Source: Promethearchaeota archaeon
GTDB lineage: Archaea > Asgardarchaeota > Lokiarchaeia > Sigynarchaeales > SOKP01
Reading direction: 5' to 3'
DNA: 38,351 bases
Assembly (NCBI GenBank): GCA_019057775.1
Contig: JAHLWT010000133.1
Location: 1 to 38,351 of the forward strand
The notes beneath the pieces were generated by a model, which ran no database searches, had not been told where the DNA came from, and worked only from the letters and a program-made list of their open reading frames with translations. The position numbers and the translations under genes were made by a program. How positions within the stretch are numbered: position 1 is the stretch's first letter; each line of letters opens with the position of its first letter. Below are positions 1 through 38,351 of this stretch, one piece after another.

Positions 1-240
1 GAACCGATCCATGAATTAGGACACATATTTTTAGCTGAAAAAACGAAATATTCATATTTTGGAGGACATGAAGATGTTTATATTGATAGCATTTATGAAA
101 ATTTATTGGATTATGTAAATTTATTTACTCACAAACCGTTAATAATAGAAAATCTACAAAATCAAGGAATTCCAATAGATCCTATATGGGAAAAGTGTTT
201 CAGTAATGGTTATAAGACTTTTTTTATTAATAGCATTTAA
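1..240 (+). CDS. C-terminal end of an unrecognised protein (5' truncated)
   Basis: Frame 1 is open from the first base to a TAA at 238-240, giving the last 79 residues of a protein whose start lies outside the window. It begins EPIHELGHIFLAE and ends with FFINSI. The His/Glu/Asp-rich stretch around GGHEDVY, followed by the hydrophobic strand KPLIIEN, would fit the last strands of a TIM-barrel metal enzyme such as a sugar-phosphate isomerase or endonuclease-IV-like protein, but this is only an impression and no diagnostic motif is visible. A T9 run 23 nt downstream would suit an archaeal terminator. Confidence 0.6.
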   Translation, partial: EPIHELGHIFLAEKTKYSYFGGHEDVYIDSIYENLLDYVNLFTHKPLIIENLQNQGIPIDPIWEKCFSNGYKTFFINSI

Positions 241-262
241 ATTTATTTACGTAACTAAAAGG

Positions 263-271
263 TTTTTTTTT
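263..271 (+). terminator. T-tract terminator after the first gene
   Basis: Nine consecutive T residues lie 23 nt after the stop at 240. Archaeal RNA polymerase can terminate at U-rich tracts without a hairpin. No stem-loop is visible just upstream. Confidence 0.4.
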
Positions 272-324
272 AATTTAGAACTTTAATATTTAATATTATT
301 AGTTAAATTTTCTCTTAAAAGCTG

Positions 325-334
325 TTTTATAATA
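325..334 (+). promoter_or_regulatory. TATA box for the TatD gene
   Basis: The sequence TTTTATAATA is centred about 26 nt upstream of the ATG at 356. That is the usual TATA-to-start distance in archaea, and no Shine-Dalgarno sequence precedes the ATG, so the transcript is probably leaderless. Confidence 0.4.
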
Positions 335-355
335 TAATTTTAATTTTGATTAGAA

Positions 356-1261
356 ATGCCAAAAAATATAAAAATTCCAGAGCCAGAAAAAAATCTCAAG
401 TTTATTGATGTTCATTGCCATCTAGGAGGTATTCCACGCCCTAAGAACGATCAATTACCTTCTGATGAGGTCCAAATTAGAGATTTTTTTGAGAGAGGTG
501 GATTGTACTTAATCACGTGCTCAATTGATATGAGCACGCTTAAATTGATTTTGGATTTTATAAGTGATAATAAAAACATTGGGTTCACTTGTGGATGGGC
601 GCCTCAAACCGTTACCTATACTCCCAAAGATAAATATGTTAAAGAATGGCAGGAATGGGTTAATTATATTGAATCAAATCAGGAAGATTATTTAGCTATT
701 GGAGAGATCGGGTTAGATTTCCATCACGCTAAAACATTAGAAAAACGTAAAAAACAAGTCAGAGTTTTTAGAAAAATTTTAGAATTAACGAAAGACTTTG
801 ATAAACCCTATGTATTGCATGTTAGAAATGCCGCTCACCATGAATACGATAGAGAAAACCCGAAACATCGATATAATAAAAAAAATGGTGCGAATGAAGA
901 AATTTTTAGAATTTTAGGCGAATTTAATATAAATCCTAGACGCGTTTTATGGCACTGCTTTTCTGGTCCAGAAGATTATGGAATAATCTTACCTAAACAA
1001 GGCTTTATGATTTCAGTGCCAAGCTCTGCCTATGGATATGATAGATGGCGTAAAGTAAGTAAACATGTTCCATTACAGTCATTAGTGACAGAAACTGATA
1101 GCTATTATCAGCACCCTTATTTAAGAGGACCTTTGAATGTTCCTTCAAATGTAAGATATGCTATAGCGGCAATTTCTTATTCACAAAACATATCTCAGGA
1201 AATAGTTAGCAAAAAAACAATTGAAAATGCTAAAAGATTTTTTAAATTATCTATAGGTTAG
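356..1261 (+). CDS. TatD-family metal-dependent hydrolase
   Basis: 301-residue amidohydrolase-fold protein of the TatD family (metal-dependent DNase/hydrolase, cytoplasmic). The expected metal and catalytic residues are present in order: HxH at H20/H22, Glu117 in GEIGLD, His155 in VLHVRN, His200 in HCFSG and Asp248 in TETD. The length is slightly above the 255-270 typical of bacterial TatD, with an insertion of about 20 residues after VLHVRN that is rich in His, Arg and Lys (residues 158-178). The start ATG has a TATA box 26 nt upstream and no Shine-Dalgarno, fitting a leaderless mRNA. A flavodoxin gene follows 40 nt later. The substrate cannot be told from sequence. Confidence 0.85.
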   Translation: MPKNIKIPEPEKNLKFIDVHCHLGGIPRPKNDQLPSDEVQIRDFFERGGLYLITCSIDMSTLKLILDFISDNKNIGFTCGWAPQTVTYTPKDKYVKEWQEWVNYIESNQEDYLAIGEIGLDFHHAKTLEKRKKQVRVFRKILELTKDFDKPYVLHVRNAAHHEYDRENPKHRYNKKNGANEEIFRILGEFNINPRRVLWHCFSGPEDYGIILPKQGFMISVPSSAYGYDRWRKVSKHVPLQSLVTETDSYYQHPYLRGPLNVPSNVRYAIAAISYSQNISQEIVSKKTIENAKRFFKLSIG

Positions 1262-1310
1262 ATATATATTTAATACTTTTATTTTAACAAATTGAATTAA
1301 AGTGAACAGG

Positions 1311-1826
1311 ATGAAAATATTAATTACTTATTTTTCAAACACGGGAAATACCGAAAAGGTAGCAAGTAGTCTTAAGGAAGGATTAGAGGGTGAGGATGTT
1401 GATTTGGTTCCGATTAATGATGTCATACCCTCAAGTTTAAAAAACTATGATTTGATTTTTTTAGGCTCGGGTATTTATGCCAGTAGAGTGAACAAGGCTT
1501 TATCAGAATTAATAACTGCTGCTGATGAATTACCTCCAAAATTTGTTTTTTTCTGTACTCATGCAAGTTTGGATGGCTATCAAGATGGCTTTAAAATAGT
1601 GAAAAGGAAGCTTAGTAAGACGACCTCAGAGATTATTGATACCTTTGATTGTATGGGTGATAATTTAGGAATACCTGAAGCAACTCGAAGGGCAATGTTA
1701 GAGAAATTACCACCTGATCAAAAGAAACAAGCTGAGGAACATCAAAAAAGATTAAAAGGAAGACCAAACCTTGATGATCTTGAAAGAGCTAAAAATTTTG
1801 CTAAGACATTGATAAAAAAATTATAA
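1311..1826 (+). CDS. Flavodoxin-domain protein
   Basis: Flavodoxin of about 171 residues (174 if the in-frame GTG at 1302 is used). The FMN phosphate-binding loop is seen at once in YFSNTGNTEKVA, followed by alternating strands and helices (LIFLGSGIY, KFVFFCTHAS) of the flavodoxin fold. It should be a cytoplasmic one- or two-electron carrier. The ATG at 1311 gives the classic MKILITYFS start, so it is preferred here. The region from residue 140 onward is a charged helical extension (KKQAEEHQKRLKGRP) beyond the core. It follows TatD on the same strand. Its redox partner is not obvious; the Fe-S/FAD genes next door lie on the opposite strand. Confidence 0.85.
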   Translation: MKILITYFSNTGNTEKVASSLKEGLEGEDVDLVPINDVIPSSLKNYDLIFLGSGIYASRVNKALSELITAADELPPKFVFFCTHASLDGYQDGFKIVKRKLSKTTSEIIDTFDCMGDNLGIPEATRRAMLEKLPPDQKKQAEEHQKRLKGRPNLDDLERAKNFAKTLIKKL

Positions 1827-1885
1827 ATCTCTCTAATTTCAATATAAATTTCTATTTTTCACATAAAACAAATAATAGTTTATAA

Positions 1886-3061
1886 TTACAGAGTTTCTAT
1901 ATCTATTTGATCTATTATTTCAATTAGGTCTAATACTTCAAAATTGAAATTGTATTTAATATTTGCATCAGATAAATTTCTCTGACAGAATGGACATGTT
2001 GAAGTTATAATTGTAGCCTTTGTTTCTTGAGCTTCCTTTAATCTCTCGTGTGAAATTTCAACTGACCAATCAGGATATCCGATCTTTACACCACCGCCCG
2101 CACCACAACACCATGCAAAGTTTCTATTCCTTTTCATCTCTACTAATTTAAGTCCAGGAATTTGTTTATAAATTTCCCTAGGAATCTCATATATGCCCAT
2201 ATGCCTTCCTAAATGACACGGATCATGATATGTAACAGTTTCATTATATTCTGACTTGAATTTTATTTTCTTCAAATCTAGTAATTCTTTGATTAATTCT
2301 GCTGTATGATATACTTCAAAATCATATTCTTGACCAAATCGCGTAAAATCTCTTTTTAAAGTTTTATAACAACCAGCACAAGATGTAATTAACTTTTTTG
2401 CTCCCGTTTTTTTAATTTGAGTGATATTATAATTCATATAATCAACCACAATACTTAATTGACCAGTTCTGATCATCGGACTTGTACAACAATGCTCATC
2501 AATCAAAGTGAAATCAATACCTACTTTTTTCAGGAAACTTAAAGTTGAATCTCGAATGTTTTGCTGACGATAATTAGAAGTACAACCTATAAAATAGACC
2601 CATTCTGCTTTATCAGGTAATTTGTATTTTTTCTTTAAATCTTCATTATCAGAATTATCTTCTCCATAGGGATTACAGCTCTCTTCACAATGAGATACCA
2701 AGAACTCTTGATTTTTTGCCGGACCAATATGTTTCACAGCTAATTCTCTAAGAGCTTCAATCATATCTACTATATAATCAGCATGAGGTGCATTACAAGA
2801 ATCCATACACGCTCCACATGTTGTACAAGCAAAAATTGGTTTTAATACGTCTTCAGTCCAATCTAAGTCTCCATTAATTAGACCTCTTATTGTTCTGATC
2901 CTCCCGGATGCCCAATATGATTCAAATAAAAACTTTTCACCACTAGGACAACATGGTTCATATTCTTTGTATGAATACTTACACGTACTACATTTAATAC
3001 ATCTATCAAATGCCATTTCTAGAAATTCTTTACCAAATAAATCTTTATCAACTTCGACCAT
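1886..3061 (-). CDS. GlcF/HdrD-like iron-sulfur oxidoreductase subunit
   Basis: 391-residue protein with two N-terminal 4Fe-4S ferredoxin-type sites followed by two CCG domains. Site 1 is around C21, C24, C27 with C37/C38. Site 2 is the regular CxxCxxCxxxC at C79, C82, C85, C89. The CCG domains show EHCC with TSCAGC, then DPCHLGRH, WCCGAGGG and TCPFC. This order is that of glycolate oxidase GlcF, lactate-utilisation LldE/F-like proteins and HdrD, which pass electrons from a flavoprotein to an acceptor. The ATG directly follows the TAG of the FAD oxidase gene (TAGATG), and a strong GGAGGTG ribosome site lies inside that gene's end, so the two are surely co-translated. Flavodoxin, quinone or HdrB-type partners are possible electron acceptors; none is proven. 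Confidence 0.88.
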   Translation of the reverse strand: MVEVDKDLFGKEFLEMAFDRCIKCSTCKYSYKEYEPCCPSGEKFLFESYWASGRIRTIRGLINGDLDWTEDVLKPIFACTTCGACMDSCNAPHADYIVDMIEALRELAVKHIGPAKNQEFLVSHCEESCNPYGEDNSDNEDLKKKYKLPDKAEWVYFIGCTSNYRQQNIRDSTLSFLKKVGIDFTLIDEHCCTSPMIRTGQLSIVVDYMNYNITQIKKTGAKKLITSCAGCYKTLKRDFTRFGQEYDFEVYHTAELIKELLDLKKIKFKSEYNETVTYHDPCHLGRHMGIYEIPREIYKQIPGLKLVEMKRNRNFAWCCGAGGGVKIGYPDWSVEISHERLKEAQETKATIITSTCPFCQRNLSDANIKYNFNFEVLDLIEIIDQIDIETL

Positions 3062-4486
3062 CTATGTATTCCACCTCCCCGGGTTAAATATATTATTAGG
3101 ATCCATGCAACCTTTTATTTTTTCAAATAGTTTAAGCCAACCAGGATTAATTTTCTCTCGAAGTTTAGCAGTTAACCATGAAGGAGTTTTATATGGTATA
3201 CATCCTAATTCGATACAAACGTCACTTATTTCCTCCATGACTTTGACTATTTTTTCTTTCTCTGCAAATCGTTTAAAGCGAAAAATTGGTCGAAAGATTC
3301 CGTAATGACCACCTTTCATAATTTTAATATAATTGAAAGAAGGCACACCATATTTTTGGTAAATCTTGTCAGTTTTTTCTATTAACTCTTCAAATTTATG
3401 GGTAGGAGCATAAGCACCAAACCAAGTGAGACCACTATATTCATGGAGAGAAAGGATTTGGGATGGTAAATCATATATGTTTCGAGCTTTCAAACTGAAA
3501 AGTTTAGAAAATTCGTTATAATCAATAAGGTGAATGTTAGTTCCATGTTTATTTAAATCATCCACTATATTCTGTAGTATTTCTAACTTTGCTTCCATTT
3601 GCTTTTCGGTTTTAGCAGAAATAGGCATTACTCCCGTATAAGGAGGTTCACCGGGGTATCTTTTAGGCTCTGGAATTCCAACTTCCATTTTTGCCACTTC
3701 AACTGAAAATGCTGCAATATCATTAATAATTTCGGCTCTACCGATTTCTCTCAAAAAAGGCCCGATATCAGTTAATCCAAAAAACAATACAAGTTGAGGC
3801 TTTTCAATTGGATCTTTTGGCCATAATTGAACAGAACATTTTGTTACAAGCCCGGTCATTCCCTGCCAATTCACGAATAATCCTAATAAATCAGGCATAG
3901 GATACCGACACCACCAACTATCGGGATCTGCCTCATCTTTTCCATAAAAACATGACCCTATACGGGCAATATCTCCTTCTGCAGTTATTACTTCTAATCC
4001 ATTTATAGCATCCGCCATTGAACCAATTTTAGCACCCAAATTAGTCATACCACTTAGAAGTGCATTTCCTGCAATTCCAGAATATGGTGGAGCATTGGGA
4101 TAACTATATCTAAGATGTGGATAATTTTCATCTAAATATTTTTTCATTTGACCGAAGGTTACACCGGGTTCCACAATCGCATACATCATATTCTCATTGA
4201 TATGAAGTATTTTATTCATTTTCTTCCCAAAATCAATGACAATTCCACCATAATCCGGAATTGTAAGACCACCAACATTATTTCCAGTTGCAACTGGAAC
4301 AATTGGAATTATATACCGATTACAAAATTTTACAAGTTGAACCAATTGCTCTACTATTTCAGGAATTACTACAAAATCTGGCATGTGGGGGTCATTTTCA
4401 GTCATATCATAAGAATAAGGATATAGATCAACTTGTTTATCAGTAACATTTGTAGCACCAAAAATTTCCACTAATTTAGCATACAC
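3062..4486 (-). CDS. GlcD-like FAD-linked oxidase (PCMH-type FAD domain)
   Basis: 474 residues from the GTG at 4486. The PCMH-type FAD-binding domain is seen in PDFVVIPEIVEQLVQLV, VPVATGNNVGG and IVEPGVTFGQM, then AGNALLSG and GMTGLVTKCSVQLWP. The C-terminal cap ends with DPNNIFNPGRW, the usual end of GlcD, D-lactate dehydrogenase and vanillyl-alcohol/4-cresol oxidase relatives. The long C-terminal half and the NPGRW ending resemble the 4-cresol-dehydrogenase branch as much as GlcD, so the substrate is open. With its Fe-S partner it probably oxidises a 2-hydroxy acid or a hydrophobic alcohol. The start is uncertain: the only good ribosome site is at 4544-4550, the frame is open to a TAA at 4541-4543, and no ATG/GTG/TTG lies between it and 4486; an ATT at 4535-4537 is correctly spaced. 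Confidence 0.87.
   Translation of the reverse strand: MYAKLVEIFGATNVTDKQVDLYPYSYDMTENDPHMPDFVVIPEIVEQLVQLVKFCNRYIIPIVPVATGNNVGGLTIPDYGGIVIDFGKKMNKILHINENMMYAIVEPGVTFGQMKKYLDENYPHLRYSYPNAPPYSGIAGNALLSGMTNLGAKIGSMADAINGLEVITAEGDIARIGSCFYGKDEADPDSWWCRYPMPDLLGLFVNWQGMTGLVTKCSVQLWPKDPIEKPQLVLFFGLTDIGPFLREIGRAEIINDIAAFSVEVAKMEVGIPEPKRYPGEPPYTGVMPISAKTEKQMEAKLEILQNIVDDLNKHGTNIHLIDYNEFSKLFSLKARNIYDLPSQILSLHEYSGLTWFGAYAPTHKFEELIEKTDKIYQKYGVPSFNYIKIMKGGHYGIFRPIFRFKRFAEKEKIVKVMEEISDVCIELGCIPYKTPSWLTAKLREKINPGWLKLFEKIKGCMDPNNIFNPGRWNT
3072..3078 (-). promoter_or_regulatory. Shine-Dalgarno of the Fe-S subunit gene
   Basis: On the minus strand the sequence is GGAGGTG, 10 nt before the ATG at 3061 and within the last codons of the preceding FAD oxidase gene. 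It fixes the start of the Fe-S subunit and shows translational coupling. Confidence 0.6.
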
Positions 4487-4543
4487 ATCTTCCTTTGTAA
4501 TCTTTTCAAATATATTTCTTTCATCTACTTTAGTAATTTCTTA

Positions 4544-4550
4544 CCACCTC
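4544..4550 (-). promoter_or_regulatory. Shine-Dalgarno with no standard start codon nearby
   Basis: GAGGTGG on the minus strand, directly after the TAA of the SCP2-like gene. In the frame of the FAD oxidase the first codon at a usable distance is ATT (4537-4535). The first standard start, GTG at 4486, is about 57 nt away. Either an ATT start is used or the sequence here carries an indel. Confidence 0.4.
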
Positions 4551-4973
4551 TTATCTAGTTTCTTTATTAAATTCATACAATTTAAGATTGGGTACAGCAG
4601 CAAGCATACTCATGGATGTTACGAATATATTAAAGAATTTGGGCATTAATTTTGGATCTTTTTCCAATCCGATTAATTCCATTTTCTTCTCTTCAATAGC
4701 TTTAGCCGGGCTTAATCTTCCATAGGCAATATCAAGCATAACATTAATATTAATATTTAACTTTAAGTCAAAATTTTCTACTTCTTTTCGTTCAAAATTG
4801 ATATCTAACCCATTAAAAATAACAGTAACGGGATAAAAAGGTTCGATATGAAGCACAATCTTCTTATTCCAATTCTTCACACTTCTGATAAATTTCTTAT
4901 CATCTATTCTATAATTAAAAATGTTGTATAAGGATAATGAGATTAAATCATCTGGTTGTGTAATATTTAACAT
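4551..4973 (-). CDS. SCP2-like sterol/lipid-carrier domain protein
   Basis: 140 residues. The C-terminal half fits the SCP2 sterol-carrier fold: a beta strand with alternating hydrophobics (FDLKLNININVMLDIAYGRLSP), then an A-x-E helix and the strand KKMELIGLEKDP, ending in a hydrophobic helix (KFFNIFVTSMSML). In SCP2 proteins this fold makes a tunnel for fatty acyl chains or other hydrophobic ligands. It is the first gene of a three-gene minus-strand operon: its TAA is followed at once by the ribosome site of the FAD oxidase. The ATG at 4973 has GGAAAG about 7 nt upstream. The family call is by fold pattern, not by a strict motif. The pairing suggests that the downstream oxidase acts on a hydrophobic substrate. 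Confidence 0.65.
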   Translation of the reverse strand: MLNITQPDDLISLSLYNIFNYRIDDKKFIRSVKNWNKKIVLHIEPFYPVTVIFNGLDINFERKEVENFDLKLNININVMLDIAYGRLSPAKAIEEKKMELIGLEKDPKLMPKFFNIFVTSMSMLAAVPNLKLYEFNKETR

Positions 4974-5075
4974 GTTTATCTTTCCTTTTTTGATCTTTTA
5001 TATAATTTAGATTAATGAATTTTTAATTAATAAATGACACGTTATTAAAAAGGAATAATAGGAAAAGAGAAGGTT

Positions 5076-6248
5076 CTAAGGGAAGATTCCTCTGAGTTCA
5101 ATGGCTTTTGCTACTCTGGATACTGCGAGGATATACGCTGCCGTACGTAGTGAAATATTCCTTTCTTTTGATACCTTATAAACTTCTTCAAAAGCTTTTA
5201 ACAGAATTCGCTTTAGTTCTTTATTAATTCTCTCTAAATCCCAAAAATAAGCACGAATATCTTGAACATATTCAAAATAAGATACACAAACACCTCCAGC
5301 ATTCGCTAAAATATCAGGAACAACATGAATTCCTTTTTTATATAAGACTTTATCTGCTTTAGGTGTAGTAGGTCCATTTGCTCCCTCCAGAAGGATTTTA
5401 CATTTAATATCATTTGCATTCTCTTGTGTTATTTGATTTTCTAAGGCAGCAGGGATTAAAATATCGCATTGGATTATGAGTAAATCATTGTTGGTGATTA
5501 ATTTATATCGATTATCGTTAAAAGATTTTAAAGGGTTACCTTGACTTGTCCATTCTAATAATTTCCCTATATCTAAGCCTTCCTCATAATATATTGCGCC
5601 TGAAATGTCTGATACTGCTAGTATTTTGCATCCATGATCATATAAAAGACGAGCTATCCACCCACCTACATTACCAAATCCTTGAATTACTATTTCTTGA
5701 GATTTTAAATCAATATTTAATTTTTCACATAGAGCTTCAATCACATAATAGAGCCCCATTCCTGTTGCAGATTCTCTCCCGACAGACCCTCCTATTTCAA
5801 TAGGTTTTCCCGTTACTACTCCTGGAATTGCTCTCCCTTTATTCATCGAATATGTATCCATCATCCAAGCCATGATCTGGGCATTTGTGTTAACATCTGG
5901 GGCAGGGATGTCAATATCTGGGCCGATTATGTTAATAATTTCAGCGGTATATCTCCTAGTTAACTTTTCTAACTCCTTTTTTGATAATTTTTTAGGATCC
6001 ACACAGACACCCCCTTTCGCTCCTCCAAGTGGTAGGTTTAGTAAACTGGTCTTCCAAGTCATCCATGTTGCTAAAGCTTTTACTTCATCAAGATTCACAC
6101 CTGGAGCAAATCTTATACCTCCTTTTCCCGGACCTCTAATAGTAGAATGATGAACCCTATAACCTTCGAATATCTCAATCTCTCCGTTATCCCTCAGAAT
6201 AGGTATGGATACGATTAAGGAACGTTCTACTCTTTTAATAAATTTCAC
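5076..6248 (-). CDS. gdhA: Glutamate dehydrogenase
   Basis: NAD(P)-dependent glutamate dehydrogenase, which interconverts glutamate with 2-oxoglutarate and ammonia. The signature is unmistakable: RGPGKGGIRFAP, WKTSLLNLPLGGAKGG with the catalytic lysine in GGAKGG, PAPDVNT, the Rossmann loop QGFGNVGG, and ANAGGVCVSYFEYVQ. Coordinates here start at the first standard codon, GTG at 6248, giving 390 residues, but homology continues upstream: in the same frame the codons at 6249-6317 read NPFDNAKKQIDIVAKEIGL..., the normal N-terminus of hexameric GDH. No ATG, GTG or TTG precedes it in frame before the TGA at 6333-6335. Either an ATA at 6326 (7 nt after GGTGA) is used, giving 416 residues, or the A6 run just after a GTG at 6336 has one extra base, giving 419. 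Confidence 0.93.
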   Translation of the reverse strand: MKFIKRVERSLIVSIPILRDNGEIEIFEGYRVHHSTIRGPGKGGIRFAPGVNLDEVKALATWMTWKTSLLNLPLGGAKGGVCVDPKKLSKKELEKLTRRYTAEIINIIGPDIDIPAPDVNTNAQIMAWMMDTYSMNKGRAIPGVVTGKPIEIGGSVGRESATGMGLYYVIEALCEKLNIDLKSQEIVIQGFGNVGGWIARLLYDHGCKILAVSDISGAIYYEEGLDIGKLLEWTSQGNPLKSFNDNRYKLITNNDLLIIQCDILIPAALENQITQENANDIKCKILLEGANGPTTPKADKVLYKKGIHVVPDILANAGGVCVSYFEYVQDIRAYFWDLERINKELKRILLKAFEEVYKVSKERNISLRTAAYILAVSRVAKAIELRGIFP

Positions 6249-6434
6249 TATATTGTGATCTAATCCAATTTCCTTGGCTACTATATCAATTTGTTTTTTC
6301 GCATTATCAAAAGGGTTTAACTCTATCTTTTTTCACCTATAAAAGTAAATAACTATCAAATTGATTTAAATAATTAATTTTGTTAAATATATAATTTTCG
6401 ATAATTCGAAAAGTGGAGTGTTTTACCATTAATA

Positions 6435-7472
6435 TTAAAGATTTAACAGACTATGTCTGACAAATTTGAGAGGATCAGTCGCGCAACCTCCTGAATCTAA
6501 CCCACCTAATTGATTTATTATTTTTTCAGGAATTAGGTTGTCTTTTAACCAAAGATCTTTTAGATTTGTTAATGACTCCAACCCTTTAACTTGAATAATC
6601 CGATTTTGACCTAAATCTAATGTTTCTAATTTTGTGAGAGGTTCAAGACCTTTTATTTCACCGATATTGTTTTCAGAGAGGAATAAATTTTCTAGATTCG
6701 TCAGTGAATATAAGCCTTTAATCTGAGTGATGTTATTCTGTTTAAGGTTTAGGATTTTTAGATTTTTACACTCATCGAGTCCTCTAATTTTTGAAAGTTG
6801 ATTCGTATTAAGCCAAAGTGTCTCTAATTTATCCAGTGTCTCAAGCCCTTTTAGATCTTGAATTTTATTATTATTTAAGTAAAGACTTTTTAAATTTTTT
6901 AGATTACTTAAACTTTCTATACTTGTAATTTGATTACCAGCTAAATTTAATACTTCTAAGTTTGTAAGATTTTCAATATTCTTAATTTGTTGGATTTGGT
7001 TTCCTGCAATCCATAAAACTTCAAGATCCACCAAACTTTCTAGCCCTTTAATTTCGGTAATTACATTCCACGATAAATCCAACCTTTTAAGAGAAGTTAA
7101 ATTTTCAAAACCTTTCAAACTTGAGATCTGATTTCCTCTTAGGTATAATTCTTGTAAATTACTTAAATTATCTAATCCCTGTATCTCTGATATTTGATTA
7201 CTTATCAAATGAAGAATTTCGAGATTTACTAATTTATCTAATCCTTCTATTTTTAAAATATTATTGCTACCGAGATTAAGGATTTCTAATTCTGTCAGGT
7301 TTTCGAGTCCTTTAATTTCTGAAATTTCATTAGAACTTAATTCTAAATTTTTAAGGTCTTTAACATTCGATAGATTAATAATCTCATCGATAGATTTAAT
7401 TTCTAAAAGACCTAAATCAAGAAAACCTTTTTTTACTTCAAATTTGCTTCCCGCTACTTCTACAGATTTCAT
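6435..7472 (-). CDS. SDS22-like leucine-rich-repeat protein
   Basis: 345 residues, almost entirely twelve complete and one partial 22-residue LRRs (about residues 45-325) of the SDS22/internalin type, each with the pattern LxLxxNxIxxIKGLExLxxLxx. A short N-terminal segment (MKSVEVAGSKFEVKKG) precedes the repeats, and the chain ends in GGLDSGGCATDPLKF. There is no signal peptide or membrane segment, so it is predicted to be cytoplasmic and to act as a protein-binding horseshoe. The ATG at 7472 is preceded by AGGTT. It is monocistronic; its partner is not evident from the neighbours. SDS22-type repeats are best known in the eukaryotic regulator of protein phosphatase 1; function here is unknown. 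Confidence 0.88.
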   Translation of the reverse strand: MKSVEVAGSKFEVKKGFLDLGLLEIKSIDEIINLSNVKDLKNLELSSNEISEIKGLENLTELEILNLGSNNILKIEGLDKLVNLEILHLISNQISEIQGLDNLSNLQELYLRGNQISSLKGFENLTSLKRLDLSWNVITEIKGLESLVDLEVLWIAGNQIQQIKNIENLTNLEVLNLAGNQITSIESLSNLKNLKSLYLNNNKIQDLKGLETLDKLETLWLNTNQLSKIRGLDECKNLKILNLKQNNITQIKGLYSLTNLENLFLSENNIGEIKGLEPLTKLETLDLGQNRIIQVKGLESLTNLKDLWLKDNLIPEKIINQLGGLDSGGCATDPLKFVRHSLLNL

Positions 7473-7646
7473 AATATTAACCTAAGATGACTTTCTTTAA
7501 AATTTGTAGTATAATAATTAGATATAAAATAATTATGGAAGACTTATTATTTATTCATTTTTAAACATTAATTGTTTTTAGAGAAATTGTCTTATTTCTA
7601 TTCTATAAAAAGCACTTATTAAGATGTAGTTTATTATTGAATTAAT

Positions 7647-7799
7647 ATGAAAGCTATAGTTTGTAAGGAATGTGGACATTCTTATGAAGATAAAGAACCA
7701 GGATATCATTATTGCCCTAATTGTTCGAAAGATATGAAATTTATAAAGTTCGAAGCTTTTTGCGGCGCTAAACCTGGAGAACTCCACCAAAGAGATTAA
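7647..7799 (+). CDS. Small zinc-ribbon protein, copy 1 (50 aa)
   Basis: A 50-residue reading frame starting at the ATG at 7647 and ending with TAA at 7797-7799. It reads MKAIVCKECGHSYED..., with two CxxC knuckles (C6/C9 in CKECG and C23/C26 in CPNC) spaced like a zinc ribbon or a short rubredoxin-like site, then FKFEAF-like strand and GAKPGELH. A paralogue follows 27 nt later with the same length and Cys spacing, and selection on such a short frame is well supported by that pair. A TATA-like TCTATAAAA at 7602-7610 lies about 40 nt upstream. Function unknown; possible roles are zinc-dependent nucleic-acid or protein binding or redox. Confidence 0.8.
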   Translation: MKAIVCKECGHSYEDKEPGYHYCPNCSKDMKFIKFEAFCGAKPGELHQRD

Positions 7800-7826
7800 A
7801 TAACATCTTAAATTTTACAATTTATA

Positions 7827-7979
7827 ATGTTTTACGCTGTATGTAAAGAATGTGGTTTTAGTTATGAACTTAAAGAGCAAGGGTATTATTATTGCCCTCA
7901 ATGCAAAAAAGACCGCAGATTCCTTAAATTAGAGGTATTTGATGGCGCGAAACCCTCTGAAATTCATGAACATAAATAA
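7827..7979 (+). CDS. Small zinc-ribbon protein, copy 2 (50 aa)
   Basis: Second 50-residue frame, ATG 7827 to TAA 7977-7979, reading MFYAVCKECGFSYEL..., with CxxC at C6/C9 and C23/C26. It matches copy 1 at CKECG, SYE, GYxYCPxCxKD, FxGAKPxEIH and the exact length. The genes are separated by 27 nt and are surely co-transcribed. Most differences lie in charged surface positions and copy 1 has an extra Cys (residue 39), which copy 2 lacks (Asp). This is a tandem duplication with conserved metal sites. The gene converges on the beta-helix surface protein at 8035. Confidence 0.8.
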   Translation: MFYAVCKECGFSYELKEQGYYYCPQCKKDRRFLKLEVFDGAKPSEIHEHK

Positions 7980-8034
7980 GGGCAATTAGTTCAGGTATCA
8001 TTGAAAATAAAGAAAAAGAAAGTACGGAGGATAT

Positions 8035-10254
8035 TTATTTCAATCTAATCTTCTTTCGCCTTACAATTATTATTAATAAGGCTACAGTTATTCCTGTTAT
8101 TAGTAAAAAATTGTTTCCGAAAGGAATTCCGCCTCCACCACCAGAAGGTAAATCTTTATTAATTGTTACTGTAAGACTATTGATATTTCCAGCAGTATCG
8201 TTAACATAAAATCTGAGTACTATGTCCCCTTCTGCTAAAGCTTCCCATACAACTTGACTTAAAGGAATTAGATTCGTTCCATTTATAACCGAGAAGTAAT
8301 GTTTTGTAGCATCAGTGCCAATCGTAAACCAACTCATGTTAAGACTTAAGTCATATATTGTAAGGTTAAATGTCGGAGCATCAACGCCAAATACAGTTCC
8401 CGCCAGAGGATAATTTAAGACAATTGAAGGGGGATCTAAATCTCCATCAGGAGGCAAATCTTTATTAATCGTCACCGTAAGATTATTGGTATTTCCAGTA
8501 GTATCGTTAACATAAAAGTTTATTATTATATCTCCTTCTGTTAATGCTTCCCAAGCGGTTTGATTTAAAGGAATTATATTCATTCCATTTATAACCGAGA
8601 AGAAGTATTTCCTTGTATCAGAGTCAAATGTATACCATGCCATATGCAAATTTACATCTAAGATTGTCAAATTGAATGATGGTGCATCCAATCCAAATAC
8701 GCTGTCTTCAAGAGGAGAATTTAAAATAATTATCGGCGAGAGACTTTTGTACACAGTAACACTAAGGTTGTTTTCATTACCAGCTGTATCATTTACATAA
8801 AAAATTAAATCAATTGCACCTTGTGATTCTGCATCCCAACCACTTTGATTAATTAGAATTATATTTATTCCATTTATAACCGAGAAGAAGTATTTCGTTA
8901 TATTAGTGCCAATCGTATACCAACTCATGTTAAGACTTAAATCGTATATTGTAAGATTAAATGTTGGAGCATCAACGCCAAATATTGCTCCCTCCAAGGG
9001 ATAATTTAAGATGATTGAAGGTGGATCAGTATCTTCCTCAGAAGGTAATTGCTTATTAATTGTTAGATTATTATTTTTAACATTACCCTCAGTATCATTA
9101 ACAAAGAATCTTATTATGATGTCTCCTTCTGGTAATCCATTCCAGATAAAGGGATTCATTAGAATTATATTAATTCCATTGATAACTGAGAATGAGTTTT
9201 TTGTTGCATTGTCTTCAACCGTATACCATCCTAAATTAAGATTTATATCGAAAATTGTCAAATTAAATGTAGGAGCAACACTCCCGAAAATTGTGCCCTC
9301 TGAAGGAGAATTAATTGTTAAAATTGGGGCAGTATCATCTCCATCTTCCCATATTGGGTAGTTATCTTGACTTCCACTTTCGCCATCAATTAAATAAGGA
9401 GTATCACCAATACCATTATCATCTAAATCATCAAAAGGGTAATCATCCCAATAATTACCTAATGTTCCTAGACTCCATTCAGTATTTGTACCATTATCAT
9501 ATGCATTTATTCCCAAGGGATTATCAAAAGTATTATTAAATAGAAGAGTGGCATTACATGTATTCATTGAGATTTCATGTAGGTAAACTCCATATACATT
9601 ATTATTTTCTATTATGTTATTATAGACTTTGTTTTTATTTGCTACACCAGCCATCCTTATTCCATAATTATTGTAGTTTAATGTATTACCAATAATTTCA
9701 CAATTTTCAATGCTACCGGAAAATTTTATCCCTGACCCATAGTCTGGGTTTCCTAAATATGTACTATTATTGAATGTGTTATTTATAATAGTATTATTAT
9801 TGCTTTGGGAAGAAAGTAATAAATTATAATATCTATTTCTTATACCAGTATTTCCTTGAATCAAATTTAATTTACTATAAGAGAGGATTATTCCTTGTCC
9901 ATTGTTATCTACTATTGTATTTTCTAAAATAGTATTATTATTGCTGTCATCAAGGTGTATTCCTACATAATTATCTGTAAGATTATTTCCGATTATAGTG
10001 CCATTAGCAACATTATCAAGTTGAATCCCTGCATCACCACCAGAAGGAGCATTGGTCAATTCACAATTTTTAATCATGAAATACGCAATAGAATTTTGTA
10101 TGTAAATGCCTGAATCAGTGTTTTTGGCATCAATTGTTAGATCCGCTATAACATATGGATTTGTTATCGTTCCACGACCATCACACCAGAGTCGGGTAGA
10201 TGCCCAAGTCCAGTTTACCCAAGGAGCAGTTGATACTCCATCTCCATCGATCAT
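8035..10254 (-). CDS. Surface protein, 3' part: second beta-helix module, four Ig-like repeats, membrane anchor
   Basis: 739 residues from an internal ATG. Residues 1-300 form a NosD/CASH-type right-handed beta-helix (many NxTIxxNxI turns) ending in GNYWDDYPFDDLDDNGIGDTPY and DNYPIW. Four Ig-like repeats of about 95-102 residues follow, each with FGxxAPTFNLTIxDxxL, an FSVINGxNII strand and FYVNDTxGN. A Gly-rich linker, one hydrophobic helix and RRKKIRLK end the chain, the layout of an archaeal surface protein anchored by its C-terminus. It has no signal peptide of its own. The same frame is open upstream to 10434, and its codons there (EWNNTYVGNSWDN...) continue the product of the preceding fragment, so this is the 3' part of one larger gene split by a frameshift near 10420-10430. 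Confidence 0.8.
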   Translation of the reverse strand: MIDGDGVSTAPWVNWTWASTRLWCDGRGTITNPYVIADLTIDAKNTDSGIYIQNSIAYFMIKNCELTNAPSGGDAGIQLDNVANGTIIGNNLTDNYVGIHLDDSNNNTILENTIVDNNGQGIILSYSKLNLIQGNTGIRNRYYNLLLSSQSNNNTIINNTFNNSTYLGNPDYGSGIKFSGSIENCEIIGNTLNYNNYGIRMAGVANKNKVYNNIIENNNVYGVYLHEISMNTCNATLLFNNTFDNPLGINAYDNGTNTEWSLGTLGNYWDDYPFDDLDDNGIGDTPYLIDGESGSQDNYPIWEDGDDTAPILTINSPSEGTIFGSVAPTFNLTIFDINLNLGWYTVEDNATKNSFSVINGINIILMNPFIWNGLPEGDIIIRFFVNDTEGNVKNNNLTINKQLPSEEDTDPPSIILNYPLEGAIFGVDAPTFNLTIYDLSLNMSWYTIGTNITKYFFSVINGINIILINQSGWDAESQGAIDLIFYVNDTAGNENNLSVTVYKSLSPIIILNSPLEDSVFGLDAPSFNLTILDVNLHMAWYTFDSDTRKYFFSVINGMNIIPLNQTAWEALTEGDIIINFYVNDTTGNTNNLTVTINKDLPPDGDLDPPSIVLNYPLAGTVFGVDAPTFNLTIYDLSLNMSWFTIGTDATKHYFSVINGTNLIPLSQVVWEALAEGDIVLRFYVNDTAGNINSLTVTINKDLPSGGGGGIPFGNNFLLITGITVALLIIIVRRKKIRLK
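8150..9340 (-). repeat. Four tandem coding repeats (Ig-like units)
   Basis: Four DNA repeats of about 285-306 bp, seen from the recurring string near CCATTTATAACCGAG at 8279, 8585 and 8870 and a diverged copy at 9176. Units around 8340-8420 and 8935-9015 are clearly the closest pair although they are not adjacent, which suggests recombination or gene conversion between alternate units. Confidence 0.7.
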
Positions 10255-10397
10255 GATAGGAGTTCCATTGTAAAATAGAGACCCATATATTGGATAATTA
10301 TCAATGCTTCCAGCAGAACCCTGAATATATGTATAAGGGTTATCGTCAATACCATCTCGATTAGCATCTACAGTGGAATGGTTATCCCAAGAATTTC

Positions 10398-11195
10398 CTA
10401 CATATGTATTATTCCATTCATTATTATTCCATTATCTAATGCATGCAACGTGTTTCCAATGAATGTGTTTTTGTAGAGTTGATTACTATCGCTACTTGTA
10501 TATGAATCATCTAAAAATATACCTCGAGTCCCACTATTAGTAATGTTATTTTTCAGAATTTGATTTAAATCGCTGGAATAAAAGTAAATTCCATTTTCTC
10601 CATTATTAGATGCGTGATTTTTGGTGATAGTGTTATTCTGGCTTAAAGCAAGATAAATTCCACTATAGAAGTTCTCAAACACTTCGTTTTCAGTGATTAA
10701 ATTGTTATTACTATCATATAAATCAATTCCCATACCATTTGGGTTATTATCATTCAAATTTGCTACATTTCCCTGAATGATGGAATTGTCACTTTGATAA
10801 AGTTTTATTCCACTATAATTATTCTCAGAAGCATTATTTTTAATAATTAGATTATAATCAGCATTTGAGAGGGAAACACCACTCATACTATTATTAATGA
10901 TGGAATTGTCCGTAAGTGTATTATAATCAGAATATGAGATAATAATACCATCCTCATCATTATTAGAGATATTATTTTTAGTAATAACATTGCGATAAGG
11001 ACCATTATGCAATTGAATACCATCAGCATTATTGTTATAAATTGTATTACCAGAGATCAAATTGTCATTACTGGAGCCTAAAAGATGAATTGCATGTCCG
11101 TTGCTTTGCGATATAAAATTTCCCTCAATCTGGTTAAAATCACTTCCAGAAAGCAATATCCCTACATCTGAAGAATATCCTATTTTCCCCGACAT
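10398..11195 (-). CDS. Surface protein, middle part: beta-helix repeats
   Basis: 265 residues made up of parallel beta-helix turns such as SNGHAIHLLGSSNDNLISGN and NNTITKNHASNNGENGIYFY (NosD/CASH family). It is in the same frame as the fragment at 11217-11783 and is separated from it by a single TAA (11217-11219) and seven further sense codons (LLNNTIL) that continue the repeat pattern, so the ATG at 11195 is almost certainly internal. At its 3' end the sense frame is lost at GGAATAATAATGAATGG (10420-10430): this frame runs into a TAG, while the frame of the 3' part takes over. It is not a separate gene in any meaningful sense. Confidence 0.7.
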   Translation of the reverse strand: MSGKIGYSSDVGILLSGSDFNQIEGNFISQSNGHAIHLLGSSNDNLISGNTIYNNNADGIQLHNGPYRNVITKNNISNNDEDGIIISYSDYNTLTDNSIINNSMSGVSLSNADYNLIIKNNASENNYSGIKLYQSDNSIIQGNVANLNDNNPNGMGIDLYDSNNNLITENEVFENFYSGIYLALSQNNTITKNHASNNGENGIYFYSSDLNQILKNNITNSGTRGIFLDDSYTSSDSNQLYKNTFIGNTLHALDNGIIMNGIIHM

Positions 11196-11216
11196 TAGTA
11201 TTGTATTATTTAAAAG

Positions 11217-11783
11217 TTAATTACCATTTGAATTTGCAATAAGAAGTCCGGCATCTCCGCTCCAATAGAAATTATTTTCTGTAATAGTATTATTATCACA
11301 ATATTTCATATACAGGTGATAAGCATTATTATACTCCATTGTATTGTTTGAAATGAAACCATTATTAGTGTTTGTTAATTTTAATCCTGCGTCGTAACCT
11401 GGCCACTCATCGCCACCAGATATCCTAAAAGTAGAGTTTCTTATTATGAAAAATACGTTGGAGTTTATGATTTCAAGAGCAGAATCTGTGATTTGAGCAT
11501 CAAAAGTGACATTCTCTATTATATAGGGATCGTTCCAGGTTCCGGAACCACTACACCACCCATAATTAATCGTGGTATTTGCCCAATTAAGAGTTGGATT
11601 TGACTCATCAATTATAGTATTCCCATTGACCGTCCAGAATCCTGATCTTTTCGGTGTTTTCTCCTCCTCAATTTTAGTGGTAATTTCTCGTGAATTTTCG
11701 CTATATATTAGTGAAAAGAAAGGAACAATAAAGATACATAAAATTAAGGCAATTGTTTTGATTCTATTACTAGTTTTTAACAT
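11217..11783 (-). CDS. Surface protein, 5' part: signal peptide and start of first beta-helix
   Basis: 188 residues from the ATG at 11783. An N-terminal signal peptide is clear (basic MLKTSNRIK, hydrophobic TIALILCIFIVPFFSLIYS). The mature part starts the first beta-helix module with WTVNGNTIID, WCSGSGTWNDPYIIENVTFDAQ and the first turns (NNGFISNNTM). The second module of the same protein (from 10254) starts in the same way (WCDGRGT, NPYVIADLTIDA), so the intact protein carried two tandem copies of this domain. The chain ends at a TAA (11217-11219) inside the repeat region. Read across that stop and across the frameshift near 10425, the gene would encode about 1,249 residues. NosD-type helices are also found in sugar-degrading and adhesion proteins; the ligand is unknown. 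Confidence 0.78.
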   Translation of the reverse strand: MLKTSNRIKTIALILCIFIVPFFSLIYSENSREITTKIEEEKTPKRSGFWTVNGNTIIDESNPTLNWANTTINYGWCSGSGTWNDPYIIENVTFDAQITDSALEIINSNVFFIIRNSTFRISGGDEWPGYDAGLKLTNTNNGFISNNTMEYNNAYHLYMKYCDNNTITENNFYWSGDAGLLIANSNGN

Positions 11784-11975
11784 TTATATCCCCTAATTAA
11801 AATAAAATAAAGTAATATTAAATAAATTAGAATGAAAGTATTTAAATTTCTTTACAAAATAAGCTCTAGTTGGCGTTATATACTGTTTTGTCAATTTAGA
11901 AAAATGAATTTTCAGGACTGGCTTATTTTAGCTCAATAAGAAGAATTAAATGTTTGATGGTGAAATTTGAGATTA

Positions 11976-11984
11976 AAATTATAA
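11976..11984 (+). promoter_or_regulatory. TATA box for the AlaX gene
   Basis: AAATTATAA is centred about 27 nt upstream of the ATG at 12007. There is no Shine-Dalgarno; the ten bases before the ATG are almost all T. This fits a leaderless archaeal transcript that starts at or next to the ATG. Confidence 0.4.
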
Positions 11985-12006
11985 ACAGGGTTTCCTTTTT
12001 TTTCAT

Positions 12007-12714
12007 ATGACTAAAGCATTATACATGGATGATTCCTATTTAAAACAATGGAAGGCTAATGTTGTCAGCGTGAAAGATGAAAAATATATAATTCTGGATC
12101 AAACAGCATTTTACCCTAAAGGGGGAGGTCAACCTTGGGATGAGGGAATTTTAGTAAGAAATGGAGAAAGTTTTAAGGTTGTGTATGTGGGAAAATTCTC
12201 TGGGGAAATAAGTCATGAATTAGATAAATCTGGACTAAAAGAAGGTGATAAAGTCAGCTGCGAGATTGATTGGGAAAGAAGATATACCTTCATGCGATAT
12301 CACACTGCTTCGCATCTTATAAGTAATCTGTTGTACAAAAGGGCTGATGCTAAAATTACAGGAAATCAAATTGAAGCAGATAAAACAAGAATGGATTTCT
12401 CATTGATAGATTATTCTCCCGAAAAGTTAAGAACATTTGTTGAGGAAGCAAACGAGATTATCGGGACAAATTTACCAGTTACAATAGATTATATGTCTAG
12501 AGAGGATGTTTTACAAAAACCAGAATTAGCCCGTTTAGCAATGGGATTACCCAAGAATATTAAAGAATTTCGCATTGTTAGAATTGGAGACATTGATGAA
12601 CAAGTCGATGGTGGAACTCACGTTAAAAGTCTAAAAGAAATCGGCAAGATTGAAATTACAAAAACAGTAAATAAAGGTAAAAACAATCGAAGAATATATT
12701 TTGTATTAAAATAA
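12007..12714 (+). CDS. alaX: AlaX-type alanyl-tRNA editing protein
   Basis: 235-residue stand-alone homologue of the alanyl-tRNA synthetase editing domain (AlaX-M size class), which removes wrongly charged Ser or Gly from tRNA-Ala. The N-terminal beta-barrel carries YPKGGGQPWD, the zinc motif HxxxH is H99-H103 (HTASH), and the second motif is DGGTHV with His205. The position that is often a zinc-binding Cys (CGGTH) is Asp201 here; zinc may be held by three His, as in several archaeal AlaX proteins. The ATG has a TATA box about 27 nt upstream. The gene is single and stands next to a decayed hexapeptide-gene tail and a toxin-antitoxin pair. Confidence 0.9.
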   Translation: MTKALYMDDSYLKQWKANVVSVKDEKYIILDQTAFYPKGGGQPWDEGILVRNGESFKVVYVGKFSGEISHELDKSGLKEGDKVSCEIDWERRYTFMRYHTASHLISNLLYKRADAKITGNQIEADKTRMDFSLIDYSPEKLRTFVEEANEIIGTNLPVTIDYMSREDVLQKPELARLAMGLPKNIKEFRIVRIGDIDEQVDGGTHVKSLKEIGKIEITKTVNKGKNNRRIYFVLK

Positions 12715-12726
12715 GTGTATTTTAGC

Positions 12727-12826
12727 TATATATTAAACCTGTTGTCAAAATCATCATCTTCCGATCCGAGGCCAAATCGCTTTTTTCTTCTCTCTTAAGT
12801 TCTCTGCGTTCTTTAAGAGTTAAGGT
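12727..12826 (-). pseudogene. Decayed copy of the 3' tail of the type-C hexapeptide gene
   Basis: About 100 bp closely resemble 13390-13502, the 3' end of the type-C gene, with 30 identical bases at 12788-12817 and 13463-13492. On the minus strand the end still reads KRFGLGSEDDDFDNRFNI then TAG, against KRFDLESEYDDFDDGFNI in the intact gene, while the KERRELKRE part is in a different frame because of small deletions. Only the tail remains; nothing resembling the rest of the gene is found upstream. The two similar segments form a direct repeat around the toxin-antitoxin pair. Confidence 0.7.
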
Positions 12827-12901
12827 TTGAGTTATTATTGAATAATCAGATCAAAATTTTTTTATTATTATATTTAGATATTTTTATTGAGGTAAATTAT
12901 A

Positions 12902-13087
12902 ATGGCAACTGAAAAAGAAAATATTATGCAAATGATAAAAGAACTCCCTGATGATATTACATTAGAGGATATTATGTATCATTTGTATGCTAGGGAAAAG
13001 TTTATCTGCGGTTTAAAGGATGCTGACGAAGGAAAGAAAGTAACAAACGAAAAAGCAAAAGAAGTTATTGAAAAATGGTTCGAATAG
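12902..13087 (+). CDS. Antitoxin of a ParE/RelE-type toxin-antitoxin pair
   Basis: 61 residues, ATG preceded by GAGGT at 8 nt. The sequence (IKELPDDITLEDIMYHLYAREK, GLKDADEGK, EKAKEVIEKWFE) matches the small helical antitoxins found next to RelE/ParE toxins in archaea and bacteria, in which the N-terminal part dimerises and binds the operator and the C-terminal helix covers the toxin. The toxin frame begins 13 nt before this gene's stop, the usual overlap. The toxin is frameshifted here, so the antitoxin may now stand alone. Confidence 0.75.
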   Translation: MATEKENIMQMIKELPDDITLEDIMYHLYAREKFICGLKDADEGKKVTNEKAKEVIEKWFE

Positions 13088-13360
13088 AATGGACTGAACG
13101 TTCTTTAAAAAGATTTAAATGATATACATGATTATATAGCGCGGGATTCTAAAAGTTATGCAAACCTTTTTGTTAAGAAGTTATATGATACCGTTCAGAA
13201 ATTAAAGGAATTTCCGAATATAGGTAGAATTGTGCCGGAAGTCAGTATTGTATCCGTAAGAGAAATTGTTTTTCAAAATTATAGGATTATTTATAGAAAT
13301 ATGAATGATTATGTTGAAATCATTACCGTATTTCATGGTAGTCGCTTGTTAAGATTATAA
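13075..13360 (+). pseudogene. ParE/RelE-family toxin, broken by a 1-nt frameshift
   Basis: The frame starts at the ATG at 13075 (MVRIEWTERSLK) and meets a TGA after 15 codons. Moving the frame by one base at the A5 run 13107-13111 restores a full ParE-like toxin: DLNDIHDYIARDSKSYA, VKKLYDTVQKLKEFPNIGR, VREIVFQNYRIIY and ITVFHGSRLL, ending with TAA at 13358-13360 and giving about 94 residues. With four A instead of five the protein would be complete. The conserved I-x-D-Y-I-A, P-x-x-G-R and Y-R-I-x-Y elements are the usual family landmarks. Either the toxin is truly inactive or the consensus has one A too many. Confidence 0.75.
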
Positions 13361-13387
13361 TAATATAAATAGTACATAACAATTCTG

Positions 13388-14332
13388 TTATATATTAAAC
13401 CCGTCATCAAAATCGTCATATTCAGATTCGAGATCAAATCGTTTCTTTTCTTCTCCTTTCTTTTCTCTCTTAAGTTCTCTGCGTTCTTTAAGGGTTAACT
13501 CGTCGTGTCTTTTAATATAAACTTCCTCATATTTTTCTCTTAACTCTTCTACATCTTCTACTTGACCTAACTTATCCTCTAAGCCATCCTCAAAAAAGTA
13601 ATTTTTCTTGAATTTTTTTGCGGGAATACCGACGTAGATATAACCGGGGGCTAAAACTTGTTTAACTGTTGTTACTGAATTTGCTGCTAAAATACAATTT
13701 TTTCCAATATAAGTGCCTGGCATGACAATCGCATGAGACCCTATTCTCACATCATCCTCAATTATAGTTTTTCTAATAATCAGCAGATTTCCAACAATAA
13801 CAGCTGATTGAACTATAGCACCTTGACCTACAACTACATTCTTTCCAAAATCTATGAACTCTGTGTCAACCCAACCTTCAAATAATGAATTTGAAAACTT
13901 AGTCTTTACACCAAACACTTTGAAGCAGATATTATCTAAAAATGGGAAAGGAAATTTATGGGCAAGCCATATTGGCCATCTCTTTATCGTGCTTCGAAGA
14001 CTCCAATAACGGTAATCCTTATCGGAGGCATGTCTGAGAAATACTCCTTCTCGAGGTTTGTGTATGGCATTTACAATAACCAATAAAATTTTAGCAAAAA
14101 ATATAGAGAATAATACAATTGAGACGTACATTAGGAAAAATAAGAGAGGAAGGTAAGTATAGAAATGAACTGGCCTACTATAGCTCCAAAACAACCGCCA
14201 GTAAATCCAAAATTCCAACAATATTGGGATTATACTGATCCAAATTAGAAAAAAATAAAAAATTATATATCTCTTTTTCACTAAAACACCGGGTACAAAT
14301 GGGCCAACTTTCATCGAATTTGGGACCGACAT
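13388..14332 (-). CDS. Type C membrane hexapeptide (LbH) protein, second cluster
   Basis: 314 residues: two membrane segments (about 24-47 and 60-92), the amphipathic IHKPREGVFLRH motif, then a left-handed beta-helix of hexapeptide repeats (about 150-240: VGQGAIVQSAVIVGN, IIEDDVRIGSHAIVMPGTYIG, VGIPAKKFKK) and a charged tail with KERRELKREKK and an acidic end. A possible catalytic His is in GSHAIVMPGT. The fold is that of acyltransferases; the membrane-plus-LbH unit is like each of the three in the NRPS terminal domain (TIGR02353) seen in Pls. The ATG at 14332 has GAGGA upstream. It lies 52 nt after the A-B fusion gene in the same operon. The paralogue at 21611-22459 lacks the KERRELKREKK tail. 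Substrate unknown. Confidence 0.8.
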   Translation of the reverse strand: MSVPNSMKVGPFVPGVLVKKRYIIFYFFLIWISIIPILLEFWIYWRLFWSYSRPVHFYTYLPLLFFLMYVSIVLFSIFFAKILLVIVNAIHKPREGVFLRHASDKDYRYWSLRSTIKRWPIWLAHKFPFPFLDNICFKVFGVKTKFSNSLFEGWVDTEFIDFGKNVVVGQGAIVQSAVIVGNLLIIRKTIIEDDVRIGSHAIVMPGTYIGKNCILAANSVTTVKQVLAPGYIYVGIPAKKFKKNYFFEDGLEDKLGQVEDVEELREKYEEVYIKRHDELTLKERRELKREKKGEEKKRFDLESEYDDFDDGFNI

Positions 14333-14384
14333 TTTTTATTTCCTCGCTTATTTATTCTTTATTCTATATTTTACAATAAATTTA

Positions 14385-16244
14385 TTATTTTCTTTTATTA
14401 ATATTTTCTGGTTTGACTAACTCTTTTTTATCCTCATCAATATTGACTTCGTAGGTTATCGTGAACTTTTTCTCTTCATCTACATCTCGCTTGATTATAA
14501 GATCCCTTCTTTCTTCGGCATATTTGTTTTCCTTTAATTTTATCGCAGGGAATCCAAAGTAAACCCACCCGGGTTCTAAAACTTGATTAACTGTGGTAGA
14601 TGAAAGTGCTCCAATCACCGCCTCTTTACCAATAATCGTACCTGGGGCTATTGTTGTATGACCTCCGATCATTGTGTAATCTTCAAAAACAACGTTCCTT
14701 ATTATCAAATATTTGCCAACAACCATTGAGGACATGATGGTTGCACCTTGACCAACTAAAACTTTACGGCCAAATTTAATAAAATCAGCATCACACCACG
14801 TATCATTCAAATGGCTTGAATAATCCATAGTAACCCCATAATTTTTGAATGCAAATGCATCAATCCAAGGTAAGGGGCTATTTCGAACAAGCCACAACAC
14901 CAGTTTTTTTAGCTCAGTTCGCATCATCCAAAATTCGAAGTCAGTATTACGATTCCCACGAGTGATTTCTGCTATAAAAACTCCCTCTTTTGGTTTATGA
15001 ATTAAGTTTATTAAAATTAGAAACAGTTTAGTAAACAAGAAGCATCCTAAAATAAAAATATGTATCATTGCAAATAGAGCTATGGGTAAGAATAGAAGGA
15101 TCGCAATCCAGCCAGGATCACTCGTAATCCAATACCAGAAGATTGACACTAAGAGTCCACTTAACCAATAAATAGGGATATAGATAATAAGAAACTTAAC
15201 GTTAATTTTACTAATAGCACTACTCGTTGTAAAATCAATCTTTAAATCTTCTTCACTATAATCATCTAAAACAGGAAGTTCCAGATTGAGCTTTTCAGGA
15301 GGGCTAATTTTTTCAAGAGGTTTCCTTGATTGAGTTATTTTTTCTTTAACTATAAAATCGTTTAGATTTAAATTTCTTTCTAAATCGCTTGCGCCTATTT
15401 TTAGATAATCCATTATTTTGCGTTTAAATATTTTTCTCATGGGAACACCAAAATAGAAGTGATTATCCCCTTTAATTACGCTGTGTTTGACTACTGAAGC
15501 TAAGGGAAGCAGAAAAGCATTATCATATATTTCAGATCCTGGACCAATTTGACACATAGCAGCAGCCGTGACATTATTTCCTACTTTTATTTCAAAATAT
15601 GAAATATTTCCAAATATTCCTTGAAGTAAATGGCTAGCTAGGGTAGTATTCACGCCAATGTAACAATTAGTACCTACATCAATGAATTTGTCGTTCATAA
15701 CTGATTCTTCTATTACTGTTCCCTTTCCAATTTTGCTAGCTCCCACGAAATTAAAGAACCACTTTGATATAAAAGGAAATGGCCCCTTTAAGAATGAATT
15801 TCTCCCGTATTTAATCATGAAGCTTCTAATATGATAATAATTCGCTGTTCTACTCCTAATGTTACGGGGAATAATTCCTGATTTGGAAGGTGATTGATTT
15901 TCTGTAAATTGCCAAAATACTTTGGTGATTAATCCAACTAAGAATAGATGGAGTAAATAACATCCAAAAATAACCAATGGCATTATTAAGAGAGAAGAGA
16001 GAGAGGTGATATCGGTAAAGCTCGATAATAAATTAGCGCTTTCTAAGAAAAATATTCTAAAAGGGAAAAAGAAATAGCACCAGAAGATTATTGTTGGTAA
16101 TAACCATGATCCATAATATATGACAATAAATATAATAAAGTATAAGTGATATTGGAGATTTACATCTTCTCTTAGAGTATCATCGTCAAAATTATCAGAA
16201 TTCGGTGGCTCAATTTCTTCAGCTACTTCACTCATAATACCCAA
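14385..16244 (-). CDS. A-B fusion membrane hexapeptide (LbH) protein, copy 1
   Basis: 619 residues with two similar halves. Half A: membrane helices about 33-60 and 78-110, the motif SPSKSGIIPRNI, then a beta-helix (KIGKGTVIEESV, NCYIGVNTTLASH, EIKVGNNVTAAA, FGVPMRKIFKRK). Half B: DFTTSSAISKINVKF, helices about 351-376 and 381-412, IHKPKEGVF, then a second beta-helix (VLVGQGATIMSSMVVGKYLIIRN split over two turns, IGGHTTIAPGT, FGFPAIKLK). The C-terminal tail NKYAEERR...EVNIDEDKKEL is shared by all B parts in this window. Conserved His residues (ASH in A; GGHT in B) could be catalytic. The start is TTG 16244 or ATG 16235. It is an acyltransferase-type fold in the membrane; related to the Pls terminal region. 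Confidence 0.8.
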   Translation of the reverse strand: MGIMSEVAEEIEPPNSDNFDDDTLREDVNLQYHLYFIIFIVIYYGSWLLPTIIFWCYFFFPFRIFFLESANLLSSFTDITSLSSLLIMPLVIFGCYLLHLFLVGLITKVFWQFTENQSPSKSGIIPRNIRSRTANYYHIRSFMIKYGRNSFLKGPFPFISKWFFNFVGASKIGKGTVIEESVMNDKFIDVGTNCYIGVNTTLASHLLQGIFGNISYFEIKVGNNVTAAAMCQIGPGSEIYDNAFLLPLASVVKHSVIKGDNHFYFGVPMRKIFKRKIMDYLKIGASDLERNLNLNDFIVKEKITQSRKPLEKISPPEKLNLELPVLDDYSEEDLKIDFTTSSAISKINVKFLIIYIPIYWLSGLLVSIFWYWITSDPGWIAILLFLPIALFAMIHIFILGCFLFTKLFLILINLIHKPKEGVFIAEITRGNRNTDFEFWMMRTELKKLVLWLVRNSPLPWIDAFAFKNYGVTMDYSSHLNDTWCDADFIKFGRKVLVGQGATIMSSMVVGKYLIIRNVVFEDYTMIGGHTTIAPGTIIGKEAVIGALSSTTVNQVLEPGWVYFGFPAIKLKENKYAEERRDLIIKRDVDEEKKFTITYEVNIDEDKKELVKPENINKRK

Positions 16245-16350
16245 TTTTTTAAACTTTTACTCCATTAAAAGATAATTGATATTAATTATACTTTTATAGT
16301 TATTTTTTATCTTTTAAAGTTATGACTTATTAAATGAAGGAAAATTAACC

Positions 16351-16758
16351 GTGAAAAATAAGTGTAAAGATTGTGGAAAATGCTGCGAACAAACAGAAAT
16401 GATCCTTTCAGAGGCAGACATTACTCTTATTTTAAACCATGCTTCACTCAACTTAAGAAGAGAAGATTTCATCGAAATAAATAATGATGGTTTTTTTCAG
16501 TTAAAAAATGTTAAGGGATTTTGTGTCTTTTTCGAACCTAGTACTAAGCTATGTAGAATTTATAAACTTAGACCTCAAGGTTGTAAATTCTATCCTTTAA
16601 TCTATGATTTTAGTATTAATAAATGCGTGTTAGATGTTGTAGATTGCCCTCGACCCAATCTATTTTATGAAACAAGTCGAAAAGCTAAAAAAACATGCTT
16701 AAAAATAAAGAGATTTTTGATAGAGGTATTTAAGAGAAGTATTGGAAAAAACGATTAA
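16351..16758 (+). CDS. YkgJ-family cysteine-cluster protein
   Basis: 135 residues from GTG 16351, with GAAGG about 10 nt upstream. The N-terminal CKDCGKCC cluster (C5, C8, C11, C12) with further Cys in GFCVFF, KLCRIYKLRPQGCKFYP and DCPRP is the pattern of the YkgJ/CxxCxxCC family (zinc- or iron-chelating; some are linked to Fe-S cluster or flagellin methylation functions). The role here is unknown. It is the only plus-strand gene inside the minus-strand hexapeptide region and lies between the two A-B fusions with its own TATA-like TTTTATAG at 16290-16297, so it is probably transcribed alone. Confidence 0.82.
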   Translation: MKNKCKDCGKCCEQTEMILSEADITLILNHASLNLRREDFIEINNDGFFQLKNVKGFCVFFEPSTKLCRIYKLRPQGCKFYPLIYDFSINKCVLDVVDCPRPNLFYETSRKAKKTCLKIKRFLIEVFKRSIGKND

Positions 16759-16792
16759 ATTTGAATGTTAACTATTCTTAATTTAATAAAAT

Positions 16793-18613
16793 TTAAGCTA
16801 AATCTTTCTTATCTTCATCGATATTGACTTCAGATTCAACTTCAAACCTTTTCTCTCCTGCAATGTCTTTTTTCAGAATTACATTACGTCGTTCTTCTGC
16901 GTATTTATTGGGTTTAAATTTTCGGGCTGGTATTCCAAAATAGACCCATCCCGGTTCAAGTATTTGATTATACACTGTATTGGAGATGGCACCAATGAAA
17001 GTATCCTCACCGAAAATGGTTCCTGGAGCGATTGTGGATTGGCCACCTACAAGGGAATAATCACCAAAAATCACTTTTTTTATAATTAAATATTTTCCAA
17101 CTACCATTGAAGACATTACATTAGCACCTTGACCGATTAGTGTTCTGTGTCCAAAATCTATAAACTCGCCGTCACACCATGCATCAAATAGTGATACAGA
17201 GAATGATAACTTGATACCAAACCATTTAAATGCTAATATATCCATCCAAGGAATTGGCCAATTACGTATGAGCCATAAAACAATTTTTTTCAGTTCTGTT
17301 CGTAAACACCAAAATTCGAAGTCTGGATCACCGATTTCAGCTTTAAATATACCTTCTCTGGGTTTATGAATTAAGTTTATTAGAATTAAAAACAGTTTAC
17401 AGAAAAAAAAACAAGCCACTATGAATATAAACCACATGAGAATTATCATAGTTGGTATGAAGAAGGCCATTAGAAACCAATTACTAATAAAATGTTCATA
17501 AGTATAAAATATTATCGTAATTAGCATTCCCGCGAGCCAAAATATCGGGATATAGACTGCTAAAAACTTTATATTGATTCTTGAGATCGCACTACTCGTA
17601 GTAAAATCAAGAGCATATTTTTTTTCTTCTGGAATGCTTTCATCTTCCTCATCTTCTATTCCTGAAATTTTGGTATTATCCTTTTTGGAATCAATTATTC
17701 TTAACGGTCCAGAGACTTGATTTTCATGAATTAAATCTTTATTGATCGCCATTTCATTCTCGTTTAAATCTAAAAATTGCATTGTCTTCTTTTTAAAGAT
17801 TTTCCTGGCGGGAATTCCCCAATAATAGTTTTTACCTTTTAAAACACTATGTTTTGGAAGCGCAGATAGCGGTAATAAATAAGAATTATCCTGTATTTCT
17901 GTACCAGGAGCTATGGAATTAGCACATGATGTCGTTGCATTATTTCCCAATTTTATTTCAAAATAATTAATATTTCCAAATATTCCATCAACTAAATGAC
18001 TCGTAACGGTAGAATTCACGCCAATATACACATTTTTACCGATGTTGAGATGTTTATCATTACACACCGATTCTTCTATTACAGTTCCTTTTCCGATTTT
18101 ACTTGATCCTACAAAATTATAAAACCATTTTGAAAAGAATGGAAAAATTCCTTTCATATACGTATTCTTTCCATATTTGATCAAGAAGCTACGAAGATGA
18201 TAATAATTTAATGTATCGCTTCTAATATTCCGTGGGATTATGCCATCTTTTGTAGGGGATCTTTTTTCTGTCATATTCCAAAAGCCCCGAGTTATTAATG
18301 CGATAAAAAAAAGTCGGATTAAATAACATAATATTATAATAATGGGCATAAAAATTAGAGCCAGTAATGAGTTAATTTCAGTAAAAATTGAAAAAAAGTT
18401 TGCGACATCTAAGAAGTTTGGAATAAAATATAGATAAATATATAACAGAAACAGGAAGGCTGGAATCATTAGAGAAGCCAGATAAGTTGTAAAAAATACA
18501 ACCAAATAGAAAAAATATTGAAACTTGATTTCTTCTGTAATAACATTGTTATTCTGATTATCTCCAATCGCGTTCTGTTCTGTGTTTGTTATATCTTTAC
18601 TAATGAAAAACAC
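16793..18613 (-). CDS. A-B fusion membrane hexapeptide (LbH) protein, copy 2
   Basis: 606 residues with the same A and B halves as the gene at 14385-16244: four membrane helices, SPTKDGIIPRNI, beta-helix A (GKGTVIEESVCNDKH, GVNSTVTSHLVDGIFGN), linker of about 65 residues, DFTTSSAISRINIKF, beta-helix B, and the NKYAEERR tail with EVNIDEDKKDL. In beta-helix B the site that is GGH in copy 1 reads GGQS, so the possible catalytic His is missing in this B half while the A half keeps SH. The start is taken as GTG 18613. It lies 110 nt after the alcohol dehydrogenase gene on the same strand and may be read from the same transcript. Function unknown. Confidence 0.8.
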   Translation of the reverse strand: MFFISKDITNTEQNAIGDNQNNNVITEEIKFQYFFYLVVFFTTYLASLMIPAFLFLLYIYLYFIPNFLDVANFFSIFTEINSLLALIFMPIIIILCYLIRLFFIALITRGFWNMTEKRSPTKDGIIPRNIRSDTLNYYHLRSFLIKYGKNTYMKGIFPFFSKWFYNFVGSSKIGKGTVIEESVCNDKHLNIGKNVYIGVNSTVTSHLVDGIFGNINYFEIKLGNNATTSCANSIAPGTEIQDNSYLLPLSALPKHSVLKGKNYYWGIPARKIFKKKTMQFLDLNENEMAINKDLIHENQVSGPLRIIDSKKDNTKISGIEDEEDESIPEEKKYALDFTTSSAISRINIKFLAVYIPIFWLAGMLITIIFYTYEHFISNWFLMAFFIPTMIILMWFIFIVACFFFCKLFLILINLIHKPREGIFKAEIGDPDFEFWCLRTELKKIVLWLIRNWPIPWMDILAFKWFGIKLSFSVSLFDAWCDGEFIDFGHRTLIGQGANVMSSMVVGKYLIIKKVIFGDYSLVGGQSTIAPGTIFGEDTFIGAISNTVYNQILEPGWVYFGIPARKFKPNKYAEERRNVILKKDIAGEKRFEVESEVNIDEDKKDLA

Positions 18614-18723
18614 ATTCTAATGATTTTTAAACTCTATTTTATAAATTAAGCTTTCTTTCCTAATAAATTCTCTATTACAAATTATAGAGAGAAAAATTGA
18701 GAAGCCTTAAAAACCTTACAGTT

Positions 18724-19731
18724 CTAGATTTGAATGATAGATTTAATGTGTTCATTATCTTCCTCATAGGCATTAAAAGCATTCTTGAGATCATCCAAAC
18801 CAAATTTCTTGGAAATTAAATCTCCTACATTTATATTATCTGACATTAAACCTTCAATTGCTTTTTTGAATGGTCCACATCTGCTACTATATATTGTTAA
18901 TTCTCTTACTACAATATCGGTTAAATCTAATGGGGCTGCACGTCCATGAGTACTTTTTATATGAACTTTTCCAAGAGCCTTACAAGATGATATTACGTCA
19001 TTAATTGCATTAGGATTGCCAGTTGCATCAACAACTATATCTGCCCCTAATCCATTTGTAATATCCTTAATTTCTTCAGGGATATTTGGACTATCTAATC
19101 TATTTATTTGATAATTTGATCCATAATTTTTAGCCAAATTGAGTTTTTTAGTAGATCCATCTATTACAATTACTTTTAACCCTTTTGATATTGCTATTTG
19201 AGTTATTAATAAACCCAATTTACCTAAACCAAAAATCGCTATTACCTTGTCGTTTTGATTCAATGGCATTGTCTCAAATGTCTGGTACGCTGCCGCAAGT
19301 GGTTCAATAAACGTTGCTTCCTCATACGATAAGGAACTAGGAATATTATGCAATAAATAGGAATCAAGAGCGATATATTCTGCTAGAGCACCATTAATAT
19401 CAATACCTATTGCCTTTCGATATATGCATTGCGTAAATAGCTCTTTTTTACAATAATAACAATCAAAATCTATATTACTATTTATTTCGGAAGTAACCCT
19501 TTTATTTAACCAAGCAGGATCAACCTCTTTTCCTACTTTGATAACCTCACCACTTAATTCATGACCAAGTATAATTGGAGTGGGGGTTGGTAAGAAACCA
19601 TTTATAATTGCTAAATCTGTTCCACAGATTCCTACTGCTTTTACTCGAACTAATGCTTGTGAATCCTTAATTACTGGAACAGGAACATTTTGAATCGAGA
19701 TCTGCTTCCCATCAAAGACTGCGGCTTTCAT
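18724..19731 (-). CDS. Zinc-dependent medium-chain alcohol dehydrogenase
   Basis: 335 residues, MDR superfamily, sorbitol/threonine-dehydrogenase-like. Catalytic zinc ligands C36 (GICGTD) and H57/E58 (GHELSG) are present, as is the NAD(P) loop FGLGKLG. The structural zinc lobe has DCYYCKKELFTQC: three Cys, with Asp where the first Cys is usual, so this site may hold zinc differently. An acidic IDG follows the glycine loop, which favours NAD. The ATG at 19731 has AGGGA close upstream and lies 13 nt after the nitrilase-family gene, so these are co-transcribed. The alcohol substrate cannot be told; a hydroxy amino acid or a polyol is plausible in this context. Confidence 0.85.
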   Translation of the reverse strand: MKAAVFDGKQISIQNVPVPVIKDSQALVRVKAVGICGTDLAIINGFLPTPTPIILGHELSGEVIKVGKEVDPAWLNKRVTSEINSNIDFDCYYCKKELFTQCIYRKAIGIDINGALAEYIALDSYLLHNIPSSLSYEEATFIEPLAAAYQTFETMPLNQNDKVIAIFGLGKLGLLITQIAISKGLKVIVIDGSTKKLNLAKNYGSNYQINRLDSPNIPEEIKDITNGLGADIVVDATGNPNAINDVISSCKALGKVHIKSTHGRAAPLDLTDIVVRELTIYSSRCGPFKKAIEGLMSDNINVGDLISKKFGLDDLKNAFNAYEEDNEHIKSIIQI

Positions 19732-19744
19732 TTCCCTAACTTTC

Positions 19745-20542
19745 TTATTTCTCTTTATCTATTATATAAAATTTAGTTCTTCTATCATTGAAGATATCAT
19801 TAAAATCGTTAAGTTTTTTATTTCTTGCTTTTTCAATATCGATATCTACAAATCCAAATGAAATTTCATCTTTTGGGGCTGATGAAAGAACTTCTCCATC
19901 ATAAGATGTAATCTGGCTTGCACCTGTAAATTTAAAATTGTCTTCACCCCTTTTTTCTTTTCCTATCCTATTGGCGGTTATGGCATATACTCGATTTTCT
20001 AAACATCGTGTAACCATTGCTCTTTGGCAATAGGGAAGAACTAAATTTGCGGGATGAGCGATGATATCTGCTCCCAGAAGGGAAAGGGTTCGAGCTGTTT
20101 CGGGGAAAATCCAATCAAAGCAGATCATTATTCCTATATTGATACCATTCACGTTATAAACTTCTAAACCCTTATTTCCCGGAGAAAACCAGAGTTTTTC
20201 TTTAAAATATAGATGAATCTTTCTATAAGTTCCAATTACTTTATGTTTCAGAACTATAATTGAAGAATTGTAAACTTCTGATCCTTCTTTTTCAATAAAT
20301 CCACCAATAACAATTGCTCCTGTTTTCAGAGAGATTTTTTGCAGAAACTTAGCAGTCTCTCCACTTTGATTTTCAGCTAATTCTTGTACTTCTTCCTTAG
20401 ATACAAAAGTATAGCCAGTAGCGAATAATTCTGGTAAAACAATTATATCCGCTTTAATATCATTAATTAAATCATCTATTTGTTGAAAATTTCGTTCTTT
20501 TTCTCCAAATGTGGGATGAGTTTGAATATATCCAACCTTCAT
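19745..20542 (-). CDS. Nitrilase-superfamily C-N hydrolase
   Basis: 265 residues with the full catalytic triad of the nitrilase superfamily: E38 (LPELFATGY), K108 (YRKIHLY) and C141 (MICFDWIFPE). The length and the HPANLVLPYC segment fit the amidase/carbamoylase branches (omega-amidase, N-carbamoylputrescine amidase-like) and not true nitrilases. It cleaves a C-N bond in a small amide, releasing ammonia; the substrate is unknown. It lies between the PLP dehydratase (18 nt) and the alcohol dehydrogenase (13 nt) in one operon. Confidence 0.86.
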   Translation of the reverse strand: MKVGYIQTHPTFGEKERNFQQIDDLINDIKADIIVLPELFATGYTFVSKEEVQELAENQSGETAKFLQKISLKTGAIVIGGFIEKEGSEVYNSSIIVLKHKVIGTYRKIHLYFKEKLWFSPGNKGLEVYNVNGINIGIMICFDWIFPETARTLSLLGADIIAHPANLVLPYCQRAMVTRCLENRVYAITANRIGKEKRGEDNFKFTGASQITSYDGEVLSSAPKDEISFGFVDIDIEKARNKKLNDFNDIFNDRRTKFYIIDKEK

Positions 20543-20560
20543 TTCTTCAAATCTACTCGT

Positions 20561-21532
20561 TTATTTTATTTTTTTCTCAATTAACTTAAAAAAATCGGTC
20601 ATATCAATATTTCCACCACTAATTATAACACCAACTTTACGATTTTCTACAGGAATTTTCTTGGAGAACACTCCTGCTAAAGAGCAGGCTCCTGAGGGCT
20701 CCACGACTAGTTTCATTCGCTCCCATATGAATCGCATGGCATTCAAAATCTCCTCTTCAGATACTGTTATAATTTCCTCAACGTTATTCTTTATAATGTC
20801 AAATGTTTTCTTGCTTAAGCTTGTCAATAATCCATCAGCAATGGAATTTGGTTCTATATTGGTTTCTATTTTACCAGATTTTAGTGAACGATATGCGTCG
20901 TCGACATTTTCGGGTTCAACACCATATACTTTAATATTTGAACTAAAACCTTTTGCAGCAATTGCCGTTCCACTTAGCAAACCACCACCACCTACAGGAG
21001 CAAAAATCATGTCTATATCATTTATTTCAGTCACCAACTCATAAGCTGCAGTTCCAGCTCCAAGAATTACATTATCATTATCGTAAGGATGGATCAAAGT
21101 ATAACCATATTTATCTATTAATTTTTGAGTTGTTTTATGTCGAGCTTCAAGTGAATTTTCACACATGACAACAATAGCACCATACGTTTGTTTAGTGGCA
21201 TTTATCTTAACTTGCTGTGAAGTTTCGGGCATGACTATTGTTGCTTTAATTCCTAATAATTTCGCAGAAAGAGCTACTGCTTGTGCATGATTTCCACTTG
21301 AATGTGCGATAACTCCTTTACTCTTTTGTTCCTCTGAGAGTAATGATATTGCGTTATAAGCACCACGCATTTTAAATGCTCCAACTCTTTGAAAATTTTC
21401 GCATTTAAGATAAATTTCGGCCTTTAACAAATTATTAAGGGTTCTGGAAGTCATAATTGGAGTTTTATTTATTATTCCCCTAATACGTTCGTAGGCTAAT
21501 TTAACATCATTATATTCTACCATAATAGTCAC
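20561..21532 (-). CDS. Threonine dehydratase / serine racemase-type PLP enzyme
   Basis: 323 residues, fold type II PLP enzyme. The lysine that binds PLP is K54 (GAFKMRGA), the substrate loop is SSGNHAQ (78-84) and the phosphate-binding loop is GGGGLLSG. There is no ACT regulatory domain, so it is the short catabolic threonine/serine dehydratase or serine-racemase type, which turns Thr or Ser into the keto acid and ammonia or gives D-Ser. The start is GTG 21532 with GGAATAAC upstream, or ATG 21523. It is the first of three tightly packed metabolic genes that lie between the two hexapeptide clusters, 78 nt after the type-C gene. Confidence 0.87.
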   Translation of the reverse strand: MTIMVEYNDVKLAYERIRGIINKTPIMTSRTLNNLLKAEIYLKCENFQRVGAFKMRGAYNAISLLSEEQKSKGVIAHSSGNHAQAVALSAKLLGIKATIVMPETSQQVKINATKQTYGAIVVMCENSLEARHKTTQKLIDKYGYTLIHPYDNDNVILGAGTAAYELVTEINDIDMIFAPVGGGGLLSGTAIAAKGFSSNIKVYGVEPENVDDAYRSLKSGKIETNIEPNSIADGLLTSLSKKTFDIIKNNVEEIITVSEEEILNAMRFIWERMKLVVEPSGACSLAGVFSKKIPVENRKVGVIISGGNIDMTDFFKLIEKKIK

Positions 21533-21610
21533 GTTATTCCATGAAGGTATTTCTCATCCTTAAAAATCTTCTTTTTGATTATAATAAATTGCATGGAAGC
21601 GAATTATATT

Positions 21611-22459
21611 TTATTCGTTGTCAGTATGTTTATCTACTCTCATTGTATATAATTCTTCAAATTTTTCTCGTGATTCTATTTCCTTTTCTAATTGTTTTTC
21701 AATTATATCTTCTAATCCCTCTTCAAAAAATACGTTCTTTTTGAACTTTTTTGCCGGTGCACCCAGGTAAACCCAATTTTCTTCAATTTCTTGCCCTACA
21801 GTAGTCAAAGAATGCCCTCCTAAAATAGAATTCTTTTTCATATGTGTTCCGGGCATGAGAACACTATGAATACCAATTACTACATTATCTTCAATAATTG
21901 TTTTTCTTATAATAAAAAGGTTTCCGACTATTACTGCTGATTGAACAATAGCGCCTTGCCCTATAACGATATTTTTTCCAAATTCAATAAATTCTGTATC
22001 AACCCACCCTTCAAAAAGAGAATTTGAATATTTAGTTTTTACACCAAACATTTTAAAGCATATATTATCCATAAACGGAAAAGGAAACTTATGAGATATC
22101 CAAATTGGCCATTTCTTTATCGTGCTTCTTAAGCTCCAATATCTATAATCCTTATCTGAAGAATGTCTAAGAAATACACCCTCTCTCGGCTTATGGAAAA
22201 TATTGACAATAATTAAGAAGATTTTAGCGAAAATTAAAGAAATAATTATTGAAGTTAGGTACATTATAAGAATTAACGGAGGTAAAAAAAATAGGAAATG
22301 GATAAATCTTGGTTCATAAAGTTTCCAAAAGAACCAAAATTCAAATTGAATTGAGAATATACTAATCCATATCAAAAACACATAAAATATCAAATATCTC
22401 TTTTTTACTAAAGTAAGAGTAGTATTTGGCCCGACATTTAAACTTGCTGGTACTGACAT
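21611..22459 (-). CDS. Type C membrane hexapeptide (LbH) protein, first cluster
   Basis: 282 residues, clearly a paralogue of 13388-14332 (shared MSVP start, KKRYLIFYVFLIWIS, DKDYRYWSLRSTIKKWPIW, FPFMDNICFKMFGVKTKYSNS, VGQGAIVQSAVIVGN). Two membrane helices precede the beta-helix; the possible catalytic His lies in GIHSVLMPGT. The tail is short (EKFEELYTMRVDKHTDNE) and lacks the KERRELKREKK extension of its paralogue. The ATG has AGAGGA 7 nt upstream and lies 5 nt after the stop of the type-B gene, so A, B and C are one translation-coupled operon. Confidence 0.8.
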   Translation of the reverse strand: MSVPASLNVGPNTTLTLVKKRYLIFYVFLIWISIFSIQFEFWFFWKLYEPRFIHFLFFLPPLILIMYLTSIIISLIFAKIFLIIVNIFHKPREGVFLRHSSDKDYRYWSLRSTIKKWPIWISHKFPFPFMDNICFKMFGVKTKYSNSLFEGWVDTEFIEFGKNIVIGQGAIVQSAVIVGNLFIIRKTIIEDNVVIGIHSVLMPGTHMKKNSILGGHSLTTVGQEIEENWVYLGAPAKKFKKNVFFEEGLEDIIEKQLEKEIESREKFEELYTMRVDKHTDNE

Positions 22460-22464
22460 GATTC

Positions 22465-23355
22465 TTAATCCTCTGAATTGTTGTTTAGAAGTTCCTTTTT
22501 ATCTTCATCAATATTAACTTCTTGTTTAACTTCAAATTTTACTTCTTCATCTACATCTTTTCTAATAATTACATCCCTTCGTTGTTCTGCATATTTATTA
22601 GGTTTTAGTTTCCTTGCGAATTGAGGGCCAAAATATATCCAACCTGGTTCAATATATTGATTTGGAACTGTTGTAGTAAAGGCACCAATGACAGATTCTT
22701 TACCCAATTTAGTACCGGGAGATATATGTGAAACCCCTCCTACAAGGGTATGGTCTCCTAATACAACCTTTTTTATTATTAGATATTTTCCTATGACCAT
22801 TGAACTCATTACTACAGCTCCCTGCCCAACGGTAACATTTCTTCCAAATTCTATAAATTCTCCATCTATCCATGAATCGTGCATATGACTAGAGAAATCT
22901 ACATTAATACCCATCCATTTAAATCCCCACATAACCACCCAAGGAATTGGCCCATTACTCATAAACCAAAATACGAGCTTTTTTAGTTCTACTCTTAATC
23001 GCCAAAATTCATAATCTTGATCACCTTCTTCAGCTCTGAAGACACCTTCTTTAGGTTTATGAATCATATTTATTATGAGAAGAAAAGCTCTTGTAAAAAT
23101 CGCTATGCCAAATAGAAAAACAAAATATAAAATGAATAACCATACAGGCATCAAAACCATATTTATATACCATGGAATATATCGTGATATATCGAAAAAT
23201 ACTGCTGCTGTTATGTATATAGAAATCCATAAGATTGGGATATATAAAGCAAGGAACTTATAGCCAATTCTACTTATTGCACTAGTTGTTACAAAATTAA
23301 TAGTATAATCTATTTTTTGAGCATGTATTCCTTTTTTTTCTATTATATCATTCAT
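22465..23355 (-). CDS. Type B membrane hexapeptide (LbH) protein, free-standing
   Basis: 296 residues equal to the second half of the A-B fusion proteins: NFVTTSAISRIGYKF, two membrane helices (about 25-50, 57-88), IHKPKEGVFRAE, beta-helix (FGRNVTVGQGAVVMSSMVIG, LGDHTLVGGVSHISPGT) and the tail NKYAEQRRDVIIRKD...EVNIDEDKKEL. The site that is GGHT in fusion copy 1 reads GGVSH here, so a His is present two residues later. The ATG at 23355 lies within the last codons of the type-A gene (8-nt overlap), which shows that the free A and B proteins are made together, as in the fusion. Confidence 0.8.
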   Translation of the reverse strand: MNDIIEKKGIHAQKIDYTINFVTTSAISRIGYKFLALYIPILWISIYITAAVFFDISRYIPWYINMVLMPVWLFILYFVFLFGIAIFTRAFLLIINMIHKPKEGVFRAEEGDQDYEFWRLRVELKKLVFWFMSNGPIPWVVMWGFKWMGINVDFSSHMHDSWIDGEFIEFGRNVTVGQGAVVMSSMVIGKYLIIKKVVLGDHTLVGGVSHISPGTKLGKESVIGAFTTTVPNQYIEPGWIYFGPQFARKLKPNKYAEQRRDVIIRKDVDEEVKFEVKQEVNIDEDKKELLNNNSED

Positions 23356-24274
23356 TTAACTTTGCCTCACTCGGCTTCTTTTTTGATTTTTTTGAAAGAT
23401 TTAATTTTTCATTAAGCCCTTCTGCTTTTTTCAAATCCTCATCTGTTATTTGTAGGTAATCCATCAATTTCCTCTTAAAAATTTTTCTTACAGGTGTACC
23501 AAAATAGTAATTATTTCCTTTCAAAATATTATATTTTGTTGCTCCCGTCACAGGCAACCACCAAGAATTATTACCCGTTTCTAGACCAGGACCAAAACAA
23601 TTGTATCCCGCAGATGTAAAATTATTACCAATTTTTATTTTTGCTATAGAAACATTTCCGAAAATCCCTTCTACAGCATGTGAGACTATGCCAGGATTTG
23701 TTCCAATGTAACAATTTTCTCCAATTTCTATAAATCGATCACCAGCAACTTGTTCTTCTATAACCGTTCCTTTTCCTATTTTATTAGTCCGTGTAAAATT
23801 AAACATCCATTTTAATAACCAGGGAAATGGACCACGTGAAAAAGCATTTTTTGGATACTTTATCATGAAACTACGGATGTGATAATAATTTAATGTTTTG
23901 CTGGGAATATTTCTCGGAATAATGCCTGATTTCGAGGGTGATTTTTTCTCTGTAATTCCCCAAAACCAACGAGTAACTAATGCAACCAGAAAAAGGTGTA
24001 TTAAATAACAGATAATTATAACAAATGGCATGAGCATTGATGCCATTAATGAATTTACTTCTGTGAAAAGCGCAAAAAAATTTATCTCATTTAGAAAATT
24101 AGGAAGATAAAAATACATAATATACAGCATAAAAATACAAGCCGGGATCAAAAGAGAACTAAAATAAATCATGAAAAACAAAAGAAGATACCAATGTATC
24201 TGAATATTAATCTCTTCTTTAATAATCCCTGTTTTAGAGTTCTCTCCATTTTTCTCCAGAATTTTAGTTTCCAC
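23348..24274 (-). CDS. Type A membrane hexapeptide (LbH) protein, free-standing
   Basis: 308 residues equal to the first half of the A-B fusions: two long hydrophobic stretches (about 28-55 and 70-107), SPSKSGIIPRNI, YYHIRSFMIKY, a beta-helix (KIGKGTVIEEQVAGD, CYIGTNPGIVSHAVEGIFGN) and FGTPVRKIFKRKLM, then a short Lys/Glu tail. The SH in the GIVSH turn is kept in all three A domains and could be catalytic. It starts with GTG 24274, without a clear Shine-Dalgarno, and is the first gene of the A-B-C operon; a TATA box lies about 80 nt upstream. Confidence 0.8.
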   Translation of the reverse strand: METKILEKNGENSKTGIIKEEINIQIHWYLLLFFMIYFSSLLIPACIFMLYIMYFYLPNFLNEINFFALFTEVNSLMASMLMPFVIIICYLIHLFLVALVTRWFWGITEKKSPSKSGIIPRNIPSKTLNYYHIRSFMIKYPKNAFSRGPFPWLLKWMFNFTRTNKIGKGTVIEEQVAGDRFIEIGENCYIGTNPGIVSHAVEGIFGNVSIAKIKIGNNFTSAGYNCFGPGLETGNNSWWLPVTGATKYNILKGNNYYFGTPVRKIFKRKLMDYLQITDEDLKKAEGLNEKLNLSKKSKKKPSEAKLNE

Positions 24275-24354
24275 GATTTTTCACATATTGTAAAAGTTTA
24301 AAACTTAAAGTTTACAGCTGATGTTTCCTAATTGTTTTATTAAATATTGAAACC

Positions 24355-24365
24355 ATATATAAATT
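24355..24365 (-). promoter_or_regulatory. TATA box upstream of the A-B-C operon
   Basis: Read on the minus strand the site is ATTTATATAT, about 80 nt before the GTG at 24274. It is the best TATA box in this 165-nt gap and probably drives the operon. Confidence 0.35.
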
Positions 24366-24439
24366 TCTTCAGACTTATAACCGTCTGAAATGTGTATAAA
24401 TCAAATTCAATAACAAATTCTCTAAGAATTTAAGTTTTA

Positions 24440-25144
24440 TTACATGAAAATTCGAATTAACCAAAGGGAGATTACAATTAAATTACCGGAAAGAAACAAA
24501 ACAGGTTTTCCCTTTCCTCCTTGAGGAAGAACGTCTCGAATTATCATATAAAATAATATTCCTAAAACAAATGCCAGTACATAATTTGTTATCAAATGCT
24601 CAAATTCTAATACAATTCCTAAAATAGCACCCAATAGAGGTAAAACTGAAAGAATAATTTTGCTATATTTGCTATACTTTTCGTTTAACCGAGTATCTAT
24701 TGAATCCAAGGAGATGGAGGAGGTTAACATCTGCAGAAATAACGGAAATGATAAATCGATGACTATGATTAAATCTAATTCGAGTAATGAAGCAATAATG
24801 AATCCTACCAAAAAATTATCTAAACCAAATCCAATGATGTGTATTACTTTTAGGTCTTCTAATAGTTCTTGCTTATTCATTGTATGTTTATATATGTATT
24901 TCTCAGCAAGGTGCATTAGTAAAAAACCAACCAGCATGAAAAAAAATGAAAATTCAGGAACTCCCATAGAAATAACTCCGGGCACTAAAATCAGAAATAA
25001 TAGGGAAATGAGCAATCCTGCGTTGAAACTCAGAATAGAATCACGATGTCTTGCTGCTAAACCCGAAATTCTATGACCAGCAAAGTCTGTTAGTCCCATT
25101 ATTACAGCAATTATAATGATTACCAATATTGTTAGGTCAATCAT
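24440..25144 (-). CDS. ZIP-like multispanning membrane protein
   Basis: 234 residues, about seven hydrophobic helices. The order and flavour of the helices (FNAGLLISLLFLILVPG, HLAEKYIY, GFGLDNFLVGFIIASLL, and VLAFVLGILFYMIIRDVLP near the end) are those of ZIP metal transporters, whose last helices read FxAGxFLYxxxxxLLPE. But the metal-binding motifs of helices IV and V (HNxxDG and HExPxE) are not intact: helix IV has only GLDN, and nothing like HExPE follows. It is therefore a diverged ZIP relative that may not carry metal in the usual way. It stands alone on the minus strand. Confidence 0.6.
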   Translation of the reverse strand: MIDLTILVIIIIAVIMGLTDFAGHRISGLAARHRDSILSFNAGLLISLLFLILVPGVISMGVPEFSFFFMLVGFLLMHLAEKYIYKHTMNKQELLEDLKVIHIIGFGLDNFLVGFIIASLLELDLIIVIDLSFPLFLQMLTSSISLDSIDTRLNEKYSKYSKIILSVLPLLGAILGIVLEFEHLITNYVLAFVLGILFYMIIRDVLPQGGKGKPVLFLSGNLIVISLWLIRIFM

Positions 25145-25731
25145 AACTTTTGCCTTAGGTATAATATAATCTTGATGAGCATTTACATATAAAAACTTTA
25201 ATCGAATTTTAATGTTGATAGATTTTTAACAATAAAGTACAATATACAAGGATAATCAGATTTACTATTCTGTGTTTTTAACTTTCCTTACTTCTCTCTG
25301 TTAGTGTAAAATTATGGTCATTGATCTTCACTTAAGTTGTTGAATTCGTTTTAAATTTCTTAATGACTTCCGAATGTTATTAGAATGGCTATTTAAGCGC
25401 TTAATGTTGAAAATCAATAAACCAATGTACATTTTTTGTTTAAATTAAAATGAAAATATAATTATATCAAACAATTAATACGACAAAATAGCGACGATTT
25501 TAAAATAAAACATTTCACAGCTAGATCATTACAAACATAATTCCAAATTTCTGTAAAACTTATCGAATAAATGTAAATTAAATTGGCTTGGTTAATCAAT
25601 AGCTTAATATAAATTCAACAATACTTTTATATGAGAAGAAATAATTAATTTATAGGTAGGTTAAGGCAATTTTAATTATTAAATAATCAATTTCACCGAT
25701 AAAAACACAAAATCTATATTTTATATAACGT
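25145..25731. other. 587-nt AT-rich gap with no gene found
   Basis: I see no open frame with coding character, no tRNA or other GC-rich structured RNA, and no repeat. Both flanking genes point outward, so the gap should hold two divergent promoters. A TATA-like CTTTTATAT lies at 25624-25632 and another just before the reductase gene. Confidence 0.5.
25715..25727 (+). promoter_or_regulatory. Possible TATA box for the reductase gene
   Basis: TATATTTTATATA lies about 23 nt upstream of the ATG at 25744, which would make that ATG the start of a leaderless transcript. If the upstream GTG 25732 is the real start the box is too close, and the one at 25624-25632 would be used. Confidence 0.3.
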
Positions 25732-27993
25732 GTGATGAGTAAGATGACTGATAATTCTTTTTCGTTGACTGATTTATATCCCCGGTATGTTATCAATTCA
25801 AAGGGAGAAAAAAAACTTTTTGAAGAAACAAGTATAGCAAAAATTCTTAACAAAGAAACAGGGCTCGATATGCATATCGCAGAAGACGTGGCAGAAGATA
25901 CCATTCGCAAAATTATTGGCCTTGGGATGAAGGAAATTACTACAAATTATATAAGAGAACTAGTTTGTGTTGAATTAACGCAACGGGGTTTTCATAAGTA
26001 TAGAAATCTCTTTGCACGAGCTATAAATTTGGAGAATATTTCATTTAAACTTGAAGACGACTTCCTAAATAAATTTAAAAACAAACAGCCTGATTGGGGT
26101 CCACTTGGATATATTACATATAAAAGGACTTATGCACGGGTAATAGAAGCGGAAAATAGAAAAGAGGAGTTTTGGGAAACGATTCGGAGAGTCGTAGAAG
26201 GTTGTTATTCAATTCAGAAGGAGCATTGTATGAAACTCAGTTTACCCTGGTCTGACTCAAAAGCTCAGCGCTCTGCCCAAATAATGTTTGAAAAAATCTG
26301 GAATTTTAAATTTTCACCACCAGGACGGGGATTATGGATGATGGGTACCGAATTTATTGCTCGTCACGGTTCTATGTCCCTCAATAATTGTGGATTCGCT
26401 TCAACTGAAGATATAAATCTAAAATATTCAAAAGCTTTTGAATTCGTGATGGATGCTCTTATGTTGGGGGTTGGAGTTGGTTTTGATACTAAGGGTGCTG
26501 GGAAAATTACAATTCAACAACCTAAAGAAGGATATTTTGAGTTCAAACTCCCCGATAGTAGGGAGGGATGGGTTGAAGCCCTTAAATTATCCCTTGAACC
26601 TTATTTTCTTGGAAAACAAGTACCCAAATATGACTTTAGCTTGATTCGTCCTGCTGGGGCGCCCATTAGGGGATTTGGAGGAATAGCGTCCGGATCAGGA
26701 CCTTTAAAACAGATGCTTGAAGATGTACAAGGAATTTTAAGCTCTCGAGTTGGTCAGAAAATTACTTCTCTCGATATTGTAGATATTATGAACCTTATCG
26801 GGAAATGTGTAGTTGCAGGTAACGTCAGACGTAGCGCTGAGATTGCCTTAGGAGATCCCACAGATTTTGATTTTATTACCTGTAAACAAGATCAAGAAAA
26901 GTTATATTCCCATAGATGGGCAAGTAATAATAGTATTTTTGCTGTAAAAGGTCTAGATTATTCCTTTATCGCAAATCAGATTGCTGTTAATGGTGAACCG
27001 GGTGTTGTTTGGCTCGAAAATGCTAAGGAATTTTCAAGAATGGGAGATAAACCAGATTATAAGGATAAAAAAGCTGCTGGAGTCAATCCTTGTGGAGAAC
27101 AGACACTCGAAAGCTTTGAATTATGTTGCCTTGTAGAGTCCTTTCCATCTCGGCATGATAGTTATGAGGAATTTCAAGAAACCTTAAAATATGCATATCT
27201 CTATTCAAAATCAGTTACTTTAGTGAACACCCATTGGCAAGAGACAAATGCCGTCATGCTTAAAAACAGAAGGATGGGGATTTCACAAACTGGTATAATA
27301 GAAGCGTTTGTTAAACATGGAAGAAGAAAGATTTTGGAGTGGTGTGATAAAGCCTACAATTATCTCAAAGAGTTAGATGAACAATATTCCGGTTGGCTTT
27401 GTATACCAAAGAGTATTAAGATTACTACCGTTAAGCCAAGTGGGACTGTTAGTTTACTTCCAGGTGTACCTCCTGGGATTCATTACCCCCATTCTGAGTA
27501 TTATATTCGGAGAATAAGACTTTCGATGAATTCAGATCTAATCGAGCCAATTAAAAACGCAGGATATAAAATCGAAACTGATTCTTATTCCCCTAATACC
27601 GTAGTAGCCGAGTTTCCCGTTCACGAGAAATATTTTGAGCGCTCAAAAAACGATGTGAGTATCTGGGAACAAGCTGAAAATGCTGCTGCGTATCAGCATT
27701 ACTGGTCAGACAATCAAGTATCCATAACAATTACATTTACTCAAGATGAGGCTGACCAAATTAAACATGTTCTTGAATGTTATGAAGATAAATTAAAGAG
27801 TGTCAGTTTCTTACCTATTAAGGAGCATGGGTACAAGCAAGCGCCCTATGAGGAAATTACAAAAGAGAAATATGAAGAATTAACTCGAAATACTAAACCG
27901 TTATACTTAGATGAAACAAAAGATAGAGCAATAGGGGAAAAATTCTGTGATTCAGACTCGTGTGAATTACCTGTAGATTACTTTAAAAAATAA
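25732..27993 (+). CDS. nrdJ: Class II (B12-dependent) ribonucleoside-triphosphate reductase
   Basis: 753 residues. It reduces ribonucleotides to deoxyribonucleotides with adenosylcobalamin as radical source. An ATP-cone is at about 18-100. The catalytic residues match the monomeric Lactobacillus-type enzyme: C220 (NNCGF), thiyl-radical C454 and E456 (NPCGEQ), and the redox partner C465 eleven residues later, the same spacing as C408-C419. The glycine-rich substrate loop PSGTVSLLPGVPPGIHYPH is present. The C-terminal CDSDSC pair should shuttle electrons from thioredoxin. It is shorter between C220 and C454 than the Lactobacillus enzyme. Start codons GTG 25732, ATG 25735 and ATG 25744 are all possible; the last best fits a leaderless transcript. 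Confidence 0.92.
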   Translation: MMSKMTDNSFSLTDLYPRYVINSKGEKKLFEETSIAKILNKETGLDMHIAEDVAEDTIRKIIGLGMKEITTNYIRELVCVELTQRGFHKYRNLFARAINLENISFKLEDDFLNKFKNKQPDWGPLGYITYKRTYARVIEAENRKEEFWETIRRVVEGCYSIQKEHCMKLSLPWSDSKAQRSAQIMFEKIWNFKFSPPGRGLWMMGTEFIARHGSMSLNNCGFASTEDINLKYSKAFEFVMDALMLGVGVGFDTKGAGKITIQQPKEGYFEFKLPDSREGWVEALKLSLEPYFLGKQVPKYDFSLIRPAGAPIRGFGGIASGSGPLKQMLEDVQGILSSRVGQKITSLDIVDIMNLIGKCVVAGNVRRSAEIALGDPTDFDFITCKQDQEKLYSHRWASNNSIFAVKGLDYSFIANQIAVNGEPGVVWLENAKEFSRMGDKPDYKDKKAAGVNPCGEQTLESFELCCLVESFPSRHDSYEEFQETLKYAYLYSKSVTLVNTHWQETNAVMLKNRRMGISQTGIIEAFVKHGRRKILEWCDKAYNYLKELDEQYSGWLCIPKSIKITTVKPSGTVSLLPGVPPGIHYPHSEYYIRRIRLSMNSDLIEPIKNAGYKIETDSYSPNTVVAEFPVHEKYFERSKNDVSIWEQAENAAAYQHYWSDNQVSITITFTQDEADQIKHVLECYEDKLKSVSFLPIKEHGYKQAPYEEITKEKYEELTRNTKPLYLDETKDRAIGEKFCDSDSCELPVDYFKK

Positions 27994-28111
27994 TTCTTAT
28001 TTTTTAATCTATTATATGAAATCTATTCACAAATTCATTCAGTGTCTTAAAAGAACTTTAAAATTTTTATTGGAAGGAAAAGCGTTAAATAACAATTTAG
28101 AAGTTCTGTTT

Positions 28112-28771
28112 TTAAAAATCATCAAGAATATCGTCAAAAGCTTCCTCAAGTTCTTCTTTCATTTCATCAATATAATCTTCAATAGCATTTCCAATAAACT
28201 CTTGTTTCACTACTTCTCTTATTCTTTTTTCAGCCTTTTTTCTCAACTTTTTTGGAATTATTGTTTTAAAATTAGATTCAATTCTTAAGAGACTGAGTAG
28301 AAACATCAATTCTTTCGAAGGTCTTTGGTTATCAATAAGTACTGCATTGATCTCACCTATTATATTTTCTCTTTGTGTTGGGTTAATTAACTGAAATCTC
28401 CTCTTAAACCTCTTTTTACCTAAATACTTAATGAATTCTGAGGCTTCTAAACTTGAAATTATGACTTCTTTAAATTCAGACTTGTTTGATCTTTTCATAA
28501 ATTCGTAACAAACATTCATTAAAGTATTTTCTTCGCTATTTATATCAATAAGCTTAAGCATTTTGTCTAAAATTGTATTATCAGTCGAATCTTTGTTAAG
28601 AATTTCTATTTTTAATGTATTATCTGAAACAGAAATCTTTTCTTGCAAAATTAAATCCATCATGATCGCTCCATAAAACAAGTAATCTTTATAATCAAAG
28701 GAAATCTTGTTAGATTTTTCATTTATTCCTACCAAGAATATTTGCTCAATTAACATCATATTATATCCCAT
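28112..28771 (-). CDS. GPP34 (GOLPH3/Vps74-like) family protein
   Basis: 219 residues. The pattern follows the GPP34 family along its whole length: LIEQIFLVGINEKSNKISF (family: LxEELLLLxLxDxxGxxxx), then the helix YLFYGAIMMDLILQEKISV (AxAGAxLxELxLxGRI), the short beta segment LKIEI, DNTILDKMLKLI (DPLLDEALxxI), and near the end a PTQRENIIGEINAVL, RPSKELMFLLSLLRI and KKAEKRIREVV (xxLxxxLxAVL, PDxRTxALLALL). The length is typical. GOLPH3/Vps74 binds PI4P on Golgi membranes and sorts glycosyltransferases; bacterial members have unknown roles. The end is acidic. It is monocistronic, convergent to the reductase gene, with two dyads upstream. The family call is by pattern, with good but not certain confidence. 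Confidence 0.7.
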   Translation of the reverse strand: MGYNMMLIEQIFLVGINEKSNKISFDYKDYLFYGAIMMDLILQEKISVSDNTLKIEILNKDSTDNTILDKMLKLIDINSEENTLMNVCYEFMKRSNKSEFKEVIISSLEASEFIKYLGKKRFKRRFQLINPTQRENIIGEINAVLIDNQRPSKELMFLLSLLRIESNFKTIIPKKLRKKAEKRIREVVKQEFIGNAIEDYIDEMKEELEEAFDDILDDF

Positions 28772-29145
28772 TCCTCATTGTAAAGTTATTTTTTGCGCAT
28801 TTTGGAAGTTTAATTTTCCAAAAAATGGTATTGAATGGTGAATACCATTTCACTTTATTTAAACTTTTTTGTCGTTTTTAAATATAAATCCTACTTCTGT
28901 GGGTTCTTCTTCCGAACTCATAGTGCTTGGTGTTAAATTTAGTTTCCATAGAAATCTTCTTAATTATCAATATAAAATTTTACATTTAAATTATGTATCG
29001 TTTTAAATAAGGTAAAATATGAGTTCCACAATTTCATATAAAACCTAGCTAAACAAATTTAAAATGAATAAAGGTTATTAATTATCCTAATGAAATTAAA
29101 TTTAATAAAAGAAATTTTAAAATTATAAAATTAAAGTTAAAACAT
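28772..29145. other. 374-nt gap between divergent genes, holding two dyads
   Basis: No coding frame or RNA gene is visible. The part next to the GPP34 gene contains two adjoining inverted repeats (28800-28850). The rest is AT-rich; an AAATTATAAAATT at about 29119-29131 is the likely TATA box of the plus-strand gene that follows. Confidence 0.5.
28800..28850. repeat. Two adjoining inverted repeats upstream of the GPP34 gene
   Basis: Dyad 1: TTTTGGAA (28800-28807), 8-nt spacer, TTCCAAAA (28816-28823). Dyad 2: AAATGGTATT (28823-28832), 8-nt spacer, AATACCATTT (28841-28850). Both arms are perfect, both spacers are 8 nt, and they share one base. They lie 29-79 nt upstream of the GPP34 start, where an operator or an mRNA hairpin would be found. 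Confidence 0.6.
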
Positions 29146-29157
29146 GTGAATTTCAAT

Positions 29158-30066
29158 ATGGTAAAAAAAAAAGCTACAAAAACTACAGAAGAAACGAAAA
29201 AAAAGGCTACAACAAAAAAAGCGACGAAAAAGAAAACAACTAAAGCTGAAGCTCCAATTCCTCCAAAACCTAGAAAGCAAGTGTATAAAAGGATAAAAGT
29301 TAATTTTTGGAGAACGAGATTGCATGCAGAAGAGCTTGGAATTCATCAGCAACTTAAATATCAAGCAAAAACACGCTACTTCAGTAAGAACTTCGATATT
29401 GAGGGTGTGATTGAATATGATGGTAAGAAAAAGTATATCATCGGCTTTAACAAGCTCCAGTGGGAACAAGAAATGCAGCCTGGTGAACCGAAACGATTAA
29501 TCTGTCGATTTTTCACCATTATGGATGAATCAATTGACGCGCAACCAAAAGGAGGTAATTTTAAGGGAGGAGTTGAACTTAGTATTACCCATTCCCTTGT
29601 TCAGAGTTATGAAGTTAAACGACCTGCTCCAGTTTTCTTCATGCAAATCCCAGGGACAATTTCCTTGGCACGAGTTGTAAGTGGTTGGAGAATTTGGGGT
29701 ACACGTTGGACATTTCCACTCCTCCCAGAACAATCAGGGGATAAACTTCAAATGATTATGTGTAAAGGGGTTATAGGGCCCGGAAGAAATTATAACGTTT
29801 TTCTAGGTCAAGATAGGATTGCGAGAATCGACGGGCAGCGAATACAAAAGAATTTTGAAATAGAAATTTACGAAGAAGCATTTGCAAAAGATAAAACATT
29901 TGTCGTTTATATGACTCTATTTGGTATAATTTGCAACTTTATGAAAGAAACTGAGAAAATGATTAAGCGGCTTTATAAAAAGATGAAAATAACTGCGACT
30001 ACAGATTATAAAATACCAAAACAAGAATTAGATCTCTTCAAGAATCCAAGGATGATGAGAAAATAA
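29158..30066 (+). CDS. Unrecognised protein with Lys/Thr-rich tail and beta-rich core
   Basis: 302 residues from ATG 29158 (306 if GTG 29146 is used). Residues 1-45 are a tail of Lys, Thr and Ala (KKKATTKKATKKKTTKAEAP), like the tails of linker-histone-type or ribosomal proteins, probably disordered. The rest (50-300) is rich in beta strands with many aromatic residues: FDIEGVIEYDGKKKYIIGF, FFMQIPGTISLARVV, GRNYNVFLGQDRIARIDGQ, FEIEIYEEAFAKDKTFVVYMTLFGIICNF. The last part recalls the end of tubby/LURP/scramblase-like barrels (a strand set followed by a buried hydrophobic helix), but this is a weak likeness. There is no signal peptide. It has its own terminator and no operon partner. Confidence 0.75.
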   Translation: MVKKKATKTTEETKKKATTKKATKKKTTKAEAPIPPKPRKQVYKRIKVNFWRTRLHAEELGIHQQLKYQAKTRYFSKNFDIEGVIEYDGKKKYIIGFNKLQWEQEMQPGEPKRLICRFFTIMDESIDAQPKGGNFKGGVELSITHSLVQSYEVKRPAPVFFMQIPGTISLARVVSGWRIWGTRWTFPLLPEQSGDKLQMIMCKGVIGPGRNYNVFLGQDRIARIDGQRIQKNFEIEIYEEAFAKDKTFVVYMTLFGIICNFMKETEKMIKRLYKKMKITATTDYKIPKQELDLFKNPRMMRK

Positions 30067-30079
30067 AAGCTCTATTATA

Positions 30080-30105
30080 TTTTTAATTTTTTTTGACTTT
30101 TTTTT
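30080..30105 (+). terminator. T-rich terminator of the Lys-tailed protein gene
   Basis: Runs of five, eight and eight T at 30080-30084, 30087-30094 and 30098-30105, starting 14 nt after the stop. Such U-rich tracts are strong archaeal terminators. Confidence 0.5.
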
Positions 30106-30242
30106 AATTAGCGATTTGTTAAATAGTAATATATTCAAAAGATGAAAAGTTCTTTATGCGAAGAGTCGAAACTGCCTTACTATAAGATTTTATAACGTTT
30201 TAAAAAAAAGAAAATGATAAAAAATAAAATTTAGATCTTAAT

Positions 30243-31016
30243 TTATCCTAAATGTTGTTTTTTCTTCCACTCAGTATAGCTTCTGGTTTCTTTCCCTCGG
30301 TGTATTGGTTTTTGACCAGTTTCTTTCTTGAAAATTGATTGTAATGTTCTTTCATCAGCTTCTTTTAGAGCTTCCTTTTTAATCTGTTCCTCAACTTCTA
30401 TCTCTTCTTCAATGGTTTTTACATGGCTTAATACCCAAAATACACCCTTATTCCAAAGGATAAGACCAACAAATGCAATACCGACAATAAGGAATATTAC
30501 TCCGCCTATATATAAAATCCATTCTCCTACTCCAAATCTATCTACCATCCATAACCAAAGATCCCAAATATTCTTGAAGATTACTTGTGGGAGAAATCCT
30601 AATAGAAGAGAAACCAGAGTAATATATAATCCAAGTAATGCTATACCCACCAGTAGCCTAAGTCCATAGAAATCTTCCCACTTTTTCGCTACGAGGCGAT
30701 CTTTAAACAGTACTTTACATAGCTTAACCATACCACCACGGAATAAAGTATAGAAAAGAACAAGTAAGAATAAATGTCCAGTAACTGCTCCTGCAATTAT
30801 CGCTACTTGGAATCCGAAACCTAAGCCTACAAAAACATTCCAAGCACCTTTATCAAATAAATAACTCAGAATTAATGCCCAAATCCCGAGCACGAGAATA
30901 ATCGTGCCTAATATAAAACCGTAATAAACAAGCTTGGCAATACGAATATCCCAAGTACTATATGCATCTAAAGGATCAGGGTCCCTATCAATAGATTTTC
31001 TTGCTGCTCTTGGCAT
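30243..31016 (-). CDS. Membrane protein with four helices and charged coiled C-terminus
   Basis: 257 residues. The N-terminus is basic and then acidic (MPRAARKSIDRDPDPLD), followed by four clear membrane helices (about 30-52, 60-90, 115-142 and 165-190). The last 60 residues are a charged helical segment (TIEEEIEVEEQIKKEALKEADERTLQSIFKKE) ending in basic TEWKKKQHLG, so both ends are probably in the cytoplasm. I do not recognise a family. The neighbour at 31133-31582, 116 nt upstream on the same strand, is also a membrane protein with a charged coil, so they may work together. Confidence 0.75.
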   Translation of the reverse strand: MPRAARKSIDRDPDPLDAYSTWDIRIAKLVYYGFILGTIILVLGIWALILSYLFDKGAWNVFVGLGFGFQVAIIAGAVTGHLFLLVLFYTLFRGGMVKLCKVLFKDRLVAKKWEDFYGLRLLVGIALLGLYITLVSLLLGFLPQVIFKNIWDLWLWMVDRFGVGEWILYIGGVIFLIVGIAFVGLILWNKGVFWVLSHVKTIEEEIEVEEQIKKEALKEADERTLQSIFKKETGQKPIHRGKETRSYTEWKKKQHLG

Positions 31017-31132
31017 TTTTCTTTCATCCTTAAAATTAATATTTTAAAATTGTATTTAATATTGAAATTAAATAATAATTAGTCATACTCTTATTTATTT
31101 TATTATGTTAGTAATTTGATATTTAAAAAGAA

Positions 31133-31582
31133 TTAGGATTTTAGTGCAGCTTGACAGAAAGGGCATGTCGCATAATCTTCATCTAACTCTTCACCACAAA
31201 AGCTACAGAATCTTTTCTTTTCCTCCTTTTCTTCTTTCTTTTTTTTCGCATCAGCTTTCTTTTTTGCTTGTTGTTTCTTTTTCTCAGTTTCTTCTTCAAT
31301 ACCGGCTTTATCAAGTACTCTTTCTCTGGGTGTCATGTCTTCTCTCTTTTTTGGTTTCTCAAATGGCTTATCGGAATACTCCAGTTTACCATGACAATCA
31401 GGACAAAAACTTTTTGGTCTACTGGGCAGATATAAAGCATAAACAATAGCACCAATCCCTATTGTGCCCACAATTGCTATGATCCATACAATTTTTTGAA
31501 TTGTAGTAAGAGGCCTTCTGCTAGGATCTTCTACTTCATGTTTACAGAGTTTGCAATATGCATATTTTAATTTTTTTGACAT
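31133..31582 (-). CDS. Membrane protein with two zinc-ribbon ends and a Lys/Glu coil
   Basis: 149 residues. The first zinc site is made by CKLC (10-13) and CPDC (60-63), and one membrane helix (about 28-51) lies between the two pairs. A long Lys/Glu helix follows (EEETEKKKQQAKKKADAKKKKEEKEEKK), then a regular zinc ribbon CSFCGEEL...CPFC at the end. If CKLC and CPDC bind one metal, the helix must be a hairpin or lie in the membrane surface; otherwise each may bind alone. The family is not recognised; such zinc-ribbon membrane proteins are frequent in archaea. Confidence 0.75.
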   Translation of the reverse strand: MSKKLKYAYCKLCKHEVEDPSRRPLTTIQKIVWIIAIVGTIGIGAIVYALYLPSRPKSFCPDCHGKLEYSDKPFEKPKKREDMTPRERVLDKAGIEEETEKKKQQAKKKADAKKKKEEKEEKKRFCSFCGEELDEDYATCPFCQAALKS

Positions 31583-31630
31583 GTTTACCCAATTTATTAT
31601 TAGTTTTTTATTCTGTAATAAGCAAGTTCT

Positions 31631-31640
31631 TTTATAAATT
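31631..31640 (+). promoter_or_regulatory. TATA box for the e-MtaB gene
   Basis: TTTATAAATT is centred about 31 nt upstream of the TTG at 31667, with no Shine-Dalgarno between. It fits a leaderless or nearly leaderless transcript. Confidence 0.35.
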
Positions 31641-31666
31641 ATTATATTTTTTTATTTGAACCTATA

Positions 31667-32980
31667 TTGTTAGAGAATTCTTTTTATATTGAGACTTACG
31701 GATGCACTTCCAATAAAGCAGATTCTTATATAATCTCAAATATCCTAAAAGACTCAAATTATACTATTACAACTTTAGAGAAGGCTCAGTTCATAATAAT
31801 AAATACTTGTGCTGTAAAAGAACAAACAGAGAATAAAATAAAGGCCCGTTTAAAAGTATTGTATGAAAAATTTCATAAAGATCAAAATAAACACATATTA
31901 ATTGCTGGATGTTTACCTCATATCGCACCAAATTATATTGGAATTATAAAAGATATAATACCTTCATTTGCAGCTATTATAGATTTAGATTACGTTGAAG
32001 ATTTACCAGAAATCTTTAAGAAATTAAAACAAGGGGATAATAATCTCATCCTTAAATCGAAAACATCAATAGACAAAGCTCGATTTTATATTAATCATGC
32101 TCCTGGAAAAATAACAGGAATAATCCCTATCTCGGAAGGATGTAAAGGCTCTTGTACATATTGCTGTGTTAAAAACGCAAGAGGAAAGCTCATATGTTAT
32201 GATCCTAAACACATTGTTAAAAATGTAAAGCACCAATTAAAACAAGGAATCAAGCAGTTGTACCTGACTTCTCAGGATTGCGGCATTTATGAATACCTAG
32301 AGACAAATCTATTCAACTTGGTAGAACAGATCGTTAATTTAGAATATAAATTCTTTTTAAGAATCGGGATGATAAATCCTTTATTCTTAATTGATAATTT
32401 TGACCAGTTGATTTCAATTTTCAAGCTAGAAAAGGTTTATCAATTTCTTCATATCCCTATCCAATCTGGAAGCAATAATGTTTTACAAAATATGCAAAGA
32501 AAATATCTAATCTCAGATATTATTGATAAGCTGGAATTGCTAAGAATTACATTTCCAAGCCTCACTATCTCTACCGATATAATATGTGGGTTTCCGGGTG
32601 AAACTGAGTATGATTTCTATAGAACTATTAATTTTATAAAGTGGTTAAAACCAGAAATTCTAAATATTTCCAAATTCACCCCAAGACCAGGAACAAAGGC
32701 AAAACAAATGGAACAAATAGAAAGTAGAACCATTAAAGAAAGATCAATGAGACTTTCAAAAGTTTTTAGGAATGCTCTTGAACATATTAACGATGATTGG
32801 CAAGATTGGGAAGGAGAAATAATAGTATTACATGAAGGACAAAAGCCTAATCAAGCATTTGGGAGAAATCTTGCTTATAAAAATGTGTTCATCGAAGATT
32901 ATAGCAGTAGTTTTGGGAATTTTGTAAAAATAAAAATAAATAGAGTTGAAGGATTTAATCTTTTTGGAAAATTAATTTAG
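31667..32980 (+). CDS. tRNA t6A37 methylthiotransferase (archaeal e-MtaB type)
   Basis: 437 residues, radical-SAM methylthiotransferase that turns t6A into ms2t6A at position 37 of tRNAs reading ANN codons. The N-terminal MTTase domain supplies three Cys for the first 4Fe-4S cluster (YGCTSNKAD, INTCAV, AGCLPH). The radical-SAM site is CKGSCTYCC, with CxxxCxxC. QSGSNNVLQNMQRKY and DIICGFPGETE are family landmarks, and a TRAM domain closes the chain (about 375-437). The start is TTG 31667. The stop overlaps the stop of the dehalogenase on the other strand by four bases. This is the archaeal/eukaryotic (CDKAL1-like) branch. Confidence 0.9.
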   Translation: MLENSFYIETYGCTSNKADSYIISNILKDSNYTITTLEKAQFIIINTCAVKEQTENKIKARLKVLYEKFHKDQNKHILIAGCLPHIAPNYIGIIKDIIPSFAAIIDLDYVEDLPEIFKKLKQGDNNLILKSKTSIDKARFYINHAPGKITGIIPISEGCKGSCTYCCVKNARGKLICYDPKHIVKNVKHQLKQGIKQLYLTSQDCGIYEYLETNLFNLVEQIVNLEYKFFLRIGMINPLFLIDNFDQLISIFKLEKVYQFLHIPIQSGSNNVLQNMQRKYLISDIIDKLELLRITFPSLTISTDIICGFPGETEYDFYRTINFIKWLKPEILNISKFTPRPGTKAKQMEQIESRTIKERSMRLSKVFRNALEHINDDWQDWEGEIIVLHEGQKPNQAFGRNLAYKNVFIEDYSSSFGNFVKIKINRVEGFNLFGKLI

Positions 32981-33879
32981 ATTAGATTAAAATGTTCAAG
33001 TGCTTTTTTAGCCACTAAATCTCCCCATTCCTGGACAAAATGACCTGCTTCTTTAATTCTTAAAGGTGATGGGCATCTTGGAATCATTTTTTTTAATTGT
33101 CGCATTACTGATGGACCAAGTACGGGGTCTTGCATGCCAATAGCCATAAATGATTCGCCATTCCATTCCTTTTGAAACCAATCTTTAGCCTTTCTTGAAA
33201 TTTCCGCACCTGGAGCGTCGTATGTGGTCGGTACGAGTTGAGGAAAACGTCGTACACCTGCTTTATACTTTATATCAGGAAAGGGAGCATCATATGCAGC
33301 AATTTCTTCTGGTGTTAAGAGTGGCGTCCCTCTTAACATTAAGCGCCCCACATCCATATCAGGAGTTTTTTTTACCCAATCTCGAAATGTTCTGAATCCT
33401 GGTGATGGTACACCTTCCCCTGTGCCTAAAGTGGTATTCATTAAAATTAAATGTGTAAATCTATTTGGCATATCCATTGGTAACGTAAGTCCGAGAATTC
33501 CCCCCCAATCTTGGCACACAAGTGCTATATTCTTTAAATCTAATCGTTTAATAAATTCAATTAAGAAGTTGCGATGGAATTCAAAAGTGTATATTTCATC
33601 TTCTATTGGTTTATCAGATCGTCCAAATCCAAAAAAATCTGGAGCAACTGCTCTATAACCTGCTGAAGTAAAGACAGGAATCATCTTTCGATAAAGATAA
33701 CTCCATGTTGGCTGACCGTGTAAGCACAAAAAAACAACATTCGAATCTACTGGACCTTCATCGATATAATGTATCCGTAATCCTTCATATCCATGAAGAT
33801 TTTCGATATATTTTGGCTCAAAAGGAAAGTTATAAAGATTTTTAAAATTTTCTTCTGGTGTTCTTAACGCCTTAATCAT
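32977..33879 (-). CDS. Haloalkane dehalogenase (HLD-I, DhlA-like)
   Basis: 300-residue alpha/beta-hydrolase. The oxyanion region is HGQPTWSYLYRKM (H54-M66), the nucleophile is D124 in CQDWGG with the halide-binding W125 beside it, W168 (FRDWVKK) can be the second halide ligand, the catalytic acid is D251 (DPVLGP) and the base is H280 (AGHFVQEWG). This set, and even the number D124-W125, matches the HLD-I subfamily, which splits C-halogen bonds of short haloalkanes to alcohols without cofactors. The overall run (MIKALRTPEE...FPFEP, APDFFGFGRSDKP) is like bacterial members, so the gene was probably acquired. It is single. An epoxide hydrolase is less likely because of the DW pair with W168. Confidence 0.85.
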   Translation of the reverse strand: MIKALRTPEENFKNLYNFPFEPKYIENLHGYEGLRIHYIDEGPVDSNVVFLCLHGQPTWSYLYRKMIPVFTSAGYRAVAPDFFGFGRSDKPIEDEIYTFEFHRNFLIEFIKRLDLKNIALVCQDWGGILGLTLPMDMPNRFTHLILMNTTLGTGEGVPSPGFRTFRDWVKKTPDMDVGRLMLRGTPLLTPEEIAAYDAPFPDIKYKAGVRRFPQLVPTTYDAPGAEISRKAKDWFQKEWNGESFMAIGMQDPVLGPSVMRQLKKMIPRCPSPLRIKEAGHFVQEWGDLVAKKALEHFNLI

Positions 33880-34009
33880 AACAATACATCTTTATCTTTA
33901 ATTAAAATAAATATTCCTGAAAAAAGGATAGAAATAAAAAATTCTTTTATCCTTTTATTTTTTAAAGGGATGGGATTAATTTAATAAAATAAAGAAGAGA
34001 AATCATATT

Positions 34010-34894
34010 TTACTTGAAGCCATGTTTCTCTAAAAAGCCTGTTAATCTGTTTCGATGGAACTTTAGTCCTAAACTATCAGGGTCTTCTCCAAACGCAAGT
34101 GCTAATAATTCAGTCACATATAGAATAGGGACACCATACGTTTTTCCTGATAATTTTTCCGCCTTTTTTTGATTATTATCAAATTGTTGGTAGCACGCAG
34201 GGCAATTGAGAACTATTGCATCTGCTCCTGCCTTTAATAGACTATCTAATTTATTTGATAAAATTTGCATTGCTGGTTCTTCAGCTGTATTGTTTACTCC
34301 ATTGCCACAACATAACACTTCTTCTGCGTAATCTACGGGGATTGCTCCAGCAGCGGCCACAATTTCTCTTAATTTAACGGGTTTCATTGGATCATCTGTT
34401 TGTACTATTTCAGATGGTCTATTGTAGTGACAACCAGTATGGCATGCTATTTTTAATCCGGATAAGTCCTTAACAACATATTCTTTAATTTTTTCTATGT
34501 ATTCATGTAAGATTTCTACAAAATGTTTGACATTAATAGTTCCTTTAAATTCTCTTCCAATTGTTTTTAATATCTCGTTTATCTTATCTTTTTCGTGATC
34601 ATCGTGTTTTAATTGTTGGTTGACAAGCTTAAGTGTCTGAAAGCAACCGTTACATAATGAAATAATATCTTTTCCTTCATCTTCAGCAATAGTTAGATTT
34701 CGAGCAGCCATAGCTAACCAACTTTTATGATCAGTTGAGTTGAATCCAACGGGATCAGGACAACAAGCAAATGCAGCATCAGAAGTGTTTATTCCGAGCT
34801 TATCAAAAACTTTTCTGGCTGATGCTTCAATGAAAGGAATCCTATTTCCAATGACACAACCCATGAACATCTTGTACTCGTCTGCTTTAGCCAT
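34010..34894 (-). CDS. hdrB: HdrB-like subunit with two CCG domains
   Basis: 294 residues. Heterodisulfide-reductase subunit B type: two CCG domains. The first shows MGCVIGNRIP, ACCPDP and CNGC; the second shows CHTGCHYNRP, LCCGNGVNN and NCPAC. The CX(n)CCX(n)CxxC patterns bind the noncubane 4Fe-4S clusters on which HdrB reduces disulfides such as CoM-S-S-CoB. Neither HdrA nor HdrC is beside it. It is single in this window, so either its partners are elsewhere or it serves another redox complex. The ATG at 34894 is followed by MAKADEYKMFMGC. Confidence 0.87.
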   Translation of the reverse strand: MAKADEYKMFMGCVIGNRIPFIEASARKVFDKLGINTSDAAFACCPDPVGFNSTDHKSWLAMAARNLTIAEDEGKDIISLCNGCFQTLKLVNQQLKHDDHEKDKINEILKTIGREFKGTINVKHFVEILHEYIEKIKEYVVKDLSGLKIACHTGCHYNRPSEIVQTDDPMKPVKLREIVAAAGAIPVDYAEEVLCCGNGVNNTAEEPAMQILSNKLDSLLKAGADAIVLNCPACYQQFDNNQKKAEKLSGKTYGVPILYVTELLALAFGEDPDSLGLKFHRNRLTGFLEKHGFK

Positions 34895-35056
34895 TTTAAA
34901 TCATCTTTTAATATTTATTAATAACAATAATTTGTATTTGTAAATATTAAATTTCTTAAAAATCTTCTTTCTCTAAATCTAGACTAAAATTACTCTGAGC
35001 TTAAAAAGCATATAAAAAAGAAAATTTAATTGAATATCCACCTTAAAATTCTGTTT

Positions 35057-35485
35057 CTAATCCTTTAATCTCATTCTGGCGAATATTGAAATCAAAACCC
35101 CAGCGAGTCCGTATCCTCCATTAAAGGTTGTAATCAATATTGTAGGTAAGTCATCAATCGATGCCCCACCATAAATACTTGTAATTAACAGAATAATAAG
35201 GCTAAAAAGACCAGTTCCTAAACCAATTCCGATTATTAATCTCCCTGCAAAATTTGAACTATATCCAGCAATAAATGACCCTACAATAACTGATATACCT
35301 CCTCCAGCAGCAATGTAACTAAATACAAGTAATATAATTTCTAAGGCTCTTTGTGTTTTAGGACCGACGTATCCAGAGGCTATCTCTAACAGTCTACCAT
35401 AAAACCCAACGCTCCCTATTATAGAGCTGGTGATCATTAAAGCGCCCCCTATTATTGATAAGAATACCCATTTTTTATGTTCCAT
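35057..35485 (-). CDS. Small four-helix membrane protein, unrecognised
   Basis: 142 residues, four hydrophobic helices (about 7-29, 46-70, 79-103 and 115-138) rich in Gly, Ser and Ile, with a basic end (RMRLKD) that suggests a cytoplasmic C-terminus. The loops carry FYGRLLEIASGYVGPKTQ and YGGASIDDLPT. No family recognised and no metal or catalytic motif. It lies between HdrB and FdhD on the same strand with gaps of 162 and 87 nt, so it may not belong to either. Confidence 0.7.
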   Translation of the reverse strand: MEHKKWVFLSIIGGALMITSSIIGSVGFYGRLLEIASGYVGPKTQRALEIILLVFSYIAAGGGISVIVGSFIAGYSSNFAGRLIIGIGLGTGLFSLIILLITSIYGGASIDDLPTILITTFNGGYGLAGVLISIFARMRLKD

Positions 35486-35572
35486 TTTCCTATCTCTAAA
35501 CTTTTTTATTAATTATTTTCATTATAAGAGATTTAATTTTTAAATTTGTTTTAAACGTAAAAGTTTTTGAAA

Positions 35573-36388
35573 TTATAAAAAAATTCTATCTGGGTGAGTA
35601 TAGATATTCATTCTTCCTCCCCTGGCAAAGCCAATTAAAGTAATACCATATCCAAATGCTAACCTAATGCCCGATTCTATAGCTGCTGAAAATGAAACAA
35701 GAATCGGAATTTTTGCCCTTACAGCTTTTAAAACTGAATCTCCTGTCAGTCTTCCAGATGTGGTCAAGAATACATTTTCAAAATTGAGTTCTCTTATAAG
35801 TATATCTCCAATGACTTTGTCAATAGCATTATGTCTCCCTATATCTTCTTTTACACTTAGTAAATTCCCTTTAAAATCAAAAATTGCTGCTCCATGACAT
35901 CCTCCAGTCTCACGATATAATGGAGTATTGAGCTGCATATTTTTTAATGCCTTAAAAATCATTTCTGTCTTTATTCTAACGCTGTCTCTTTCTTTCAATG
36001 CCTCTTTTACATTATCTTCTTCGAATGTTTTTTTGATTATATTTCTCCAAGGAGAAGAGATACCACATGTAGTATCTACTACTCTACTAACTGGATTTAA
36101 TTCAAGAGATTTTATATTAAAATCAATATCATCAATTAGAGTAATGTGAATTGCACTTTCTAGCTCATCTATTTCGATCTCTTTAATATCATTTATAGAA
36201 TTAATTATACCAATCGAAAAGAGGAAACCTACAGATAATTCTTTCAAATCAAGAGGTAAACAAATGATGTTTACTAAAGCTTCAGAATTTACATAAATAT
36301 CGACGGGGCTTTCGATAAGGACGATATCCTGTAACTCTGATTTTTGGGTTTTCTTAATCCTTGTAATATTAACCTTTCGCTTGAACAA
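35573..36388 (-). CDS. fdhD: FdhD-like sulfurtransferase
   Basis: 271 residues. FdhD passes sulfur to the Mo/W-bis-MGD cofactor of formate dehydrogenase. Family landmarks are ELSVGFLFSIGII, ETGGCHGAAIF, KEDIGRHNAIDKVIG and LTTSGRLTGD. The cysteine loop usually has CGxC; here the stretch TTCGISSPW keeps only one Cys, as is seen in some FdhD proteins. The start is TTG 36388 with AGGT and AGGGA upstream, and the frame is closed by TAG four codons before. No formate dehydrogenase or other molybdenum enzyme lies in this window, so its client is elsewhere. Confidence 0.87.
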   Translation of the reverse strand: MFKRKVNITRIKKTQKSELQDIVLIESPVDIYVNSEALVNIICLPLDLKELSVGFLFSIGIINSINDIKEIEIDELESAIHITLIDDIDFNIKSLELNPVSRVVDTTCGISSPWRNIIKKTFEEDNVKEALKERDSVRIKTEMIFKALKNMQLNTPLYRETGGCHGAAIFDFKGNLLSVKEDIGRHNAIDKVIGDILIRELNFENVFLTTSGRLTGDSVLKAVRAKIPILVSFSAAIESGIRLAFGYGITLIGFARGGRMNIYTHPDRIFL

Positions 36389-36500
36389 TCCCTTTACCTA
36401 GATTAAAACCTATAAGTTCCATTATTAATGATTTAATAAGTTACAAATTGATACAAAGATTTTAAAGAAATTCCTTCCCCGTTTAAATTCATTTTATGTG

Positions 36501-36507
36501 AAAAAAA
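36501..36507 (-). terminator. T-tract terminator after the peptide-binding protein gene
   Basis: Seven T on the minus strand, 25 nt after the stop at 36532-36534. Confidence 0.3.
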
Positions 36508-36531
36508 GTTAAATATTAAAAGAAAAAGATA

Positions 36532-37542
36532 TTAAGATTTTCTATATTTAGAACTTGCCCTCATCTTTCTTACAATTAAAGCTGAAATTACCGTCACCAT
36601 AAATATTAATGAAAGTGCATCATATCCCAGAATTTCCTCTAGTTCGCTTATTTCTACATAGATTATGATACAATTTGATAAAGTTTCACCATATGTATTG
36701 CGAGCTACGATAATGTAATAATATGCTCCACTTCCTAACTCTTGTATTAAGTAGGGTGAAATAAAGACCTGAGCAATTAAAGTAGAGTTAGAATCGATTT
36801 CAGAAATAAATTGATTGGATATGTATATTGAATAATTATCCGCGTTAGTAGATGTAGTCCATGTTAGATGAAAAGAGCCATCCGTATCTGGAGTATCTGC
36901 ATTGCTGGATAAAGAAAAAGCAGATGGTGATCTGTTTGGAGGAATAGCTACAGTAACAGAAGTACAATTTGATAATTTAACCCCAAATTCATTGTGAGCA
37001 ACAACCATATAATAATATGTTCCATTTAATAGCCCTGAAACTGAGAATGGAGATATCGCACTTTGGTTTACTAAGAGAGTAAGACTATCATTAATGTGTG
37101 TAATATAGCTTTGATAACTGTAGATTGAATAATCATTCGCGTTAGTAGATGCTGTCCACGTTAGATTAAAAGCACCGTCAGTATCTGGTTCATCCCCATC
37201 ATTATTCAAATAAAAATCACCTAAAGGGAGAGGATTAAGACGGAAGTATTCATATAGAATTCCTCTGTTAAGATTAATCTGCCAATCATCCCAAAGTACA
37301 ACACCTCGTTTACCTTGTGAGATAAAAATCCAAGGATATTGATAATTTTGAGACCAATTAGCGATCTTATTCATTACATCCCTTCTTGTAGTATCATTTG
37401 TCAGATACATTTCATGTACCCATTGATCAGTTTCTGTGGCATACGTGAAAGCTAAATTGAAGTCTGGCCAATACATACTTTTCACTAAAATCATAATATG
37501 GTGGTCGCCATCTTCCATCATCTGGGTCTGCATAGTATGCAT
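36532..37542 (-). CDS. Peptide-binding protein, 3' part: end of SBP domain, two FnIII-like domains, membrane anchor
   Basis: 336 residues from an internal ATG. The first 30 residues are out of frame with the true protein; sense is regained near FNLAFTYATETDQWVHEMY, the end of a family 5 (peptide/nickel) solute-binding domain (QNYQYPWIFISQGKRG, WDDWQINL). Two FnIII-like repeats follow, each with DTDGxFxLTWTxSTNADxYSIY and a YYYxVVAxNxxGxxLSN strand pair. A membrane helix (ALSLIFMVTVISALIV) and RKMRASSKYRKS close the chain. This is the archaeal layout in which the binding protein is held to the membrane by a C-terminal helix. A frameshift between 37427 and 37542 separates it from its 5' part. 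Confidence 0.75.
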   Translation of the reverse strand: MHTMQTQMMEDGDHHIMILVKSMYWPDFNLAFTYATETDQWVHEMYLTNDTTRRDVMNKIANWSQNYQYPWIFISQGKRGVVLWDDWQINLNRGILYEYFRLNPLPLGDFYLNNDGDEPDTDGAFNLTWTASTNANDYSIYSYQSYITHINDSLTLLVNQSAISPFSVSGLLNGTYYYMVVAHNEFGVKLSNCTSVTVAIPPNRSPSAFSLSSNADTPDTDGSFHLTWTTSTNADNYSIYISNQFISEIDSNSTLIAQVFISPYLIQELGSGAYYYIIVARNTYGETLSNCIIIYVEISELEEILGYDALSLIFMVTVISALIVRKMRASSKYRKS

Positions 37543-38351
37543 CTATCCACCCTTCAGGAATATTATAAGGAATATGCCAATCAAGAGGCCATGCGTCAGC
37601 TGAAAATACAGGGAATCCTGTAAGCCAATAAGCCTGACATTCTGTCCATATAGTGGTCGAAAGTTTATATCCGGTCGCTCCTGTTTCGTCTGCTAGTGTA
37701 ATTCCAATGTCTTCAAGAGAAGTTTGAAACACATTTTTCAGTGTTTCAAAATTATCATCCCAATAAAATTCAAGTGACCATATTGGTATTGCTCCACCTA
37801 CGCCATTTGCAACATCCTGCCAATCAGAATCAGTACTACTCGCTGTTAGGCCCTGAGCTGCGCAAATTGGTCCGAAATATGGATCATTTAATAAAGTCTC
37901 TCGTGCTATAGTGACATTATGATATGCGATAGGTACAGTATCATCATAATATATATTGGTAACACCTAATGCACTTGCACGTACCGCACGTCCATTTAAA
38001 CCGACATTAATATAGGTATCATAATCGAATGCATAAGACATCGCTTTACGGAGTGCCCGAGGTACTCCATCTGGTGTATTCCCTGAAGGATAAGCTGATA
38101 GGTAAGTAGTGCTCCAGTTGATTTGTCCCCACGATTGATCCCACCACGTTTCATCAATACAATTTAAAGTGATTGCTGTAACATAATCACTTGTGGGGCG
38201 TTCAATGTAATTGATTCGAGGATTTACCATGACATCATCATAATCAACAGGAGTAAAGAAATCGTCAAGTGCAAAATCTATAGCATTTGTCATCAACGCG
38301 GTGTTACGAGATTCTATGCCTAATGTACCCGCTGGCCATGTAATTATGTCA
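37427..38351 (-). CDS. Peptide-binding protein (SBP family 5), 5' part, open at the window edge
   Basis: The minus-strand frame is open to the right edge: codons to 38350 read DIITWPAGTLGIESRNTALMTN..., so the gene starts outside. Family 5 features are ALRKAMSYAFDYDTYIN, the usual helix of the first lobe, NVFQTSLEDIGITL, and WPLDWHIPYNIPEG. These bind oligopeptides, nickel or sugars outside the cell and hand them to an ABC transporter. The last 15 or so residues (ARLQFSFHVCHRN) are out of frame, and the other frame carries on the protein, so the gene has a one-base shift at about 37480-37540. The transporter genes are not in the window. Confidence 0.78.
   Translation of the reverse strand, partial: DIITWPAGTLGIESRNTALMTNAIDFALDDFFTPVDYDDVMVNPRINYIERPTSDYVTAITLNCIDETWWDQSWGQINWSTTYLSAYPSGNTPDGVPRALRKAMSYAFDYDTYINVGLNGRAVRASALGVTNIYYDDTVPIAYHNVTIARETLLNDPYFGPICAAQGLTASSTDSDWQDVANGVGGAIPIWSLEFYWDDNFETLKNVFQTSLEDIGITLADETGATGYKLSTTIWTECQAYWLTGFPVFSADAWPLDWHIPYNIPEGWIDAYYADPDDGRWRPPYYDFSEKYVLARLQFSFHVCHRN

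Follow-up and report, generated by a model that had tools for sequence, protein, structure and literature searches.

Left-handed beta-helix (LbH) acyltransferases, among them the maltose, galactoside and serine acetyltransferases, AntD and LpxD, are soluble homotrimers in which the active sites lie between neighbouring beta-helices and a histidine in a loop acts as the base. The family NF058585 (heptaprenylglyceryl phosphate O-acetyltransferase) acts on an archaeal-type lipid, to judge by its name. It covers 172 positions, which seem too few to hold both a pair of membrane helices and an LbH like those described below. The gamma-carbonic anhydrase (gamma-CA) domain of plant mitochondrial complex I is a zinc enzyme within a respiratory complex, and differs in both context and chemistry. 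The nearest described membrane system is the terminal domain of poly-epsilon-lysine synthetase (Pls) and PosA (TIGR02353). In the published model of PosA, a unit has two membrane helices followed by a strand, a second helix pair and an LbH, and the terminal domain has approximate three-fold symmetry (PMC10522769). This 2023 paper states that there was no structural information on the polymerisation domain of Pls/PosA (PMC10522769), and our sequence search of the PDB found no solved structure of that domain.

Organisation of the locus

The window, by which we mean the whole stretch of 38,351 nucleotides analysed, carries between positions 13388 and 24274 six minus-strand genes that encode eight units of three types (three A, three B and two C), together with several enzyme genes:

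23348..24274, minus strand: A unit, 308 aa, two membrane helices, linker and LbH; candidate catalytic His199 (codon 23678-23680)
22465..23355, minus strand: B unit, 296 aa, serine at the histidine position; overlaps A by 8 nt
21611..22459, minus strand: C unit (C1), 282 aa, alanine at the histidine position; starts 5 nt past B
20561..21532, minus strand: PLP enzyme resembling threo-3-hydroxyaspartate ammonia-lyase (421 bits against a cut-off of 452), flanked by C and the hydrolase
19745..20542, minus strand: carbon-nitrogen hydrolase of the nitrilase superfamily (PF00795), E-K-C triad kept
18724..19731, minus strand: member of the zinc alcohol dehydrogenase family, resembling threonine 3-dehydrogenase at a score below cut-off
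16793..18613, minus strand: A-B fusion 2 (AB2), 606 aa, with His206 (codon 17996-17998) in its A part and without an adjacent C
16351..16758, plus strand: CxxCxxCC (YkgJ-type) protein, divergent, between the two A-B fusions
14385..16244, minus strand: A-B fusion 1 (AB1), 619 aa from a TTG start, His205 in the A part (codon 15630-15632)
13388..14332, minus strand: second C unit (C2), 314 aa, 52 nt past fusion 1 and paired with it

The initial annotation had counted seven units, a number that rises to eight here. The reading frames it assigned to the units open where it had placed them, and the overlap of 8 nt between A and B and the gap of 5 nt between B and C were exact. The database copy of fusion 1 (P0001) has 616 aa, so that translation probably starts at an ATG three codons downstream.

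Two other features of the window are recorded here. Three adjacent open reading frames at 8035-11783 contain right-handed beta-helix (NosD) domains, and may be pieces of larger surface proteins. A leucine-rich-repeat protein is encoded at 6435-7472; members of its family lie close to the cluster in 17 of 73 loci, and an AlaX-type editing gene is often next to them.

Architecture of the units

Each of the eight units has two membrane helices, a linker and an LbH, and the observation of membrane-LbH units of types A, B and C is thus confirmed. The hexapeptide profile PF00132 scored above the Pfam cut-off in five of the six proteins, and the lone A fell below it (13.6 of 27 bits). In the AlphaFold2 models of both halves of AB1 and of the C unit at 21611-22459, two long helices are followed by a strand, a further pair of helices and the LbH. 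The C model, built from 61 sequences, had a pLDDT of 77. The model of AB1, from 69 sequences, was of middling confidence (pLDDT 70, pTM 0.68), with values of 49-74 for the beta-helix blocks of its B part. The placement of basic residues beside the hydrophobic stretches suggests that the LbH is on the cytosolic side. The structure-search matches, over the best 50 rows of each search, were LbH proteins; the top matches by Foldseek and VIA-align were LbH acyl- and acetyltransferases and gamma-CA, all aligned on the LbH. Sequence searches of the PDB likewise returned LbH enzymes as best matches, plus weak unrelated ones.

A loop histidine in A units only

The A units contain a loop histidine which, from its place in the alignment, we take to be the known catalytic histidine of LbH acyltransferases. 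This residue was invariant in all 87 A rows of the alignment. When non-redundant units from 73 loci, the window included, were scored, it was found in every readable A unit (124 of 124, with 1 of 125 unreadable), in no readable B unit (0 of 112, with 2 of 114 unreadable) and in none of the 94 C units. The position is occupied by serine in 111 B units and alanine in one, and by alanine in 50 C units, serine in 40 and other residues in four. With shared copies of overlapping loci included, the counts were 135 of 135 for A, 0 of 120 for B and 0 of 94 for C. The lists of conserved columns (AB1 numbering) contain His205 and His254 for A and His478 for B; no histidine is invariant in the LbH of C. 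A histidine of the acyltransferase type, as identified by alignment, is therefore present at the loop in A units only.

Recurrence and gene order

A profile search with C recovered 72 genome loci from the best 80 of 151 relatives, 71 of them in genomes titled Lokiarchaeota or Lokiarchaeia and one in Hodarchaeum. Because so many loci, mostly lokiarchaeal, were recovered, the association of A, B and C is not due to chance. Together with the window, the 73 loci contain 282 non-redundant unit genes, namely 94 C, 73 A, 63 B, 51 AB and one ABB. Across all 227 genomes of the phylum, the C profile matched 186 at E 0.001, many of these matches being weak and of a generic LbH kind.

Of the 73 loci, 51 have the gene order A-B-C and 30 have an AB gene with C after it. 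A third arrangement, a C-A fusion with an adjacent B, was seen in four loci (L109, L110, L111 and L114) that had been selected for an open frame of roughly 530-560 aa. The sets AB+C and CA+B follow the same cyclic order from different starting points, a pattern that the fusion of neighbours in a ring would produce. The synteny comparison proposed by the initial annotation thus shows that the sets recur in further genomes as A-B-C, AB+C and CA+B. Two features argue against a strict 1:1:1 ring: the window is one C short, and some loci have two or three consecutive A genes (12 A-A pairs). Our literature search found no paper that combined Asgard, hexapeptide and acyltransferase, nor any on such a system.

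Relation to the Pls terminal domain

The helix and domain counts of an A-B-C set agree, as the initial annotation had it, with the published description of the C-terminal region of Pls/PosA (PMC10522769). Membership in TIGR02353, the family that it had named, was not supported. The profile was the top NCBIfam match for three of the six window proteins (C1, AB2 and C2), yet scores in five of the six were 22.3-59.8 bits against a curated cut-off of 423.1, and the lone A had no match to it. None of seven Loki genomes contained a protein over this cut-off. The match is also unspecific, because at E 0.001 the profile hit 13 of 14 control genomes as well. NF058585 was the best NCBIfam match of fusion 1 (70.6 bits, with the best stretch in the A part) and the second best of the lone A; the scores stayed below its cut-off of 300.

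The two halves of the units behaved differently in profile-profile comparison. By hhalign, the LbH halves aligned with those of Pls at probabilities of 94-98, whereas the membrane-linker halves gave probabilities below 1 in all nine pairs, as unrelated membrane families also did. A relation through whole units was considered on the strength of 199-221-column alignments for some pairs and was dropped, as nothing remained once the LbH was removed.

In Pls, the loop histidine is found in unit 3 of all 15 aligned sequences; two of the 15 have a histidine no more than four columns from the corresponding position in unit 1, and four have one in unit 2. Of 17 Pls loci fetched, 15 entered this alignment, the exceptions being L083, for which there was no BLAST alignment, and L084, and eight of the 15 entered the unit tree. 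The plasmids L095 and L097 have coding sequences annotated as Pls/PosA of 846 and about 911 aa, which is too short for an adenylation domain plus a complete terminal domain.

A quick tree of 107 units with SH-aLRT support, from which 16 redundant rows of the main set had been excluded (123 before), grouped all A units together (support 99), B and C with a single histidine-less partner (97), and all Pls units in one clade (98). Grouping A with Pls unit 3 in one clade was rejected (p-AU 0.0057, on the quick tree). Given the separate clades and this rejection, the Loki and Pls triplications look separate, and the notion of a shared triplication was not upheld. The unit assignments in the CA+B loci and in the other Asgard loci were consistent with the tree.

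Simpler sets were seen outside the main group. Other Asgard loci (L112, L113, L158 and L159) have a histidine-bearing A with a single histidine-less partner. Of six far pairs, four (L146-L149) have the histidine in both units and two (L150 and L151) in one. The single, neighbouring or fused units of L152-L157 have it in 10 of 10 cases; among them is a natural two-unit fusion of 518 aa in another Asgard genome (L153, 6824-8380), with the histidine in both units.

Carrier and adenylation functions

The separate adenylation-carrier protein that, according to the initial annotation, perhaps feeds the system was searched for in the genomes, and this part of the proposal found no support. The carrier domain PF00550 was found in none of seven Loki genomes but in 11 of 14 control genomes. 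For phosphopantetheinyl transferase (PF01648), the seven gave one weak match and none over cut-off, whereas 10 of the 14 controls were positive. Across the phylum, 57 of 227 genomes have carriers. Strong C genes (E 1e-100 or better), counted from the genome table, also occur in 57 of the 227 genomes; PF00550 was found in two of these (G104 and G149) and not found in the other 55, most of the genomes searched being draft metagenome assemblies. Adenylation-domain matches were many, and all those listed lie below the TIGR01733 cut-off, which is what ordinary acyl-CoA synthetases would give. The claim of an amide- or acyl-transfer machine in the membrane survives in part: acyl transfer by A, B and C is likely, and a relation of their membrane and linker parts to Pls found no support. 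The set is probably not fed by a carrier.

Three further observations concern these functions. Carrier domains in G014-G047, G062-G068, G094 and G095 are in many cases part of frames of about 3,300-3,800 aa that resemble polyketide or polyunsaturated-fatty-acid synthases, and those genomes are without strong C genes. A family of 546 aa has the motif CHTSGTT, which resembles one in adenylate-forming enzymes; its genes lie close to the cluster, divergently oriented, in 19 of 73 loci (for example L007, 4604-6244). As an adenylation partner it was rejected, hhalign giving only 15 columns at probability 5.7 against adenylation domains, and it had no useful match in Pfam, PDB or NCBIfam. AMP-binding genes (family 23, nine genes in eight loci) were set aside as well, not being consistently adjacent to the cluster.

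Neighbouring enzymes

Among 90 non-redundant C genes that have a next gene in their locus (window excluded), 29 are followed directly, on the same strand, by a C-N hydrolase gene at a spacing of -4 to 66 nt, exactly 2 nt in 13 of the 29. A different gene follows in the other 61, on the opposite strand in 39 of them, and in the window the hydrolase comes after the PLP enzyme and not directly after C. The link between C and the hydrolase is thus common, not universal. All 27 longer copies of the hydrolase have an intact E-K-C triad. The zinc dehydrogenase family is present in 35 of 73 loci, in nine cases directly after the hydrolase, and the C, H and E residues of its catalytic metal site are kept in all 34 longer copies. 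Taken together, the two enzymes give a hint that the acceptor or product is nitrogenous. The CxxCxxCC (YkgJ-type) family occurs in 44 of the 73 loci. Heliorhodopsin genes are found near the cluster in 12 of 73 loci (L002, L004, L007, L031 and others), and often sit between the A-B-C set and the zinc dehydrogenase.

Discussion

On the basis of the genetics and of analogy with known LbH enzymes, we hold with moderate confidence that the paralogues A, B and C are the subunits of a membrane LbH acyltransferase, a heterotrimer with one active site. Each subunit would supply two membrane helices, six in total, and one beta-helix, predicted to lie probably in the cytosol. Since only A bears the loop histidine, there would be one active site per A-B-C ring, and B and C may be structural or substrate-binding subunits. 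The acyl donor would be acyl-CoA and not a carrier protein, given that carriers were not found in nearly all hosts, and the acceptor may be a hydroxyl or amine of a lipid or of a molecule held in the membrane. The likely task of the C-N hydrolase and the zinc dehydrogenase is to produce or break down a partner molecule that bears an amide or amine. Several observations count against this model: the unequal copy numbers, the middling confidence of the AB1 prediction, the four far pairs with the histidine in both partners, and the 61 C genes that are followed by something other than the hydrolase.

The lack of the histidine in two of three subunits would also fit a structural membrane platform in which none of the units is catalytic. 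We consider such a scaffold unlikely, because the histidine is present in every readable A despite strong divergence and is also found in the lone relatives examined. Since homotrimers are common among LbH enzymes and the copy numbers of A, B and C are sometimes unequal, each subunit might form a homotrimer of its own, the operon serving merely to co-express related enzymes. Homotrimers of B or C would be without a loop histidine, however, and the fusion of A to B in some sets and of C to A in others, with a tight and constant gene order, makes this arrangement quite improbable.

Matches of C to gamma-CA in Foldseek and PDB sequence searches, and the second nearly invariant histidine of A (His254 of fusion 1), could be taken to indicate a membrane-bound gamma-class carbonic anhydrase. 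As B and C have no histidine at the aligned loop, we give this reading hardly any credence. That the set is a stand-alone relative of the Pls polymerisation domain, forming peptide bonds and fed by a separate adenylation-carrier protein, draws on the common element order and helix and domain counts, the place of TIGR02353 among the best family matches, the single histidine per three units in both systems, and the many adenylation-type enzymes, albeit sub-threshold ones. Against it stand the rarity of carriers, the want of a phosphopantetheinyl transferase over cut-off in the seven Loki genomes, the unmatched membrane and linker halves, and the rejected clade of A with Pls unit 3; it appears very unlikely to us.

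Returning to the heterotrimer, the tree and gene order suggest that the set was born in Asgard archaea, where histidine-bearing single units would have been duplicated and have lost the histidine in some copies, while fusions would have joined neighbours in the ring. A homotrimeric membrane acyltransferase may in this way have become a heterotrimer with one active site. The series of a lone histidine unit, A with one partner, A+B+C and fusions makes the Asgard sets an apparent case of this transition. It also suggests that the archaea nearest to eukaryotes possess a membrane acylation pathway that is so far uncharacterised. We also put forward, as a speculation that we consider unlikely, that this six-helix heterotrimeric ring synthesises amide-linked or acylated molecules at the membrane without any carrier protein and passes them into the membrane or through it. 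In that case it would be a free-standing mechanical counterpart of the polymerisation domain of Pls, at which it would have arrived independently as two of the three subunits lost the catalytic histidine step by step.

In comparison with the soluble LbH acyltransferases, A has the LbH fold and the loop histidine in common, but the Loki units differ in having two membrane helices each and in lacking the histidine in two of three subunits. With Pls, the AlphaFold2 models agree in the order of elements as laid out in the published description (two helices, strand, two helices, LbH; PMC10522769), and both systems have one acyltransferase-type histidine among three units. Pls holds its three units in one chain fused to adenylation and carrier domains, whereas the Loki units are distributed over two or three chains, as separate genes or as A-B or C-A fusions. 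Being a split natural system of Pls-like build without a carrier, the Loki set would allow the role of each unit to be tested gene by gene. From the low profile scores, the separate Pls clade and the failure to find carriers in 55 of the 57 hosts, A, B and C work at most like Pls, through convergence, and Pls/PosA would have arrived independently at the same state of one histidine, three units and six helices.
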